Position numbers and translations under genes: made by a program. Shown in pieces: positions 1-64,000 of a DNA stretch of 64,000 nucleotides. The DNA lies in assembly GCA_000023405.1 (NCBI GenBank), contig CP001643.1:124001-188000 (forward strand), given 5' to 3'. The DNA comes from Brachybacterium faecium DSM 4810 (GTDB taxonomy: Bacteria > Actinomycetota > Actinomycetes > Actinomycetales > Dermabacteraceae). The notes beneath the pieces were generated by a model. It was not told where the DNA came from. It ran no database searches and saw only the letters and a program-made list of their open reading frames with translations. Position 1 is the first letter of the stretch. Each line of letters begins with the position of its first letter.

Positions 1-1
1 A

Positions 2-370
2 AAGTTCTCCGCGACCAGCCGCTTCGCCGAGGATGACCACCGCCGCTTCAACCGCCACGGCGAGGCCTTCGACCAGGGCGAGACCTTTTCCGGCGTCGAC
101 TTCGAGACCGGGCTCGCGGCCGTGGCCCGCCTCGAGCAGGCGCTCGAGGGCGCGATGCCGCTGCCGGAGGCGAGCCTGCGCTGGATCCTCGCCCAGCGCG
201 GCGTCACCGCCGTGATCCCCGGCGCCAGCAGCGGCGAGCAGGCCCGCGCGAACGCCGCGGCCGGCAGCGCGCCCACCGCCGCGCAGCAGGAGGTGCTGCA
301 GCGTTTCGACGCCGCCGTGCACGAGACCTACGACGCGCTGTTGAGAGAGAGCATCCACCCGCGCTGGTGA
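2..370 (+). CDS. Aldo/keto reductase, C-terminal part (5' end outside window)
   Basis: The open frame runs in from the window edge and stops at TGA 368-370, leaving about 122 residues. The stretch LRWILAQRGVTAVIPGASS is the conserved C-terminal part of aldo/keto reductases, where the last barrel strand meets the NADP(H)-binding region; these enzymes reduce aldehydes or ketones, often sugar-derived. The catalytic Asp-Tyr-Lys-His residues would be upstream and cannot be checked. A sulfatase gene follows on the same strand after about 146 bases, so the two may be co-transcribed. Family is fairly sure; substrate unknown. Confidence 0.8.
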   Translation, partial: KFSATSRFAEDDHRRFNRHGEAFDQGETFSGVDFETGLAAVARLEQALEGAMPLPEASLRWILAQRGVTAVIPGASSGEQARANAAAGSAPTAAQQEVLQRFDAAVHETYDALLRESIHPRW

Positions 371-516
371 GGGCCTCGGCTCCTGCGCCGACCCCGTCCT
401 CCCGCCCGTCGGCCCGCCGCTCCCGCACCGGCCGCTCCGCCCCGTCGGCCCGCCCGGCCGCTGGCCCCACCGTCCCCGACCCGTCCGCCGATCCCCGCCT
501 CCTCCAGGAGTTCTGC

Positions 517-1968
517 ATGACCCGCCCCAACATCGTGTTCATCATGTCCGACGACCACGCGGCCCACTCGATCTCGGCCTACGGCAGCCGGGTCAACACC
601 ACCCCGCACATGGACCGCCTCGCCGACGAGGGCGCCCGCATGGACGCGACCTACTGCACCAACGCCATCTGCACCCCCTCGCGCGCCTCGATCCTCAGCG
701 GCACCTACAGCCACATCAACCGCGCCCCCTCGATCTACTCCGAGTTCGATTACCGGGTGCGCACCTTCCCCGAGGTGCTCCAGGAGTGCGGCTACCAGAC
801 GGCGCTGTACGGCAAGTGGCACCTGGGCCGCTCCGAGCGCTCGCTGCCGCGCGGCTTCGACGACTTCCGCATCTACCCCGACCAGGGCGACTACATCGAC
901 CCGGTGATGATCGGCCCCGCGGGCGAGGAGCAGATCCCCGGCTACGCGACGGACATCGTCACCCGCCAGAGCCTCGACTTCATCGACCGCCGCGACCCCG
1001 AGCAGCCGTTCTGCCTGCTGGTCCATCACAAGGCCCCGCACCGGCCCTGGATCCCCCATCCCCGCTACGAGCACCTCTACGAGGCCGGCACCATCCCCGA
1101 GCCGGAGACGATGTGGGACGACCACGCCACGCGCTCCGAGGTGGTGCGCGAGGTCGCGATGAACCTCGACGACCTGCGCCCCACGGACTACAAGGACGAG
1201 CTGCCCGCCGAGCTCGAGGGCGAGACCGAGGAGGCGCGGCGTGCCAGGGCATCGTGGAAGTACCAGCGCTACATGCGCGACTACCTGCGCTGCGTGCAGG
1301 CCGTCGACGACTCGATCGGCGAGATCCTCGACCACCTCGACCAGGAGGGCCTGGGCGAGAACACCCTCGTGGTCTACACCTCGGACCAGGGCTTCTTCCT
1401 CGGCGACCACGGCTGGTTCGACAAGCGCCTCATGCTCGACGAGTCGCTGACCATGCCGATGCTGCTGCGCTGGCCCGCGCAGATCCCCGCCGGATCGCGG
1501 GTGAGCGACATCGTCTCCAACGTCGACTTCGCCGCCACCCTGCTCGAGGCCGCGGGCCGCTCCGCCTCCGACCTCCCGGACCAGCAGGGCCGCAGCTTCC
1601 TGCCGCAGCTGCGCGGCGAGGAGGTGCCGGACTGGCGCCAGGCCGTCTACTACCGCTACTGGGAGCACGACGACCCCGAGCACCACGCCCCGGCCCACTA
1701 CGGCGTGCGCACCCCCACGCACAAGTACATCCACTACTACAACGACGGGCTGGGCAGCCCCGGCTCCTCGACCCGGATCATGCCCGCCGAGGACGAGCTG
1801 TACGACCTCGCCACCGATCCGCAGGAGATGCGGAACGTCGCGCACGATCCCGCCTACGCGGGCGTGCTCGAGGAGATGAAGGCGCTCACCGCCCAGCTGC
1901 AGGCCGAGTACGGGGACGCCCCCTACGAGGGCCCGGACACCCCGCGCCTGGAGTGGCCGACCGCCTGA
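517..1968 (+). CDS. Sulfatase, type I (formylglycine-dependent)
   Basis: 483 residues. The start is the ATG preceded by CCAGGAG at 504-510; the frame is open further upstream but that part is low-complexity. Sulfatase hallmarks are in order: metal-binding MSDDHA at residues 10-15, CTPSR at 52-56 in which Cys52 is the residue oxidised to formylglycine, GKWHLG, HHKAPHRPW and TSDQGFFLGDHGWFDK. The family hydrolyses sulfate esters of sugars, choline or glycans. No signal peptide or membrane anchor is visible, so it should act in the cytoplasm on an imported sulfated compound. The maturase (FGE or anSME) is not in the window. Family certain, substrate not. Confidence 0.93.
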   Translation: MTRPNIVFIMSDDHAAHSISAYGSRVNTTPHMDRLADEGARMDATYCTNAICTPSRASILSGTYSHINRAPSIYSEFDYRVRTFPEVLQECGYQTALYGKWHLGRSERSLPRGFDDFRIYPDQGDYIDPVMIGPAGEEQIPGYATDIVTRQSLDFIDRRDPEQPFCLLVHHKAPHRPWIPHPRYEHLYEAGTIPEPETMWDDHATRSEVVREVAMNLDDLRPTDYKDELPAELEGETEEARRARASWKYQRYMRDYLRCVQAVDDSIGEILDHLDQEGLGENTLVVYTSDQGFFLGDHGWFDKRLMLDESLTMPMLLRWPAQIPAGSRVSDIVSNVDFAATLLEAAGRSASDLPDQQGRSFLPQLRGEEVPDWRQAVYYRYWEHDDPEHHAPAHYGVRTPTHKYIHYYNDGLGSPGSSTRIMPAEDELYDLATDPQEMRNVAHDPAYAGVLEEMKALTAQLQAEYGDAPYEGPDTPRLEWPTA

Positions 1969-2035
1969 GGCGCGCGCCCCGCTCGGAGCCGGCACCTCGC
2001 GTGGAACCGGCGCCGGGCGGAACGCAGCACCCCGC

Positions 2036-2506
2036 TCAGAACGGGCTGCTGCGGAGCATCCCCTGGCTGAGGGTCACGAAGAAGGCGAGGAACACCAGCA
2101 TCACCAGCGCCCCACCGATCTTCGTCAGCGGCCCGGCCGGGGACATGCTGCGGCCGTTCTTCGGCGCGACGATCCGCTCGGGCCGCTCCCGGTCGTAGAA
2201 CACCGTGACGGTCTGCCCGGTGCGGTCCAGCATGCCGACGTCGCTGCGCAGCGGGTTGGTGCGCACCACCTGCCCGCGGTCGGTGGTGAACTCGATCGTC
2301 TCCACCATCGTCGAGCTGCGGCTGTTCTTGCCGCTCGAGATGTGGACATTGGCGGAGATCACCGCGCCGCGGGCCTGCTGACCCCCGGAGGTCATGCGCG
2401 CCCCGCGCACCAGATCCCGCACCCCGCTGAGCAGGATCAGCAGGGCGATCAGGCCCATCACGGCGGGGACCAGCACGAACATGGTCTGGATGTTGTCGAT
2501 GCCCAC
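2036..2506 (-). CDS. DUF3592-type membrane protein
   Basis: 156 residues with a hydrophobic segment at about 8-28 and a second at about 128-148 flanking a soluble beta-rich middle part that includes the pattern VTVFYDRERPER. This two-helix layout with a VxVxYDPxxP-like motif is typical of DUF3592 proteins, whose function is not established. It lies tail-to-tail with the sulfatase and 79 bases downstream of the histidine phosphatase gene on the same strand. The family call rests on the layout and the YDRERPE motif; no function is proposed. Confidence 0.6.
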   Translation of the reverse strand: MGIDNIQTMFVLVPAVMGLIALLILLSGVRDLVRGARMTSGGQQARGAVISANVHISSGKNSRSSTMVETIEFTTDRGQVVRTNPLRSDVGMLDRTGQTVTVFYDRERPERIVAPKNGRSMSPAGPLTKIGGALVMLVFLAFFVTLSQGMLRSSPF

Positions 2507-2585
2507 GCGGGCTCCTCTCAGTCGTCGGCGCGATCCTCACCCCGGCGTGCGGGAACCCCGCCCGCCCGGTCGCGCCGGCGGCGGG

Positions 2586-3260
2586 TCACACCGCTGCGTC
2601 GGCGTCCTGGTCTGCGGTGACGTCGTGCTGGGTGCTGCCCAGCAGGTGGGAGCCGCCGACGGGGTTGCTCTGCCAGCCCTCGATCTCCCAGCCCTCGGCG
2701 GGATGGCCGGTGAGCGTGACCATGCCGGTGTTGTACAGCGGCCGCTCCTCGAGGGAGGCGGCGCCGAGCCCGCCCATCACGGCGGCGAACACGCGGATCG
2801 CGGCGCCATGGCTGACCACCGCGACGGTCGCGTCCTCGGCGTACAGGCCGGCGATGTGCTGCAGCGCGCCGGTGTACCGCGCCCAGAACTGGTCGCCGCT
2901 CTCGCCGCCGGGCAGGCCCTCGGTGAACTCGCGGGCGCTCCAGCGGGCGTGGTTGCTCTGGTACGCCTCGATGGCCTCCGCGTCGCGGCGCATCTCGTAG
3001 TCGCCGGCGCTGATCTCCTCGAGCCCCGCGGTGAGCCGCGGGCTGGTGCCCAGGGCGGCGGCCAGCGGCGCCGCGGTCTCATGGGTGCGCAGCAGGCGCG
3101 AGACGTGCAGACCGGCGATGTCCTCGCCCCGCAGGGCCTCCGGCACCGCCCGTGCCTGCTCGTGGCCGAGGGCGGTGAGCCCCGGACCGGGATAGCCCGC
3201 ATCGAGGATGCCCTCGACATTGCTGGGGGTCTGGCCATGACGGATCAGGAGAAGTCGCAT
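2586..3260 (-). CDS. Histidine phosphatase family protein (phosphoglycerate mutase-like)
   Basis: 224 residues starting MRLLLIRHGQTPSN. The N-terminal RHG motif supplies the phospho-accepting histidine, and VVSHGAAIR near residue 165 holds the second catalytic histidine. HVSRLLRTHETA is the usual SxxxR(A/T)xxTA region. This superfamily removes phosphate from small metabolites or proteins; actinobacterial members of this size are usually phosphatases rather than true glycolytic mutases. A longer frame begins at 3296, but the RHG motif normally lies within the first ten residues, so the inner ATG was chosen. Substrate unknown. Confidence 0.85.
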   Translation of the reverse strand: MRLLLIRHGQTPSNVEGILDAGYPGPGLTALGHEQARAVPEALRGEDIAGLHVSRLLRTHETAAPLAAALGTSPRLTAGLEEISAGDYEMRRDAEAIEAYQSNHARWSAREFTEGLPGGESGDQFWARYTGALQHIAGLYAEDATVAVVSHGAAIRVFAAVMGGLGAASLEERPLYNTGMVTLTGHPAEGWEIEGWQSNPVGGSHLLGSTQHDVTADQDADAAV

Positions 3261-3344
3261 GCTCGGCACCGTACGAGATCCCGCCGCACCGCGCATGGGC
3301 TCCTGTCACGGAGCGGTCTCAGGTCACAGCCTGACCGCGAGGGA

Positions 3345-3728
3345 TCAGCACGGGGTGAGCACCTCGATGCGATTCCCGGCGCCGTCACGGGCATGGAAGC
3401 GCAGATACCCCGGGAAGGTCGTGCGCTCGCTCCATGACAGCTCGAAGCCGCCGGCCTCGATCCGCGCGGCCATCGCCTCGAGCTCCTCGGGCGAGTCGAC
3501 CACGAGGGCGGGGTGCGCCTTGCGGGCCGGATGGAAGGGATCCTCCACGCCGACATGGATCTCCGCGACCACCTCCTCGCCGTCGAAGCCGCGGAACCAG
3601 CAGCCGCCGCGGCCGGCCAGTCCCTCGGGTTTGTCCACCTCCGTCAGGCCCACGGCGTCGCGGTAGAAGCGGCGTGCGCGCTCCTCCTCGCCGCGGGGCA
3701 TCGACACCTGCACGTGATGAAGTCTCAT
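3345..3728 (-). CDS. VOC (glyoxalase/bleomycin-resistance fold) protein
   Basis: 127 residues, the normal size of a single-subunit vicinal oxygen chelate protein. It begins MRLHHVQVSMPRG and ends NRIEVLTPC, the two strands that usually carry a metal-ligand His and Glu; HPALVVDS in the middle supplies another likely ligand. A GAGGGAG Shine-Dalgarno lies just upstream. Members include glyoxalases, dioxygenases and antibiotic-binding proteins, and the sequence alone does not separate these. It sits alone on the minus strand, divergent from dhaK. Confidence 0.8.
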   Translation of the reverse strand: MRLHHVQVSMPRGEEERARRFYRDAVGLTEVDKPEGLAGRGGCWFRGFDGEEVVAEIHVGVEDPFHPARKAHPALVVDSPEELEAMAARIEAGGFELSWSERTTFPGYLRFHARDGAGNRIEVLTPC

Positions 3729-3874
3729 CGGGGCTCCCTCGTGATGTGCCGGCCAGAGTACCTGCCCGTCGCCTCGGCCCCATCCTGTCCATCCCGTCCA
3801 GCCGGCGCGGCGGCTACGCTCGAGGCACCGTGGTCGTCGGGGCCCGAGCCCGCCCCTGCCGGAAGGAGCACACC

Positions 3875-4873
3875 ATGCGTCGCAGCATCGTCAACGATCC
3901 CGAGGATCTCGTGCCCGAGGCCCTCGAGGGCCTCGTGCTCAGCAACCCGCTGCTGCTCGATCTCGATGAGGAGCACCGCGTCGTCACCCGCCGGCAGCCC
4001 GCCCGTGACAAGGTGGGGCTGGTCTCCGGCGGCGGCTCGGGGCACGAGCCGCTGCACGCCGGATTCGTGGGCATCGGCATGCTCGACGTCGCGGTCGCCG
4101 GCGCCGTGTTCGCCAGTCCCACCGCACTGCAGGTCCTCGAGGCCACGAAGGCGGCCGACGCGGGGCGCGGCGTGGTCCAGATCGTCAAGAACTACACCGG
4201 TGACGTGCTGAACTTCCGCATCGCCGGGGAGATCAGCGGCGACGACGCGGTGGAGACCGAGATCGTGCTGGTGGACGACGACCTCGCCACCGACACCGGC
4301 GACGGCGGCGGCCCCGGACGCCGCGGCACCGCCGCGACCGTCATCGTCGAGAAGCTCTGCGGCGCCGCCGCCGAGGCCGGCGCGGACCTCGCCGAGGTCG
4401 CCGCCATCGGCCGCCGCGCCGCCTCCCGCGCCCGCACCATGAGCCTCGCGCTCTCGGCCGGCACCCATCCCGGTGATGCGGAGCCCCAGTTCACCCTCGA
4501 CGACGACGAGGTGGAGCTCGGTGTGGGCATCCACGGCGAACGCGGCCGCGACCGGGTCCCCTTCCGCGACGCCGACGGCCTCACCGAGCTGCTCGTCGAA
4601 CCGCTGCGGAAGGAGCTCGAGCTGCATCGCGGCGACGAGGTGCTCGCGATCGTCAACGGCCTGGGCGGCACCTACCCGCTCGAGCTGAACCTGGTGGCGC
4701 GCGCCCTGCACCACCACCTGGCTGATGCGGGAGTGGCCATCGAACGCTCCCTCGTCGGCTCCTACGTGACCAGCCTGGACATGCACGGCATCTCGATCAC
4801 GCTGATGCCGCTGGACGACGAGCAGCGCCGGCTGTGGGACGCTCCCGTCCGCACCCCGGCCCTGACCTGGTGA
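3875..4873 (+). CDS. dhaK: Dihydroxyacetone kinase subunit DhaK
   Basis: 332 residues with a GGAAGGAG ribosome-binding site. DhaK binds dihydroxyacetone (or a related short ketose) covalently for phosphorylation by DhaL. The key residues seen are His57 in SGGGSGHEP, Asp110 in NYTGDVLNF and His220 in ELGVGIHGERG, matching His56, Asp109 and His218 of E. coli DhaK; the last forms the hemiaminal bond with substrate. The C-terminus LWDAPVRTPALTW is also typical. dhaL follows after 10 bases. No dhaM or dhaR gene lies beside it, so the phosphate donor (PTS protein or ATP) and the exact ketose are open. Confidence 0.95.
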   Translation: MRRSIVNDPEDLVPEALEGLVLSNPLLLDLDEEHRVVTRRQPARDKVGLVSGGGSGHEPLHAGFVGIGMLDVAVAGAVFASPTALQVLEATKAADAGRGVVQIVKNYTGDVLNFRIAGEISGDDAVETEIVLVDDDLATDTGDGGGPGRRGTAATVIVEKLCGAAAEAGADLAEVAAIGRRAASRARTMSLALSAGTHPGDAEPQFTLDDDEVELGVGIHGERGRDRVPFRDADGLTELLVEPLRKELELHRGDEVLAIVNGLGGTYPLELNLVARALHHHLADAGVAIERSLVGSYVTSLDMHGISITLMPLDDEQRRLWDAPVRTPALTW

Positions 4874-4883
4874 GGAGACCGAG

Positions 4884-5573
4884 ATGACCAGCACCACCCT
4901 GCCCGAGGGCGTCGGCCGCGCCTTCGTCACCACGCTCCGCGAGACCCTGCTCGGCGCCGCCGACGCCCTCGGCGACCTGGATCGCCGCGCCGGGGACGGC
5001 GACTTCGGCACCAACGTGCGCACTGCCATGAAGCTCGTCGCCGCCCGTCTCGACACCGAGGAGCCCACGAGCTACCGCGGCTGGCTCACCGCGCTGTACA
5101 TGGGCTGGCTGGGTGTGGGCGGCACCAGCGGGCCGCTGTTCGGCATGTTCTTCCGCGACATCGCGAAGGCGGCCGAGGCTGACGGCGGCGAGGGCGCCGA
5201 CGAGAACGCCGTGCCCTCCCTCGCCCAGTTCGCCGAAGTTATCGCCGCCGGGCAGGCCACCGTGCAGAAGTACGGCGAGGCGGAGGTGGGGGACAAGACG
5301 ATGATCGACGCCCTCGCCCCAGCCGTCGCGGCCCTGCGCGAGGCCGTGGGGGCGGGTGCCGCCGCCGGCGAGGCGCTCGCCGCCGCGGAGCAGGCCGCAG
5401 TCGAGGCCGCGCGGGCGACGGCGGAGACCACCGCACGACGCGGCCGCGCCAGCTACGTCGGCGACGTCGCCAAGGGTGTGATCGACCCGGGCGCCGCCGC
5501 GATGGCGCTCGTGATCGGTGCCGCCCGCGCCGCCGTCGACGGGGACGACGTGGACACCGCCTGGATTGGCTGA
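4884..5573 (+). CDS. dhaL: Dihydroxyacetone kinase subunit DhaL
   Basis: 229 residues; AGGAG precedes the ATG. DhaL carries the ADP/ATP-Mg site of the two-part dihydroxyacetone kinase. The motif DLDRRAGDGDFGTN places Asp33, Asp38 and Asp40 with the same spacing as the three Mg-binding aspartates of E. coli DhaL. GVGGTSGPLFGMFF and GDKTMIDAL are further conserved DhaL segments. It forms an operon with dhaK (10-base gap) and lies tail-to-tail with a Gfo/Idh gene 26 bases away. Confidence 0.95.
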   Translation: MTSTTLPEGVGRAFVTTLRETLLGAADALGDLDRRAGDGDFGTNVRTAMKLVAARLDTEEPTSYRGWLTALYMGWLGVGGTSGPLFGMFFRDIAKAAEADGGEGADENAVPSLAQFAEVIAAGQATVQKYGEAEVGDKTMIDALAPAVAALREAVGAGAAAGEALAAAEQAAVEAARATAETTARRGRASYVGDVAKGVIDPGAAAMALVIGAARAAVDGDDVDTAWIG

Positions 5574-5599
5574 GCCCCGCTGGCCGACGCCACGCGGTA

Positions 5600-6613
5600 T
5601 CAGAGGCGGATGACGTCAGCCATCTTCCCGGTGCGCGAGGACTCGTAGGCCGCGAGGATCACGCCCAGCACGCTGACGCCCTCCACCTCCGTGTTGATCG
5701 GACGCTCGCCGCTGAGCAGACAGTCCACGAAGTGCGCGACTTCCGCGGAGAAGGTCTCGACCTGCTCGTGCTCGAAGACCTGCTCCTCCTCGCCCCGCAC
5801 CTGCACCCGCAGGGTCGAGCCGTCGGAGCTGAGCGAGCCCTTCTCGCCCACCACGGAGAAGCGGTCCGTGCCCGGCGCGGCCTGGTACGCCCAGGAGGTC
5901 ACCATCTGGCCCACCGCACCGCTGTCGAAGCGCACCAGCACCTGCGCCGAGTCCTCGCCCTCCATGAACTTCAGACGGTGCGTGGACAGCATCGCGAATG
6001 CGCTGGTGGGGACCGCGCCGGCGAGATGCAGCATCAGATACGTGGGGTGGTAGCCGGTGTCGATCAGCTCGCCGCCGCCGGAAGTCGCGGCGTTTGCGCG
6101 CCAGCCCATCGAATCGGGATCGAAGTCGTTGTAGAACGAGTCGGTGGTGCGCACCTCGTACACCTCGCCCAGCGTGCCGGCGTCGAGGATCTCCTTCGCC
6201 TTCGCGACGGCCGGCATGAACAGCTGATTGTGTGCGCACATCAGCGTCACGCCCGCCTTCTGCACGGCCTCGGAGACCTGCTTCGCCTCCTCGGGGGTCA
6301 GGCACAGCGGCTTCTCGCACAGGATGTGCTTGCCCGCCTCGGCGGCCGCCAGGATCGCGGGGGTGTGCAGGTGGTGGGGGAGGCAGATGTCGATCGCGTC
6401 GACGTTCTCGTCCTTCACCAGCTCGGTGAAGTCGGTGTAGCCCTTCGCGCCGGTCTCGGCCTCGCGGCGGGCGAGGGCCTCCGGGTCGACGTCGGCGATG
6501 GCGGTGACTTTCGCGCGGTCGGAGACGGTGGCATAGGCGTTGAGGTGGGCAGTGGCGATGCCGCCGCCGCCCAGGATGCCGATGCGGACGGGGGAGGGGA
6601 CGGTCGTGGTCAT
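5600..6613 (-). CDS. Gfo/Idh/MocA family oxidoreductase
   Basis: 337 residues. The N-terminal Rossmann fold shows IGILGGGGIATAH as the NAD(P)-binding loop, and HILCEKPLCLT is the EKP signature carrying the catalytic-region lysine. The C-terminal half contains GGGELIDTGYHPTY, the usual GG-hx-D-hG-xH segment of the substrate site. These enzymes oxidise or reduce hydroxyls of sugars and inositols. It is the last gene of a five-gene minus-strand operon with a sugar ABC transporter and a second Gfo/Idh gene, so it probably acts on the imported sugar. AGAGGAG precedes the ATG. Substrate unknown. Confidence 0.9.
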   Translation of the reverse strand: MTTTVPSPVRIGILGGGGIATAHLNAYATVSDRAKVTAIADVDPEALARREAETGAKGYTDFTELVKDENVDAIDICLPHHLHTPAILAAAEAGKHILCEKPLCLTPEEAKQVSEAVQKAGVTLMCAHNQLFMPAVAKAKEILDAGTLGEVYEVRTTDSFYNDFDPDSMGWRANAATSGGGELIDTGYHPTYLMLHLAGAVPTSAFAMLSTHRLKFMEGEDSAQVLVRFDSGAVGQMVTSWAYQAAPGTDRFSVVGEKGSLSSDGSTLRVQVRGEEEQVFEHEQVETFSAEVAHFVDCLLSGERPINTEVEGVSVLGVILAAYESSRTGKMADVIRL

Positions 6614-6677
6614 GGGTTCTCCTCTGGAGGGGGCGAGCTGGTCACAAGAGGTCAGGTGGTGCCCGTGCGGGGTCGGG

Positions 6678-7637
6678 TCAGATGGCCGCGGCGTTCGCGG
6701 CGACCACCAGGGTGGTCAGGGCCTGGGCCCGTTCGAGGTTCTCGGTCGTCTCCTCACCGGAGCGGATCGCGTGGACCCACTGCGCGAAGGGGTTCTCCCC
6801 GTCACCGGGGACGTCGAGCGCGACGGGACCCTCGCCGGTGTCCACGCTGGTGCCGCCGTCGGTGCCGAGTCCGTGCTGAAATGAGCCCTTTGTGCCCTGC
6901 ACCTCGATCGAGAACGGGCTCGCGGGGGTCACGAACCCCGTCTCGATCACGCCAATCGCACCGTCGGTGCCGGTCACGGTGACTACGGCGTTGTCCTCCA
7001 CACCGCGGCCGGTCATGTCGGTGTACGTCGCCGACCGCACCTCGACGTCCGCGCCCAGGATCAGCTGGGTGAGGTAGGCGGGGTGGGCGGCGAGGTCGCT
7101 GAACGCCCCGCCGATCGCGGCGGCCGGATCGTAGAAGCGCGCCGGCAGCCAGTCGGCGACCGAGCCGTTGTGCGCCAGGCGCACCCGCGAATAGGTCAGC
7201 CGCCCGAGCGTGCCCTCCTCGAGCACCCGGCGCAGCGCGAGCGCGTAGCCGTGGCTCAGGCGGGGCAGGGACACGGTCAGCCGCACGCCCGCCTCGCGCG
7301 CTGCGGCGATCAGCTCCTCGCCCTCGGCGACGGTGGGGGCCAGCAGCTTCTCGGTGAACACGTGCTTGCCCGCAGCGATCGCCTTCCCGATCACCTCACG
7401 GTGCGCGCTGGTGGCGGTGGTGACGGTGACGCCGTCCAGATCCTCCCGGGCCAGCAGCGCGTCGAGATCGCCGGCGAACTCGACGCCGAGCGTCTCGGCC
7501 AGGGCGCGGCCGCGCCCGGCGTCCTCGTCCCAGACGGCGACCAGCTCCGTGTCGGGATTCTGCTGCGCTTCTCGGGCGTACTCCTCGGCGTGGACGTGCC
7601 AGGCCGACAGCGCGGCGATGCGTAGTGGTGCGGACAT
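6678..7637 (-). CDS. Gfo/Idh/MocA family oxidoreductase
   Basis: 319 residues, a second and clearly different member of the same family as the next gene downstream. The start is MSAPLRIAALSAWHVHAEEY, where the expected glycine-rich loop is replaced by ALSAWHVHAE, so cofactor binding is atypical or lost. HVFTEKLLAPT occupies the EKP position with Leu for Pro. GGAFSDLAAHPAY matches the substrate-site segment. It follows the solute-binding protein gene by 96 bases and precedes the other Gfo/Idh gene by 64. Many such divergent members work as partners of a canonical dehydrogenase; that role is inference here. Confidence 0.82.
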   Translation of the reverse strand: MSAPLRIAALSAWHVHAEEYAREAQQNPDTELVAVWDEDAGRGRALAETLGVEFAGDLDALLAREDLDGVTVTTATSAHREVIGKAIAAGKHVFTEKLLAPTVAEGEELIAAAREAGVRLTVSLPRLSHGYALALRRVLEEGTLGRLTYSRVRLAHNGSVADWLPARFYDPAAAIGGAFSDLAAHPAYLTQLILGADVEVRSATYTDMTGRGVEDNAVVTVTGTDGAIGVIETGFVTPASPFSIEVQGTKGSFQHGLGTDGGTSVDTGEGPVALDVPGDGENPFAQWVHAIRSGEETTENLERAQALTTLVVAANAAAI

Positions 7638-7733
7638 TCTTCCTCACGATCTCTCGGATGGTTCGCGGCACACCTGCGGGGCGGAGCACCGCACGGCGCG
7701 TCGGGGCAGGGGGCCCCGCGCCGCCTGATCGGC

Positions 7734-9134
7734 TCAGTCGGGCAGACGAACGTTCGGATCCGGTTCCCCGAAGCCCTCGGGCAGCTGGAACGGGCAGAAC
7801 TGCTGCATGGTCGGGTCGACGTAGTCCTGGGCCTCCTTGACCAGGTTCTCCGGAGTGTCGGAGGCCTGATTCAGGCTCTCCTGCATCGTCATCATCGCGT
7901 CCCACAGCTTGGTGCCCACCGGCAGCGGCGGCCGGGACTGCGAGACGCTCAGCAGCTCGGCGAAGAAGCGGATGTCCTGGTTCCAGCCCTCGGGATCGGC
8001 GAGCGTCTCGAGGTTCGTGGGGATGCGGCTGATCCCCTTCGCGATGATCTTCTGCCCCTCGTACCCCGCGTAGAACGACATGAACCGCCAGGCCGCCTCG
8101 GACATGCTCGCGCCCTTGGGCATCGTCAGCGAGAACCCACCGGCCCAGGTGAAGGGGTCATCGCCCTCGTTCGGCACCGGCAGATGGGTGACGGTGTAGT
8201 TCATGTCCGGCTTGTAGTCCGCCTGACCCTGCACGCCCCACGGCCCGGTGATCTGGAACAGCTGCCGGCCGGAGAAGAAAGAGGTCTGCTCGGGCGGGGC
8301 GTTGGGCGGCTGGTAGGTGGCTTTGAAGGCGTCCAGCCGGGGGAAGTTCAGCCGCTCGACCCAGTCCGCGTACATGGAGGCCACATCGAGCATCGGCTGC
8401 TCGTCCAGCAGCATGCGGCACTCGGCGTTGTCGTACAGCGGCACCTTGTTCGCGATCGCCCACATCAGCAGCGAGGCCTGGTCATCCCAGGGGATCCAGG
8501 TGACCCGCTCGTAGGAGCCGCGCTCGTCCTGGATGCTGACCTGCTCGTCGAGCTCCCACATCTGCTCGTAGGTCAGCGGGCCGTTCTTCGGGTCCAGCAG
8601 AGCGCGGTCCACACCCGCCTCGTCCGCCAGGTCCAGGTTCACGTACATGCCGCGGGTGTCGCTGTCCATCGGCAGGCCGTAGTAGTGGCCGTCGTAGAAC
8701 AGCTCGTCGGTGGCGAACTTGACCCAGCTGGACATGTACTCCTTCGGGCTCACCCCCTCGTGCTCCTCGATCAGGCCGTCGATCGGTTCGAGCAGCCCCA
8801 GCGAGGCGAACTGCGAGGTGTTGAAGCGGTCCATGTAGTACACGTCCGGGCCGGTGCGTCCGCGCACCGCGGTGATGACGCTCGAGGCGTCGCCCTCGCC
8901 GTTGGAGGGCACCTGGGAGACCTCGACGGTGATGTCGGGGTTCTCGGAGGTGAACGCCTCGACCACCTCGGCCTCGACGTCGGCGTCGGAGGCCCAGATG
9001 CCCCAGAGCCGCACCACGTTCGGATCGCGGTCGGACCCGGTGGGGCGGTCCGTGCAGCCGGTGATCGCGCCGCCGGCGATGGAGACGGAGGCACCGGCGC
9101 CCAGGGCCTTGAACAGAGTCCGTCGATCGATCAC
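7734..9134 (-). CDS. Sugar ABC transporter solute-binding lipoprotein
   Basis: 466 residues from a GTG start whose GTGA overlaps the stop of the upstream permease by four bases. The N-terminus has twin arginines (IDRRTLFKALGAG) and a lipobox ending at Cys27 (AITGC), so it is likely exported by Tat and anchored outside the membrane. The body (VVRLWGIWASDADVEAEVV, ITGPWGVQGQ, WRFMSFYAG) is that of family 1 carbohydrate-binding proteins. Both permeases lie upstream, so the binding protein comes third, the reverse of the common order. No ATPase gene is present; a shared MsiK-type ATPase elsewhere is likely. Confidence 0.92.
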   Translation of the reverse strand: MIDRRTLFKALGAGASVSIAGGAITGCTDRPTGSDRDPNVVRLWGIWASDADVEAEVVEAFTSENPDITVEVSQVPSNGEGDASSVITAVRGRTGPDVYYMDRFNTSQFASLGLLEPIDGLIEEHEGVSPKEYMSSWVKFATDELFYDGHYYGLPMDSDTRGMYVNLDLADEAGVDRALLDPKNGPLTYEQMWELDEQVSIQDERGSYERVTWIPWDDQASLLMWAIANKVPLYDNAECRMLLDEQPMLDVASMYADWVERLNFPRLDAFKATYQPPNAPPEQTSFFSGRQLFQITGPWGVQGQADYKPDMNYTVTHLPVPNEGDDPFTWAGGFSLTMPKGASMSEAAWRFMSFYAGYEGQKIIAKGISRIPTNLETLADPEGWNQDIRFFAELLSVSQSRPPLPVGTKLWDAMMTMQESLNQASDTPENLVKEAQDYVDPTMQQFCPFQLPEGFGEPDPNVRLPD

Positions 9135-10054
9135 TTGAAACCTCCCAGGGAGATGCCGCTGACGAAGTAGCGCTGGAACAGGAAGAACAGGATCACCAGC
9201 GGCAGCACCACCAGGAACGAGGCCGCCATCAGCAGGCTGAACGGCACGTCCTGCGCGTTGACGGAGCGGAAAACCTCCATGCCGATGGAGAGCGTCTGCA
9301 GATTCTGGTCCTGCAGGTAGATCAGCGGCCCCATGAAGTCGTTCCAGGTGCCCACCGCGGCGAAGATCGCCACCACGGTCAGTGCCGGACGGGTGGACGG
9401 GAAGACGATCCGCCAGGCGATCGACCAGTCGCTGGCGCCGTCGACCCGGGCCGCGTCGAGCATGTCGCGCGGGGTCTGCAGCATGAACTGCCGCAGCAGG
9501 AAGGTGAAGAACCCTCCCGCGAAGAGAGCGGGCAGGATCAGCGGCACCCACGTGTTGACGAAGCCCAGCGCCGCCCACATGTCGAACATCGGGATCAGCG
9601 TGACCGGGAACGGCAGGAACAGCGTCGCCAGCACCACGAAGAACACCTTGTCGCGGCCCGGCCAGTCGATGCACGAGAAGCCGTAGGCGACGATGAAGTT
9701 CGAGACGACCGAGAACACCACCACGCTCAGCGTGATCAGCGCGCTGTTGCGGAAGAACAGCCAGAACGGCATCACCGTGGTGGCCTCGCGGAAGTTGCTC
9801 CAGTGGAACTCCTGCGGGAACAGGGTGGGCGGGACCATCGCGAGCTCCTCGGGTCCCTTGAGAGCCGAGATGATCATCCAGTACAGGGGCAGGGAGAACA
9901 GGACCAGCACCGCCAGGATCACCAGGCGGGAGATCCAGGCGCTGATCCCGGTGGACCGCGATCCATCGGGGTTGCGGCCGTAGTCGGAGCGGGACTTCAG
10001 CGGGCGGGTCGGCTCCGCCGTGCGCCCCGGGGAGTTCATCTGAGTGATCGCCAT
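9131..10054 (-). CDS. Sugar ABC transporter permease, MalG type
   Basis: 307 residues with about six membrane segments. The cytoplasmic EAA loop reads DAARVDGASDWSIAWRIVFP, the site that docks the ATPase subunit. The long charged N-terminus before ISRLVILAVLVLFSLPLYW is usual for this family. It lies between the MalF-type permease (15-base gap) and the binding protein (4-base overlap), and all three should form one importer for a mono- or oligosaccharide. Confidence 0.92.
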   Translation of the reverse strand: MAITQMNSPGRTAEPTRPLKSRSDYGRNPDGSRSTGISAWISRLVILAVLVLFSLPLYWMIISALKGPEELAMVPPTLFPQEFHWSNFREATTVMPFWLFFRNSALITLSVVVFSVVSNFIVAYGFSCIDWPGRDKVFFVVLATLFLPFPVTLIPMFDMWAALGFVNTWVPLILPALFAGGFFTFLLRQFMLQTPRDMLDAARVDGASDWSIAWRIVFPSTRPALTVVAIFAAVGTWNDFMGPLIYLQDQNLQTLSIGMEVFRSVNAQDVPFSLLMAASFLVVLPLVILFFLFQRYFVSGISLGGFK

Positions 10055-10069
10055 GATCTTCGCTTCCTC

Positions 10070-11074
10070 TCAGCCCGCGGCCACGTCGTAGTTGACGAAC
10101 CGGCGCGAGAGCCAATAGATGAGGCCGGCCAGGAGCATCCCGAACAGGAACAGCAGCACCGCGAGCGCCGAGGCGAAGCCCAGCTGCCCGTAGGAGAAGG
10201 CATTCCGGTAGAGGTACAGCATGTAGAACAGCGTCGCGTTGTCCGGACCGCCGTCGGTCATGATGTAGGCCTCGGTGAACACCATCATCGCGCCGGAGAC
10301 GCCCGTGATCAGGTTGAACAGGATCGTCGGGGTCAGCAGCGGCAGTGTGATCGCGGTGAACTGCTTCATCCTCCCGGCGCCGTCGATGCGCGCCGCCTCG
10401 TAGAGGGCGGAGGGGATGTTCCGCAGCCCCGCGAGGTAGATCAGAGCAGCGTTCCCGGCGGCCAGCTGGGCCATCAGGATGATGACGATCTTCGCGTAGC
10501 GGGGCTCGCCCAGCAGATTCGTGTCCGGCATCCCGAACAGTCCCAAGATCTGGTTGACGATGCCGAACTGCGGGTTGACGAACACGATGAAGATGAAGGA
10601 CATCGCGAACATCGGGATCAGCGATGGCAGGTACAGCAGGGTGCGGTACACCGCGACCTCGCGAACGTTGCGGTTCATCGCCAGCGCCAGCAGCAGCGCC
10701 ACCACCAGGCCCAGCGGCACGGCGACCAGCATGTAGTAGACCGTGTTGCCCACCGAGGTGCGCACCAGCGGGTCCAGGAATGCGGCGACGTAGTTCTGCA
10801 GCCCGATGAAGGTGGGGGTCTGCATGCCCGAGTACTGGGTGAGGCTGATGGCGAAGGAGTACACCAGCGGGTAGATCACGAAGGCGGCCACGCCGATGAT
10901 CCACGGCGAGATGAACAGCAGCCCCACCCTGAGGTTCCGCTTGTCGCGCCGACTCAGCCGTCGACGGCCGCGACCTGCGCCGGCGGTCCCGGGCGGGGCC
11001 TGCGCGATCCCGCGCGGCGGGGTGCCCGGGGGATGGGCGGGCCCGGCTGCGACGCTCGAATCGCTCGCGCTCAT
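10070..11074 (-). CDS. Sugar ABC transporter permease, MalF type
   Basis: 334 residues; first gene of the minus-strand operon, with AAAGGAG before the ATG. The N-terminal 50 residues are Pro/Ala/Arg-rich and precede six hydrophobic segments starting at NLRVGLLFISPWIIGV. The EAA loop is YEAARIDGAGRMKQFTAITL. Pairs with the MalG-type protein downstream. A candidate promoter and inverted repeat lie 112-140 bases upstream, between this gene and the divergent ROK regulator. Confidence 0.92.
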   Translation of the reverse strand: MSASDSSVAAGPAHPPGTPPRGIAQAPPGTAGAGRGRRRLSRRDKRNLRVGLLFISPWIIGVAAFVIYPLVYSFAISLTQYSGMQTPTFIGLQNYVAAFLDPLVRTSVGNTVYYMLVAVPLGLVVALLLALAMNRNVREVAVYRTLLYLPSLIPMFAMSFIFIVFVNPQFGIVNQILGLFGMPDTNLLGEPRYAKIVIILMAQLAAGNAALIYLAGLRNIPSALYEAARIDGAGRMKQFTAITLPLLTPTILFNLITGVSGAMMVFTEAYIMTDGGPDNATLFYMLYLYRNAFSYGQLGFASALAVLLFLFGMLLAGLIYWLSRRFVNYDVAAG

Positions 11075-11185
11075 GATGCTCCTTTCGACGGCACCGCGTC
11101 ATCGTCGGTGCGTGAACGGGCGGGACGGAGTGCTCCCACCACGGCGGATGCGGGGACCGGACGATCCCCCCGCCATTGGTGAGGT

Positions 11186-11214
11186 AGGTTACTCACACCG
11201 ATAGACATAATCAA
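11186..11214 (-). promoter_or_regulatory. Candidate promoter of the sugar ABC operon with inverted repeat over the -10
   Basis: Read on the minus strand, TTGATT (11209-11214) is followed after 17 bases by TAACCT (11186-11191), a good -35/-10 pair for the housekeeping sigma factor. The half-sites GTGAG (11179-11183) and CTCAC (11192-11196) flank the -10 box. The divergent gene at 11327 encodes a ROK regulator, which would be the natural ligand-responsive repressor. Seen: the boxes and the repeat. Inferred: regulation by that protein. Confidence 0.5.
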
Positions 11215-11326
11215 CGTCTCGGCACCGGGGAGTTTCCTCGCATGGTGCCGATGAGCCCCGCGTATCGTGCGCCGCAGCGGGGAGCGCCCTCGGATCCACC
11301 GGGGCGGCCGAGCAGGGAGGAGCGGC

Positions 11327-12601
11327 ATGCGCGGGACATCGATGGCCGATATCGGCTCCTACAACGAGAAGCTCGTGCTGCAGCTGATCCGCGCCGCCCC
11401 GGACGGGGTCTCCCAGTCGCAGGTGGTGCGCACCAGCGGCCTCTCGCGGCAGACGGTCTCGCTGATCGCCCGTCGCCTGCTGCTGGAGGGCCTCATCGAG
11501 ACCGCGGGGCAGCGGATCTCCGGGCCCGGCAAGCCCACCACCCTCCTGCGGACCGTGGCCGACTCCCGCTGGACCATCGGCCTGCACGTGGATCCCGCGC
11601 ACCTCACCGTGGTGATCTGCGACCTGCAGGGCAACCCGGTGGATTCCACCACCCTCGGCGCTCCCACCGAGGACGCCGGCGCGGACATCGCCCGCATCGC
11701 CGCGGAGATCGAGCGCCTCTGCGCCCACCACGGCGCCGTCATGATCCACGACCTCCCGGCCCCGGCTGCGCAGTCAGGCGACGGAGGATCCGTCCCGCAG
11801 TCGCCGCCGCGGCGAGTGGTTCTCGGGATCGGCGTCGCCGCCCCGGCCCCGATGGATGTGGCCGCCGGCGAGCTCACCACGCCGCCATGGCTGCCCGGCT
11901 GGCACGGCGCCGCCGTGGTCGCCGATCTCGAGGCGGCCACCGGCCTGCCCGTCCTCCTCGACAAGGACACCAACGCGGCGCTGACCGGCGAGATCTGGGC
12001 CGGCCACCTGCCCGCCGAGGAGACCGTGCTGTACCTCTACCTCAGCCACGGCGTGGGCTCCGCGGTCAGCGCCGACGGCCGCGTGCACCGCGGCAGCAGC
12101 ACCCAGGCCGGCGAGATCGGGCACCTGCCCACCGGCCTTGCCGACGAGATCTGCCGCTGTGGGCGGCACGGCTGCCTGAACCTGTTCACCGACGCCCGCC
12201 GCATGATCGAACGCGCCACCGCTGCGGGGGCGAAGGTCGGCCCGCACGACATCTCCGCCGCCGTGGACGCGATCGTCGCCGCCGCCGAACGCGGCGAGAG
12301 CGCGGCGCTGCAGGCCGTCGAGCAGCACCTGGACGCCGTGGTCGCAGCGCTGGAGATCCTCTCCAGCATCCACGACCCCCAGCGGATCATCGTCGGCGGA
12401 CCCATGCTGACCGCACTGCTGCCCCTGGCGACGCCCCGGATCCGCGAGGGCACCGCGGCCAGGCTCGTGGAGACCGGGGGCACGCTGCACTTCTCCGAAC
12501 TCGGCAACGCCGCCGGCGCGATCGGCGCCGCCTGCCTTTTCCTCGAGGAGGAGCTGTCCCCCGGCCGCAGGCTCGGGGCCCGAGCGAGGAGCGGCTCATG
12601 A
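11327..12601 (+). CDS. ROK family transcriptional regulator
   Basis: 424 residues. The start is the ATG behind AGGGAGGAG (11314-11322). N-terminal winged helix: KLVLQLIRAAPDGVSQSQVV then the recognition helix SGLSRQTVSLIARRL. The C-terminal sugar-kinase-like domain has DKDTNAALTGEIWAG at the phosphate-binding position and GEIGHLPTG followed by CRCGRHGCLNLF, the ROK zinc motif, although the usual Glu after CxCGxxGCL is Asn. It is divergent from the sugar ABC operon and overlaps the YesL gene by four bases, so it probably senses the imported sugar and represses both directions. Confidence 0.9.
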   Translation: MRGTSMADIGSYNEKLVLQLIRAAPDGVSQSQVVRTSGLSRQTVSLIARRLLLEGLIETAGQRISGPGKPTTLLRTVADSRWTIGLHVDPAHLTVVICDLQGNPVDSTTLGAPTEDAGADIARIAAEIERLCAHHGAVMIHDLPAPAAQSGDGGSVPQSPPRRVVLGIGVAAPAPMDVAAGELTTPPWLPGWHGAAVVADLEAATGLPVLLDKDTNAALTGEIWAGHLPAEETVLYLYLSHGVGSAVSADGRVHRGSSTQAGEIGHLPTGLADEICRCGRHGCLNLFTDARRMIERATAAGAKVGPHDISAAVDAIVAAAERGESAALQAVEQHLDAVVAALEILSSIHDPQRIIVGGPMLTALLPLATPRIREGTAARLVETGGTLHFSELGNAAGAIGAACLFLEEELSPGRRLGARARSGS

Positions 12602-13299
12602 ACAGCCGAGCCTCCGCCTACATGCCGCGCCCCCGCCGCCGGACCACCTGGCTGGTGGAGAGCATCGAGCATCTGTACGCCGTGGTGCGGATCCAGCTGG
12701 TGTGGCTGGGGCTGACGCTCCTGGGGCTGATCGTGGTCGGCATCGCCCCGGCCACCTGCGCCGCGGCCGAGGCGCTGCGGGCCGAGCGGCGCGGCGAGCT
12801 CACCCGGGCGCTGCCCCTGATGTGGGAGGCCTACCGGCGCGAGCTGATTCCCGCCGGGATCCGGATGCTGCCGCTGATGGCGGTGCAGACGCTGGCCCTG
12901 CTGATGCTCTGGCAGGCCGCGGCCGGGCTCAGCAGCAACCCCGCGGTCATGGCAGTGCTGGGAACATTCGGCGCACTCACCGCCGGCTGGGCGGGCGTCT
13001 CCCTCGCTGCGATCGCCGTCGCCCCGCGCGTGCGGGATCAAGACCTGCTGGTCACCTGGCGGCTCGCCCTGCTGATGCCCGGGGCGGTGCCGCTGCGGAG
13101 CCTCGCCGTGGCGGTGCTGCTGGCCGCCTGGACCCTGCTGTGCACGAGCGTGTGGCCACTGGGCCTGCTGCTCGGCGCGGGGCTCGCGATCGACATCGCG
13201 GTCGGCCTGCTCAGCACGCGCATCTCCCTGCTGCTCGAGGATCTCAGCGCCCAACGGTCCGGCCCGCCTACGGAGTCGGCCGACCCCGGCACTCCCTGA
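12598..13299 (+). CDS. YesL family membrane protein (DUF624)
   Basis: 233 residues with about five hydrophobic segments; the first follows ESIEHLYAVVRIQLVW. The segment PATCAAAEALRAE and the EAYRRELIPAGIR loop fit YesL/DUF624 proteins, which are small membrane proteins found next to sugar ABC transporters and whose function is unknown. The ATG overlaps the stop of the ROK gene (ATGA at 12598-12601), so the two are translationally coupled. A second YesL gene lies at 57450-58175 beside another sugar locus. Confidence 0.78.
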   Translation: MNSRASAYMPRPRRRTTWLVESIEHLYAVVRIQLVWLGLTLLGLIVVGIAPATCAAAEALRAERRGELTRALPLMWEAYRRELIPAGIRMLPLMAVQTLALLMLWQAAAGLSSNPAVMAVLGTFGALTAGWAGVSLAAIAVAPRVRDQDLLVTWRLALLMPGAVPLRSLAVAVLLAAWTLLCTSVWPLGLLLGAGLAIDIAVGLLSTRISLLLEDLSAQRSGPPTESADPGTP

Positions 13300-13358
13300 C
13301 ACGCCGCCATCTCAGACGACTCCAACCGCAAAGCCGCGACCCCGATGAAGGAGCCCCC

Positions 13359-14220
13359 ATGTTCTCGACCCTCTCGTCCGGCGCGCTCGGGCTCGACCTC
13401 GACCATTCCCGCGCCGTCGACCTCGCGGCCGCCCACGGCTTCGGAGGCGTGGACCCCGATCTCGGACGCTTCCGCTCCCTGGGCCACGCCGGCACCGCCG
13501 AGCACGCCGCCGCCGTGCGCGAGAAGGGCCTGCAGTGGAGCATGGCCGGCCTGCCCGTCGCGCTCGACGCCCCGGCCGAGGAGTTCCGCCGGCAGCTGGT
13601 GATCTGCCCACCGACCTCGAGCTGCTCGCCGCCGCCGGCGTGACCCGCGTGGGCACCTGGATCCGCCCCATGCATCAGGAGCTCGACCACCGCCAGAACT
13701 GGCGCCTGCACCAGGGCCGCATCGCCTGGTCGCCGCCCTGCTCGAGGAAGCCGGCATCCGGCTGGGCCTGGAGTACATCGGCCCGAAGACCTTCTGGTCC
13801 ACCGAGCGCTTCCCCTTCATCCACTCCCTGCGCGAGGCCCGCGAGCTGATCGCCGAGACGGGCGCCGCGAACGTGGGCCTCATCCTCGACACCTACCACT
13901 GGTACACCGCAGGGGAGGACGCCGCACAGCTGGAGGGCCTCACCGACAAGGACATCGTCTCGGCGGACCTCAACGACGCCCGCGCGGACCGCGAGATCGA
14001 CGAACAGCAGGACCTCGACCGCCGCCTGCCCTTCGACACCGGAGTCATCGACCTCGATGGCTTCCTCCACGCCGTCGGCGCCGCCGGCTACACCGGCCCG
14101 GTGAAGATCGAACCGTTCATGGCATCCCTCGCCGAACGACCGGTGGACGAAGTGCTCGCCCAGATCTCCGGACTGCTGGACCGCGCGCTCGCGGTCCCGG
14201 AAAGGGCGGATCGTCGATGA
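13359..14220 (+). pseudogene. Sugar phosphate isomerase/epimerase, two apparent frameshifts
   Basis: Three overlapping frames together make one TIM-barrel protein of about 287 residues of the xylose-isomerase-like (AP endonuclease 2) family. The first part runs from MFSTLSSGALGLDLDH to FRRQL, then the frame slips by -1 near 13592-13600 to GDLPTDLELLAAAGVTRV, then again by -1 near 13714-13728 to LVAALLEEAGIRLGLEYIG. The remainder carries LILDTYHWY and GPVKIEPF with the usual metal-site His and Glu. Each slip fits loss of one base, the first inside a GG run. It is the third gene of the ROK-YesL unit. Either a true pseudogene or two sequencing errors. Confidence 0.8.
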
Positions 14221-14290
14221 CATCGGCAGGTCCGGCTGTCCTGCGGACGGCAGCGCCGGGACCGGCGGAGCGCTGATAGGTTCACCGGTC

Positions 14291-15109
14291 ATGCCTGAAC
14301 TCGCTGCGCTGGTCCCTGCCCTGGGCATCGGTGCCTGGCTGCTGGTGGCCGCCGGTGCGCTGATCGTCGGCTTCTCCAAGACGGCGCTGCCCGGCGCGGG
14401 AACCATCGCGGTGGGCCTGTTCGCGCTGGCCATGCCGGCGAAGGAATCCACCGCCGCCCTGCTGCTCCTGCTCATCGTGGGCGACATGACGGCGCTGTGG
14501 GTGTACCGGCGGGAACCGGATCTGCGCACCCTGGTGCGCTTGCTGCCCAGCGCCATGATCGGCGTGGTGATCGGCGTGTTCTACTTCGCGCACGTCGACG
14601 GGCCGGGGGTGCGGCTCACGATCGGCGTGATCCTGCTGGCCCTCGTGCTGGTCACCGTCACGCGCCGGCAGCTCGCCCAGCGCCGCAGCGTCGCCGCGGC
14701 CCGTGCGGGGCGGGAGGAGGCGCCGGCGGCCGTCGGCTCCCAGCCGGGCCTCGCCGCGACCGCGCAGGGCGTCGGCTACGGCCTGATGGGCGGGTTCACC
14801 ACCATGGTGGCCAACGCCGCGGGGCCGGTGATGTCCCTGTACTTCTACGCGATGCGCATGCCGGTGCTGACCTTCCTCGGCACGTCTGCCTGGTACTTCG
14901 CGATCGTCAACCTGTTCAAGGTGCCGTTCTCCGCGGGGCTGGGTCTGATCACACGCGAGACGCTGGTGATGGATGCGCTGCTGGTGCCGGTGGTGCTGCT
15001 CGGCGCGTTCCTCGGGTCCCGGGTGGCGCGGCGGATCCCGCAGAAGGTGTTCGAGAACCTCATCCTGGTGCTCACGGTCGCCGCCGCGGTCGGCCTGCTG
15101 GTGATCTGA
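14291..15109 (+). CDS. TauE/SafE family permease
   Basis: 272 residues with about eight hydrophobic segments. The N-terminal repeat begins ALIVGFSKTALPGAGTIAV, the conserved GFxxTxxGxG motif of TauE/SafE, and the second half has GGFTTMVANAAGPVMSLYF, the matching repeat. The family exports sulfite, sulfoacetate or other small anions, but members near other genes are unassigned. There is no clear operon partner: the frameshifted isomerase ends 70 bases upstream and a minus-strand lipoprotein gene lies 10 bases downstream. Confidence 0.87.
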   Translation: MPELAALVPALGIGAWLLVAAGALIVGFSKTALPGAGTIAVGLFALAMPAKESTAALLLLLIVGDMTALWVYRREPDLRTLVRLLPSAMIGVVIGVFYFAHVDGPGVRLTIGVILLALVLVTVTRRQLAQRRSVAAARAGREEAPAAVGSQPGLAATAQGVGYGLMGGFTTMVANAAGPVMSLYFYAMRMPVLTFLGTSAWYFAIVNLFKVPFSAGLGLITRETLVMDALLVPVVLLGAFLGSRVARRIPQKVFENLILVLTVAAAVGLLVI

Positions 15110-15119
15110 CCCCTCCGGC

Positions 15120-16016
15120 TCAGCCGGCGCGGAAGCCCTGCGCCTCGACGTCCTGCGGGGTGCCGGCATAGATGATCTCGCGCACGTCCATCTCCGTCGG
15201 CGCAGCGCCGCCCACGCCGAGGTCCGCCGTCCAGATCGGGCCGTGCGGGTCGAAGTAGGTGCTCGCGGTGGCGAGGTCGAGCAGCAGCGCGGAGTTCTCC
15301 CCGCAGTGCAGCCAGCTCTGCCGGCCCTCGTGGTGGTCGAGGACGTCGCGCGGCACCGGGGTGCAGGTGGTGCCGTCGGCGAGGATGACCATCAGCGGCA
15401 GCGGATCCTCCGGGGCGGGGGCGGTGAAGCTCTCGATCGCGGGGTCCTGGATGTGCACGGCCGTCTTCTCGAGCGGGTCGCTCACGCACAGCGCCGTGTC
15501 GGCGGTCTCCTGCTTGCAGGCGATCAGCCGGTCGTCCGGGTCGCCGCAGGCGAAGTAGTCCTCGCCCAGGGCCCAGCGGGAGATCTGCGGCGGCCGGTCC
15601 CCGCACGCATCGTCCTCGAGCTCCGCGATCGTCCAGCTCTCGTCCGGCCAGACGCCCGTGATGACGGTCGCCGAGAACGGGTCGTCCTCGCGACCGTCCG
15701 GTCCCACCAGCGCCGGTCCGCCGTCGTCGGCCTCCGCCGGGGCGGTGGCCTCGGCCTCGATCGTGGGCACCTGCTGGGGCGTGGCCTGCTCGCGCGGGGC
15801 GGAGTCGTCAGGCGGGGAGTCGACCGGAGGGGAGTCCGTCGGGGAGGAGGGTGCGGAGCTGGTCGGCGAGGCGGAGCCCTCCGGTGCGGGGTCGCCCTCC
15901 GCGGCGCAGGCGGCGAGCGTGAGGCTGAGCAGCGCCGCCCCCAGCAGCGCACCGCATCGGAGGGCGCTGCGGCGGAGGGGCCTGGGCTGGGCAGGTGGTC
16001 GGCGGTGAGCGGCCAT
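15120..16016 (-). CDS. Secreted lipoprotein of unknown function
   Basis: 298 residues. Signal peptide SALRCGALLGAALLSLTLAAC ends in a lipobox, so the mature protein begins at a lipid-modified Cys near residue 36. A Ser/Pro/Asp/Thr-rich linker of roughly 60 residues follows, as in wall-spanning actinobacterial lipoproteins. The folded part (from about residue 100) has six or more cysteines (for example DDACGD, YFACGDPD, LIACKQET, ALCVSDP, GTTCTP, WLHCGEN), suggesting disulfides. No family recognised. Convergent with the TauE/SafE gene. Confidence 0.7.
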   Translation of the reverse strand: MAAHRRPPAQPRPLRRSALRCGALLGAALLSLTLAACAAEGDPAPEGSASPTSSAPSSPTDSPPVDSPPDDSAPREQATPQQVPTIEAEATAPAEADDGGPALVGPDGREDDPFSATVITGVWPDESWTIAELEDDACGDRPPQISRWALGEDYFACGDPDDRLIACKQETADTALCVSDPLEKTAVHIQDPAIESFTAPAPEDPLPLMVILADGTTCTPVPRDVLDHHEGRQSWLHCGENSALLLDLATASTYFDPHGPIWTADLGVGGAAPTEMDVREIIYAGTPQDVEAQGFRAG

Positions 16017-16171
16017 CAGGCATCGGTGTCCGTTCCGGTACGGGGACGACGGCCCGTTCCGCCCTCCCCCGAGGCTCTGCTCCGAGGGTAGGCCGCGCGC
16101 CGCCCCCGGGGCGAGAGGATCAGGCGGGTCCGGGCGGGCCGGCCGGGCGGCATCGGCACCGGCCCTGCGCC

Positions 16172-17479
16172 TCACGCCTCGTGCGACGCGACCCCGCACT
16201 GGGCGGTGAGATCTCCCTGCACGGCGAGACCACTCTGTGCGGCGAAACTCTGTGCGGCGAAACCTCCCTGCGCGGCGAGACCGCCCTGGGCGGTGCGGCC
16301 GCCCTGCGACGTGCTCCCGCCGCGGGAGGCGAGCCCCGGGCTCACGAAGGTCTGCAGCGCCAGCACCGCGGCGCCGACGGCGCAGGGGTGGGGCTGCACC
16401 TGGGAGACCGTGACCGTGGCCTCCGTGCCCAGGTTGCGGGCCCGGGCGGTGTAGTGCTCCGCCATCACCTCGCCCACGAGCACCGGCGCCGCCTGCAGGG
16501 CGGGCCCGGAGAGCACCACGGTGCGGATGCCGAGCGCGCTGGTCGCGGCCCACACCGCCTGGGCCACGGCCGCTGCCGCCGCGGTGAAGATCTCCCGGGC
16601 GCGCGGCTCCCCGTGGGCGGCGGCGAGGGCGAGGAGCACCACGTCGCTGCTCAGCGAGCTGGGGGTCAGCCGCAGCTCGAGCTCCTCGCCCAGCCCGTCC
16701 CTCGCGGCGGCCCGGTCCACGAGCGCGCGCGCCGAGGCGTACTGGTGCAGGCAGCCGTGGCCCCCGCACTCGCACGGCGGCCCGCTCGGGTCGATCCCCA
16801 CGTGGTCGAGGGTCGCGGAGCTGCCCGGGCCGGGCTGCAGCGGCCGCCCGTCCTGCAGGATCGACAGCCCGATCCCCGCCTCCATGTGCACGGTCGCGCA
16901 CAGTCCGCTCTCGGGCTGCTCGCCGCTCCAGAAGCTGCCCAGCGCCGCGCAGGCCGGCTCGTTCGCGCTGATCGAGGGGATGTTCAGATCGCGCGTGATC
17001 TCGCGCAGCAGCGCCGGGCCGTCCGCGGTGAGGTCGTGGGGGAGGGCGACGCCGATGCCGGTCGCCGCATGCGCACCGGCCTCGGGCCGCAGCGTCGACA
17101 GCGCCCGGTGGAGGGCCTCGCGCACGGCCCCGCGATCGCTCGGCGCCTCGAGCGGCACCGCGATCCGGGCCTGCAGCGCGCCGGTGAGGTCCACCGCGGC
17201 CAGCGACAGCCGATCGGCGTCGATGGTGCAGCCGATGGCCCAGCGGGCCTGGTCGTTCAGTCGCAGCAGCGAGGCGCGCTTGCCCCCGTTGGAGCGCGCG
17301 AATCCGCTCTCCACCAGCAGTCCCTCGGCGAGGAGGCGTTTGACGGCGTAGGTGACGGTGGCCGGGGTGACCCCGAGCTCGCGGGAGATCTCGACCCGGC
17401 TGGTCTGCGAGCGGCGCCGGACGATCTCGAGGATCGCGGCGTCCGTCGCGGAGGCTCGGCGTTCGCCGGTGGTGCTCAT
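16172..17479 (-). CDS. ROK family transcriptional regulator with repetitive C-terminal tail
   Basis: 435 residues; the ATG behind AAGGAGGT was chosen over longer upstream frames. The winged helix (ILEIVRRRSQTSRVEISREL then GVTPATVTYAVKRLL) precedes a sugar-kinase-like domain with CECGGHGCLHQYAS, the ROK zinc motif. After residue about 375 the protein ends in a run of hexapeptides of the type GLAAQG, absent from ordinary ROK proteins. It is divergent from the Opp-type transporter/beta-mannosidase operon at 17743, whose promoter carries an inverted repeat, so it is the likely repressor of that operon. Confidence 0.88.
   Translation of the reverse strand: MSTTGERRASATDAAILEIVRRRSQTSRVEISRELGVTPATVTYAVKRLLAEGLLVESGFARSNGGKRASLLRLNDQARWAIGCTIDADRLSLAAVDLTGALQARIAVPLEAPSDRGAVREALHRALSTLRPEAGAHAATGIGVALPHDLTADGPALLREITRDLNIPSISANEPACAALGSFWSGEQPESGLCATVHMEAGIGLSILQDGRPLQPGPGSSATLDHVGIDPSGPPCECGGHGCLHQYASARALVDRAAARDGLGEELELRLTPSSLSSDVVLLALAAAHGEPRAREIFTAAAAAVAQAVWAATSALGIRTVVLSGPALQAAPVLVGEVMAEHYTARARNLGTEATVTVSQVQPHPCAVGAAVLALQTFVSPGLASRGGSTSQGGRTAQGGLAAQGGFAAQSFAAQSGLAVQGDLTAQCGVASHEA
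16213..16317 (-). repeat. Imperfect 18-bp tandem repeat encoding Ala-Gln-Gly hexapeptides
   Basis: About six units lie head to tail: 16213-16230, 16231-16248, 16249-16263 (15 bp), 16264-16281, 16282-16299 and 16300-16317. The shared core on the plus strand is CTGNGCGGCGA. All changes keep the reading frame of the ROK gene, giving units such as GRTAQG, GLAAQG, GFAAQ and SFAAQS. Length is probably variable between strains. Confidence 0.8.
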
Positions 17480-17620
17480 CGCGACCTCCTTCTCGTGGCC
17501 GTGGCCCGCCCGCCCGCAGCGGCTGCGCGGGAGCGGGATGCGCCAGTGTCGCACTCCGTCACGGCCGCGCGAGCGGCGGTCCGTGACCATTTCGTAGCGT
17601 GCCGTGCCCAGGGTTTCCCC

Positions 17621-17650
17621 TTGACGGGCGGTGATCTGGGTCTCCACAAT
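17621..17650 (+). promoter_or_regulatory. Candidate promoter of the Opp-type transporter operon
   Basis: TTGACG (17621-17626), 18 bases, then CACAAT (17645-17650) makes a strong -35/-10 pair for the plus-strand operon starting at 17743. Transcription would begin about 17657, right at the inverted repeat that follows, leaving a leader of about 85 bases with AAGGAG before the ATG. Confidence 0.6.
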
Positions 17651-17657
17651 ACGCTTA

Positions 17658-17676
17658 CTTCATTAACCAAATGAAG
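17658..17676. promoter_or_regulatory. Inverted repeat, candidate ROK operator
   Basis: CTTCATT (17658-17664) and AATGAAG (17670-17676) are perfect inverted copies separated by AACCA. The AT-rich element stands out in this GC-rich region and covers the predicted transcription start of the 17743 operon. The adjacent divergent ROK gene (16172-17479) is the obvious candidate to bind it. Confidence 0.55.
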
Positions 17677-17742
17677 AAAGCGCGGCAGGGGATCTGCCAG
17701 CGATCGACTCACACGCAGAGACGCGTGGCAAGGAGAGCAACG

Positions 17743-19437
17743 ATGCACCTCAGTCGTCGGGATCTGTACAAGCTCAGCGCCCTCGGCGCGGCGCCCCTCG
17801 CCCTCGCGGCGTGCGGCACCAGCTCCAACCTCGACAGCGGGGGAGGCAGCGGATCGGAGGAGCGGCCGATCCTCGTCACCAACGCGACCGACGGGAGCCT
17901 GACCAAGAACTTCAACCCGCACTCGCCCTCCGTGGTGCACATGATCCAGGGCCTGATCTACGAGACGCTGTTCTACTTCAACCCGCTCGAGGCGATCGAC
18001 CAGGAGCCCGTGCCGCTGCTGGGCGAGAGCTTCTCCTGGAACGAGGACGGCACCGTCCTGACGGTCACCCTCCGCTCCGGCGTGGTCTGGACCGACGACA
18101 CCCCCTTCACCGCGAAGGACGTCGCCTTCACCTTCAACAAGATCCACGAGACCGAGGCGCTGAACGCCGGCGGCACCGCACCCTCCGCGGAGGAGATCGA
18201 CGAGTCGACCGTCGAGATCCACTACGCCGAGCCGTCCTTCACCGAGGGCCCCAACGCCCTCTCCCGCACCTGGATCGTCCCCGAGCACCTCTTCGCCGAC
18301 GTGGACGACCTGGCCACCTACGCGAACGAGGAACCGGTGGGCACCGGCCCGTTCGCGCTCGAGGACTTCACCCCCGAGTCGTACCTGATGCTGACCAACG
18401 AGAAGTACTGGGACGAGGGCAAGCCCGCCATCGGCGGCATCCGCGCGATCACCACCTCCGGCAACCAGTCCGCCACCGACATGTGGCTGACCGGCGAGAT
18501 CGACTACATGTCCGCCGCGATCCCGAACCTCGAGGAGCACGTGGAGAACAACCCGGACCTCGCGTACACCAACACCGGCATCTCCCAGATGGCGCTCATG
18601 GCCGCCTGCAACCCGGAGCTGGGCTGCGAGGGGCCGCAGACCGACGTCGCCGTGCGCAAGGCCCTCTACTACGGCATGGACCGCGAGCAGCTGTCCAAGC
18701 TGGCCTTCTTCGACCTCGGCGCGGACATCTCTCCCTCCTTCGCGCTGCCCGAGCGGGACGCGGACTTCATCGACCCCTCGCTCGAGAACGCGCCCTGGAA
18801 CGCCCAGCCCGACGAGGCGACGACGATCCTCGAGGACGCCGGGTACAGCCTCGGCGACGACGGCATCTACGCCAAGGACGACGTGCGGCTCTCGATGACG
18901 ATCTCCTGCCCCACCGGCTGGTCCGACTACGTCACCGCGCTGGACACCCTCGCCGCGCAGTACAAGGAGATCGGCATCGAGCTGATCCCGCAGCAGGTCT
19001 CCGTCAACGAGTGGAACGACGCCAAGGCGAAGGGCACCTATCAGCTGGTCATCGACGCCGTCGGCCAGGGGCCCGCGCCGGATCCGTACTACCCGTACCG
19101 CAACCAGTTCTCGACCGACAACACGGTGCCCGTGGGCGAGAACGGAAACCCGTACAACAACGTCACCCGCTTCTCGGACCCGGAGGTCGATGCGGCGCTG
19201 GAGGTGGCCGCGGCCACCGACGACACCGAGGTCAAGAAGGAGCAGTACTTCATCATCCAGCAGCGCCTGTTCGAGGTGATGCCCGCGATCCCGGTGCTCA
19301 TCGGCTCGAGCCTGACGGAGTACAACACCTCGAAGGTCACCGGCTGGCCCACCGAGGACGACCTCTACGCCTACCCGATGTCCTGGGCCGCGCCGGACAG
19401 CGCCATGGTCCTCAAGGCCGTCGTCCCCGCCTCCTGA
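17743..19437 (+). CDS. Opp/Dpp-type (family 5) solute-binding lipoprotein
   Basis: 564 residues. Twin-arginine signal MHLSRRDLYKLSALG and lipobox ending at Cys24 (ALAAC). The body is family 5: VHMIQGLIYETLFYFNPLE, then WTDDTPFTAKDVAFTFNKI, the classic TxxDVxxxF region, and GTGPFALEDFTPESYLML. Most relatives bind peptides, but several bind oligosaccharides. The operon continues with two permeases, two ATPases and a beta-mannosidase, so beta-linked manno-oligosaccharides are the best guess. Start ATG has AAGGAG upstream. Confidence 0.92.
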   Translation: MHLSRRDLYKLSALGAAPLALAACGTSSNLDSGGGSGSEERPILVTNATDGSLTKNFNPHSPSVVHMIQGLIYETLFYFNPLEAIDQEPVPLLGESFSWNEDGTVLTVTLRSGVVWTDDTPFTAKDVAFTFNKIHETEALNAGGTAPSAEEIDESTVEIHYAEPSFTEGPNALSRTWIVPEHLFADVDDLATYANEEPVGTGPFALEDFTPESYLMLTNEKYWDEGKPAIGGIRAITTSGNQSATDMWLTGEIDYMSAAIPNLEEHVENNPDLAYTNTGISQMALMAACNPELGCEGPQTDVAVRKALYYGMDREQLSKLAFFDLGADISPSFALPERDADFIDPSLENAPWNAQPDEATTILEDAGYSLGDDGIYAKDDVRLSMTISCPTGWSDYVTALDTLAAQYKEIGIELIPQQVSVNEWNDAKAKGTYQLVIDAVGQGPAPDPYYPYRNQFSTDNTVPVGENGNPYNNVTRFSDPEVDAALEVAAATDDTEVKKEQYFIIQQRLFEVMPAIPVLIGSSLTEYNTSKVTGWPTEDDLYAYPMSWAAPDSAMVLKAVVPAS

Positions 19438-19547
19438 CCCGTCGGCCCGTCCGCTGACCCGTCGGCCCCGCGCCGTTCCCGCCCCCGCGCTCGCCGCCGG
19501 GGCGGGCGGCGCGGCCCGACCCCGTCCGACGAAAGGATCTCGAGCCC

Positions 19548-20534
19548 GTGCATCTCCTGCGCAAGATCGGGTTCTACCTGGTGGCCCTGTGGGCCGCGGT
19601 GACCCTCAACTTCTTCATCCCCCGCGCCCTGCCCGGCAGCCCGGTGGATGCCGTCCTGGCCAAGCTCGCGCTGCGCGGCCCGGTGGACCCCCACACCCGC
19701 GAGGCCATCGAGGTGATGCTCGGTGCGGACAACGACCGCTCGCTGATCCAGGAGTACTTCGCCTACCTGGGCGGTCTGTTCACCGGTGACCTCGGCGTCT
19801 CCGTCACCTACTTCCCCACCCCCGTCTCCGCGGTCGTGGGCCAGTCGCTGCCCTGGACGCTGATCCTCGTGGGCCTGGCCACCACGTTCACCTTCCTGCT
19901 GGGGATGGTGCTGGGCACCGTCGCCGGCTGGCGGCGCGGCACCTGGCTGGACTCCCTCATCCCCGCCACCACGATCCTCCAGGCCGTGCCCTACTTCTGG
20001 CTCGCGCTGCTGTTCATCTACGTGCTGTCGGTGAACCTGGGGGTGTTCCCGATCTCCGGCGGCTACGACTACACCCTGGTGCGCCCGGCGTTCGACTACC
20101 CCTTCCTCTCCAACGCCGTCTACTACGGCTTCCTGCCGGCGCTGACGATCGTGCTGTCCTCCCTGGGCGGCTGGCTGCTGGGGATGCGCAACATGATGGT
20201 CTCGACCCTCAGCGAGGACTACATCCTCACCGCCGAGGCGAAGGGCCTCTCCCCGCGCCGCGTGATGATCATGTACGCGGCCCGCAACGCGATGCTGCCC
20301 AGCGTCTCCGGCTTCGCGATCTCGCTGGGTTTTGTGGTCTCCGGCTCGATCGTCGTCGAGACCGTCTTCTCCTACCCGGGGGTCGGCTTCACCATGCTGC
20401 AGGCCGTGCAGAACAACGACTACCCGCTCATGCAGGGCATGTTCCTGATCATCACCGTCTCCGTGCTCGCGGCGAACCTCGTGGTGGACCTGCTGTACGG
20501 CGTCATCGATCCCCGCACCCGAGCGCGAGGCTGA
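19548..20534 (+). CDS. Opp/Dpp-type ABC permease (DppB-like)
   Basis: 328 residues from a GTG start with GAAAGGA upstream. N-terminal helix LRKIGFYLVALWAAVTLNFFIPRALPGSP is the DppB/OppB signature region, followed by five more helices; the EAA loop (ILTAEAKGLSPRRVMIMYAA) contacts an ATPase. C-terminus FLIITVSVLAANLVVDLLYGVIDPRTR is typical. Lies 110 bases after the binding protein and nine before the DppC-like gene. Confidence 0.92.
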   Translation: MHLLRKIGFYLVALWAAVTLNFFIPRALPGSPVDAVLAKLALRGPVDPHTREAIEVMLGADNDRSLIQEYFAYLGGLFTGDLGVSVTYFPTPVSAVVGQSLPWTLILVGLATTFTFLLGMVLGTVAGWRRGTWLDSLIPATTILQAVPYFWLALLFIYVLSVNLGVFPISGGYDYTLVRPAFDYPFLSNAVYYGFLPALTIVLSSLGGWLLGMRNMMVSTLSEDYILTAEAKGLSPRRVMIMYAARNAMLPSVSGFAISLGFVVSGSIVVETVFSYPGVGFTMLQAVQNNDYPLMQGMFLIITVSVLAANLVVDLLYGVIDPRTRARG

Positions 20535-20543
20535 GGAGCTCCC

Positions 20544-21475
20544 ATGTCACGCACTGCTGAGAACCGCGGCCTCCGCGCCGCTCTGCGCCGCCACGCCACC
20601 CCCTCCCTGGTGATCGGGGCGGGCCTGGTCGTCGCGATCACCCTGTTCGGGGTGTTCGTCCCCTTCGTCGTCGCCGATCCGCTGACCATCTCCAGCTCCG
20701 GCATGCAGCCGCCCTCGGCCGAGCACTGGCTGGGCACCACCCAGACCGGGCAGGACGTCCTGTCCCAGCTCGCCTGGGCCACCCGCGGCTCGCTCATGGT
20801 GGGCGTGATCGTCGCCGTCCTGGCCCTGTTCCTCTCCGCCTTCTTCGGGATCCTCGGCGGATACCTGGGCGGCTGGGTCGACGAGGCGTTCTCCCTGTTC
20901 ACCAACGTCGTGCTGATCCTGCCCGGCCTGCCGCTGATGATCGTCATCGGCTCCTACGTGCAGCAGCGCGGCCTGCTGCTGATCGCCGTGATCCTCGCGA
21001 TCACCTCCTGGGCCGCCGCGGCCCGGGTGCTGCGCTCGCAGACCCTCTCGATCCGCACCCGCGACTACGTGCAGGCCGCGAAGCTCGCCGGCGAGAAGCC
21101 GCACCGGATCATCGCCGTCGAGATCCTGCCGAACCTGCTGCCGGTGATGTCCAGCGGCTTCGTGTTCGCCCTGATCACCGCGATCCTCGGCGAGGCGGGG
21201 CTGAGCTTCATCGGCCTCGGCGTGGTGGGCACCCAGACCTGGGGCTCGATGCTGTTCTACGCCCAGAACGGCCAGGCGCTCACCCTGGGCGGCTGGTGGT
21301 GGTTCGTGCCGCCGGGCGCGATGATCGCGCTGCTGGGCTGCGGCCTGTCCCTGATCAACTTCTCGATCGACGGGATCATCAACCCCCGCCTGCGCACCGC
21401 CCCGAAGGCGGCCCGCACCGTGCGCCGGGCCGAGAACGCCGACGAGTCCACCACCGCGACCGAGGAGGCCCTCGC

Positions 21476-21479
<4 letters not shown>
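20544..21479 (+). CDS. Opp/Dpp-type ABC permease (DppC-like)
   Basis: 311 residues; N-terminal cytoplasmic segment, helix LVIGAGLVVAITLFGVFVPF, and the GTTQTGQDVLSQLAWATRGS motif (usually GTDxxGRDxxSR) of DppC/OppC proteins. EAA loop: YVQAAKLAGEKPHRIIAVEI. Forms the second membrane half of the importer. The stop overlaps the ATG of the next gene by four bases (ATGA at 21476). Confidence 0.92.
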
Positions 21480-22542
<1,063 letters not shown>

Positions 22543-22546
<4 letters not shown>

Positions 22547-23403
22547 CCACCCTCACCGTCACCGACCTGCACAAGTCCTACCGGCTGCGCAGCGGGGCGC
22601 GCTTCTCCACCCTCGACGCGGTCAAGGGCGTGGACCTCGAGCTCAGCCCCGGCCGCACCGTCGCGCTGGTGGGGCAGTCCGGCTCCGGCAAGTCCACGAT
22701 CGCGAAGATCCTCGCCCAGCTCGAGCGGCCCACCTCGGGCACGATCACGCTGGACGGCGCACCGATCGGCACCCGCGGCCGGGCGCTGGCCCGCTACCGC
22801 GACCAGGTGCAGATGGTGTTCCAGGATCCCTTCGCCTCGCTGAACCCCTTCCACAGCATCGGCCACCACATCGAACGGCCCCTGCTGCTGCACGGCCGCG
22901 CCACCCGCGCGAACGTGCGGGAGAAGGTGTGCGAGCTGCTCGAACGGGTCAACCTCACCCCCGCCGAGACCTTCATCGACCGCAGCCCGCACGAGCTCTC
23001 CGGCGGGCAGCGCCAGCGCGTCGCGATCGCGCGGGCCCTCGCCCCCGGGCCCACCGTGCTGATCGCCGACGAGCCGGTGTCGATGCTGGACGTCTCCGTC
23101 CGGCTCGGCGTGCTGAACCTGCTCGCGCGCCTGCAGCGCGAGGAGAACCTGGCGATGCTCTACATCACCCACGACCTCGCCACCGCCCGGCATTTCTCCG
23201 ATGAGATCCTGGTGATGTACCGCGGGGAGGTCGTCGAGCGCGGCCCGGCCGACGAGGTCATCCTCAATCCGCAGGCAGAGTTCACCAAGCAGCTGCTGAT
23301 CGCCGCCCCCGAGCCCGGGAACAACCCGCGCTTCCTCGCCGAGGCCCGTCGCCGCGGCGTCCCCATGCCCGACCACCTGGCACTCGCCGAGGAGAACACG
23401 TGA
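22543..23403 (+). CDS. Opp/Dpp-type ABC ATPase (DppF-like)
   Basis: 286 residues; ATG overlaps the previous stop, and its own stop overlaps the GTG of the beta-mannosidase gene. Walker A GQSGSGKSTI, signature LSGGQRQRV, Walker B VLIADEP, switch LYITHDLA. Second nucleotide-binding subunit of the importer. Unlike the family 1 sugar transporters in this window, this one carries its own pair of ATPases. Confidence 0.92.
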
Positions 23404-25931
23404 CCGACCGCAGCACCCCCGCCACCACCCGTCGCCCCCTGCACGAGGGCTGGCGGCTCAGCATCACCGCGGGCCCTGCCCCGATCGCCGTCCAGGACGT
23501 GCCCGCCACGGTGCCCGGCACGCTGATCACCGACCTGCACGCCGCCGGGCTGATCGAGGATCCGTACCTGGACCGCCACGAGCACGACCTGCAGTGGACC
23601 GGCGAGTGCGATGTCACCTACGCGACCCGCTTCGACTGGACCGCCGCCGGCGCCGACCGGGTGGACCTGGTCGCCGCCTCGCTGGACACCGCCGCGACCG
23701 TGGTGCTGAACGGCCGCCGGATCGCCGAGGTGCAGAACCAGCACCGGTCCTGGCGCTTCGACGTCACCGACGCGCTGGTCGAGGGGGAGAACGAGCTCGA
23801 GATCCGCTTCGCCTCGCCGCTGCGCACGGCGCGCGAGAACGAGAAGGTGCTCGGGGCGATGCCGCACACCGGCAACGACCTGCCCTACAACGCGATCCGC
23901 AAGATGGCCTGCAACTTCGGCTGGGACTGGGGGCCGGTGCTGGTCACCAGCGGCATCGCCGGCCCGATCGGCCTCGAGCAGTGGTCCACGGCGCGGCTGG
24001 CCGAGGTGCGCCCGCAGGTGACCGTCGAGCCCGGCGCACGCGGCCTGGTGGACCTCACCGCGCTCATCGAGCGCGCCGACCTGCTGGACGATTCCGCGGT
24101 GACCGTCGCGGCCCGGCTGCTGGACCCCTCCGGGCAGCAGATCGACGAGAGCACCCGCACCACCGCGGAGGACGAGACCGCGCTGCAGCTCACCGCCGCG
24201 GATCCCCAGCTGTGGTGGCCGCGCGGCTACGGCGACCAGCCCCTGTACACGGTGGTCCTCGAGCTGCGCGACGCGCACGGGGCGCTGCTGGAGACGCGCG
24301 AGCACCGCGTGGGCCTGCGCACCGCCGGCGTGCAGGAGGAGCCCGACGAGATCGGCACCTCCTTCACCGTCGTCGTCAACGACCGCCCGATCCTCGCCAA
24401 GGGCGCGAACTGGATCCCCGATGACTGCTTCCCCTCGCGCCTGACCGTCGAGGACTACCGCGCGAGCATCGCCGACGCGGTCGACGCCGGGATGAACACC
24501 CTGCGGATCTGGGGCGGAGGGCTGTACGAGTCGGAGCTGCTGTACGCGCTGTGCGACGAGCTGGGCATCCTGGTGTGGCAGGACTTCACCACCGCGTGCG
24601 CCGCCTACTCCGAGCTGGATCCGCTGCGCAGCGAGTTCGAGGCGGAGGCGCGCGAGCACATCGTCCGCCTGGCCTGGCATCCCTCGCTGGTCCACTGGAA
24701 CGGCAGCAACGAGAACGTCGAGGGCTACCACCACTGGGGATGGCAGGAGCACATCCCGGAGGGCGCCGGCTGGGGGCTGGGCTACTACACCGAGCTGTTC
24801 CCCTCCCTGCTCGCCGAGCTCGACCCCACCCGCAGCTACACCCCCACCAGCCCCTACTCGCGCCCGCTGCCCGAGGATCCGCGCAACCCCGATCACGGCA
24901 CCGTGCACAACTGGGTGGCCTGGGCCTCCGAGGAGGACAACGACTACACCCGCTACCGCGACACGATCCCGCGGTTCTCCGCCGAGTTCGGCTACCAGGG
25001 CCCCGCCAACTACGCGACGATCGCCCGGGCCGTCACGGAGCGGCCGCTGGACGAGGACTCCGAGACGATGCTGTCCCATCAGAAGGCCGCGGGCGGCCAG
25101 GACAAGCTGCGCCGCGGCATGGCCCCGCACCTGCCGCCCGTGGAGGGCTTCGACGACTTCCACTTCGCGACCCAGCTCAACCAGGCCCGCGCCCTGATCT
25201 GCGGGATCGGCCACTACCGCTCCCACTGGCCGGTGTGCGCCGGCACCATCGTGTGGCAGCTCAACGACTGCTGGCCGGTCACCTCCTGGGCCGCGGTGGA
25301 CGGCGACCGCCGCCGCAAGCTCCTCTGGTACGCGCTGCGCGACGTCTACGCGCCGGTGCTGCTGACCATCCAGCCCCGCGAGGACGGCCCGGCGATCAGC
25401 CTCGGCAACGACACCGACGAGCCCCTCGCCGGGACGCTGCAGCTGCGCCGCCAGCACCACGACGGGACCGTCCGCGCCCGCGCGGAGCTGCCGGTGCAGG
25501 TCGCGCCCCGCAGCGCGGCCACCCTGCCGGTGCCCGCCGAGCTCGCCGCGCCGGCGGACCCCGCCGCCGAGGTGCTCGTCGTCGAGCTCGCCGGCACCGC
25601 CGTGCGCACCGTCCACCCCTTCGCCGAGGATCGCGACTCCGCGCTCGCCGGCGGCGCCCTCACCGCCCGCGCGCAGAAGGTCGCGGACGGGGTGGAGATC
25701 ACCGTCAGCGCCACCTCGACCGTGCGCGACCTGTGCGTGCTGGCCGACAAGGTCGACCCCGCAGCCAGCGTGAACCGGCAGCTGGTGACGCTGCTGGCCG
25801 GGGAGAGCACCCGCCTCCACGTGCGCACCGGCGCCGCGGTCGCGACCGAGGCCTTCCTCGGCCCGGACGTGCTGCTCAGCGCCAACGACCTCGTGGCCCG
25901 GGCCCGCGACCGCGCGGCGCAGGCCGCCTGA
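23400..25931 (+). CDS. Beta-mannosidase, glycoside hydrolase family 2
   Basis: 843 residues, normal for family 2 beta-mannosidases. GTG start in a GTGA overlap with the ATPase gene. Early landmarks: PATVPGTLITDLHAAGLIEDPY and NFGWDWGPVLVTSGI, both typical of beta-mannosidases rather than beta-galactosidases. The catalytic barrel has WNGSNENVEGY with the acid/base Glu438 and FSAEFGYQG with the nucleophile Glu529. No signal peptide, so it should remove mannose from imported beta-1,4-linked manno-oligosaccharides in the cytoplasm. The direct coupling to an Opp-type transporter supports that. Confidence 0.94.
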   Translation: MTDRSTPATTRRPLHEGWRLSITAGPAPIAVQDVPATVPGTLITDLHAAGLIEDPYLDRHEHDLQWTGECDVTYATRFDWTAAGADRVDLVAASLDTAATVVLNGRRIAEVQNQHRSWRFDVTDALVEGENELEIRFASPLRTARENEKVLGAMPHTGNDLPYNAIRKMACNFGWDWGPVLVTSGIAGPIGLEQWSTARLAEVRPQVTVEPGARGLVDLTALIERADLLDDSAVTVAARLLDPSGQQIDESTRTTAEDETALQLTAADPQLWWPRGYGDQPLYTVVLELRDAHGALLETREHRVGLRTAGVQEEPDEIGTSFTVVVNDRPILAKGANWIPDDCFPSRLTVEDYRASIADAVDAGMNTLRIWGGGLYESELLYALCDELGILVWQDFTTACAAYSELDPLRSEFEAEAREHIVRLAWHPSLVHWNGSNENVEGYHHWGWQEHIPEGAGWGLGYYTELFPSLLAELDPTRSYTPTSPYSRPLPEDPRNPDHGTVHNWVAWASEEDNDYTRYRDTIPRFSAEFGYQGPANYATIARAVTERPLDEDSETMLSHQKAAGGQDKLRRGMAPHLPPVEGFDDFHFATQLNQARALICGIGHYRSHWPVCAGTIVWQLNDCWPVTSWAAVDGDRRRKLLWYALRDVYAPVLLTIQPREDGPAISLGNDTDEPLAGTLQLRRQHHDGTVRARAELPVQVAPRSAATLPVPAELAAPADPAAEVLVVELAGTAVRTVHPFAEDRDSALAGGALTARAQKVADGVEITVSATSTVRDLCVLADKVDPAASVNRQLVTLLAGESTRLHVRTGAAVATEAFLGPDVLLSANDLVARARDRAAQAA

Positions 25932-25991
25932 GCACCGGGCAGTCCGAGCACGGGGCAGGCTGAGCATCCCGCCCCCGGGAGAGGAGCACGC

Positions 25992-26831
25992 ATGGCGACG
26001 ATCGGGATCACCATCCCCGAGACGGTGTGGTCCGCACGCTCCGAGCGGTTCTACACCCAGGTGCTGCACGGCCTGGAGGACACCGCCATCTCCCGGGGGC
26101 ACACCGTGCTCAGCCAGGTCACCGGCAGCCGTGCCGAGGAGCTCGAGACGATGCGGCGCTGGGCGGAGCACGGCAGCGTCGACGTGGTGATCCTCAAGGA
26201 CCTGCTCGAGGAGGACGACCTGCCCGGGCAGGTGCGTGCTCTCGGCCTGCCCTTCGTGGTGATCGCCGACGAGCGGCAGCACGAGGTCTCCGCCGTCACC
26301 GTCGACAACCTGGGCACGATGCGCCGCCTGCTCGAGGCGCTGTACTCGCGCGGGCATCGCGCGATCGGCCATGTGGGAGGGCCCGCGCATCTGCTGCACA
26401 GCCGCTGGCGCTGCGAGGCGCACCGGCAGTTCGCCGAGGAGCGGGACCTGCCGGTGCTGTGCGCCGAGGGTGACTACACCACCGACAGCGGCGCCACGGC
26501 CACCCAGGCCCTGCTGGACGGCCCGCAGCGCCCCTCCGTGATCGTCTATGACAACGACGCGATGGCCATCGCCGGGGCCGGCCGGGTCCTCACCACCGGT
26601 CTGCGGGTGCCACAGGACCTCTCGATCGTGGCCTGGGACGATTCCGCAGCCTGCCAGACCCACACCCCGCCGCTCGCGGTGCTCGAACATCGCCCCCACC
26701 AGCTGGGCATCGATCTCGCCCGCACGGCGCTGGCGCTGCTGGAGGAGCCCGGCACCCCGGTGCGGCTCGCCCACGAGGTGCCGCGGCTGCTGCCGCGCGG
26801 CACCCTGACGGACCGCCCGGCGCCCGCCTGA
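25992..26831 (+). CDS. LacI/periplasmic-binding-like sensor protein lacking a DNA-binding domain
   Basis: 279 residues beginning directly at TIGITIPETVWSARSERFY, the first strand of the ligand-binding core of LacI/GalR regulators. Conserved core features follow: RGHRAIGHVGGPAHLLHSRWR, VIVYDNDAMAIAGAGRVLTT and LSIVAWDDSAACQ. The helix-turn-helix normally found in the first 60 residues is absent, and the 60-base gap to the beta-mannosidase stop cannot hold it in any frame. There is no signal peptide, so it is not an ordinary periplasmic binding protein. GAGAGGAG precedes the ATG. Possibly a cytoplasmic sugar-binding or co-regulator protein; function unknown. Confidence 0.85.
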   Translation: MATIGITIPETVWSARSERFYTQVLHGLEDTAISRGHTVLSQVTGSRAEELETMRRWAEHGSVDVVILKDLLEEDDLPGQVRALGLPFVVIADERQHEVSAVTVDNLGTMRRLLEALYSRGHRAIGHVGGPAHLLHSRWRCEAHRQFAEERDLPVLCAEGDYTTDSGATATQALLDGPQRPSVIVYDNDAMAIAGAGRVLTTGLRVPQDLSIVAWDDSAACQTHTPPLAVLEHRPHQLGIDLARTALALLEEPGTPVRLAHEVPRLLPRGTLTDRPAPA

Positions 26832-26901
26832 CCGCGCGGCCGCCACGTTCCGATTCGGTGAACCGCTCGCCCCGACGGTGTCCAGCGGGAGACCATGGAG
26901 C

Positions 26902-27579
26902 ATGTCGTTCGATCTGGACCCCGCGGAGCTGGTCTCCAGCGCCCTGACCGCCGTGCTGCTCGCGGTGCCGCTCGCCTTCCCCCTCGCCGCTGCGATCATC
27001 ACCGGGCCGCGCCGCGCCTGGAGCCGGGCCGGTCTGGCCATGGGCATCGGCCTGCTGCTCGGGGTGCTCCTCGCCGTGGCCGAGGCCGTGGCCGGTCCCT
27101 TCGGCGCGCTCGGCGGCGTCGGCGGGGTGGTGCTGGTGCTGGGTCTGCTGGGCGCGATCGCCGCCGCGGTGCTGGTGATCGTGCTGGAGGACGGCACCGC
27201 CTTCTCCGCCGCGGTCGGGATCGCTGCGTGCGCGCTGATCGGCCTGGGCGAGCCGGGGCAGATGGGGGCGGGCCTGTCCTTCGTGACCTCCTCGGTGCTG
27301 GTGGTGCTCTCCGCCGTGGTGATCGAGGCGGTCGCGCTGGTGGCGATCGTCGGCTTCCTGGTCGCCGCGGCCGGCCGCGTGCGTGCGCTGCAGGTCGGGG
27401 TGGCCGCCGCGGGCGCCGTCGGCGCGCTGCTGCTGGTGATCGCGCCGCTGGTGCCGATGCCGTTCGGCGGGCTGCTCATCAGCGTGCTGGTCGCCCTCGC
27501 GATCGGCAGCATCGTGGCCGGAGTGCTCGAGGCGCTGCGGGCGCGGCGCGAGCCGTCGGCCGTCCCCGAGGACGCCTGA
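26902..27579 (+). CDS. Hypothetical integral membrane protein
   Basis: 225 residues, nearly all hydrophobic, with about seven predicted membrane segments and few charged loops. Starts MSFDLDPAELVSSALTAVL. Family not recognised. It is on the same strand as the beta-mannosidase operon, 70 bases after the sensor protein, and 177 bases before the AspT/YidE-like transporter; membership of either unit is unclear. An in-frame ATG at 26878 would add eight residues. Confidence 0.6.
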   Translation: MSFDLDPAELVSSALTAVLLAVPLAFPLAAAIITGPRRAWSRAGLAMGIGLLLGVLLAVAEAVAGPFGALGGVGGVVLVLGLLGAIAAAVLVIVLEDGTAFSAAVGIAACALIGLGEPGQMGAGLSFVTSSVLVVLSAVVIEAVALVAIVGFLVAAAGRVRALQVGVAAAGAVGALLLVIAPLVPMPFGGLLISVLVALAIGSIVAGVLEALRARREPSAVPEDA

Positions 27580-27756
27580 GCCGCCACCCGCCGCACTCGT
27601 CTCCGCCGGCCCGACCCTCGTCGTGACCTCGCACATCTCGAGCGGACGTGCCGCGGTGCGAGGACTATCGTGGGAGCCGTCCGACCCCACACCGTGGTGC
27701 CCGCGCTCGCCGTGCATCACCGCGGCGCCTGAGAGCGGGCACGGGAAAGGCTCGCC

Positions 27757-29325
27757 GTGATCGACCTCCTCGAGGGCAGCCCGCTGCTCACCCTGTTCCT
27801 GGTGGTGGCCACCGGTGCGGTGCTGGGCGCCATCCCCTTCGGCCGCGTCCGCTTCGGCGCCGCCGGGGCGCTGTTCACCGGTCTCGCCCTCTCCGCCGCC
27901 GCACCCCATCTGGGCGCGGGCATGGACATCGTGCAGTCCCTCGGCCTCGCCCTGTTCGTGTACACGGTGGGGATCTCCGCCGGGGCGGCGTTCTTCAGCA
28001 GCCTGAACCGCCAGCTGCCGCTGCTGGCCGCCTCCGCCGTCTCCGCGCTGCTCGGCGCGCTCGCCACGCTCGTGCTCGGCCAGGCGCTGGGCCTGGCCAA
28101 GGATCTCTCCCTGGGCCTGTTCACCGGCGCGCTCACCGCCGCGCCGGCGCTGGATGCCGCCAACCGGATCACCGGCAGCTCGGCCCCGTCGGTGGGCTAC
28201 GCCTTCGGCTATCCGATCGGTGTGATCGTGGGGATCGTGCTGGTCTCGACCGTGGTGAACCGGGCCTGGCCCGGCCGGCGAGACACCCCGGCGATGGCCG
28301 GCACCAGCCTCGCCGCGACCACCGTGCAGGTGCAGCACCCGGCGAACCTGCGGGACGTGCCCCAGTGGAGCCGGCAGCAGGTGCGGTTCTCCTATCTGCG
28401 CCGCGACGGGCGGGTGCGCGTGATCGTGCCGGGGGAGGATCTGCTGGCCGGGGACGAGGTGGTGGCCGTGGGCATGCCCGATGCGGTCGATGCCGTGGTC
28501 GAGGAGCTCGGCACCCGCAGCGACCGGCACATCGCGCACGACCGCTCGCTGGTCGAGTTCACCCGGCTCACCGTCTCCAACCCCGATCTCGCCTCCCGCT
28601 CGATCGCCGAGCTGAACCTCTCGGTGCGCTTCGGCGCGGTGGTGACCCGGGTGCGGCGCGGCGACCTCGAGATGGTGGCCCGCGACGACCTGGTGCTCGA
28701 GCCGGGGGATCGGATCGCCGTGGTGGTCGAGCGCTCGCGCCTGGACGCCGTGCACACCTTCCTCGGCGACTCGGACCGCAAGGCCGGCGAGCTCGACGCC
28801 CTGTCCCTCGGGCTCGGTCTCGTGCTCGGCGTGGCCCTGGGGCTGGTGACGATCCCGCTGCCGGGCGGCGGCTTCTCGCTGGGGCCGGCGGCGGGCCCGC
28901 TGCTGGTGGGCATGATGCTCGGCGCGCTGCGGCGCACCGGCCCGGTGGTGTGGGCGCTGCCCGGCAGCGCGAACCTCACCCTGCGCCAGCTGGGGCTGCT
29001 GCTCTTCCTCGCCGGCCTCGGGCTCACGGCCGGCCCGCAGGTCGCGACGGTGCTGGGCTCTCCCACCGCGTGGCGCGCCGCCCTGCTCACGGTGGTGGTG
29101 GCCGCGCTCAGCTGTGTCGCGATGCTGCTCGCGGCCCGGTGGGTGCTGGACCTCTCCGCCGCGCGGGCGGCGGGTGCGGTGGCCGGGTTCCTGGGCCAGC
29201 CCGCGGTGCTCGAGGCGGCGAATGCGAAGCGGGCCGACGAGCGCATCGAGGCCGCGTACGCGACGCTCTTCGCCTTCTCGATCGTGGTGAAGATCGTGCT
29301 GGTCCCGGTGCTCTGGCACCTCTGA
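27757..29325 (+). CDS. AspT/YidE-type transporter with central TrkA-C domains
   Basis: 522 residues from a GTG start. Two membrane halves (about 1-170 and 345-522) flank a cytoplasmic part. The first half shows LFVYTVGISAGAAFF and GLFTGALTAAPALDAA, the GxxxG-rich motifs of the aspartate:alanine exchanger/YidE/YbjL family; the second repeats the theme with LGLLLFLAGLGLTAGPQ and GFLGQPAVLEAAN. The centre has two TrkA-C-like segments (VRVIVPGEDLLAGDEVVAVG and LEMVARDDLVLEPGDRIAVV), which bind ligands in related transporters. Substrate unknown; some relatives exchange dicarboxylates or amino acids. Confidence 0.85.
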   Translation: MIDLLEGSPLLTLFLVVATGAVLGAIPFGRVRFGAAGALFTGLALSAAAPHLGAGMDIVQSLGLALFVYTVGISAGAAFFSSLNRQLPLLAASAVSALLGALATLVLGQALGLAKDLSLGLFTGALTAAPALDAANRITGSSAPSVGYAFGYPIGVIVGIVLVSTVVNRAWPGRRDTPAMAGTSLAATTVQVQHPANLRDVPQWSRQQVRFSYLRRDGRVRVIVPGEDLLAGDEVVAVGMPDAVDAVVEELGTRSDRHIAHDRSLVEFTRLTVSNPDLASRSIAELNLSVRFGAVVTRVRRGDLEMVARDDLVLEPGDRIAVVVERSRLDAVHTFLGDSDRKAGELDALSLGLGLVLGVALGLVTIPLPGGGFSLGPAAGPLLVGMMLGALRRTGPVVWALPGSANLTLRQLGLLLFLAGLGLTAGPQVATVLGSPTAWRAALLTVVVAALSCVAMLLAARWVLDLSAARAAGAVAGFLGQPAVLEAANAKRADERIEAAYATLFAFSIVVKIVLVPVLWHL

Positions 29326-29342
29326 CCCGCGCGCTGCTCCGG

Positions 29343-29472
29343 CAGCTCCGGCCCGTCCGCAGCTCCGGCCCGTCAGCCTCTTCCGCGGTGGGCCAGCCGC
29401 ACTGCGCCGACCGCCCCGCGCGCTGACCATCCCGCGCGGCGACCGCCCCGCGGGGCGACCATCCCGTGACGC
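29343..29472. repeat. Short tandem repeats filling a 150-bp intergenic gap
   Basis: CAGCTCCGGCCCGTC occurs at 29343-29357 and again at 29360-29374 (period 17). Further on, a 32-bp unit beginning GACCGCCCCGCG occurs at 29409-29440 and 29441-29472 with about 26 of 32 bases the same. The gap separates the convergent ends of the AspT-like transporter and the IclR gene. No hairpin with a T-run was found here. Confidence 0.7.
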
Positions 29473-29477
29473 GCCGC

Positions 29478-30323
29478 TCACTCCCGCGGTGCGACCGTGA
29501 ACTCCTCCGGCGCGAGCCGAGCCAGCGTCTCCCGCAGCAGCTCGCCGATCTGGGCGCGCCGCGCCTGCCCGAGCCGCTCGAGCGGGCCGGTGACGCTCAC
29601 GGCGACGGAACGGCCGACGGGCCGCACGAGCGCGACGCCCACGCAGGCGATCCCGGCCTCGTTCTCCTCGACCTCCTCGGCCCAGCCTCGCAGCGCAGCC
29701 TGCTCCACCACCGCGGACAGCCGCGCCGGTGAGAGGACCGCCCCGGCACCGGCGGCCCCGGTCCCGGCCGTGCCGGTCCCCGCCGCCCCGGTGGCCGCCG
29801 CGAAGGCGCTCAGGGCCTCGGCGCGGATCCCGTCAGCCGCGAGCAGCGCGCGCCCCATCGCGGTGCGGGCGGCCGGCGCCCGTCGACCCACCCGCGACCA
29901 CACCCGGAGCGTCCGCTCCGGCTCGACCTTGTCGAGGTAGAGCACGCGCGGGCCGTCCAGCTGCCCCAGATGCACCAGCTCCTCGGTCTGCTGGGAGATG
30001 CTCGCCAGCGCCGGCGCGAACCGGGCCGGCAGCTCCTCCCCGCCCCCGAAGCTCCGCGCCAGCTCGAGCGCGGAGGCTCCCAGGCGGTAGCGCTGATCGG
30101 CCGGGGACTGCTCGGCGAAGCCGCGGTGCAGCAGCGCCCGCAGCAGGCGGTGCACCGAAGCCTTGTTGAGGCCCGCGGCCGCGGCGATGTCACGCAGGCT
30201 GCGCCCCTCGGGCCCGGCCGCGGCGAGGACCTCCAGCAGCGCCAGCGCCTTGTCGACGCTGCCGACGGGGGAGGGGCTGCCGGGCGTCGGGGCCGGCGTG
30301 CCGCTCGTGGCGGAGGTGCTCAT
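29478..30323 (-). CDS. IclR family transcriptional regulator
   Basis: 281 residues; the inner ATG followed by STSATSG was chosen because it has AAAGGAC upstream, while the longer frame adds 27 odd residues. After a Pro/Ser/Thr-rich lead, the winged helix reads VDKALALLEVLAAAGPEG and SLRDIAAAAGLNKASVHRLLRAL. The effector domain has ELVHLGQLDGPRVLYLDKVE and AARTAMGRALLA, standard IclR landmarks. A Gly/Ala/Thr run (TGTAGTGAAGAGA) interrupts the effector domain. It is divergent from a mannonate-type dehydratase and probably controls it and perhaps the kinase-aldolase pair at 33.8-35.6 kb. Confidence 0.9.
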   Translation of the reverse strand: MSTSATSGTPAPTPGSPSPVGSVDKALALLEVLAAAGPEGRSLRDIAAAAGLNKASVHRLLRALLHRGFAEQSPADQRYRLGASALELARSFGGGEELPARFAPALASISQQTEELVHLGQLDGPRVLYLDKVEPERTLRVWSRVGRRAPAARTAMGRALLAADGIRAEALSAFAAATGAAGTGTAGTGAAGAGAVLSPARLSAVVEQAALRGWAEEVEENEAGIACVGVALVRPVGRSVAVSVTGPLERLGQARRAQIGELLRETLARLAPEEFTVAPRE

Positions 30324-30351
30324 CGGGGGCCGTCCTTTCGGGGAGGCGTTG

Positions 30352-30380
30352 TTGCCGGGTGCTGCGGGCAGCCCTAGACT
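30352..30380 (+). promoter_or_regulatory. Candidate promoter of the dehydratase gene
   Basis: TTGCCG (30352-30357), 17 bases, then TAGACT (30375-30380). The predicted start near 30387 lies just before the palindrome at 30395, a repressor-type layout. Boxes are reasonable but unproven. Confidence 0.45.
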
Positions 30381-30394
30381 CGTCACGAACTGCA

Positions 30395-30418
30395 GAATGC
30401 GCATTCCATCATACGAAA
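30395..30418. promoter_or_regulatory. Palindromes in the IclR-dehydratase gap, candidate IclR operator
   Basis: GAATGCGCATTC (30395-30406) is a perfect 12-bp palindrome. It overlaps a second, looser one: TTC (30404-30406) and GAA (30414-30416) around CATCATAC. Both lie between the divergent iclR and dehydratase genes, immediately downstream of the predicted dehydratase promoter. IclR regulators commonly bind such elements near their own gene. Confidence 0.5.
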
Positions 30419-30469
30419 TGCCTGGGTGTCATCCGGCGCCCCGTCCCGCCCCGCCCCGGAGGTCCCCGC

Positions 30470-31708
30470 ATGGCCATCGACCGCATCGACGTGAACGTCA
30501 CCAGCCCCGGCCGGAACTTCGTGACGGTCCAGGTCACCACCTCGGACGGCCTCACCGGGCTCGGGGACGCCACCCTGAACGGCCGGGAGCTCGCGGTCGC
30601 CTCCTATTTGCGCGACCACGTCGCCCCCACGCTGATCGGCCGCGACGAGTCCCAGATCGAGTCGACCTGGCAGTACCTCTACCGCAGTCCGTACTGGCGC
30701 CGCGGCCCGGTGACGATGAGCGCGATCTCCGCGATCGACATGGCGCTGTGGGACATCGCCGCGAAGAAGGCGGGTGAGCCGCTGTACAAGCTGCTCGGCG
30801 GCGCCTCCCGCACCGGTCTGCTCAGCTACGCCCACGCCTCCGGCACCACCCTCGAGCGGCTCAACGATGCGATCCGCGGCTACCTCGAGCAGGGCTTCCA
30901 GGCGGTGCGCATCCAGGCCGGGGTGCCGGGGCTCGAAGAGATCTACGGCGTGCACGATGCCTCCCCGGGCGGGAAGTACGAGTACGAACCGGCCGGCCGG
31001 CCTGCGTCGGGCGGCCCGCTGCGGCCCACGGAGGAGACCTGGGACACCCGCGCCTACCTGCGGCACCTGCCCACGGTGTTCGCGGGGGTGCGCGAGGAGT
31101 TCGGGCCCGAGCCGCGCCTGCTGCACGACGGCCACCACCGCATGAGCCCGATCGAGGCGGCCCGGCTCGCGAAGGACATCGAGCCCTACGACCCGTTCTG
31201 GCTCGAGGACTGCACCCCCGGCGAGGACCAGGCCGTGCTGCGCCTGGTGCGCCAGCACTCGGTGACCCCGCTGGCCATCGGCGAGGTGTTCAACTCGGTG
31301 CACGACTACCAGACGCTCATCACCGAGCGGCTCATCGATTACGTGCGCTCCTCGGCCACCCATGCCGGCGGCATCACCGGCCTGCGGCAGATCATGAGCT
31401 TCGCCGCCGTGTACGGGATCCGCTCCGGCTTCCACGGCCCCACGGACGTCTCCCCGGTGGGCATGGCCGCGAACCTGCACCTGGGCCTGGCGATCCACAA
31501 CTTCGGGATCCAGGAGTACATGCCCCACTCGGAGACGACGCTGAGCGTGTTCCGCACCAGCTACCGCTTCGAGGGCGGCCTGCTCCACCCCGGGGAGACC
31601 CCGGGCCTCGGCGTCGAGCTGGACCTCGAGGCGGCCGCTGCGCACGAGTACCAGCCCGCCTACCTGCCGGTGAACCGCCTGCGCGACGGGACCGTGCACG
31701 ACTGGTGA
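30470..31708 (+). CDS. Enolase-superfamily sugar-acid dehydratase (mannonate dehydratase ManD/RspA type)
   Basis: 412 residues; CGGAGGT precedes the ATG. The family removes water from D-mannonate or D-gluconate to give 2-keto-3-deoxygluconate. Metal ligands are Asp220 (LLHDGHHR), Glu246 (WLEDC) and Glu272 (AIGEVF); the 26-residue spacings equal those of Asp210, Glu236 and Glu262 in characterised ManD, and His222 matches its catalytic His212. A kinase and aldolase for the product lie 2-4 kb away, making a consistent pathway to pyruvate and glyceraldehyde 3-phosphate. D-mannonate versus D-gluconate cannot be decided here; some homologues have very low activity. Confidence 0.9.
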   Translation: MAIDRIDVNVTSPGRNFVTVQVTTSDGLTGLGDATLNGRELAVASYLRDHVAPTLIGRDESQIESTWQYLYRSPYWRRGPVTMSAISAIDMALWDIAAKKAGEPLYKLLGGASRTGLLSYAHASGTTLERLNDAIRGYLEQGFQAVRIQAGVPGLEEIYGVHDASPGGKYEYEPAGRPASGGPLRPTEETWDTRAYLRHLPTVFAGVREEFGPEPRLLHDGHHRMSPIEAARLAKDIEPYDPFWLEDCTPGEDQAVLRLVRQHSVTPLAIGEVFNSVHDYQTLITERLIDYVRSSATHAGGITGLRQIMSFAAVYGIRSGFHGPTDVSPVGMAANLHLGLAIHNFGIQEYMPHSETTLSVFRTSYRFEGGLLHPGETPGLGVELDLEAAAAHEYQPAYLPVNRLRDGTVHDW

Positions 31709-31763
31709 GACCGGCGCGGCCGGTGCGCCCGGGCGTGTCCGGTGAGGGCGCGCCGGGGGAGGC

Positions 31764-33059
31764 TCAGACCTCGTCCCCGGCGGTGATCGCCGCGGCCTCC
31801 TCGACGTCGGACAGATGGTGCTGCCCGACGGAGGCGAGGTGCTTGCGCCCCAGGACGAGCATGAGCATCGCCAGCACGAGCGTGCCGGTCGCGAGCAGGT
31901 ACGGGGCGCCGGCGGTGGTCGCGGCGGCGAGCGGACCGGCCACGGCCGGGGCGACCGCGCCGCCCAGGAAGCGCACGCCCGAGTAGGAGGCGCTGGCCAC
32001 GCTGCGCGGCAGGTCGGTGGCCTCCATGACCGTCTCGGTGAGCGCGGTGTTCATGATGCCCAGCAGCAGGCCGCCGATGACGATCAGCACCACCAGACCG
32101 GTCATCGAGGTGTGGAAGAGGCTCAGCACCAGCATCAGCACCGCGAGGGCGCCGAGGGTGCCGAGCAGCGTCGGGACCAGGCCGATCCTGCGGGTGAGGA
32201 TCGGGGCGACGAACACCGAGGTGATCGCGAGCGCCACACCCCAGCCGAAGAACACGCCGCCGATGCCCATCGCGCCGAACTCGCCGCCGCGGGCCGCAGC
32301 GGCCGCCTCGAGCGGGAAGGGCGAGTAGGCCAGCAGGGTGAAGAAGCCGAAGTTGTAGAGCACCGCCGTCAGCGCGAGCGTGCGCAGCGCAGGGTTCGAG
32401 AGCGCCTTGAGCGCCGCGACCGGAGAGACGGGGGCGGGCCGGTCCTCGTGCTTCAGCAGCACCATGATCGCGATGAACCCGATGGCCATGAGCACCGCGG
32501 TCCCGGCGAACGGGGCACGCCAGGAGACGCTGCCCAGCAGGCCGCCGAGCAGCGGGCCGAGCGCCATGCCGATGCCGAGCGCGGTCTCGTAGAGCATGAT
32601 CGCGCCGCCGCTGGGGCCGGCGGTCGCGCCGACGATCGCGGCCAGGGCCGTCGAGATGAACAGCGCGTTGCCCAGGCCCCAGCCGGCGCGCAGCCCGATG
32701 ATCTCGGTGACGCTGCCGGAGAAGGAGCAGAGCGCGGCGAAGACGACCACCAGGATCAGGCCCACCAGCAGCGTGCGCTTCACCCCGATCCGCGAGGCGA
32801 ACCAGCTGGTGAAGAACATGGCGATCGCGGTGATGAACAGATAGCTGGTGAACAGCAGCATCGCCTGCGAGGGCGTCGCATCCAGCTGGGAGCTGATCGC
32901 GGGCAGGATCGGGTCCACCAGGCCGATGCCCATGAAGGAGACGGTCGCCGCGAAGGCGATCGCCCACACGGATTTCGGCTGGTGGAACGCCTCGCGCAGG
33001 GTCGGGGCGGTGGAGGCGGGGGTGGTCGGCGCCGTGGCGTCGCGGACCGGTGCGGTCAT
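31764..33059 (-). CDS. MFS transporter (drug-efflux-like)
   Basis: 431 residues with about 12 membrane helices. The start is the ATG with GAAGGA upstream. The first half has SFMGIGLVDPILPAISSQL and SRIGVKRTLLVGL, the MFS motif A region; GWGLGNALFISTALAAIVG resembles the drug-efflux motif C area. A MarR gene lies upstream on the same strand (158-base gap with a tandem repeat), the usual arrangement of a repressed efflux pump. Its place between sugar-acid genes leaves sugar-acid uptake as an alternative, but the MarR neighbour favours efflux. Confidence 0.85.
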   Translation of the reverse strand: MTAPVRDATAPTTPASTAPTLREAFHQPKSVWAIAFAATVSFMGIGLVDPILPAISSQLDATPSQAMLLFTSYLFITAIAMFFTSWFASRIGVKRTLLVGLILVVVFAALCSFSGSVTEIIGLRAGWGLGNALFISTALAAIVGATAGPSGGAIMLYETALGIGMALGPLLGGLLGSVSWRAPFAGTAVLMAIGFIAIMVLLKHEDRPAPVSPVAALKALSNPALRTLALTAVLYNFGFFTLLAYSPFPLEAAAAARGGEFGAMGIGGVFFGWGVALAITSVFVAPILTRRIGLVPTLLGTLGALAVLMLVLSLFHTSMTGLVVLIVIGGLLLGIMNTALTETVMEATDLPRSVASASYSGVRFLGGAVAPAVAGPLAAATTAGAPYLLATGTLVLAMLMLVLGRKHLASVGQHHLSDVEEAAAITAGDEV

Positions 33060-33081
33060 GCGAGGGAATCCTTCGAGGGTC

Positions 33082-33109
33082 GGGTGCGGGGTGCGGGGTG
33101 CGGGGTGCG
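33082..33109. repeat. Heptanucleotide tandem repeat (GGGTGCG)x4
   Basis: Four exact copies of GGGTGCG are followed by degenerate GGGTCGG-like copies to about 33140. It lies 23-50 bases upstream of the MFS start codon, between the MarR and MFS genes, so copy-number change could alter their spacing. Confidence 0.85.
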
Positions 33110-33217
33110 GGGTCGGTTGCGGCGTCGGGTGAGGGGTCCGCGCGGAGGGGCTGCCGCACGCGGCCGACGGCACGGCCGGCGGCAGGGCCGACGGGATGCC
33201 GGCCGGGCGCGAACGGG

Positions 33218-33658
33218 TCAGCCGCCGTGCGTGTCCACCACGCGGGCGAGGATCGCCGCGGCGCGTTCGAGCGTCGCGAGCTCCTCGGCGGGCAGCGGCT
33301 CGAGCAGCCCGCCGACGCCGACGGCGAGCTGGGCACGCCAGGCGGCCAGCTGCGCGGAGCCGGTCTCTGTGGTGGAGACCAGCCAGGAGCGGGAATCCGA
33401 GGGGTCGACGTCCCGGCGCACGAGCCCCTCCTCCTCGAGCCGCTTGATGACGGCGGTCGCGGTGGGGCGGGAGACGCGCTCGCGCTCGGCGATCTCGCTC
33501 AGCCGCAGCGCCCCGTGCCGCTCGATCGTGGCGACCACCCGCCAGGACACAGCCCCGACGCCCACCTCGGAGCGGCGGGCGGCGAGGCGGGAGAACTGGC
33601 TGCACACCAGCGCGAGATGCTGCGGCAGCTCGGCCGACGCGGAAGGAGAGGTCGTCAC
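33218..33658 (-). CDS. MarR family transcriptional regulator
   Basis: 146 residues from a GTG start. Winged helix: GALRLSEIAERERVSRPTATAVIKRLEEEGLVRR, then the wing DVDPSDSRSWLVSTTETG; flanking helices form the dimer interface. Normal MarR length. An ATG 45 bases upstream (33703) in an AT-rich stretch would add 15 residues, but neither start has a good Shine-Dalgarno. It precedes the MFS gene on the same strand and probably represses it in response to a small aromatic or drug-like ligand. Confidence 0.88.
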   Translation of the reverse strand: MTTSPSASAELPQHLALVCSQFSRLAARRSEVGVGAVSWRVVATIERHGALRLSEIAERERVSRPTATAVIKRLEEEGLVRRDVDPSDSRSWLVSTTETGSAQLAAWRAQLAVGVGGLLEPLPAEELATLERAAAILARVVDTHGG

Positions 33659-33738
33659 GGCGCGCCACGATAGTACGCAAAGCGAATCAAAACAAGTGAG
33701 CATTGCGAACTGATTCCGTGCGTCACGCGTCGGCCGTC

Positions 33739-33799
33739 GAGCCTCCGGGTGCCGGATATCCGCACGCCGAGCCTCCGCGTGCCGAGCCTCCGAGTGCCG
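33739..33799. repeat. 15-bp tandem repeat (GAGCCTCCGNGTGCC)
   Basis: Clear copies of GAGCCTCCGNGTGCCG start at 33739, 33769 and 33784; a degenerate unit occupies 33754-33768, so four units follow with period 15. They fill the gap between the MarR gene and the sugar-acid kinase gene. No coding frame through them looks real. Confidence 0.85.
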
Positions 33800-33824
33800 G
33801 CCCGCACGGCGGTGTCGGGCCGGC
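33796..33824 (-). terminator. Hairpin just after the sugar-acid kinase gene
   Basis: GCCGGCCC (33796-33803) pairs perfectly with GGGCCGGC (33817-33824) around a 13-base loop, three bases past the minus-strand stop. No T-run follows, as is usual in this GC-rich genome. Confidence 0.5.
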
Positions 33825-33827
33825 GGG

Positions 33828-34934
33828 TCAGCGCAGCACGGGGTCTGCCGCCTCGCCCGCGAGCAGGGCCTCGAGCTCGGCCGGGCGCGGTGCGCCCTCC
33901 CAATCCCCGGGGGTGGTGCAGGCCAGCGCCCCGCACGCGTTCGCCCGCGCCAGGCGCGCCGCCACATCGAGCCCCTCGAGCTGCGCGCTGAGGTAGCCGG
34001 CCACGAAGGCATCGCCCGCCCCGACCGTGTCCAGCACGGCCACGCGGTGCGCGGGTGCCTCGTGCAGCTCGCCGTCCGCCAGCGCGGCCGCGCCGTCGGC
34101 CCCGCGCTTGAGCACCACCTGTCGGCCCTCGCGTGCGAGGGTCGTGAGCAGCCCTCGATGGTCGTCCTCGACGACTCCCGGTGCGAGCGCGGCCAGCTCC
34201 TCCGGCCCGCCGACCAGCAGGTCCACGTACTCGAGCACCTCGCCCAGGAGCCGCGCGAGCTCGTCCCGGCCGCCCAGCCGGGCGCGGTGGTTCACGTCCA
34301 GGCTCACCGTCGTGCCGGCCGCGACAGCCCGCTGCACCGCGGCGAGCATCGTCGTGTGCGCGCTCCGCGAGAGCAGCGGGGTGATGCCGCTGAGGTGCAG
34401 CACCCGGGCCTGCTCGATGAGGCCGTCGGGCAGGTCCGCGGGACTCAGCGCAGAGGCCGCGGAGCCGGCGCGGTAGTAGTCCACGCGCGTGGTGGTCGCG
34501 GTGGGACGGGACTTGAGCATGAGGCCCGTCGGCCGCGACGGATCGATCGCGCAGTGCACCTCGACGCCCTCGGCGAGGATCTCCCGCATCACCCGCTCGC
34601 CCAGCGGGTCGTCCCCGACGCGGCTGATCCAGGCCGTCGGCACCCCGAGGCGACGCAGCCCGATCGCGAGGTTCGACTCCGCACCGCCGACGGCGACGTC
34701 CAGGCCGGGCAGGTGTGCGAGCGAGCCGACGACGGCGCTGCGCATCAGCGCCATCGTCTCCCCGAGGGTCACCACCTGCGCCGCGCCGTCTCCCGGGGCT
34801 CGCGTGACGTCCGGGATGGGGGCGGCGTCCGGGGCGGGGGCGACGCCCGGGCTCGTGGCCGTTCCTGCCGCAGCGCCCGCACCAGGCGCAGAGCCCGCAC
34901 CAGGCGCAGGGCCCGTCCGCGGCGCGGAGCTCAC
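33828..34934 (-). CDS. 2-keto-3-deoxygluconate kinase (PfkB family)
   Basis: 368 residues from a GTG in a GTGA overlap with the aldolase gene. PfkB signatures: VGGAESNLAIGLRRLG near residue 75 and DTVGAGDAFVAGYL near the C-terminus, the second with the catalytic Asp and anion-hole Gly-Ala-Gly. LMLKSRPTATTTRVDYYRAGSAAS is typical of KDG kinases. Phosphorylates 2-keto-3-deoxygluconate for the aldolase encoded just upstream. The first 50 residues are a Pro/Ala/Gly run not found in normal PfkB proteins; the family domain starts at VVTLGETMALM, so a downstream start is possible, though no ATG or SD supports it. Confidence 0.88.
   Translation of the reverse strand: MSSAPRTGPAPGAGSAPGAGAAAGTATSPGVAPAPDAAPIPDVTRAPGDGAAQVVTLGETMALMRSAVVGSLAHLPGLDVAVGGAESNLAIGLRRLGVPTAWISRVGDDPLGERVMREILAEGVEVHCAIDPSRPTGLMLKSRPTATTTRVDYYRAGSAASALSPADLPDGLIEQARVLHLSGITPLLSRSAHTTMLAAVQRAVAAGTTVSLDVNHRARLGGRDELARLLGEVLEYVDLLVGGPEELAALAPGVVEDDHRGLLTTLAREGRQVVLKRGADGAAALADGELHEAPAHRVAVLDTVGAGDAFVAGYLSAQLEGLDVAARLARANACGALACTTPGDWEGAPRPAELEALLAGEAADPVLR
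34875..34910 (-). repeat. 18-bp direct repeat in the kinase N-terminal extension
   Basis: Two adjacent 18-bp copies (34875-34892 and 34893-34910) differ at one base. They encode APGAGS/APGAGA-type hexapeptides in frame with the kinase. Confidence 0.85.
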
Positions 34935-35584
34935 GCCCCGGCCTCGCGGACGGTGACGCCCACGAACTGGGCGGCCCTCTCGGCGAGCTCCTCGAGGCTC
35001 CCGCCCTTCATCGCGTCCCCGACCAGCGGACCGCCCACGGAGACCGCCTCCGCGCCGGCCGCGAGCCAGGCGCGGGCCGCCTCGAGATCCACCCCGCCCG
35101 AGGGAAGCACCTTGATGCCCGGGAAGGGGCCGCGCAGCTCCGCGACATAGCTGGGCCCCACCTGCGAGGCGGGGAAGACCTTGACCGCCGCGGCGCCCGC
35201 GGCCCACCCCGCATGCAGCTCGCTCGGGGTGAGGCCGCCGGAGACCAGCGGGACGCCCGCCTGCGCGGCGGCGTCGAGCAGGTCCGCGCGGGTGATGGGG
35301 GTGACGATGAAGTGCGCGCCGCGCTCGGCGGCGGTCGCGAGGCCCGACGGGTCGGTGACGGTGCCGACGCCGATGTCCAGCCGATCGCCGAAGCGCTCGA
35401 GCAGCCCGGGCAGCTCCTCGAGGGTGTCCGGCGTGGAGAGCGTCAGCTCCACCGCGCGGATCCCGGCGCCTGCGAGGGCCTCGAGCACGGGTGCGTACTG
35501 CGCGGCGTGCTCGCCGCGGAGCACGACGATCAGGCGGGCGGCGGCGGTGCGCGGAGGGAGGGAGGGGCGAGCGCTGGTGGTCAT
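34931..35584 (-). CDS. 2-keto-3-deoxy-6-phosphogluconate aldolase
   Basis: 217 residues, the usual size. The class I aldolase barrel shows the Schiff-base Lys135 in AAVKVFPASQVGP and the catalytic Glu46 in AVELTLST; GVGTVTDP and PLVSGGLTPSE are other conserved strands, and VLPSGGVDLE binds phosphate. Splits KDPG into pyruvate and glyceraldehyde 3-phosphate. The stop overlaps the kinase GTG by four bases, giving a two-gene operon aldolase-kinase. A perfect inverted repeat lies 54-69 bases upstream of the ATG. Confidence 0.93.
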   Translation of the reverse strand: MTTSARPSLPPRTAAARLIVVLRGEHAAQYAPVLEALAGAGIRAVELTLSTPDTLEELPGLLERFGDRLDIGVGTVTDPSGLATAAERGAHFIVTPITRADLLDAAAQAGVPLVSGGLTPSELHAGWAAGAAAVKVFPASQVGPSYVAELRGPFPGIKVLPSGGVDLEAARAWLAAGAEAVSVGGPLVGDAMKGGSLEELAERAAQFVGVTVREAGA

Positions 35585-35637
35585 GGCGTGTCTCTTGGCG
35601 GTGCAGGCGGGCCGACGCCCGCCATCGTTCCGGGATG

Positions 35638-35653
35638 CGAAACGGCGGTTTCG
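35638..35653. promoter_or_regulatory. Inverted repeat CGAAAC-N4-GTTTCG, candidate operator of the aldolase-kinase operon
   Basis: CGAAAC (35638-35643) and GTTTCG (35648-35653) are perfect inverted copies with four bases between. They lie 12 bases downstream (minus-strand sense) of a TACGCT -10-like box at 35665-35670. Known KdgR operators of enterobacteria, bound by an IclR-family protein, also contain GAAAC...GTTTC half-sites; the local IclR protein is therefore a candidate binder. That link is inference. Confidence 0.5.
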
Positions 35654-35808
35654 TGTCTCGTGACAGCGTACCGCGGGCACCACCGGCCGTCGCGCGGAGC
35701 TCCCGTCGCCCGCCCCGCGGAGGTTCTGCCGGCCGCCGCGCGGAGGTTGCTCCGCCGCATCGCGGGTCCGTGCCGCGCCGGGCCGAGGATCTCGGACACA
35801 ATGGACGG

Positions 35809-37167
35809 ATGACCCCGACCAGTGCGACCGCCGAGACCGTCCAGGCACTGCTGCGCAGCGCTCCGCAGAGCGAGGCCCAGCTCGAGCAGCTTGCCCGCGA
35901 GGCGCAGACGTTGCCGATCGTCGAACTCGTCTATCTGGTCGAGACGAGACCCGACACCGAGGCCGCGATCCTCTTCCGCGTGCTCGACAAGGACACCGCG
36001 CTCGCGGTCTTCGAATCGCTTCCCGCGCCGCACCAGGCCGAGCTGATCTCCGCCCTGCGCACCCAGCAGGTCGCCGACATCATCACCGACCTGGACCCCG
36101 ACGACCGTGCGTCCCTGTTCGACGAGCTTCCCGCCTCGGTCGCCGAGCGGCTCCTGCACGGCCTCGACGCCGACCAGCGCGCGATGACCACGGCCGTCCT
36201 CGGCTACCCGCGCGAGGCGATCGGCCGGTACATGTCGCCCGAGGTGCTCACGCTGGCACCCGGCATGACCGCCGGCGACGCGCTCGCCCACGTGCGCCTC
36301 CACGCCGAGGAGCCCGAGACCATCTACCTGCTGCCCGTCGTGGACCGCTCCCGCGTGCTGCTGGGCGTGGTCGGCCTGCGGCGCCTGCTGGTCACCGACC
36401 CGGACGTGCTCGTCGGCGACCTCGCCCACGAGGCGGTCCATGCCACCGCGACCGACGATCGCGAGCAGGTCGCCCGCCGCTTCTTCGCCGCCAAGCTCCT
36501 GGCCATGCCGATCGTGGACGGCGAGGGCCGGCTCGTCGGCGTGCTCACCGTGGATGACGCGGTCGACATCATCGAGCAGGAGAACCACGAGGACAGCGCC
36601 CGCACCGGTGGTGCCGAGCCCCTGCCCCGCTCCTACCTCTCCACCCCGGTGCTGCAGGTGGTGCGCAGCCGCATCGTCTGGCTGCTGGTGCTGGCGATCT
36701 CCGCGATCCTCACCGTGCAGGTGCTCGAGGTGTTCGAGGACCGGCTCGACGAGGTGGTCGTCCTCGCCCTGTTCATCCCGCTGCTCACCGGCACCGGCGG
36801 CAACACCGGCAACCAGGCCGCGACCACCGTGACCCGCGCGCTCGCCGTGGGGGAGGTGCGGGTGCGGGATCTGCCGCGCGTGGTGTGGCAGGAGCTGCGG
36901 GTGGGCATGATGCTCGGCGCCGTGCTCGGCACGCTGGGCTTCGTGGTCTCCGGGCTCGTCTACGGCACCGCGATCGGCACCGTCATGGGACTGACCCTGC
37001 TGTCCATCTGCACCATGGCCGCGATCGTGGGCGGGCTGATGCCGCTGGTCGCGAAGAAGGTGGGCGCCGATCCGGCCGTGTTCTCCAACCCGTTCATCTC
37101 GACGTTCTGCGACGCCACCGGCCTGATCATCTACTTCACCATCGCCACCGCCGTGCTCGGCCTCTGA
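35809..37167 (+). CDS. mgtE: Magnesium transporter MgtE
   Basis: 452 residues. N-terminal helical domain (about 20-130) ends in DLDPDDRASLFDELP, a conserved MgtE segment; a CBS pair (about 140-260) includes YMSPEVLTLAPGMTAGDAL and MPIVDGEGRLVGVLTVDDA; five membrane helices follow, with LLTGTGGNTGNQAATTVTRAL lining the ion path. Mg2+ channel gated by the cytoplasmic domains. No Shine-Dalgarno precedes the ATG, and a CACAAT -10-like box at 35797-35802 ends seven bases before it, so a leaderless transcript is possible. No Mg2+ riboswitch was recognised. Confidence 0.94.
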   Translation: MTPTSATAETVQALLRSAPQSEAQLEQLAREAQTLPIVELVYLVETRPDTEAAILFRVLDKDTALAVFESLPAPHQAELISALRTQQVADIITDLDPDDRASLFDELPASVAERLLHGLDADQRAMTTAVLGYPREAIGRYMSPEVLTLAPGMTAGDALAHVRLHAEEPETIYLLPVVDRSRVLLGVVGLRRLLVTDPDVLVGDLAHEAVHATATDDREQVARRFFAAKLLAMPIVDGEGRLVGVLTVDDAVDIIEQENHEDSARTGGAEPLPRSYLSTPVLQVVRSRIVWLLVLAISAILTVQVLEVFEDRLDEVVVLALFIPLLTGTGGNTGNQAATTVTRALAVGEVRVRDLPRVVWQELRVGMMLGAVLGTLGFVVSGLVYGTAIGTVMGLTLLSICTMAAIVGGLMPLVAKKVGADPAVFSNPFISTFCDATGLIIYFTIATAVLGL

Positions 37168-37212
37168 GGCTGGGCCGTGCGGCTCGGCCTCTGACGTTCG
37201 ATCTCTGGGGAT

Positions 37213-37251
37213 CGGCGTCGGAGGCTCCGCCTCCCCGTCTCCGCGACGCCG
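37213..37251 (+). terminator. Branched hairpin after mgtE
   Basis: CGGCGTCG (37213-37220) pairs with CGACGCCG (37244-37251); inside, GGAGGC (37220-37225) pairs with GCCTCC (37229-37234), sharing the G at 37220 as an alternative. It begins 46 bases after the mgtE stop. Possible terminator without T-run. Confidence 0.35.
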
Positions 37252-37264
37252 TCGGCGCCGCATC

Positions 37265-37304
37265 GGTGCCGCCCCGGGCTTGACGGCCCGGCCGGTGCGG
37301 CACC
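37265..37304 (+). terminator. Two-step hairpin between mgtE and the LacI gene
   Basis: Outer stem GGTGCCGC (37265-37272) with GCGGCACC (37297-37304); inner stem CCGGGC (37274-37279) with GCCCGG (37286-37291) around the loop TTGACG. It could end mgtE transcripts. The loop is also the -35 box of the next promoter, so the element may have a double role. Confidence 0.45.
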
Positions 37305-37309
37305 AGAAT
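37280..37309 (+). promoter_or_regulatory. Candidate promoter of the LacI-alpha-xylosidase operon
   Basis: TTGACG (37280-37285), 18 bases, then CAGAAT (37304-37309). The predicted start near 37316 is nine bases before the first perfect operator palindrome. The downstream leader to the ATG is about 150 bases and contains a second operator. Confidence 0.5.
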
Positions 37310-37324
37310 GAACCGCACCCGTAG

Positions 37325-37338
37325 TCGAAGCGCTTCGA
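37325..37338. promoter_or_regulatory. LacI-type operator O1
   Basis: TCGAAGCGCTTCGA is a perfect 14-bp palindrome with the CG-centred form typical of LacI/GalR sites. It lies just downstream of the predicted promoter and is repeated exactly 80 bp further on. The three bases before it (TAG) are also shared, giving 17 identical bases. Confidence 0.8.
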
Positions 37339-37404
37339 TGGGCCTTCGGTCCACGCCTGCGGGCTCCATGCCGCTCCCGCCCCGGGGCGCGGCATTCCCC
37401 ATAG

Positions 37405-37418
37405 TCGAAGCGCTTCGA
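37405..37418. promoter_or_regulatory. LacI-type operator O2
   Basis: Second exact copy of TCGAAGCGCTTCGA, centred 80 bp from O1 and 46 bases before the LacI start codon. The spacing would let one tetramer or two dimers loop the DNA. The adjacent LacI gene is the obvious binder and would regulate itself and the transporter-GH31 genes. Confidence 0.8.
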
Positions 37419-37464
37419 ATAGGCGTCGTGACCGACCGGCACGCACCACGAGGAGGTGAGCATG

Positions 37465-38517
37465 ATGGCGACGATGCGCGATGTCGCCCGGCACGCCGGG
37501 GTCGCCCCGAGCACCGTCTCCTACATGCTCTCCGGCGACAAGCCGGTCGCGGCCGCGACCCGCGAGCGGATCGAGCAGGCGATGGACGCGCTCGGGTACC
37601 GCCCGAACGCGATCGCCCGGAGCCTGGCCAGCCGCCGCACCCGGATCCTCGCCCTCCACCTGCCGGAGTTCGACGTCTCCGCCGGGGAGACGGTGTTCGA
37701 GATCGTCCGCGGCGCGTACGACAGGGCCGCCGAGCGCGGCTACCTGCTCACCGTGTGGCCGATCGCCGCTGAGCGCGCGCCCCAGGAGCTCAGCGAACTC
37801 GTCGGGCGCGGTCACGCGGACGCGGTGCTGCTGGTCGAGGTGGAGCTCGACGACCCGCGGGTCGACAGCCTGCACGCCAGCGGGATCCCGTTCCTCTCCG
37901 TCGGCCGCACCCGCGAGAACGCGCAGCTGCACTTCGTGGACATCGACTTCGAGGCGACCATCGACCAGGCCCTCGAGGCGCTGACCACCACCGGCCACCG
38001 CGACGTGATGCTCCTGGGCCGTTCGCGCGCGATGGAGACCGCGGGATACGGCCCGGCCGTGCGCTCCCACGAGGACTTCGCCCGCCTCGCCGTGCGGCGC
38101 GGGCTCGGCCACCGGGAGCACGCCCTGGACCCCACCCCGCAGGCCGGCCGCGATCTCGCGCGCACGGTCTTCGCCGGCGCGGACCGGCCCGGCGCAGACG
38201 GGACCGGCGGCCGGCCCGACGCAGTGGTCGCCATGAACGACCTCGCCGTCGTCGGCTTCGTCAACGAGCTGCAGGTCATGGGGTTCGAGCTGCCCCGGGA
38301 CCTGTCCATCCTCAGCGTCGTCTCGAACCGGCGCACCGCCTCGCTCACCGCCCCCTCGCTCACCGCCTGGCAGGCGCCGGGCGAGGAGATGGGCCGGCGC
38401 GCCGTCGACGCCCTGCTCGACCAGCTCGCCGACCCGCACGCCCCACCGACGCAGGTGCTCGTGGCCTGCACCCGCTACGACGGCGACTCGCTGGGGGACC
38501 GGCGCGCCGCCGCCTGA
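37465..38517 (+). CDS. LacI family transcriptional regulator
   Basis: 350 residues. AGGAGG (37451-37456) is eight bases before this ATG; an ATG three bases earlier and a GTG at 37456 are alternatives. Helix-turn-helix MRDVARHAGVAPSTVSYMLS and hinge helix YRPNAIARSLASRRT are standard. The sensor core contains TTGHRDVMLLGRS, PDAVVAMNDLAVVGFVNEL and FELPRDLSILSVVS. It heads a plus-strand unit with a sugar ABC transporter and alpha-xylosidase, and two perfect palindromes lie upstream. It probably represses that unit until a xylosyl-oligosaccharide is present. Confidence 0.93.
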   Translation: MATMRDVARHAGVAPSTVSYMLSGDKPVAAATRERIEQAMDALGYRPNAIARSLASRRTRILALHLPEFDVSAGETVFEIVRGAYDRAAERGYLLTVWPIAAERAPQELSELVGRGHADAVLLVEVELDDPRVDSLHASGIPFLSVGRTRENAQLHFVDIDFEATIDQALEALTTTGHRDVMLLGRSRAMETAGYGPAVRSHEDFARLAVRRGLGHREHALDPTPQAGRDLARTVFAGADRPGADGTGGRPDAVVAMNDLAVVGFVNELQVMGFELPRDLSILSVVSNRRTASLTAPSLTAWQAPGEEMGRRAVDALLDQLADPHAPPTQVLVACTRYDGDSLGDRRAAA

Positions 38518-38576
38518 CCCCCGCCCGACCACCCCTCCGCCCCACCATCCGTAATTCGACGAGGAAGAAGCACCCC

Positions 38577-39884
38577 ATGAAGCGCAGGAATTTCACCACC
38601 CTCCTCACCGCCTCCGCCCTCGGCGCCGCGGCCGCCCCCGCGCTCAGCGCCTGCAGCAGCAGCGGTGGCGGCTCCGGCGACGGCACCTCGCTGGTGATCT
38701 GGCACTACGAGAACGAGGACTCCGCGATGGGCCAGGCGTGGGCTCTCGCCCAGGAGATCTTCGAGGAGAAGCACCCCGAGGTCACCGTCACCGTCGAGAA
38801 GCAGACCTTCGAGCAGCTGCAGAAGAACGCCACCATCGTGCTCACCGGCGACGACGTGCCGGACCTGATGGAGTTCAACAAGGGCAACAGCACCGCCGGG
38901 CAGCTCGCCTCGCAGGGCCTGATCGAGCCGTTCACCGACGTCGCCGCCGAGAAGGGCTGGGACCAGAAGCTCTCCGAGAGCCTCCAGGCCACCTCCCGCT
39001 ACGACGAGTTCGGCCTCATGGGCTCCGGCGACTGGTTCGGCCTGCCCAACTACGGCGAGTACGTCTACGTCTTCTACAACAAGGCGATGTTCGACGAGGC
39101 CGGCGTCTCCGTCCCCACCACCCTCGAGGAGTTCGAGGACGTGCTGCAGACCTTCGTGGACCAGGGCGTCGTCCCGCTGGCCGGCGCGGGCGCCGAATAC
39201 CCGGCCGGGCAGCTCTGGTACCAGCTGGTCCTCGCCCACGCCGACCGCTCCTTCGTGGACGCCTACCAGCTCTTCGACGGGGAGGTCGACTGGGCCGGGG
39301 ACCCGATCCTCTCCGGCGCCCAGCGGTTCGCGGACTGGGTCGACAAGGGCTACCTCGCCGGTGACTCCGCGGGCCTGACCGCCGAGGACATGGGCACCGC
39401 CTTCATCGCCGGCACCTACCCGATCATGTTCTCGGGCTCGTGGTGGTTCGGGCGCCTGGTCGCCGAGATGGAGGACGACTGGGGCCAGTTCCTCTTCCCC
39501 GGCACCGAGTTCGCCATCGGCTCCTCGGGCAATCTCTGGGTGGTCCCGGCCAACGCCGCGAACCAGGATCTCGCCTACGAGTTCATGGACATCACCATGT
39601 CCCAGGAGGTCCAGGACCTGCTGGGGCAGAAGGGCGGCCTGCCCGTCGCGGGCGACACCGACGCGATCGAGGACGAGCGGACCCGCGAGATGACGGAGAA
39701 CTTCGCCGAGGTGAACGAGGCCGAGGGCCTGGCCTTCTACCCGGACTGGCCGGTGGCCGGCTTCTACGACCAGCTCGTCAGCGCCATGCAGTCGCTCATC
39801 AACGGCTCGACGTCGCCGGAGCAGGCCATGGCCGAGCTCGGCGAGGCCTACTCCACCGGGCGGAGCGACCTCACCGGCGAGTGA
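38577..39884 (+). CDS. Sugar ABC transporter solute-binding lipoprotein
   Basis: 435 residues; GAGGAAG precedes the ATG. Signal MKRRNFTTLLTASALGAAAA with lipobox ending at Cys26 (ALSAC). Family 1 features: LVIWHYENEDSAMGQAWALA, VPDLMEFNKGNSTAGQLAS, TYPIMFSGSWWFGRLV and GNLWVVPANAANQDLAYEF. Sits between the LacI gene (59-base gap) and two permeases; the alpha-xylosidase at the operon end suggests xylosylated oligosaccharides such as isoprimeverose as ligand. No ATPase gene in the operon. Confidence 0.92.
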   Translation: MKRRNFTTLLTASALGAAAAPALSACSSSGGGSGDGTSLVIWHYENEDSAMGQAWALAQEIFEEKHPEVTVTVEKQTFEQLQKNATIVLTGDDVPDLMEFNKGNSTAGQLASQGLIEPFTDVAAEKGWDQKLSESLQATSRYDEFGLMGSGDWFGLPNYGEYVYVFYNKAMFDEAGVSVPTTLEEFEDVLQTFVDQGVVPLAGAGAEYPAGQLWYQLVLAHADRSFVDAYQLFDGEVDWAGDPILSGAQRFADWVDKGYLAGDSAGLTAEDMGTAFIAGTYPIMFSGSWWFGRLVAEMEDDWGQFLFPGTEFAIGSSGNLWVVPANAANQDLAYEFMDITMSQEVQDLLGQKGGLPVAGDTDAIEDERTREMTENFAEVNEAEGLAFYPDWPVAGFYDQLVSAMQSLINGSTSPEQAMAELGEAYSTGRSDLTGE

Positions 39885-39951
39885 GGCCCGCCCCGCCTGC
39901 ACCATCATCCGGGCGGGCCGCCCCGCGGCCCGCCCTCCTCAGGGAGGAACC

Positions 39952-40926
39952 ATGTCCACCACCGACGCCGCGCCGGCGCACCTCGCGTCGGCGTCCCGCG
40001 CGCGTCCCCCGCGCAGGCGGCGCCCCCGCAGCGTCAGCGCCGCCTACTGGCCCTATCTGCTGCCGGGCCTCATCTCCTTCGTCGTCGTCATCCTCGTCCC
40101 GTTCCTGCTGAACATCTGGTACAGCCTGCACAGCTGGAAGGGCGGCCTCGCCCCCAAGCGCTGGATCGGCCTGGACAACTACGTCGCGCTGCTCTCGGAT
40201 GACGCGTTCTGGCTGTCGTTCCGCAACTCGATCTCGATGATCGCCGCGATGGTCGTGGTCCCCACGCTCATCGGCCTGCTCATGGCGGCGGTGCTGTTCG
40301 ACTACGTCGCCAAGCACTGGAGCAGCCGCGTCTCGTCGTTCCTGCGCGCCACCTACTACCTGCCCCAGATCCTGCCGATCTCGGTGGCCGGCATCGTGTG
40401 GAACTGGGTGCTCAACAGCCAGACCGGCGCGGTGAACGTGGTGCTGCGCGGCATCGGGATCGAGAACCCGCCGAACTGGCTGGGCGACCCCTCGCTCGCG
40501 CTCGGCTCCGTGATGCTGGTGCTGATCTGGATCCAGATCGGCTACCCGACGGTGATCTTCATGTCCGCCCTGCAGCGGGTGGACCCCGAGCTGTACGAGG
40601 CGGCCGAGCTCGACGGCGCCGGCTGGTTCTCCCGCTTCCGCGCCATCACCATCCCGCAGATCTCCCCGGAGACCTTCGTGATCGTGCTGACCTGCACGAT
40701 CGCCGCGTTGAAGGTGTTCGCGCCGATCTACGTGCTCACCCGGGGCGGGCCCGAGGGGTCCACGCTCGTGCCCTCGTACTACTCGTTCCTGAACTTCTTC
40801 GACACCTCGCGGGTGGGATACGGCGCCGCGATCGCGACCGTGCTGACCCTCATCATCATCGTGGTCGCCGGGGGCATCCAGGTGCTGCAGAACCGCAGCG
40901 CCCGCAAGGAAGAGGAGGGCCGCTGA
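39952..40926 (+). CDS. Sugar ABC transporter permease, MalF type
   Basis: 324 residues; GGAGGAACC precedes the ATG. A basic N-terminus (about 35 residues) leads to six helices beginning WPYLLPGLISFVVVILVPF. EAA loop: YEAAELDGAGWFSRFRAITI. One base separates its stop from the next permease. Partner of the MalG-type gene in the same importer. Confidence 0.92.
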   Translation: MSTTDAAPAHLASASRARPPRRRRPRSVSAAYWPYLLPGLISFVVVILVPFLLNIWYSLHSWKGGLAPKRWIGLDNYVALLSDDAFWLSFRNSISMIAAMVVVPTLIGLLMAAVLFDYVAKHWSSRVSSFLRATYYLPQILPISVAGIVWNWVLNSQTGAVNVVLRGIGIENPPNWLGDPSLALGSVMLVLIWIQIGYPTVIFMSALQRVDPELYEAAELDGAGWFSRFRAITIPQISPETFVIVLTCTIAALKVFAPIYVLTRGGPEGSTLVPSYYSFLNFFDTSRVGYGAAIATVLTLIIIVVAGGIQVLQNRSARKEEEGR

Positions 40927-40927
40927 C

Positions 40928-41875
40928 ATGACCGCCGACAGCATCCACACCCCCGCCGGCTCCTCGTCGGCCGGCCTCGGCGCCGGGTCCCCGTCGGACC
41001 CCGCGACCGCGCCGGGCACGCAGAAGGGACCCGGCCGGCGTCGCAGCCGCCATCACCGCGGCGCGGGCCGCTGGCTGGTCCTCGCCGGGGCGCTCCTGGT
41101 GGGCCTGTTCATGGTCTCGCCGTTCGTGCTCATGCTCCTGAACGCCTTCAAGTCCCCGGCGGACTACTCCGCCGGCGGGCCGCTGTCGCTGCCGCGCGGC
41201 CTCTACCTCGACGGCCTCGTCGCGTTCTGGGAGCGGGTGAACTTCCCGATCAAGCTGTGGAACTCGATCTGGACCTCGAGCCTGGTCGCCGTGCTCGCGG
41301 TGCTGCTGTCCCTGCTGAACGCGTATGCGCTCGGCGTGGGGCGGGTCAAGGGCCGGCTGTGGCTGGTCGCGCTGTTCCTGATGGCGAACATGCTGCCGCA
41401 GGAGGTGCTGATCTACCCCCTGTTCGACATGGCGCGCCAGGTGGGGCTGACCGACAACCCCTGGTCGATCGTCATCATCTTCACGATCGTGCAGTCCGCC
41501 TTCGGCACCTACCTGCTCTCCTCGGTGCTGGGCACCTTCCCGCCCGCCCTGCTGGAGGCCGCGCAGCTCGACGGCGCCACCCGCTGGCAGATCCTGTGGC
41601 GGATCGTCTACCCGGTGGTGCGGCCGACGATGTCGGTGCTGATGATCTTCTTCTTCATCTGGACCTGGAACGAGTTCTTCATCCCGCTGGTGATGCTCAC
41701 CAGCAACGACAACCAGACCATCCCCATCGCGCTGTCCTCGCTGCAGGGCGACCGGATGCTCGACGTCCCGACGTTGAACGCGGGTGCGCTGCTGTCGCTG
41801 CTGCCCACGTTCCTCTTCTTCCTGATCTTCCAGCGCACACTCACCCGCGGCGTGACCGCCGGTGCGGTGAAGTGA
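40928..41875 (+). CDS. Sugar ABC transporter permease, MalG type
   Basis: 315 residues with six helices after a long Pro/Ala/Gly/Ser N-terminus of about 50 residues. EAA loop: LEAAQLDGATRWQILWRIVY; the TWNEFFIPLVML segment that follows is the usual MalG helix. Completes the importer encoded with the preceding two genes; the alpha-xylosidase gene begins 43 bases downstream. Confidence 0.92.
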   Translation: MTADSIHTPAGSSSAGLGAGSPSDPATAPGTQKGPGRRRSRHHRGAGRWLVLAGALLVGLFMVSPFVLMLLNAFKSPADYSAGGPLSLPRGLYLDGLVAFWERVNFPIKLWNSIWTSSLVAVLAVLLSLLNAYALGVGRVKGRLWLVALFLMANMLPQEVLIYPLFDMARQVGLTDNPWSIVIIFTIVQSAFGTYLLSSVLGTFPPALLEAAQLDGATRWQILWRIVYPVVRPTMSVLMIFFFIWTWNEFFIPLVMLTSNDNQTIPIALSSLQGDRMLDVPTLNAGALLSLLPTFLFFLIFQRTLTRGVTAGAVK

Positions 41876-41918
41876 TGCCCCCGGCTCCTCGAGCCCTGTA
41901 CAGAAAGGTGCGCTGATC

Positions 41919-43964
41919 ATGCGCTTCACCAACGGCTACTGGCTGGACCGGGAGGGTTACACGGTCCAGCGCGGCAAACAGGTCCATGACCTGCAGATCG
42001 ACGAGGACGCGGGCCGCCTCCGCGCCTTCGCCCCCACCCGCGCGGTCACCGGGCGCGGCGACACCCTCAACAACCCCCAGCTCACCGTCACCTACGAGGC
42101 GGTCGCCGAGGGCGTGATCCGCGTGCGGCTGGAGAACCACCGCGGCGTGCGCACCCCGCAGCCCCGCTTCGAGATCGCCGCCGACGGCGACTACCGCGGC
42201 GAGATCACCACCGCGGCCGACGGACGCTCCACGCTGCGTGCCGGCGACCTCGCCCTGACGATCGGCGTGGACGAGGAGTGGAACGCGGAGTTCACCTCCG
42301 CCGGGCGGGCCCTGACCAGCTCGCAGCCCCGCTCGATCGCGCACGTCATCGGGCCCGACGGCCAGCACTACATGCACGAGCAGCTCACCCTCCAGCCCGG
42401 CGAGAGCGTGTACGGGCTCGGCGAGCGGTTCGGCGCCTTCGTGAAGAACGGCCAGAGCGTCGACATCTGGAACGAGGACGGCGGCACCACCTCCGAGCAG
42501 GCGTACAAGAACGTCCCGCTCTACCTCACCTCCCGCGGCTACGGCGTGTTCGTCGAGGACACCGGCGGGGTCTCCTACGAGGTCGGCTCCGAGATGACCA
42601 CCCGGGTGCAGTTCTCCGTCGAGGGCCAGTCGCTCACCTACCTGGTGATCGACGGCCCCACCCCGAAGGACGTGCTGCGCCGGTACACCGCCCTGACCGG
42701 TCGCCCGCCGCTGGTGCCGGAGTGGTCCTACGGCCTGTGGCTGTCCACCTCCTTCACCACCGACTACGACGAGGCCACGGTCATGTCGTTCATCGATGGC
42801 ATGGAGGAGCGCGGCATCCCGCTGTCCGTGTTCCACTTCGACTGCTTCTGGATGCGCGGCTTCACGTGGAGCGACTTCGTGTGGGATCCGGCGACCTTCC
42901 CGGATCCCGAGGGCCTGATCCGTCGGCTCCACGAGCGCGGTCTGAAGGTGTGCGTGTGGATCAACCCCTACATCGCGCAGAAGTCGCACCTGTTCGACGA
43001 GGGCATGGAGCACGGCTACCTGGTGCAGATGTCCGACGGGAACGTGTGGCAGACGGACCTGTGGCAGGCCGGCATGGCGCTGGTGGACTTCACCAACCCC
43101 GAGGCCGTCGCCTGGTACCGCGGCAAGCTGGAGGCGCTGCTGGACATCGGCGTGGACTGCTTCAAGACCGACTTCGGCGAGCGGATCCCGGTGCGGGACA
43201 TCGTCTGGCACGACGGCTCCGACCCCGAGAAGATGCACAACTACTACACGCATCTGTTCAACCGCACCGTGTTCGACCTGCTCGTGGAGCGCCAGGGCGA
43301 GGGTGAGGCGATCCTCTTCGCCCGCTCCGCGACCGCGGGCGGCCAGCAGTTCCCGGCGCACTGGGGCGGGGACAACGACTCCTCGCTGCCGTCGATGGGG
43401 GAGACCCTGCGCGGCGGCCTGTCGCTGTCGCTGTCCGGTTTCGGGTACTGGAGCCACGACATCGGCGGCTTCGAGGGCTCCCCGGATCCGGCGGTGTTCA
43501 AGCGCTGGCTCGCCTTCGGCCTGCTCTCCTCGCACTCGCGCCTGCACGGCTCGAGCTCCTACCGGGTGCCGTGGGCGTTCGACGACGAGGCGGTGGAGGT
43601 GGCGCGGCGCTTCACCCGGCTCAAGCAGCAGCTCGTGCCCTACCTGCAGGACATGGCGCAGCAGGCCCATGAGCAGGGCACGCCGATGCTGCGCCCGATG
43701 GTGCTCGAGTTCCCCGACGACCGCACCTGTCACGCGATCGACACCCAGTACATGCTGGGCGACTCGCTGCTGGTCGCGCCGGTGTTCGACCCCGAGGGCG
43801 AGGTGGAGGTCTACCTGCCCGAGGGGACGTGGACCTCGGTGTTCGACGGCAGCGTCGAGCAGGGCGGCCGCTGGCTGCGCCAGACCCACGGGTACCTGAC
43901 CCTGCCGCTGTACGTGCGCGACGGCGCCGACCTCGGGATCGATCTGACCGCGCTCGACGGCTGA
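41919..43964 (+). CDS. Alpha-xylosidase, glycoside hydrolase family 31 (YicI-like)
   Basis: 681 residues; AGAAAGGTG precedes the ATG. The nucleophile Asp418 lies in FKTDFGERIP and the acid/base Asp485 in HWGGDNDSS, matching Asp416 and Asp482 of E. coli YicI. The KTDFGE motif separates alpha-xylosidases from alpha-glucosidases in this family. SVFHFDCFWMRGF holds the substrate-site Phe and Cys seen in YicI. It is about 90 residues shorter than YicI, mostly at the C-terminus. No signal peptide: it should release xylose from imported isoprimeverose or xyloglucan fragments. A strong hairpin follows. Confidence 0.95.
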   Translation: MRFTNGYWLDREGYTVQRGKQVHDLQIDEDAGRLRAFAPTRAVTGRGDTLNNPQLTVTYEAVAEGVIRVRLENHRGVRTPQPRFEIAADGDYRGEITTAADGRSTLRAGDLALTIGVDEEWNAEFTSAGRALTSSQPRSIAHVIGPDGQHYMHEQLTLQPGESVYGLGERFGAFVKNGQSVDIWNEDGGTTSEQAYKNVPLYLTSRGYGVFVEDTGGVSYEVGSEMTTRVQFSVEGQSLTYLVIDGPTPKDVLRRYTALTGRPPLVPEWSYGLWLSTSFTTDYDEATVMSFIDGMEERGIPLSVFHFDCFWMRGFTWSDFVWDPATFPDPEGLIRRLHERGLKVCVWINPYIAQKSHLFDEGMEHGYLVQMSDGNVWQTDLWQAGMALVDFTNPEAVAWYRGKLEALLDIGVDCFKTDFGERIPVRDIVWHDGSDPEKMHNYYTHLFNRTVFDLLVERQGEGEAILFARSATAGGQQFPAHWGGDNDSSLPSMGETLRGGLSLSLSGFGYWSHDIGGFEGSPDPAVFKRWLAFGLLSSHSRLHGSSSYRVPWAFDDEAVEVARRFTRLKQQLVPYLQDMAQQAHEQGTPMLRPMVLEFPDDRTCHAIDTQYMLGDSLLVAPVFDPEGEVEVYLPEGTWTSVFDGSVEQGGRWLRQTHGYLTLPLYVRDGADLGIDLTALDG

Positions 43965-43972
43965 ATCCCCTC

Positions 43973-44018
43973 GACGGCGCCCGCTGTCCTCGCCATCGTG
44001 CGGGGCGCGGGCGCCGTC
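43973..44018 (+). terminator. Hairpin terminating the alpha-xylosidase operon
   Basis: GACGGCGCCCGC (43973-43984) pairs perfectly with GCGGGCGCCGTC (44007-44018), a 12-bp GC-rich stem nine bases after the GH31 stop, with a 22-base loop. No T-run. The remaining 180 bases before the HNH gene hold no other clear feature. Confidence 0.6.
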
Positions 44019-44198
44019 GTGCGGGCGAGTCCGCCCTGTGGCCGGGGCGCTCGTCGGCGGGAACGCGCGGAGGCTCTCTCCATGACGGATCCTCCACAGC
44101 CCCTCACTCTCCACATCCCGACGGCGGGTGTGGTGGGGGAGCGCCGAGCCTGCTGGGCTGGGGACGGACCCGAGTGAGCCTTCCGGTGGGAGACCGTC

Positions 44199-45749
44199 AT
44201 GACCAGCACAGCATCATCCCCGCAGAGATCCCGCATGCCGCGCACCGCCGCGGAATCCCTGGGCGCACGCATCCAGCAGCAGGCCGCGGTGATCGCGGAG
44301 GCGACCTGCGAGCTGCTGCTCTTGGTCGCGGACTTCGACGCCCACCGCGGATCCACGTGGTTCGAGGGCCTGAAGTCGACCGCGCACTGGCTCTCCTGGG
44401 CCTGCTCGATGGCGCCCGGCACCGCCCGGGAGCACGTGCGCGTGGCCCGCTGCCTGCCCTCGATGCCGCTGACGGTCGCGGAGTTCCGCGCCGGCCGGCT
44501 CTCCTACTCCAAAGTCCGCGAGATGACCCGCGTCGCCGACCGGGTGGAGGAGGAGACCCTCGTCGAGATGGCCCGCGCGATGACGGCCTCACAGCTCTCG
44601 CGCACGATCGCCTCCTTCCGGGCCGTGGACGGCGCGAGGCTCGGACAGGACGCGAGCCGGCAGGCCTCCTGGCACGTGCGCGAGGACGGGATGATCGAGA
44701 TCCGCGCCGTGCTGCCCGCCGAGGTGGGCGCTGAGCTGCTCACCGCCCTGGAGCTGGCTCTGGATCGGGACGGCAGCGACGCCCCCGCCGGAGATGTCTC
44801 CGAGGCCGAGTGCAGTGACGTGGCGACGCGCTCCGCCGAGATCACCACCACCGCGACCCTCGAACAGCGCAAGGCCGACGCCCTCCACAGCCTCGCCCGC
44901 ACCTACCTCGACGCCGAGCCCTCCGACCGCTCCGGCGACGACCGCCACCTCGTGGTCGTGCAGGTCAGCGCCGACTCGCTCCGCGAGAACGTTCCCGCGG
45001 GAACGCCGGGCGACACCCTGGCGGACGTTCCCGCAGGAACACCGGGCGAGCCCCCGGGGGAGCGCGTTCCCGCAGGAGCGCAGGACGCGCCGCCTGCTGT
45101 CGGCCACGCGGGGCCGCCGCCGTCGTGCGGTGTCCTGGGTGCGGGCCCGCTCGAGCCGCGCACCGCGGAGCGACTGGCCTGCACCGGCAAGGTGGCGCTG
45201 ATGATCACCGATGCCGGTGGGGAGGTGCTGCACCTGGGCCGGTCCCGCCGCCTGGCCTCCCGCGCCCAGCGGCGCGCGCTCCGGCTGCGCGACACCACCT
45301 GCGTGTTTCCCGGCTGCCACCAGGCCAAGCACCTCGACGCCCACCACACCACGCCGTGGTCCGCGGGCGGGCTCACCGACCTCGACGGCCTCGCCCTGCT
45401 GTGCCGGCGCCATCACGTGATGGTCCACGAGGGCCGCCTGCGGCTCGTGCGAGACCCTTCGCGCAGCGGCCCGCACCAGCCCCGCTTCCAGGTGCTCGAC
45501 CCCGAGGGACGGCCGGTCGAGGCCCGCTGGCCCGCCATGCTCGAACATCTGCTGTTCGCCCGCGGCACGGAGACGGCGAGGGCGGGTCGCCCGGAGAGCG
45601 AGGAACGCTCGCCGGGCCCCAGTGCGCAGGGATCCGGCGGTCCCGACGCGGACCCCGCGCGGATCGCCGCCACCACCGGCGGGGACGGCTTCCGGCTCGC
45701 CGACTGCGTGGACGCCCTGCTCGAGAGCGTCCTCGACCTCGCGGCCTGA
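44199..45749 (+). CDS. DUF222/HNH endonuclease-domain protein
   Basis: 516 residues. N-terminal DUF222 region (about 15-230) includes STAHWLSWACSMAPGTAREH and the FRAGRLSYSKVREMTRVAD segment. The C-terminal HNH domain reads CVFPGCHQAKHLDAHHTTPW then LALLCRRHHVMVHEG, with the zinc-like Cys pairs and His-Asn/His catalytic positions. The family (related to the 13E12 repeats of mycobacteria) is common and multicopy in actinobacteria; biological role unknown. A Pro/Gly/Ala linker with in-frame repeats separates the domains. GGTGGGAG precedes the ATG. Stands alone between two sugar loci. Confidence 0.9.
   Translation: MTSTASSPQRSRMPRTAAESLGARIQQQAAVIAEATCELLLLVADFDAHRGSTWFEGLKSTAHWLSWACSMAPGTAREHVRVARCLPSMPLTVAEFRAGRLSYSKVREMTRVADRVEEETLVEMARAMTASQLSRTIASFRAVDGARLGQDASRQASWHVREDGMIEIRAVLPAEVGAELLTALELALDRDGSDAPAGDVSEAECSDVATRSAEITTTATLEQRKADALHSLARTYLDAEPSDRSGDDRHLVVVQVSADSLRENVPAGTPGDTLADVPAGTPGEPPGERVPAGAQDAPPAVGHAGPPPSCGVLGAGPLEPRTAERLACTGKVALMITDAGGEVLHLGRSRRLASRAQRRALRLRDTTCVFPGCHQAKHLDAHHTTPWSAGGLTDLDGLALLCRRHHVMVHEGRLRLVRDPSRSGPHQPRFQVLDPEGRPVEARWPAMLEHLLFARGTETARAGRPESEERSPGPSAQGSGGPDADPARIAATTGGDGFRLADCVDALLESVLDLAA
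44991..45079 (+). repeat. In-frame repeats around a GTTCCCGC core in the HNH gene linker
   Basis: GTTCCCGC occurs at 44991, 45027 and 45066. The first copy is the perfect palindrome GTTCCCGCGGGAAC (44991-45004) and the other two continue with AGGAAC or AGGAGC. Spacings of 36 and 39 keep the frame, giving VPAGTPG, VPAGTPG and VPAGAQD in the linker between DUF222 and HNH. Confidence 0.8.
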
Positions 45750-45751
45750 GG

Positions 45752-46582
45752 CTACTTGCTGAACCCCGCGGTGAGACCGCTGATCAGCTGGCGTCGGCCG
45801 GCGATGTACAGCACCAGGATCGGCAGCGCGGAGAGCATCACGGCGGCGAGCACGGCCGGGATGTTCACCGTGAACTCGCCCTGGTACGCCCACAGCGACA
45901 GCGGCAGCACGCGCATCTCGGAGCTCTGGGTGAGCACCAGCGGGAACAGGAACCCGTTCCACACCTGCAGCGCGTCGTAGATCCCCACCGTCACCACCGC
46001 CGGCTTCGCCAGCGGCAGCACCAGGGAGCGGAACATCTGCCAGTCCGAGGCGCCGTCGACGGTCATCGACTCGTACAGCTCCTTGGGCACGTCCCGCAGG
46101 AAGTTCGTCAGGATCAGCACTGTGATCGGGATGGCGAAGGCGATCGAGGGCAGGATCAGCGCCCACAGGGTGTCGTACAGGCCCAGCTGCACGATCAGGT
46201 AGTACACCGGGATGATCGTGGCCTGCAGCGGAATCGCGATGCCCATGAGGAACAGCTTCTGGCTGAAGCGGGCCAGGCGGGTGCGGGAGCGCACGATCAC
46301 GTACGAGGCCAGCAGCGAGGCCGTCACCACGGCGACCACCGTCAGCACGGTGACGAACGCGGAGTTCGCGAAGTAGCGCAGGAAGTCGTTCTCGAGCACG
46401 AAGCGGAACGGCTCGAGGGTGACTTCGCTGGGCAGCGACAGCGGGTTCGAGGAGTAGTAGTCCTCGCGCGGCCGCACGCTGGTGACCACGATGTAGTAGA
46501 TCGGCACCATGATCACCAGCAGCCAGGCGAAGCCCAGCAGACCGCCGATCACATTGGGGGAGCGGTGTGTCCTCGTGCTCAT
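45752..46582 (-). CDS. Sugar ABC transporter permease, MalG type
   Basis: 276 residues with six helices starting VIGGLLGFAWLLVIMVPIY. EAA loop: YESMTVDGASDWQMFRSLVL; then QVWNGFLFPLVLTQS. The end QLISGLTAGFSK is the usual G-A-K-like C-terminus. Last gene of the minus-strand binding-protein/permease operon; it starts one base after the upstream permease stop and converges on the HNH gene with two bases between them. The ATG followed by STRTHRS was chosen over a longer frame for that fit. Confidence 0.92.
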   Translation of the reverse strand: MSTRTHRSPNVIGGLLGFAWLLVIMVPIYYIVVTSVRPREDYYSSNPLSLPSEVTLEPFRFVLENDFLRYFANSAFVTVLTVVAVVTASLLASYVIVRSRTRLARFSQKLFLMGIAIPLQATIIPVYYLIVQLGLYDTLWALILPSIAFAIPITVLILTNFLRDVPKELYESMTVDGASDWQMFRSLVLPLAKPAVVTVGIYDALQVWNGFLFPLVLTQSSEMRVLPLSLWAYQGEFTVNIPAVLAAVMLSALPILVLYIAGRRQLISGLTAGFSK

Positions 46583-46583
46583 C

Positions 46584-47573
46584 TCAGGCGCCCTCCATCT
46601 GGCTCTCCATACGGTCCGACCCCGAGGCACGGTTCAGGATCAGAGACAGCGTCAGCCCCACCGCCACCAGGATCACGGCGATCACGCTGGCCGGACCCAT
46701 CTGGTAGGAGCGGAAGCCGGTGAGGTACATGTCCAGCGGCAGGATCCGCGTCGCATTGCCGGGCCCGCCCATGGTCAGGATGAACACCAGGTCGAAGTAG
46801 GTCAGCGAGCCCACCAGCATCAGGGTCGAGCTGGTGACGATCGTGTACTTCAGCTGCGGCAGGGTGACGTTGAAGAACTGCCGCACCCGCCCGGCCCCGT
46901 CGAGCGTGGCCGCCTCGTACATCGAGGCGGGGATCTGCCGCACCCCCGCCTGGTACAGCAGCGAGTGGAACGGCACGAACGACCACGAGATCACCATGAT
47001 CACGGTGTAGAACGCGAAGTTCGGCGAACCCAGCCAGTCCTGGCGCAGCAGATCCAGCCCGAAGGCGCGCGAGATCCCGAAGTTCGGGTCCAGCAGGGCC
47101 TTGAACGCGATGCCGACAGCTGCCGCGGAGAACAGCAGCGGCAGGAAGTACAGCACCGAGAACACCTCGCGGTAGCGCTGGTGCCCGGCCATGAAGGTGC
47201 CCAGCAGCAGGCTGAGCGGGAACTGCACCACGTAGCTGAGCACCGTCATCAGCAGCGTCAGCCACATCGCGTTGAGCGTCACCGGGTTCTGGAACACGTG
47301 CAGCCAGGCCGAGAGCCCCGCGAACTCCGGCGTGCCGAGCCCGTCCCAGGCGTAGAAGGACAGCACCACCACGCCCGCCAGGGGCAGCAGCGCGAACACG
47401 CCGAAGAAGCTCAGCGCCGGGGCCAGCAGCCAGTTGCTGGGCCCGGTGCGCAGCCGACGGCGCGGCAGGCCCGGCCCGTCGGCGGCCCCGGCGGCCCCGA
47501 CGGACCCGCCCGCGCTGCCGACGGGGGCGGAGCCCCTGGCGCTGGTGTCCTGCTGTGGCTGCCCCGTGCTCAT
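46584..47573 (-). CDS. Sugar ABC transporter permease, MalF type
   Basis: 329 residues. Gly/Ala/Ser-rich N-terminus of about 45 residues, then six helices from NWLLAPALSFFGVFALLPL. EAA loop: YEAATLDGAGRVRQFFNVTL. The ATG overlaps the stop of the binding-protein gene by four bases. Works with the MalG-type protein next in the operon. Confidence 0.92.
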   Translation of the reverse strand: MSTGQPQQDTSARGSAPVGSAGGSVGAAGAADGPGLPRRRLRTGPSNWLLAPALSFFGVFALLPLAGVVVLSFYAWDGLGTPEFAGLSAWLHVFQNPVTLNAMWLTLLMTVLSYVVQFPLSLLLGTFMAGHQRYREVFSVLYFLPLLFSAAAVGIAFKALLDPNFGISRAFGLDLLRQDWLGSPNFAFYTVIMVISWSFVPFHSLLYQAGVRQIPASMYEAATLDGAGRVRQFFNVTLPQLKYTIVTSSTLMLVGSLTYFDLVFILTMGGPGNATRILPLDMYLTGFRSYQMGPASVIAVILVAVGLTLSLILNRASGSDRMESQMEGA

Positions 47574-48883
47574 GCCGAGAGGGTCGCGTTCATCGAGTCG
47601 ACGAACTCCTCCGGCGTGATCTCACCGAGGAAGATCCGCGAGAGGTTGTTCAGCAGCTCCTGCGCCGGGGCGGGGGCCAGGGCCTGGTCCCAGGAGAGCT
47701 GGAAGTGCGGAGCGCTGAGCACCATGTCGTAGGCGAAGGAGAGGAACTCCTCGTCGTCGAGCCCGGCGAACTTCTCCTCGAGGCCCTCGACGGCCGGGAT
47801 CGCGCCCATCTCCAGGAAGCTCTGCACCATGTCGTCGTTGAGGTTGTAGTCGTTGAGGTACTGGATCGCCAGCTCTTGGACGTCCTCGTCGGCGTCGGCC
47901 GAGATCGACCAGTAGTTCGCGGGGTTGCCCACCACGTTCGCCGGGTCGCCCGAGCCGTCCTCCTTCGCGGGGAAGTTCAGGAAGCCCAGGTTGCCCTCGG
48001 CCACGAAGTCCGGGGCGTCCTGCTTGAAGGTGCCGTAGACCCAGCTGCCCTGCAGCAGCATCGCGGCCTGGCCGGTGTGCACGAGGGCGGCATCCGCGCC
48101 CGCGTCGGCGGCGACGGACCCGAAGGCGTTGCCGAAGGCGCCGGCCTCCACCAGCTCGATGATCGCCTCGAGGGCCTCGGTGATCGCGGGATCGGACCAG
48201 GCATCCTCCTCCCCGGCGACGATGTTCTCGAACACTTCCTCGCCGCCGATCCGGTCGGTGAGGTACTGGATGTACATCAGCTCCGGCCACACGCTCTGCC
48301 CTGCCAGGGAGATCGGGATGATGCCGGCCGCGGAGAAGGTCTCCACCGCGGTCAGCAGCTCCTCCCAGGTGGTGGGCGGGGTGACGGAGTGCTCCTCGAA
48401 CAGGGCGGTGTTGTAGTAGAGGACCACCGGCTGGGTGTCGTTGTTGGGCACCCCGTACTGCTTGCCGTCGATCTCGCCGACGGTGTTGATCGACTCGATC
48501 GTGCGGGAGAGCACGTCGTCGACCTTGCCGGTGAGGTCGATGACGGAATCGTTGGCGACGTAGTCGTCGAGGGTGCCGCCGGCCCAGTTGAACACCAGGG
48601 TCGGAGCGTTGCCGGAGCCGATCGCGGTGCGGATCTTCTCCTTGTAGGAGTCGTTGGCGAAGAACTCCACGGCGAAGGAATCGTTGGGATGGTCCTCGTT
48701 CCAGGCGTCGAAGGAGGCCTGGTACGTGTCCTCCTTCGCGCCGGTCAGCGCCCAGACGGACAGGCTCGACGGGGAGCCGGCACCACCGGTGGGCTTCTTC
48801 CCGCCTCCGCAGGCGCTGAGCCCGGCGAGGACGGGCAGCGTCAGGCCGAGGCCGGCGAGCGTCGTGCGACGGGTGGGGTGCAT
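47570..48883 (-). CDS. Sugar ABC transporter solute-binding lipoprotein
   Basis: 437 residues. Twin-arginine signal MHPTRRTTLAGLGLTLPVLA with lipobox ending at Cys25 (GLSAC). Family 1 body: LSVWALTGAKEDTYQASFDA, LVFNWAGGTLDDYVA, QPVVLYYNTALFEEHSV and AAMLLQGSWVYGTFK. Two tandem ATGs exist; the inner one is eight bases from AGGAGG. A clean promoter and a long inverted repeat lie upstream. The Gfo/Idh-ThuA genes just beyond suggest the imported compound is then oxidised. No ATPase gene nearby. Confidence 0.92.
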   Translation of the reverse strand: MHPTRRTTLAGLGLTLPVLAGLSACGGGKKPTGGAGSPSSLSVWALTGAKEDTYQASFDAWNEDHPNDSFAVEFFANDSYKEKIRTAIGSGNAPTLVFNWAGGTLDDYVANDSVIDLTGKVDDVLSRTIESINTVGEIDGKQYGVPNNDTQPVVLYYNTALFEEHSVTPPTTWEELLTAVETFSAAGIIPISLAGQSVWPELMYIQYLTDRIGGEEVFENIVAGEEDAWSDPAITEALEAIIELVEAGAFGNAFGSVAADAGADAALVHTGQAAMLLQGSWVYGTFKQDAPDFVAEGNLGFLNFPAKEDGSGDPANVVGNPANYWSISADADEDVQELAIQYLNDYNLNDDMVQSFLEMGAIPAVEGLEEKFAGLDDEEFLSFAYDMVLSAPHFQLSWDQALAPAPAQELLNNLSRIFLGEITPEEFVDSMNATLSA

Positions 48884-48909
48884 CATTGCTTCCTCCTGAA
48901 GACGGACCG

Positions 48910-48952
48910 ACACGGACCAAAAAACTTTCGGAAAACTACAGCCGGTCCGTGT
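48910..48952. promoter_or_regulatory. Long inverted repeat enclosing a CGAAACTTTCG-like site
   Basis: ACACGGACC (48910-48918) and GGTCCGTGT (48944-48952) are perfect inverted copies 25 bases apart. Between them AAAAACTTTCG (48920-48930) matches 9 of 11 bases of the site at 58230. The block starts one base past the -10 box of the operon promoter, so bound protein would block initiation; the arms could also pair in the mRNA. Confidence 0.6.
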
Positions 48953-48981
48953 AAGTTAATCCGTCTGACTAGCGCCGTCAA
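48953..48981 (-). promoter_or_regulatory. Promoter of the 47.6-48.9 kb sugar ABC operon
   Basis: On the minus strand TTGACG (48976-48981) is followed after 17 bases by TAACTT (48953-48958), among the best -35/-10 matches in the window. It serves the binding-protein gene starting at 48883, giving a leader of about 65 bases. Confidence 0.65.
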
Positions 48982-49024
48982 GATCTCGCCCGCCTCGAAC
49001 GGTCACGATCCGGTGTCGCGACGA

Positions 49025-49063
49025 CGAAGGGCCCGACGAGCAGCGCGCTCGTCGGGCCCTTCG
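49025..49063 (-). terminator. Strong hairpin after the Gfo/Idh gene
   Basis: A perfect 17-bp stem (49025-49041 with 49047-49063) and a 5-base loop AGCGC. It lies 18 bases past the minus-strand stop at 49082, so it should end transcripts of that gene before the next promoter at 48981. No T-run follows. Confidence 0.75.
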
Positions 49064-49081
49064 GGCGGGGGAGGGGGCGGA

Positions 49082-50170
49082 TCAGCCGCGGCGGTCGGTC
49101 AGCTCCCGGGCCTTCTCCTGCGCCTCCAGCGCGAGCTCCACGGCCTTGAAGGCGTGCTCCTGGGTCATCGCGTTCTCGGTGCGGTGCAGCACGTCGAGGA
49201 TCAGATCGCCGAAGAACGGGTAGCCCACCTTCCCGGTGGCATCGATGCGGTGCTCGCCCTCGCCGTCCACGAGGATCACCTGGCCGCCGCCGTTGTCGGT
49301 CGTGACGTCCACGTACTTGCGCAGCTCGATGTAGCCCTCGGTGCCGAGGATGAAGGTGCGCCCGTCGCCCCAGGTGCGCAGCCCGGCCGGGGTGAACCAG
49401 TCCACCCGCACGAAACCGGTCGCGCCGGAGGACAGCGCGATGTGCGCATCGCCGTAGTCGTCCAGCTCGGGGTGCTCGGGGTTGCCGAAGTTGCCGATCG
49501 CGCTCGAGAGGATCTCGCCGTCCTCGGAGCCGGTGAAGGTGAGCATCTGCTCGAAGTTGTGGCTGCCGATGTCGGTGAGGATCCCGCCGTAGCGGGCCCG
49601 CTCGAAGAACCAGTCGGGCCGCGTGGAGGGATCGCCCATGCGGTGCGGGCCCATGCCCTGCACCTGGAGCACCCTGCCGATGGCGCCGCGCTCGATGAGC
49701 TGGCCGGCCAGGACCGCCGCCTCGACGTGGATCCGCTCGGAGTAGTAGACGGCGTACTTCCTGCCGGTGCGCTCCACGGCGGCCTTCGCCTCGGCCAGCT
49801 GCGCGTGGCTGATCAGCGGCGTCTTGTCGGTGAAGTAGTCCTTGCCGGCCTCCATCACGCGGATGCCCAGCGGGGCGCGGTCCACGGGGACGGCCGCGGC
49901 CGCGACCAGGTGCACCTCGGGATCGGCGAGCACCTCCTCCTCGCTGGAGGCGATCGTCACCTGCGGGAACTTCTCCTGGAAGGCGGCGGCGCGCTCGGGC
50001 TGGGTGTCGTAGACCCATTTCAGGGTGCCGCCGGCGTCGAGCAGGCCCTGGGTCATGCCGCCGATGTGGCCGTGGTCCAGGTGCATCGCGGCGAAGACGA
50101 ACTCACCGGGCTCGACCACGGGCTTCGGCATCGGTGCCGGGGCGTAGTTGGCTCCTTCGGAGACGGCCAT
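49082..50170 (-). CDS. Gfo/Idh/MocA family oxidoreductase
   Basis: 362 residues; AAAGGA precedes the ATG. The first strand is FVFAAMHLDHGHIGGMTQGL, where the usual GxGxxG loop is replaced, so cofactor use is unclear. KDYFTDKTPLIS sits at the EKP position with Asp-Lys-Thr. GGILTDIGSHNFEQML is the conserved substrate-site segment. It follows the Gfo/Idh-ThuA-Gfo/Idh operon on the same strand after a 280-base gap and ends at a strong hairpin. Probably acts in the same pathway; substrate unknown. Confidence 0.83.
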   Translation of the reverse strand: MAVSEGANYAPAPMPKPVVEPGEFVFAAMHLDHGHIGGMTQGLLDAGGTLKWVYDTQPERAAAFQEKFPQVTIASSEEEVLADPEVHLVAAAAVPVDRAPLGIRVMEAGKDYFTDKTPLISHAQLAEAKAAVERTGRKYAVYYSERIHVEAAVLAGQLIERGAIGRVLQVQGMGPHRMGDPSTRPDWFFERARYGGILTDIGSHNFEQMLTFTGSEDGEILSSAIGNFGNPEHPELDDYGDAHIALSSGATGFVRVDWFTPAGLRTWGDGRTFILGTEGYIELRKYVDVTTDNGGGQVILVDGEGEHRIDATGKVGYPFFGDLILDVLHRTENAMTQEHAFKAVELALEAQEKARELTDRRG

Positions 50171-50450
50171 GGGGGTCCTTTCATCGGTGGGCGCTGCGGG
50201 CGTGCGCAGCAGGGGGTGCAGGAGCGGGTCGCCGGGTCGCCGGGCCGACGGGCGGGCAGTCCGACGACTCGGGAGACCGACGGCCCGCGGGACCGACGGC
50301 CCTGCCGGCCGACGGACCGCGCGGGAGCGGGGGACGGGGGCCACGCTGCGTCGACCGCGGGCCCAGGACGATCCGGTCCGCACGGAAACCGCTCACCACA
50401 GTGTGGTCCACCCCGGGAGCGCAGGGGGCAGGGTGCCGCCGGTTGCCAGG
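50171..50450. other. Non-coding gap with CCGACGG-rich short repeats
   Basis: Between two minus-strand Gfo/Idh genes. The middle (about 50240-50330) repeats CCGACGG or CCGACGA several times. No convincing promoter, gene or terminator was seen; frames across it read as low-complexity Pro/Arg/Ala. Confidence 0.5.
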
Positions 50451-51524
50451 TCAGCCGACGCGGGCCTCGAGCACGACCGCCTCTGGCCGCGCCACGGTGC
50501 TCTCGATCTCGACCCGTCGGCCGGAGCCCGAGGATTCCAGCACCGCGTTCATCACCTCGAGGGTGTGCTGGCCCAGCTGCCCGCTCGCGCGCAGCTCCGC
50601 GCCGCGCGTGGCCATGTCCTGCAGGCCGATGCCGCGCGAGGCGCTCTCGTAGCCGGCTGTGACCGGCAGCGTCTCCCAGCCCTCGCCGCCCAGGCGGTGC
50701 ACGGAGACCTCGCCGTCGAAGCGGTTGGGGTCCGGCACCGCGAGGGTGCCCTCGCTGCCGTGGATCTCGATCGGATGGATCGAGGTGGCCACCGCGTCGA
50801 AGCTCATCACCAGCGTGGACAGCGCCCCGGACTCGTGGATCAGCACCCCGGTGACATGCGTGTCGGTGGTGACGGGGATGGTCTCCCCGGCGCGCGGGCC
50901 GGAGCCGATCGTGCGCTGGTCGCGGGGGCGGCTGGACGCGCCGATCACCGCGGAGACGGGCCCCAGCAGGGTCACCAGGGCGTGGATGTAGTACGGGCCC
51001 ATGTCCAGCAGCGGGCCGCCGCCGGGCAGGTAGTAGAAGTCCGGATGGGGGTGCCAGCGCTCATGGCCGGGGGTGACCATGGTGGCCGTCGCGGCCAGCG
51101 GGGCGCCGATGAGGCCTTCGTCGATCGCGGCGCGGGCCGTCTGGGTGCCCGTGCCCAGCACCGTGTCCGGGGCGGAGCCGACGAGCCGGCCCGCCTCGGC
51201 CGCGGCGCGGAGCACCCCGGCGCCCTCCTCGGTGGTCACCGCGAAGGGCTTCTCGGAGTAGACGTCCTTGCCCGAGGCGATCGCCTTGAGGTCGACGTCG
51301 GCGTGGGCCGCGGGGATCGTCAGGTTCAGCACCGTGTCCACCTCGGGATCGGCCAGCAGCTCGTCCACGCCGAGCGCCCGCACCCCCTCGCGGTCGGCGG
51401 CGACGGCCTCGGCCCGTGCCGGGTCGAGATCCGCGACGGCCACCAGCTCCACGTCCGGCAGGTGCTCGAAGGTCGCCAGGTACTGGGCCGCGATCACGCC
51501 GCAGCCGATCATTCCCACCTTCAT
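50451..51524 (-). CDS. Gfo/Idh/MocA family oxidoreductase
   Basis: 357 residues with a canonical N-terminus MKVGMIGCGVIAAQYL, the NAD(P) loop, and KDVYSEKPFAVT, the EKP signature. GGGPLLDMGPYYIHALV gives the substrate-site Asp and the catalytic-region His/Tyr. The ATG overlaps the ThuA stop by four bases. Third gene of the operon Gfo/Idh-ThuA-Gfo/Idh. Expected to oxidise a sugar hydroxyl, as ThuB does on disaccharides in rhizobia. Confidence 0.9.
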   Translation of the reverse strand: MKVGMIGCGVIAAQYLATFEHLPDVELVAVADLDPARAEAVAADREGVRALGVDELLADPEVDTVLNLTIPAAHADVDLKAIASGKDVYSEKPFAVTTEEGAGVLRAAAEAGRLVGSAPDTVLGTGTQTARAAIDEGLIGAPLAATATMVTPGHERWHPHPDFYYLPGGGPLLDMGPYYIHALVTLLGPVSAVIGASSRPRDQRTIGSGPRAGETIPVTTDTHVTGVLIHESGALSTLVMSFDAVATSIHPIEIHGSEGTLAVPDPNRFDGEVSVHRLGGEGWETLPVTAGYESASRGIGLQDMATRGAELRASGQLGQHTLEVMNAVLESSGSGRRVEIESTVARPEAVVLEARVG

Positions 51525-52267
51525 CGCGTGGCCCCCGTCCCCGCGTGGTCGCCGTAGGGCTGCTCGCTGCCGCGCGCGGACCACAGCAGGCCGCGCTCGA
51601 TGACGGTGCGGACGTTCGGATCCTCGAGCACCTCGACCCGGTGGCCGGGGGTGGCCACGAAGATGCGGCCCTCGCCCCACTGGCGGGTCCAGATCGCGGG
51701 GGAGGTGATCTCGCGGTGCCACGGATCCCACTCGCGCACCTTCTGGGTGGTGGTGGCCAGCACGTCGATGTAGTCGTCGCTGAGCACCCAGTACTGCTCG
51801 GTGACCAGGTCGAAGTCCTCGATCCCGGTGGTGATGGGGTGGTCCGCGGCCGCGGGCAGCATGTTCACCGTGTGCGGCACGTAGTTGTCGGACTGCTCGC
51901 CGATGCGCTCATCGGGGTGCTTGCCGGGATGGCAGCCGAACTGGCCGCCGATCAGCGTGAGGTAGTCGGACTCGTTGCGGTAGGAATCGGCGATGCCGCC
52001 GTGCCATCCGGCCAGGCCCGTGCCCGCCTCGACGGCGGCGCGCAGCCCCTCGAACTGGGGCCGCTCGATCGTGCTCATGGTGTTGCACTGGAGGATGAGG
52101 TCCACGCTCGCCATGTACTCGGCGTCGGCGTAGACGGCGGGGGACTCCTCGATCCGCACGGTGAAGCCGTTCTCCTCGAGGAAGGGGATGAACAGGTCGG
52201 TCGCCTCGATCGGCTGGTGGCCGTCCCAGCCGCCGCGGACGACGAGGGCGTTGCGGGTGGTGGTCAT
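51521..52267 (-). CDS. ThuA-like domain protein
   Basis: 248 residues. LVVRGGWDGHQPIEATDLF opens the glutamine-amidotransferase-like fold; GTGLAGWHGGIADSYRNESD and FGCHPGKHP are the ThuA signature segments, and HPITTGIEDFDLVTEQYWVL is also conserved. ThuA acts with the Gfo/Idh dehydrogenase ThuB in oxidation of trehalose and related disaccharides to 3-keto forms in rhizobia; its exact catalysis is debated. Here it is coupled by 4-base overlaps to a Gfo/Idh gene on each side, which strongly supports a joint role. Confidence 0.88.
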   Translation of the reverse strand: MTTTRNALVVRGGWDGHQPIEATDLFIPFLEENGFTVRIEESPAVYADAEYMASVDLILQCNTMSTIERPQFEGLRAAVEAGTGLAGWHGGIADSYRNESDYLTLIGGQFGCHPGKHPDERIGEQSDNYVPHTVNMLPAAADHPITTGIEDFDLVTEQYWVLSDDYIDVLATTTQKVREWDPWHREITSPAIWTRQWGEGRIFVATPGHRVEVLEDPNVRTVIERGLLWSARGSEQPYGDHAGTGATR

Positions 52268-53523
52268 CGGGTGGACTCCTGGGTGGTCGGGGTGCCGGCG
52301 CTCTGTCCGGCGGTGGTCTTCTCGTCGGCGGTCGCGGTCCAGCTGCTGCCGTGCGCCGAGCTCTCCTCGACGGCGGCGAGCACGCGCTGGACCTGCAGCG
52401 CCTCCTCGAAGGAGGGGGAGGGGTCGGTGCCCTCGCCGATGGCGGTGACGAGGTCCGCGATCTGGTGGGTGAAGGTGTGCTCGTACCCGAGCCCGTGTCC
52501 GGTGGGCCACCAGTGGGCGGCATAGGGGTGCTCGGGCTCGGTGGTGAGGATGCGGGTGAAGCCCTGGCGGCCGTCGGGGGCGGTCGCGTCGTAGAACTCC
52601 AGCTCGTTCATCCGCTCGAAGTCGAAGGCGAGCGAGCCGGCGGAGCCGTTGATCTCCACGCGCATCGCGTTCTTTCGCCCCTGCGCCATGCGGGTGGCCT
52701 CGAACGAGCCGAGGACACCGGAGGCGAAGCGGGCGGTGAACAGGGCGACGTCGTCGACCGTCACCTGCTGGCGCTCGCCGTCGGCGTCGCCCTTGCCGCC
52801 CAGGCCCTGCGAGGTCCCGGCCGAGGGGCGGGTGGGGACGACGGTCTGCAGCGTGCCGGAGACGGCGGCGATGTCCTCGCCGGTGAGCCACTGGGTGAGG
52901 TCGATGATGTGGGCGCCGATGTCGCCCAGCGCTCCGGAGCCGGCGAGCTCCTTGTCCAGCCGCCAGGTCATCGGCGCATCCGCGTCGGAGAGCCAGTCCT
53001 GGAGGTAGTGGGCGCGGACCTGGCGGATCTCGCCCACCGCACCCTCGGCGATCAGCTGCCGGGCGTAGGCCAGCGCCGGGGTGCGGCGGTAGCTGAAGCC
53101 GCACAGGGAGAGGGCCCTGCGAGGGCTCGCCTCCTTCGCCGCGGCGGCCGCGGCCGCCATCTCCGCGGAGTGCTCGACCGAGTTCGCCAGCGGCTTCTCG
53201 CACAGCACGTGCTTGCCGGCCGCGAGCGCCGCGAGCGCGATCTCGTAGTGCGTGTCCCCGGGGGTGCAGATGTCGATCACGTCGATCTCCGGGTCCTCGA
53301 CCACGTCCTGCCAGCGGGTGGTCCAGGAGGCGAAGCCGAAGCGCTCGGCGGCCTCGGCCACCGCGCTCTCGGTGCGCCCCGCGAGGGTGCGCAGCTCGGG
53401 CGTGAGCGGAAGATCGAAGAAGCGGTGGGCGGTGCGCCAGGCATGGGAATGGGCCGCGCCCATGAACCCGTACCCGATCATGCCGACCCGCAGGGTGCCG
53501 GCGCGAGCTTGCGTCGTGGTCAT
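52264..53523 (-). CDS. Gfo/Idh/MocA family oxidoreductase
   Basis: 419 residues, longer than usual by a C-terminal tail. LRVGMIGYGFMGAAHSHAWR is a canonical NAD(P) loop; KHVLCEKPLANS is the EKP signature; GSGALGDIGAHIIDLTQW the substrate segment. First gene of the operon with ThuA; an operator-like site lies 21 bases upstream and GH3/GH10 xylan genes diverge from it. The pairing with a second Gfo/Idh and ThuA fits stepwise oxidation of an imported glycoside. Confidence 0.9.
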   Translation of the reverse strand: MTTTQARAGTLRVGMIGYGFMGAAHSHAWRTAHRFFDLPLTPELRTLAGRTESAVAEAAERFGFASWTTRWQDVVEDPEIDVIDICTPGDTHYEIALAALAAGKHVLCEKPLANSVEHSAEMAAAAAAAKEASPRRALSLCGFSYRRTPALAYARQLIAEGAVGEIRQVRAHYLQDWLSDADAPMTWRLDKELAGSGALGDIGAHIIDLTQWLTGEDIAAVSGTLQTVVPTRPSAGTSQGLGGKGDADGERQQVTVDDVALFTARFASGVLGSFEATRMAQGRKNAMRVEINGSAGSLAFDFERMNELEFYDATAPDGRQGFTRILTTEPEHPYAAHWWPTGHGLGYEHTFTHQIADLVTAIGEGTDPSPSFEEALQVQRVLAAVEESSAHGSSWTATADEKTTAGQSAGTPTTQESTR

Positions 53524-53543
53524 CGTGGAAGCACTGCTCCTGG

Positions 53544-53554
53544 TGAAAGTTTCG
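53544..53554. promoter_or_regulatory. CGAAACTTTCG-like operator before the Gfo/Idh-ThuA operon
   Basis: TGAAAGTTTCG here is, on the other strand, CGAAACTTTCA, a 10 of 11 match to the perfect palindrome at 58230. It lies 21 bases before the minus-strand ATG at 53523. Confidence 0.55.
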
Positions 53555-53720
53555 AGTGGGACAGAGGTGGGGGTCGGCGGGAGGTGCGGGGCCCGTGCGG
53601 GGGCGTCGATGCGTGCACCGGACGCCCTCTCCCAGCAGGTGGGCAGGTTATCGAGCGCTTTCCTGCGCCCGCCCGGCCGGAGCCGCGACCCTCTCACCCC
53701 AGCGTAGCGGACATGGCCTG

Positions 53721-53749
53721 TTGACCCGTGTTCCTCGCTGTCGTACGCT
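53721..53749 (+). promoter_or_regulatory. Promoter of the GH3-GH10 operon
   Basis: TTGACC (53721-53726), 17 bases, TACGCT (53744-53749). Predicted start about 53756, leaving a leader of about 130 bases to the GH3 ATG. The CGAAAG/CGAAAA direct repeat immediately follows the start. Confidence 0.6.
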
Positions 53750-53757
53750 CACGCCAC

Positions 53758-53773
53758 CGAAAGCGACCGAAAA
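53758..53773. promoter_or_regulatory. CGAAAG/CGAAAA direct repeat at the GH3 promoter
   Basis: CGAAAG (53758-53763) and CGAAAA (53768-53773) lie right after the predicted transcription start. The same pair occurs at the same relative place after the promoter at 58388. Candidate regulator site. Confidence 0.45.
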
Positions 53774-53885
53774 GATTGCTAAACCCGTACTGAAACCGTC
53801 TCCGGGGCGTGTGCCGCAGCGGACGGGCCCGACGTCGTCGTCGGCCCGCCGGGCGCCGCCCGCGGGAGCCGCGCGAAGGAGCGTC

Positions 53886-56282
53886 ATGACCCTTCCCCTG
53901 TGGAACGACCGGGGCCGCAGCACCGATGAGCGCGTCGAGGCGCTCCTGGCCGCGCTGACCCTCGAGGAGAAGATCGCCCAGCTGGGCAGCTACTGGAAGC
54001 GCCCCACGCTCGGCGACGCCGAGGGCTTCGCCCCGATGCAGTCGACCTTCGAGGAGGGCCGCGACCCCTTCGAGGCCGCGGTGCAGAACGGGCTCGGCCA
54101 TCTCACCCGCCCCTACGGCAGCGCACCCCTCGAGCCCGAGGAGGGGGTGGAGAACCTCCGCACCATGCAGCAGGCCGTCGTGGACGGCTCGGAGCACGGC
54201 ATCCCCGCGCTGGTCCACGAGGAGTGCCTCACCGGTGTCATGGCCCACGGCGCGACCACCTACCCGGCCGCGATCGCCTGGGGCGCGAGCTTCGATCCCG
54301 AGCTCATCGGCGAGATGGCCGCCCGCATCGGCGGCGACATGCACGCGATGGGCGCGCACATGGGGCTCTCCCCGGTGCTGGACATCGTGCGCGACTACCG
54401 GTGGGGCCGCATCGAGGAGACGATGGGGGAGGACCCCTACCTCACGGGCGTGCTGGCCACCGCCTACGTGCGCGGCCTGCAGTCCGCCGGCGTGATCGCC
54501 ACCCTCAAGCACTTCGCGGGCCACGCCGCCTCCCGCGCCGGCCGCAACCACGCCCCCGTCTCCATCGGCATGCGCGAGCTGCACGACATCGACCTGGTCC
54601 CCTTCGAGATGGCGGTGCGCCACGGCGAGGTCGGCGCGGTGATGAACTCCTACGCGGACCTCGACGGGACCCCGCCCGCGGCCAGCCGCTGGCTGCTCAC
54701 CGAGCTGCTGCGCGAGACCTGGGGCTTCGAGGGCACCGTCGTGGCCGACTACTGGGCCGTGAGCTTCCTGCAGTCCATGCACCGCGTGGTGGAGGACGAC
54801 CGCGCCGCCGCCGTCGCCGCGCTCAGCGCCGGGCTGGACATCGAGCTGCCCGAGACCACCGCCTACCCGCACCTGGCCGGCGCCGTGGAGGACGGCGAGC
54901 TCGCGCTGGACGTGATCGACACCGCCGTGCGCCGCATCCTGCGCCAGAAGGTCGAGCTGGGTCTGCTGGACCCGGAGTTCGACCCGGCCGCCACCGGCGC
55001 GGCGATCGACCTCGACGCCCCCGAGAGCCGCGCCCTCGCCCGCAGGATGGCCGAGGAGTCGATCATCCTGCTGGACAACCACGCCGACCTGCTCCCGCTG
55101 TGCGCGGGGGCGGCCGACGGGGGCGGGCCCGGCTCGATCGCCCTCATCGGCCCCGCCGCCGTGCAGCCGCGCAGCTTCCTGGGCTGCTACAGCTTCACCA
55201 ACCACGTCCTCTCCCGCCTCGAGGACAACGGCACCTCGGTGGACGTCCCCACCCTCACCGACGCGCTGAGCGCCGAGTTCCCCGCCGCGCAGATCACCAC
55301 CGCCGCGGGCACCGACTTCCTCGACCCCGACCCCTCCGGCATCGCGGAGGCCGTCGCCGCCGCGCAGGACGCCGAGCTCGCCGTCCTCGCCGTGGGCGAC
55401 CTCGCCGGGCTGTTCGGCGCCGGCACCTCCGGGGAGGGCTGCGACGTGGAGAGCCTCCAGCTGCCCGGCGCCCAGCACGACCTCGTCGAGGCGGTGCTCG
55501 CCACCGGAACCCCCGTGGTGCTGCTGCTCGTCACCGGTCGGCCCTACTCGCTGGGTGCCTACCGCGGCCGCGCCCGGGCCATCGTGCAGGCCTTCATGCC
55601 CGGCGAGGAGGGCGCGAGCGCGCTCGCCGGCGTGCTCTCCGGCCGGATCAACCCCTCCGGCCGCCTGCCCATCGGGATCCCGGACGGCGTGGGCGGCCAG
55701 CCCGGCACCTACCTCGCCCCCGTGCTGGGCTGGGTGAGCGAGGGCATCTCCAACCTCGACCCCAAGCCGCTGTTCCCCTTCGGCCACGGCCTGAGCTACT
55801 CGCGCTTCGAGTACTCCGAGCTCGCGCTCTCCGCCGAGAAGATCGCGGCCGACGGCACCGTGGAGATCTCCGCGACCGTCTCGAACACCGGCGACCGCGA
55901 CGGCATGGAGGTCGTCCAGCTCTACCTCAGCGACCCCGTGGCCAGCGTGGTGCGCCCGCTGAAGCGGCTCGTCGGCTTCACCAAGGTGGGCCTCGCCGCC
56001 GGGGAGAGCACCCGCGTCACCTTCCGCCTGCACGCCGACCGCACCTCCTTCACCGGCCCCGACCTGCAGCGCATCGTCGAGCCCGGCGAGTTCCGGGTGC
56101 GGCTGGGCGCCTCGAGCGAGGACACGACCCTCGAGGGCAGCTTCCGCATCGAGGGGCAGGTGCGGACCATCCCGGCCGGCACCGCTGTGCTGGACACCCC
56201 GGCGAGCGTGACGCCGGTGGCGCTCCAGGCCGATGCCTCGGTGGCCGGCGCCGGTGCCGGTTCTGCGAGCGGGACGGCCTGA
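53886..56282 (+). CDS. Glycoside hydrolase family 3 (beta-xylosidase/beta-glucosidase)
   Basis: 798 residues; GAAGGAG precedes the ATG. N-terminal barrel with VIATLKHFAGHAASRAGRNH (the KHFxGH substrate-binding motif) and nucleophile Asp288 in FEGTVVADYWAV. The second domain has GSIALIGPAAVQPR, and the C-terminal FnIII-like domain begins after FPFGHGLSYSRFEYSEL. No signal peptide: cytoplasmic hydrolysis of short beta-linked oligosaccharides. Its stop overlaps the GH10 ATG by one base, so xylo-oligosaccharides are the likely substrate. The last 15 residues are a Gly/Ala/Ser tail. Confidence 0.93.
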   Translation: MTLPLWNDRGRSTDERVEALLAALTLEEKIAQLGSYWKRPTLGDAEGFAPMQSTFEEGRDPFEAAVQNGLGHLTRPYGSAPLEPEEGVENLRTMQQAVVDGSEHGIPALVHEECLTGVMAHGATTYPAAIAWGASFDPELIGEMAARIGGDMHAMGAHMGLSPVLDIVRDYRWGRIEETMGEDPYLTGVLATAYVRGLQSAGVIATLKHFAGHAASRAGRNHAPVSIGMRELHDIDLVPFEMAVRHGEVGAVMNSYADLDGTPPAASRWLLTELLRETWGFEGTVVADYWAVSFLQSMHRVVEDDRAAAVAALSAGLDIELPETTAYPHLAGAVEDGELALDVIDTAVRRILRQKVELGLLDPEFDPAATGAAIDLDAPESRALARRMAEESIILLDNHADLLPLCAGAADGGGPGSIALIGPAAVQPRSFLGCYSFTNHVLSRLEDNGTSVDVPTLTDALSAEFPAAQITTAAGTDFLDPDPSGIAEAVAAAQDAELAVLAVGDLAGLFGAGTSGEGCDVESLQLPGAQHDLVEAVLATGTPVVLLLVTGRPYSLGAYRGRARAIVQAFMPGEEGASALAGVLSGRINPSGRLPIGIPDGVGGQPGTYLAPVLGWVSEGISNLDPKPLFPFGHGLSYSRFEYSELALSAEKIAADGTVEISATVSNTGDRDGMEVVQLYLSDPVASVVRPLKRLVGFTKVGLAAGESTRVTFRLHADRTSFTGPDLQRIVEPGEFRVRLGASSEDTTLEGSFRIEGQVRTIPAGTAVLDTPASVTPVALQADASVAGAGAGSASGTA

Positions 56283-57529
56283 TGGCCGCCCCCGGGGCGG
56301 GCGACGCGCTGCGCGAGCGGATCGAGACGCTCGAGCTCCGGATCGTCGACGACTACGGAGAGGCGGTGCCGGGCCTGGACGCCCACCTCGCACAGAACCG
56401 CCACGCCTTCGGCTTCGGGTGCTCCGCGTTCGAGCTGAGTCCCGAGGAGCCCGACGAGCACACCCGGTGCTGGCTGGACCTGTTCGACACCGCCACCCTG
56501 CCCTTCTACTGGCGCTGGTTCGAGCCCGAGCCCGGGGTGCCGGACACCGCCCGCCTGCGACGGCTCGCCGAGGGCCTGGCCGGCCACGGGGTGCGCCTGA
56601 AGGGGCACCCCCTGCTGTGGCACACCCTCGCCCCCGCCTGGCTGCTCGAGAGGACGGACGCCGAGGTGGAGGAGCTGATCCGCCGCCGCATCACCCGCGA
56701 GGTCTCCGACTTCGCGGGCCTCGTCGGGCAGTGGGACGCGATCAACGAGACCACGATCCTGCCGGTGTTCGCCGCCGAGGAGAACGCGGTGACGCGCCTG
56801 GCCCGGGCGCGCGGCCGGGTGGAGGTGATCCGCCTGGCCTTCGAGACGGCGCGGGCGGCCGACCCCGCAGCGCGCCTGGTGCTCAACGACTTCGACCTCA
56901 CGCCGGCCTTCGAGGAGGTCATCGAGGAATGCCTCGAGGCGGGCGTGCAGATCGACGCCCTCGGCCTCCAGACCCACATGCATCAGGGGTACCGCGGCGA
57001 GGAGCAGGTCGCGGAGATCATCGAGCGCTTCTCCCGCTTCGGCCTGCCCCTCCAGCTCACCGAGACGACCCTCGTCTCGGGAGAGCTCATGCCCGCGCAC
57101 ATCGAGGACCTCAACGACCACGTCGTCGACTCGTGGCCCTCGACCCCCGAGGGGGAGGAGCGGCAGGCGGACGAGCTCGTGCGCCACTACACGACCGTGC
57201 TCGCGCAGCCTGCGGTCGAATCGCTGACGTACTGGGGGCTGGGCGACGCCGGGGCCTGGCTCGGGGCGCCCGCGGGGCTGCTCCGCGCGGACGGCTCCCC
57301 CAAGCCCGGCTACCACGCGCTGCGGCAGCTGCTGCGCGAGGACTGGTGGGTGCAGGGCCAGGATCTGCGCAGCGATGCACAGGGAGTGCTCACGCTCCGC
57401 GGCTTCGCCGGCGACTACACGCTCGAGCTCGAGGGGGAGAGCTTCGAGATCACGATCCCTCGGGGCGGGGGCCGGCAGGAGCTGCGTCGTCCGCGGACGG
57501 CTGCGAGGAGCCGACGAACCGCTCGGTGA
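56282..57529 (+). CDS. Intracellular endo-1,4-beta-xylanase-like protein, glycoside hydrolase family 10
   Basis: 415 residues; ATG shares its A with the GH3 stop (TGATG). NRHAFGFGCSAFELSPEE opens the barrel; RLKGHPLLWHTLAPAWL is the GH10 HxLxWH motif; acid/base Glu156 lies in WDAINETT and nucleophile Glu261 in LQLTETTLVS. QIDALGLQTHMHQGY is also diagnostic. No signal peptide, unlike secreted xylanases, so it should act on imported xylo-oligosaccharides or aryl xylosides. The 3' end runs 80 bases into the convergent YesL gene. Confidence 0.9.
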   Translation: MAAPGAGDALRERIETLELRIVDDYGEAVPGLDAHLAQNRHAFGFGCSAFELSPEEPDEHTRCWLDLFDTATLPFYWRWFEPEPGVPDTARLRRLAEGLAGHGVRLKGHPLLWHTLAPAWLLERTDAEVEELIRRRITREVSDFAGLVGQWDAINETTILPVFAAEENAVTRLARARGRVEVIRLAFETARAADPAARLVLNDFDLTPAFEEVIEECLEAGVQIDALGLQTHMHQGYRGEEQVAEIIERFSRFGLPLQLTETTLVSGELMPAHIEDLNDHVVDSWPSTPEGEERQADELVRHYTTVLAQPAVESLTYWGLGDAGAWLGAPAGLLRADGSPKPGYHALRQLLREDWWVQGQDLRSDAQGVLTLRGFAGDYTLELEGESFEITIPRGGGRQELRRPRTAARSRRTAR

Positions 57530-58175
57530 GCAGCGCGGCCACCGGCCGCTCCGAGGCCCACAGCGCGAAGACCAGCAGCGACGCGGTGAACAGCAGCAGG
57601 AACTCGCCGATCACGAGCACGATCCCGAGCACCAGAACGCCCAGCGAGAGCAGCGCCAGGGTCGCCAGCGGACGCGCCAGCAGCGTGAAGACCGCCAGGC
57701 GGAGCACGTCGATCATGCGGAAGCTGAACGCCGAGACGATCGAGACCGCCCGCACGAGCGCGAGCAGCACGAGGACGCCCAGCGCGAGGAACAGCAGCGC
57801 GAGGGCGCTCGTCCCCACGGCGCCGCCCTGGGTGATGTTCACGCCGAGCACCCCGAGCACGAGCAGCAGCGGCGCCCCGACCCGGAGGCTGTCGAGCGCG
57901 TTCAGGCGGTAGCCGCGCACGAAGTGACGCGCCGGGATCAGCTCGTGGTCCGTCCTCCAGGCTCGACAGGTGTACAGCCCGGCCGCGAGAGCCGGCAGCA
58001 GCGGGATCGCGGCCAGCACGAACAGCAGCGCGCTCAGCGGGCCCGCCCCGATCACGCTCCACAGCAGGAGGGTCGGGGCGGCGGCCAGGAGCAGCAGCAC
58101 GTCGAGGGCGAGGAACCAGTACACGCCCTCGGTGATCTCGTGGAACGGCCCGCGCGCTCGTCGGGTCGGCGTCAT
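57450..58175 (-). CDS. YesL family membrane protein (DUF624)
   Basis: 241 residues with five hydrophobic segments; AGAGGAG precedes the ATG. ITEGVYWFLALDVLLLLAAA and AGLYTCRAWRTDHELIPARH fit the family, whose role is unknown but which is nearly always beside sugar transporters, in Bacillus near rhamnogalacturonan genes. Its last 80 bases overlap the end of the GH10 gene on the other strand. Divergent from the Lpl-type transporter operon; its promoter carries an operator-like palindrome between the -35 and -10 boxes. Confidence 0.8.
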   Translation of the reverse strand: MTPTRRARGPFHEITEGVYWFLALDVLLLLAAAPTLLLWSVIGAGPLSALLFVLAAIPLLPALAAGLYTCRAWRTDHELIPARHFVRGYRLNALDSLRVGAPLLLVLGVLGVNITQGGAVGTSALALLFLALGVLVLLALVRAVSIVSAFSFRMIDVLRLAVFTLLARPLATLALLSLGVLVLGIVLVIGEFLLLFTASLLVFALWASERPVAALLTERFVGSSQPSADDAAPAGPRPEGS

Positions 58176-58221
58176 CGCATCTCCTCTGGCGGTGGGGCCG
58201 CTGGACACGCGGCGTTCCGCC

Positions 58222-58251
58222 ATTCTGCTCGAAACTTTCGGTCCCTGTCCA
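58222..58251 (-). promoter_or_regulatory. Candidate promoter of the YesL gene
   Basis: Minus strand: TGGACA (58246-58251), 18 bases, CAGAAT (58222-58227). The palindrome at 58230-58240 occupies the spacer, so a bound repressor would directly exclude RNA polymerase. Confidence 0.5.
58230..58240. promoter_or_regulatory. Operator CGAAACTTTCG, perfect form
   Basis: An 11-bp palindrome around a central C (CGAAA-C-TTTCG). Close versions occur at 48920, 53544 and 63539 next to other sugar genes. The form fits LacI-family sites with CGAA...TTCG arms; the partial LacI gene at 63665 is the nearest candidate binder. Confidence 0.65.
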
Positions 58252-58387
58252 GTGCCAGTTGCAGGAATGTTACCTGCCTCGAGGGGGAGGGTGCGGCGCA
58301 GTCCGCGGAGCGGTATCGACATCGCGCCAGGTCATCGGGTTCTCTGCCTGCATGGGCGTCTGTCACGCGGACTCTTCTGTGAATCGC

Positions 58388-58416
58388 TTGACCTGCGTCA
58401 CGCTCGCCGCTAGGTT
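58388..58416 (+). promoter_or_regulatory. Promoter of the Lpl/Ytc-type transporter operon
   Basis: TTGACC (58388-58393), 17 bases, TAGGTT (58411-58416). Predicted start near 58423, so the mRNA would have an untranslated leader of about 250 bases before the ATG at 58673. Confidence 0.6.
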
Positions 58417-58427
58417 AGGCGCAACAA

Positions 58428-58444
58428 CGAAAGGTTGACGAAAA
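58428..58444. promoter_or_regulatory. CGAAAG/CGAAAA direct repeat after the transporter promoter
   Basis: CGAAAG (58428-58433) and CGAAAA (58439-58444) follow the predicted start, as at 53758-53773 in front of GH3-GH10; spacing differs by one base (11 versus 10). Confidence 0.45.
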
Positions 58445-58672
58445 TCTCGGCAACTCCTCCAGCACAGCCGCTCATGGAGGGCCGCGGATTCCACGTCCGG
58501 GATCGCTGTGGTCGAGGAACGCCCACATCGCACCCGGTGACATGACCCGGGCGGCCCGCTCTCTCCTGCGAGAGGTGCGGACCCCGCTCGGTCACGGCAG
58601 TCCCGCAGCTCCGGTTGCCCCGTACCCGCTGCGCCGCCCCGGTGCAGCAGAGATCCTGATGAGGAGACGGCT
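58445..58672 (+). other. Long leader of the transporter operon, no gene seen
   Basis: About 230 bases between the promoter region and the binding-protein ATG (the whole intergenic gap is 497 bases). It holds one small hairpin, CTCTC (58559-58563) with GAGAG (58570-58574), and GAGGAG before the ATG. No known riboswitch or convincing leader peptide was recognised. Confidence 0.4.
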
Positions 58673-60346
58673 ATGACGACGCCCCGCCCCTTCCCCTTCA
58701 CGCCCACCCGTCGAGGGTTCGTCGGCATGTCCGCCGCCGCCTTCGCGACCGTGGCGCTGGCCTCCTGCAGCTCCGATGCCGCCGACGAGGTCGATCTGGA
58801 GACCCAGAACGTCGGCGCGATGGACGACTACGCGGCCGACGTGCAGTTCAAGGCCACCGAGCCGATCAAGCTCACCATGCTGTGGACCGACTGGCCGAAG
58901 GTTCCGGTCGAGGACTCCTGGCGGATCTTCGACCACATCCAGGAGCTCACGAACGTCGAGATCTCGCTGACCCACATCCCGTTCAGCGACGCGACGGAGA
59001 AGCGCAGCCTCCTCATCAGCGCGGGCGATGCGCCCACCCTGATCCCGCTGGTCTACACGGGCGAGGATTCCCCGTTCGTCTCCTCCGGGGCCGTGGTGCC
59101 GCTCAGCGACTTCGCGGAGCACATGCCGAACTTCCAGAAGTACGTCCAGGAATGGGACCTCGGCGAGATGATCGAGAACATCCGCCAGGCCGACGGCAAG
59201 TACTACATGATGCCGGGCCTCCATGAGGTCTCCGTCCCCGCCTTCAGCCTCGTGGTCCGCAAGGACGTCTTCGAGGAGGTCGCGGGCGCGGTGCCCAACT
59301 CCTGGGAGGAGCTGCACGAGGCGCTGCTGCTCATCAAGGAGAAGTACCCCGACTCGAGCCCGCTGGCCGACGGGTTCGAGGCGCAGTCGATGCTCAACTA
59401 CGCCGCCCACGCCTTCGGCACCACGGCCGGCTGGGGCTTCGGCGACGGTGCGGTCGACGGCGACGGCGATGAGCTCGTCTACGCCGCGACCACCGATGAG
59501 TACAAGGAGATGGTCGAGTTCTTCCGCGGCCTCGTCGAGGACGGCCTGCTGGACCGCGAGTCCCTCACGGCCTCGAACGACGGCAGCGGCGCCGCGGACA
59601 TCAGCAAGAAGTTCGCGAACGAGACCTGCTTCGCGGCCTCGGGCTCCTCCGGCACCGTGATCGAGTTCGCGCAGGCTCTCGAGGAGACCGTCGGCGAGGG
59701 GAACTTCGAGGTCACCCTCATCCCGCCGCCCGCCGGTCCTGCCGGTGAGGTCATCGAGCCGCGCAACTTCTGGCACGGCTTCATGCTCAGCTCGGAGGTC
59801 ACGAAGTCGGAGAACTTCCTGGCCACGCTCCAGTTCGTGGACTGGCTGTACTTCAACCCCGAAGCCCGCGAGATGGTGCGCTGGGGCGAGGAGGACGTCA
59901 ACTACACCAAGGCCGAGGACGGCACCATCGAGCTGATGGACGGCTTCTCGCTCGACGACTTCGGGATCAACACCAAGGCCGGCACGGACATCAAGACCGA
60001 TCTGGGCTACTCGACCTTCCCCGCGGAGTCCACGGAGTCGCGGGCGCTCAAGGAGTCCTACAGCACCCCGGAGTTCGTCGAGTACATCGACGACGTGCTC
60101 GCCACGCGCACCCCGCGCGAACCGATCCCGCCGGCTCCGCTCGACGAGGCCGAGCTCGAGCAGGCCTCGCTGCTGTCCACCCCGCTCAAGGACGCCGTGG
60201 ACACCGCGACGCTGCAGTTCATCATGGGCGAGCGGGACATGGATCAGTGGGACGCCTACCTCGCCGAGCTCGACGCCGCGGGCCTGCCGCGCTACCTCGA
60301 GCTGCTCAACGGTGCTCGCAAGCGCTTCGTCGAGGCGAACGGATGA
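58673..60346 (+). CDS. Solute-binding lipoprotein of Lpl/Ytc type (LipO/YtcQ-like)
   Basis: 557 residues. Signal TPTRRGFVGMSAAAFATVAL with lipobox ending at Cys32 (ALASC). The large size and segments such as IKLTMLWTDWPKVPVEDSWR, GKYYMMPGLHEVSVPAFSLV and NFWHGFMLSSEV fit the LipO/YtcQ group, which works with LplB/YtcP permeases on plant cell-wall oligosaccharides. Follows a long leader; permeases start 37 bases downstream. Divergent YesL, GH10, GH3 and CE7 genes suggest xylan- or pectin-derived ligands. Confidence 0.92.
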   Translation: MTTPRPFPFTPTRRGFVGMSAAAFATVALASCSSDAADEVDLETQNVGAMDDYAADVQFKATEPIKLTMLWTDWPKVPVEDSWRIFDHIQELTNVEISLTHIPFSDATEKRSLLISAGDAPTLIPLVYTGEDSPFVSSGAVVPLSDFAEHMPNFQKYVQEWDLGEMIENIRQADGKYYMMPGLHEVSVPAFSLVVRKDVFEEVAGAVPNSWEELHEALLLIKEKYPDSSPLADGFEAQSMLNYAAHAFGTTAGWGFGDGAVDGDGDELVYAATTDEYKEMVEFFRGLVEDGLLDRESLTASNDGSGAADISKKFANETCFAASGSSGTVIEFAQALEETVGEGNFEVTLIPPPAGPAGEVIEPRNFWHGFMLSSEVTKSENFLATLQFVDWLYFNPEAREMVRWGEEDVNYTKAEDGTIELMDGFSLDDFGINTKAGTDIKTDLGYSTFPAESTESRALKESYSTPEFVEYIDDVLATRTPREPIPPAPLDEAELEQASLLSTPLKDAVDTATLQFIMGERDMDQWDAYLAELDAAGLPRYLELLNGARKRFVEANG

Positions 60347-60383
60347 ACAGCAGCGATCTGCTGACTGAGAAGGAGGTTCCCCG

Positions 60384-61358
60384 ATGACAGTGATCGAGTC
60401 GGCGGACGTCGCGGTCGAGGAGCCGAAGCCGCGGCGCCGTCCCCCGAAGCGCCGACCGGGCGCGTGGAGACGTGCGCTGCGGCGGGACTGGCCGCTCTAC
60501 AGCCTGGCCGTGGCCCCGCTCATCTTCCTCGCGATCTTCCGGTACGTGCCGATGGTCGGCAACATCATCGCCTTCCGCCGCTTCCGCCCCGGAGGCAGCA
60601 TCTTCGGCGATGAATGGGTCGGCACGCTCTACGTGGAGATGTTCATCCGCGACCCCGCGTTCTGGAACGTCTTCGCGAACACCGCGATCATCGGCGGCAT
60701 GACCCTCGTGGTCTGCTTCCCGCTGCCGATCATCCTCGCGCTGATGCTCAACGAGGTGCGGCGCAAGCACTTCAAGAAGATCGTCCAGTCGATCAGCTAC
60801 CTGCCCCACTTCCTCTCGGTCGTGATCGTGGTGGGCATGGTCTACCAGCTGCTCTCGCTGCAGGGCACGGTCAACCAGATCCGGGAGGCCTTCGGCGGGG
60901 ACCCGGTCTCGTTCCTCCAGCAGGCGGAATGGTTCCGGTTCATCTACGTCGCCTCCGAGGCGTGGCAGACCGTCGGCTGGGGCACGATCCTGTACCTCGC
61001 CGCGCTCACCGCCGTGGACGACGCCCTCTACGAGGCGGCCCGCATCGACGGTGCCAACCGGTGGCAGCAGACCTGGCACGTCACGATCCCGGGGATCCGG
61101 CCGACGATGGTCACGCTGCTGATCCTCAACATCGGCAACTTCCTCAACGTGGGATTCGAGAAGGTCCTGCTGCTGTACAACCCGATGACCTACTCGACCG
61201 GTGACGTCATCTCGACCTATCTCTACCGAGTGGGTCTGGTGTCGAACAATCTCAGCTATGCCGCGGCCATCGGCCTGTTCCAGGCGATCATCGGATTCGT
61301 GATGGTCATGTCGGCGAACTACATCTCGAAGCGATTGGTGGGGACGAGCCTGTGGTGA
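60384..61358 (+). CDS. ABC transporter permease, LplB type
   Basis: 324 residues; GAAGGAGG precedes the ATG. Basic N-terminus, then RDWPLYSLAVAPLIFLAIFRYVPM, the LplB opening with its conserved Y-P-M. The EAA loop is YEAARIDGANRWQQTWHVTI; IGNFLNVGFEKVLLLYNPM is an LplB hallmark. Overlaps the next gene by four bases. Confidence 0.93.
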   Translation: MTVIESADVAVEEPKPRRRPPKRRPGAWRRALRRDWPLYSLAVAPLIFLAIFRYVPMVGNIIAFRRFRPGGSIFGDEWVGTLYVEMFIRDPAFWNVFANTAIIGGMTLVVCFPLPIILALMLNEVRRKHFKKIVQSISYLPHFLSVVIVVGMVYQLLSLQGTVNQIREAFGGDPVSFLQQAEWFRFIYVASEAWQTVGWGTILYLAALTAVDDALYEAARIDGANRWQQTWHVTIPGIRPTMVTLLILNIGNFLNVGFEKVLLLYNPMTYSTGDVISTYLYRVGLVSNNLSYAAAIGLFQAIIGFVMVMSANYISKRLVGTSLW

Positions 61359-62293
61359 TCGAAGCTATGGCCCCGGACGCGCCTCGGCAGAAGCCGACCG
61401 CGGCCCGGGCCCCCAAGATCAAGGACACCAGGTCCTACAAGGTCTTCACCGTGGTGAACACGGTGCTGCTGCTGCTGATGTGCGCGGTGATGCTCTACCC
61501 GTTCATCATGCTGCTCGCCCAGTCGTTCAGCTCGGCCGGGGCGATCAACGCGGGGAAGGTCAACCTCTTCCCCGTCGACTTCAACCTCGACACGTACCGC
61601 GTGGTGGCCAACAACGGGAACTTCTGGCGCAGCTACGGCAACACGGTGGTCTACACGGTCATCGGCACCACCATCGCGATGGTGCTGACCACGACCTACG
61701 CCTTCGTGCTGTCGAAGAAGCACCTCCGCGGCCGCAGCGTGCTCATCGGCATCGCGGTGTTCACGATGTTCTTCAACGGAGGCATCGTCCCGAACTACGT
61801 GCTCATCTCCGCGCTGGGGATGAAGAACACGATGTGGGCCGTGATCCTCCCGCCGGCGCTGTCCGTGTTCAACCTCCTGGTGATGAAGGCGTTCTTCGAG
61901 AACCTGCCGTCGGAGCTGGAGGAGGCGGCGCACATCGACGGGCTCACGTGGTTCGGGATCTTCTTCCGCATCGTGCTGCCGCTGTCGAAGGCGGTCATCG
62001 CGACGATGGTGCTGTTCTACTCGGTGCAGTACTGGAACGACTGGTTCGCCGCGTTCCTCTATCTGGACCGGACGGATCTGTTCCCCGTGACGCTGTTCCT
62101 GAGGAACCTGATCGCCGGCGCCTCGACCGCTGCCTCCGAGGGGGCCGCGGCCTCCGGATCCTCCGTCAGCGACCTCAACGCGAACATCCAGTCGGTGACG
62201 ATGATCCTGATCCTCATCCCGATCCTGTGCGTGTACCCCTTCGTGCAGCGGTACTTCGTCTCGGGCATCATGCTCGGCTCCGTCAAGGGCTGA
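61355..62293 (+). CDS. ABC transporter permease, YtcP/LplC type
   Basis: 312 residues from GTG at 61355, which forms the GTGA overlap common in this genome; a GTG three bases earlier and an ATG at 61367 are alternatives, and no strong Shine-Dalgarno decides. Six helices beginning VFTVVNTVLLLLMCAVMLYP. MFFNGGIVPNYVLISALGMKN is the YtcP hallmark and LEEAAHIDGLTWFGIFFRIV the EAA loop. C-terminus RYFVSGIMLGSVKG is standard for the family. No ATPase gene follows. Confidence 0.92.
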   Translation: MIEAMAPDAPRQKPTAARAPKIKDTRSYKVFTVVNTVLLLLMCAVMLYPFIMLLAQSFSSAGAINAGKVNLFPVDFNLDTYRVVANNGNFWRSYGNTVVYTVIGTTIAMVLTTTYAFVLSKKHLRGRSVLIGIAVFTMFFNGGIVPNYVLISALGMKNTMWAVILPPALSVFNLLVMKAFFENLPSELEEAAHIDGLTWFGIFFRIVLPLSKAVIATMVLFYSVQYWNDWFAAFLYLDRTDLFPVTLFLRNLIAGASTAASEGAAASGSSVSDLNANIQSVTMILILIPILCVYPFVQRYFVSGIMLGSVKG

Positions 62294-62342
62294 GCGACCT
62301 CGCGGCGCGGCGCCGCAGCGCGCTCCCGCCGCCCTCGCGACC

Positions 62343-62379
62343 ACGCGCCCCTGTCCCCGCTCCGGGGGCAGGGGCGCGT
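62343..62379. terminator. Bidirectional hairpin between convergent transporter and esterase genes
   Basis: A 16-bp stem (62343-62358 with 62364-62379, one G-U pair) and a 5-base loop, 50 bases after the permease stop and 99 bases past the esterase stop on the other strand. No T-run, but stem strength suits a terminator for both. Confidence 0.75.
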
Positions 62380-62478
62380 GTGTCGTCGGGCGGGGCCCGG
62401 CGCGACGTCCGCGCCGGGCGGTCGCCGTCGGCGGGGCCGGAGCAGGGGCTCGCCCCCTCCGTCGGGCGCGGCCCGGGC

Positions 62479-63468
62479 TCAGGGCCGCAGGCGTGCCGTC
62501 AGCCAGTCGAGCTGGCGGCGCTGCTGCGTGGGCCCGCCGCCCTCGTGGTGGTTGTAGGGGTAGACCTCGATCTCGCGCTCGGGATCGGCGCCGGTCGCGG
62601 AGCCGTAGAGGTTGTACGCCGCGAACACGGTCGAGGGAGGGCAGATCGTGTCGCGCAGCGCGACCGAGAACAGCGCCGGGGCGGTGGCGCGGCGGCCCAG
62701 GTGCAGGGCGTCCACGTAGGACAGCGTGGCGAAGGCCTGCTCCTCGAGGTCGCGGTGCACGGAGAGGAAGCGCACGATCTCCTGGTACGGATCGGCGTCG
62801 GTGATGTCCACCGCGCGGCGCATGTGGGTCAGGAACGGGACGTTGGTGAGGACGGCGTCGACGTCGGGCACCAGCCCGGCGGTGCCGAGGGCGAGGCCGC
62901 CGCCCTGGCTGTTGCCGGCCAGCACGACTCGTCCGTCGGCCCCCGGAAGGGCGCGGGCGGTGTCGACCGCGCGCACCGCATCGGTGAACAGGCGCGTGAG
63001 ATAGGCGGTGTGCGGCGACTGCAGCCCGCGGGTCATCACGCCCGAGGCGGCGGGGCCGGAGCCGGCCGGGTCGGCGGTGTGCCCGCCGGCGCCCCAGCCG
63101 GATCCCTGCCCGCGCGAATCCATCACCAGATGCCCGTACCCGGCCGCGGTCCAGGCCAGGCGCTCGAGCGGCTCCCCGCGCCCGCCCCCGTACCCCAGGT
63201 ACTCGACCACGATCGGCAGTGCGGCCTCGATCCCGGCGGGGCGGTTGTACCAGCCGCGCACCTCGCTGCCGTCGTGCCCCGCGAACGTCACGTCCCAGGT
63301 GTCGACGAGGGTCAGCCCGTTGGGCACCTGCTCGAGCGCGATGAGCGGCGGCGAGGCCTGCCGCGCCCGGGACAGCGTCTCCTCCCAGAACTCCTCGAGG
63401 TCGGCGGGCTCGGCGACCTCGGGCCGGTAGTCGCGCAGCGCGTCGAGGGGCAGATCGAACAGGGCCAT
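62479..63468 (-). CDS. Acetyl xylan esterase/acetyl esterase, CE7 family
   Basis: 329 residues, the usual CE7 length. The ATG behind GGAGGT was chosen over an earlier in-frame ATG at 63528. Alpha/beta-hydrolase triad: Ser187 in AGNSQGGG, Asp273 in LRDTICPPST and His308 in YNHHEGG; GQGSGW near 120-125 is the CE7 RGQG motif. No signal peptide, so it deacetylates imported acetylated xylo-oligosaccharides in the cytoplasm. Some CE7 enzymes also accept cephalosporin C. Divergent from a LacI gene. Confidence 0.93.
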   Translation of the reverse strand: MALFDLPLDALRDYRPEVAEPADLEEFWEETLSRARQASPPLIALEQVPNGLTLVDTWDVTFAGHDGSEVRGWYNRPAGIEAALPIVVEYLGYGGGRGEPLERLAWTAAGYGHLVMDSRGQGSGWGAGGHTADPAGSGPAASGVMTRGLQSPHTAYLTRLFTDAVRAVDTARALPGADGRVVLAGNSQGGGLALGTAGLVPDVDAVLTNVPFLTHMRRAVDITDADPYQEIVRFLSVHRDLEEQAFATLSYVDALHLGRRATAPALFSVALRDTICPPSTVFAAYNLYGSATGADPEREIEVYPYNHHEGGGPTQQRRQLDWLTARLRP

Positions 63469-63538
63469 GCGGGCGACCTCCGTGGGCGTCGCGCCGGCGC
63501 TTCCGCACGGCAGACGACGAAAAAGCATGAAACAGCAC

Positions 63539-63549
63539 TGAAACTTGCG
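63539..63549. promoter_or_regulatory. Operator-like site between CE7 and LacI genes
   Basis: TGAAACTTGCG matches 9 of 11 bases of CGAAACTTTCG. TGAAAC is also present at 63528-63533, and AAACT (63541-63545) pairs as an inverted repeat with AGTTT (63554-63558). It lies 71 bases before the esterase ATG and 116 before the LacI ATG. Confidence 0.4.
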
Positions 63550-63664
63550 TCGCAGTTTAGGCTAGGGTTCGCGGAGGTGCCGGTCAAGGCGTTCTCTCGC
63601 GGACAGGATGCAACAGGAGCGCGCCGGTGCGAGGACGACCGGCACGGTCTGGAGAGGTGAGGGC

Positions 63665-64000
63665 ATGGCGGAGAACGAGGCACGGAGCGGCCGGGTCACC
63701 CTGAAGGACGTGGCGGAGAAGGCGGGGGTCTCCCTCGCCACCGCGTCGAAGGTGATGAACGGGCGCGCGGACGTGCGCGACGCGACCCGGGAGACCGTCG
63801 CCGAGGCGGCGCGCGAGCTGGGATACCAGCCCAAGCGGCGCGACATCGACCGTCGGCGCTCCGTGCTGATCCACTTCGACACCCTCACCAGCCCCTACTC
63901 GCTGCAGGTGCTCGAGGGCGCCGAGCAGGCCGCACACCGGGTGGGCGTGGATCTCATGGTGGTCTCGGGGGACCAGACCCCGTCGGGGCTCTCCCGCGCC
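63665..64000 (+). CDS. LacI family transcriptional regulator, N-terminal part (3' end outside window)
   Basis: 112 residues before the window ends. Helix-turn-helix VTLKDVAEKAGVSLATASKV and hinge region YQPKRRDIDRRRSVL are standard; the sensor domain starts at VLIHFDTLTSPYSLQVLEGA. GGAGAGGTGAG precedes the ATG. It is divergent from the CE7 gene and is the best candidate regulator of the CGAAACTTTCG-like sites in the 48.9-63.5 kb region. Confidence 0.92.
   Translation, partial: MAENEARSGRVTLKDVAEKAGVSLATASKVMNGRADVRDATRETVAEAARELGYQPKRRDIDRRRSVLIHFDTLTSPYSLQVLEGAEQAAHRVGVDLMVVSGDQTPSGLSRA

Follow-up and report, generated by a model that had tools for sequence, protein, structure and literature searches.

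A LacI-type sensor core without a DNA-binding domain is inherited together with a ROK regulator: a possible two-protein sugar switch in Actinomycetes

The last gene of a beta-mannosidase operon in Brachybacterium faecium DSM 4810 encodes a LacI-type sensor core that has no helix-turn-helix (HTH), and this core shares its inheritance with the ROK-family regulator encoded divergently at the other end of the operon. The window analyzed here is a stretch of 64,000 nt (GenBank CP001643.1, positions 124,001 to 188,000), to which all coordinates refer. Judging from sequence comparisons, we see roughly an even chance that the ROK protein binds the DNA and that the LacI core, working in trans, senses the sugar on its behalf. 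More tentatively, we propose that the two form an obligate two-protein switch, which would derive from a LacI regulator that ceded DNA binding to a ROK protein, and which would serve the use of mannan-type glycans in several orders of Actinomycetes. That the core acts on ROK is something we infer from the way the two genes are inherited together and from the lost sugar site of ROK.

The ROK gene lies on the minus strand, and the genes for the solute-binding protein (SBP), two permeases, two ATPases, the beta-mannosidase and the core follow in that order on the plus strand, with the core last (Table 1). The ROK protein matches both PF13412 and PF00480 above their cut-offs, and its PDB matches are ROK regulators; its C-terminal tail is repetitive, with abundant Ala, Gln and Gly (16172-16330, minus strand). 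Beyond the core, positions 26878-27579 (plus strand) encode a hydrophobic protein of 233 residues with no Pfam match, relatives of which lie 3' of the core in three of the genomes compared (G014, G026 and G024).

Table 1. Features of the operon and its flanks, in window coordinates.
Feature	Position	Strand	Basis
Divergent ROK-family regulator, winged HTH, degenerate sugar site	16172..17479	-	PF00480, PF13412; listed ORF from 17647, start 17479 inferred
Promoter-like TTGACG - 18 - CACAAT	17621..17650	+	Sole one found in 17400-27000
Palindromic operator (predicted) TACTTCATTAACCAAATGAAGAAAG	17656..17680	+	Genus alignment and genome pattern search
Extracellular solute-binding protein (SBP), family 5	17743..19437	+	PF00496; listed ORF from 17671, start 17743 inferred from conserved MHLxRRxLYK start
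ABC transporter permease	19548..20534	+	PF00528
ABC transporter permease	20544..21479	+	PF00528
ABC transporter ATPase, oligopeptide-type C-terminus	21476..22546	+	PF00005, weak PF08352; listed ORF from 21296, start 21476 inferred
ABC transporter ATPase (second)	22543..23403	+	PF00005
GH2 beta-mannosidase, 843 aa	23400..25931	+	Pfam GH2 domains; named for its best PDB matches, which bear that name (5n6u, 6bye, 2je8)
Gap, beta-mannosidase stop to core start, 60 bases	25932..25991	+	Read directly
HTH-less LacI-type sensor core (279 aa)	25992..26831	+	ORF list, Pfam, NCBIfam, AlphaFold2, Foldseek, HTH profile

The core starts with ATG (sequence start MATIGITIPE), exactly 60 bases after the end of the beta-mannosidase ORF. 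None of the in-frame codons of this gap is a start codon, and a ribosome-binding-like GGGAGAGGAG lies within it, immediately 5' of the ATG. Peripla_BP_3 is the only Pfam match of the protein (residues 115-271; 83.9 bits vs a cut-off of 26.5), the same search of the protein finds no LacI HTH (PF00356), and the NCBIfam profiles of full-length LacI regulators match it only from approximately profile residue 60 onward. In the AlphaFold2 model (mean pLDDT 95), the first strand spans residues 3-9, which leaves no space for either an HTH or a signal peptide, and by this model and its sequence start the protein lacks the export signal of a periplasmic sugar-binding protein. Its top matches among solved structures in Foldseek are LacI-family sensor cores (4o5a, TM 0.89/0.91), and no catalytic family matches it in Pfam, NCBIfam or Foldseek. 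A Padloc scan gave no match for the core and only weak CARF-type HTH matches for ROK. The first-pass annotation, made from the DNA letters, had described a LacI-like protein without a DNA-binding domain that begins at the first strand of the sensor core, is preceded by a 60-base gap holding no HTH, and carries no export signal; all of these points agree with the searches and the model.

The 3.6-Mb genome holds 32 Peripla_BP_3 matches and 29 matches to the LacI HTH (PF00356), and none of the 29 lies within 11 kb of the core. Three other Peripla_BP_3 proteins lack a PF00356 match, but by eye these have a divergent LacI HTH, a DeoR-like HTH and an exported lipoprotein start, respectively, so that the window core is the only cytoplasmic stand-alone core of the genome.

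Orthologues with at least 43% identity are present in 16 of 47 genomes of the family (own included). All 16 genus orthologues have an identical start position with no HTH in front of it, which rules out a local truncation or a sequencing error; orthologues with an intact HTH, which the first-pass annotation had named as the finding that would overturn it, were thus sought and are absent from this set. The beta-mannosidase is directly 5' of the core in 15 of the 16 genus loci. At the G020 locus (L046, 8820-9014) the beta-mannosidase is internally deleted, with its first and last codons left, and ROK, the transporter and an intact core remain. One genus copy (G001) is frameshifted; the frameshifted locus (L053) is counted among the 16 and left out of the trees. 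The core is present in all 14 genomes that have a close relative of the SBP.

Stand-alone cores also occur in other beta-mannosidase operons, a check that the same annotation had suggested. Curtobacterium ammoniigenes, of another family, has the same operon with an HTH-less core, and, with this one counted, 52 further HTH-less loci were found beyond the genus in other genera and orders (68 in total). From the larger order 400 genomes were drawn and the core profile was run over 396; all 65 non-genus matches down to E 1.7e-66 were examined, with their regions fetched (60, then 5), and comprise 41 HTH-less and 24 HTH-bearing genes. A profile search of the class (394 genomes) led to 26 chosen regions with 10 HTH-less and 17 HTH-bearing genes (the G637 region holds one of each), although the ratio of the two kinds is meaningless here because the regions were chosen partly for frames too short for an HTH. 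HTH status was first judged by eye, and then tested with an HTH profile built from half of the HTH-bearing loci, which matches 22 of 22 held-out HTH-bearing loci. In 67 HTH-less loci this profile finds only two LacI genes of neighbors on the opposite strand and three matches of 10-11 bits, at least 370 bases off. No hidden or split HTH was found nearby, either in these 67 loci or within 11 kb of the core in its own genome. Plasmid records contain three relatives, all distant (35-36%), and the two inspected are HTH-bearing with no ROK match.

In a tree of 85 cores, 54 of the 55 HTH-less rows fall into one group (support 97/97), and the 55th (L111) is a long branch. The HTH label changes twice on this tree, and three times on a second one, with 108 rows, built by a faster method. 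On the trees the HTH-less cores are essentially one group amid the HTH-bearing LacI regulators of beta-mannosidase genes, so the loss of the HTH is old and took place about once. The HTH-less core is under selection, with dN/dS values of 0.07-0.34 in nine close pairs.

A partner-profile ROK with a winged HTH is found in the same cluster for 64 of the 68 HTH-less cores (genus, 13/16; Curtobacterium, 1/1; order, 40/41; beyond, 10/10), and for the four cores without one (G031, G026, G032 and G059) the contigs end first. Among the HTH-bearing relatives a partner ROK is seen in 2 of 46 (G194 and G637), both in clusters that also have an HTH-less core; the regions around HTH-bearing genes extended approximately 9-10 kb, and in two of the 64 pairs the partner ROK is 11.7 or 13.5 kb from the core. 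Three HTH-bearing loci without a ROK match (L057, L273 and L274) are outside the 46, and HTH-less ROK proteins in some HTH-bearing loci (L142, L144, L261 and L262) were excluded from the partner count. In L165 the genes for the SBP, permeases, ATPases, beta-mannosidase and LacI protein have the order of the window, but the LacI protein is HTH-bearing, and no ROK gene was found 5' of the SBP. Since the HTH was apparently lost about once, the contrast between 64/68 and 2/46 is largely one inherited state rather than many independent events, and a test of independence between HTH and ROK, with no more than 2-3 independent pairs to draw on, could not become significant (sign test, p = 0.5).

The informative observation is the persistence of the ROK/core pair while the remaining genes changed. 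Among the first 39 loci of the order, ROK is present in 37 within the fetched region and in all 39 within 14 kb, vs 29 for a beta-mannosidase in the region and 17 for an SBP of the window type, so the core is linked more tightly to ROK than to either. In several clades the core alone adjoins ROK. In the ROK tree, which is shaped like the core tree, the partner ROKs of the region fall into a single clade; core and partner-ROK distances, uncorrected for species relatedness, have a correlation of r = 0.91 in 31 pairs, a value that none of 999 permutations reached. ROK and the LacI core share their inheritance. No frame in which the two are fused was found among 246 core and 134 ROK frames. A partner-type ROK (366 bits) in G233 (L250, 8343-9572) has no LacI core within the fetched 19.5 kb. 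Clusters in G637 (L253, 8367-10479), where the two genes are 1.3 kb apart from start to start, and on contig 4 of G194 contain an HTH-less core together with a full-length relative that has the HTH.

In ROK proteins of this kind, as in the ROK kinases and Mlc, the sugar is held by an ExGH motif together with the final residue of CxCGxxGCxE. The window ROK reads TLDH and CECGGHGCLH at these places, with NE in place of ND, and so lacks an intact sugar motif. Of 61 partner ROKs, 25 have lost the ExGH acid. They make up three groups that lie apart on the ROK tree, plus one singleton: 11 of the 13 genus ROKs, 10 from a group of other families (in which the zinc motif is missing too), 3 from another family, and the singleton. 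The other 36 keep the acid, mostly with the whole motif, and these ROKs may sense sugar themselves. By comparison, all 15 control ROK regulators, from six genomes, retain the acid (E or D) and the H, and where the partner clade has a second ROK paralogue, whether close to the transporter or at another place, the motif is intact in every case (9 of 9; rows L191 and L250 are one gene, counted once). Eight loci (L126, L131, L139, L145, L154, L155, L156 and L160) have two partner-clade paralogues each; of these, the one that adjoins the core has a degenerate sugar motif, and the one beside the SBP operon is intact.

The pocket of the core is conserved. Residues H136, R140, D161, D189 and D217 are invariant in 108 of 108 sequences, of which 65 are HTH-less. 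R62 is found in 35 of 43 HTH-bearing sequences and is mostly L or M in the HTH-less ones, of which H236 is typical. By this comparison the window core keeps the pocket of its HTH-bearing relatives in mannosidase operons.

The predicted operator is directly 3' of the promoter-like site and before the transporter, beta-mannosidase and core genes; shuffled sequences contain 0.2 such promoter-like sites, vs the one found. Palindromes of the type TACTTCATTAAnnnnATGAAGnAAG are present in 13 of 13 ROK/SBP regions of the genus. In the 3.6-Mb genome the exact palindrome pattern has a single match; with two mismatches it has one further place, and a reversed control pattern has two. Similar inverted repeats lie 5' of ROK, the SBP or the beta-mannosidase in many HTH-less loci of other genera. 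Several HTH-less loci have no operator match, and a few matches are inside coding sequence (L108, L110, L123 and L132). A repeat at z of at least 3 is found upstream of the beta-mannosidase in 21 of 39 HTH-less loci vs 2 of 28 HTH-bearing loci. Per 100 kb of sequence, 50 HTH-less loci contain 4.4 ROK-type inverted repeats vs 0.4 for 37 HTH-bearing loci, and LacI-type half sites (CTnAACCGG) show the opposite trend (4.5 vs 15.3 per 100 kb), but these figures are more descriptive than a test, because the palindrome and half-site scores were set after the sites had been seen. At the set score, strict LacI-type palindromes were found 5' of the beta-mannosidase in 0 of 28 HTH-bearing and 0 of 39 HTH-less loci. 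The role of ROK as the DNA binder at the predicted operator is well supported by these patterns.

In the two-protein switch that we propose, ROK would repress the operon at the palindrome. The effector is probably a beta-mannoside (mannose, mannobiose or a larger manno-oligosaccharide), by analogy with ManR of Thermotoga and considering the beta-mannosidase and the transporter; it would be imported via the ABC transporter and bound by the LacI core, and the sugar-loaded core would then act on ROK, most simply by removing it from the operator, or else by tightening its hold there. As the core is encoded in the same operon, induction would be self-reinforcing. In lineages in which the ROK sugar site is intact, two sugars would perhaps be read together. 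Presentation of a sugar to ROK was among the options of the first-pass annotation, and it is favored here because the two genes are inherited together, because of the predicted operator, and because ROK has lost its sugar site.

Other roles for the core have to be weighed against this one. In the window operon the core gene comes after those for the transporter and the enzyme, and the ExGH acid is still present in 36 of the 61 partner ROKs, as might be seen if the core bound some protein other than ROK (e.g., the ABC ATPases or the beta-mannosidase) and tuned uptake or breakdown by the sugar level, with ROK regulating alone. We think this unlikely, since among the 39 loci of the order the beta-mannosidase is absent in 10 and the SBP in 22, with ROK present in all 39, since the core is alone beside ROK in several clades, and since the beta-mannosidase deletion of G020 leaves the core. 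A core without any regulatory role, serving in the cytoplasm as a buffer or carrier for the sugar or as a weak enzyme, would likewise need no DNA-binding domain and would keep the sugar pocket. Nevertheless, such a role is improbable: the core descends from regulators, its gene is linked to a regulator and not to one enzyme, and the degenerate sugar sites of ROK would be left without explanation. For an enzyme in particular, another of the earlier options, we find no support, as the core matches no catalytic family and has the fold and the pocket of a LacI sensor core.

LacI regulators are dimers, and the core might form mixed dimers with a full-length LacI regulator, blocking it as a dominant-negative subunit. 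This option of the first-pass annotation draws some support from the clusters of G637 and G194, which each hold a close full-length relative together with the HTH-less gene, and from the distant LacI genes that adjoin the core in G025 and G019. In the window genome, on the other hand, the nearest LacI proteins are only 31% identical to the core, or 37% over part of their length, and LacI-type sites are scarcer around HTH-less loci; mixed dimers are thus weakly placed and we doubt that they account for the core. Finally, the exchange of ROK and LacI-type operators between the two kinds of loci, as well as the frameshift in G001, might indicate that ROK took the place of an older LacI regulator and that the core is what remains of it, in decay. 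This reading is disfavored and very improbable, given the dN/dS values of the nine pairs, the invariant pocket of the 65 HTH-less sequences, and the intact start at one position across the genus.

Fusions of a GntR winged HTH with a LacI core go by the name AraR, and LacI itself is the textbook one-protein switch. LacI factors are defined by an HTH plus an effector domain, and a GntR-type DNA-binding domain fused to a LacI core is known as well (both in PMC4052901). The window core is like the LacI/GalR transcription factors in fold, pocket residues and ancestry near beta-mannosidase genes, but unlike these it has neither an HTH nor a hinge, so that operator binding in the LacI style is not possible. 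In the fusions, as far as that source describes them, a LacI core likewise serves a DNA-binding domain of another family; these are one chain, whereas the window system consists of two genes, and its DNA binder would be a whole ROK regulator. ManR of Thermotoga maritima, also a ROK protein, regulates mannan and mannoside operons that include an ABC transporter, and is to that extent like the window ROK, but it responds to mannose, whereas the sugar site of the window ROK is degenerate; the available part of the source (PMC3750489) mentions no LacI core beside ManR. CerN, according to PMC11655674, is an HTH-less LuxR homologue and an antagonist of CerM, i.e., likewise a homologue of regulators that lacks an HTH and acts on another regulator; CerN and CerM belong to quorum sensing and to a single family, other than those considered here, whereas the window pair comes from two families. 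The individual parts are thus known. We found no paper on a stand-alone LacI core combined with ROK in the literature searched, which covered few subscription journals.

If the proposed switch is correct, one-component regulators can become two-protein systems, with the sensor freed and paired with an unrelated repressor, and annotations that name HTH-less cores as LacI regulators need correcting. The same operon exists in two forms, one with an HTH-bearing LacI protein and no ROK, and the other with ROK and an HTH-less core, which makes the exchange of DNA-binding part and operator testable. At one of the loci with two ROK paralogues (L131), the gene at 10373-12538 (minus strand) beside the ROK/core pair encodes, by eye, a GH36 alpha-galactosidase-like protein, which would fit galactomannan use.
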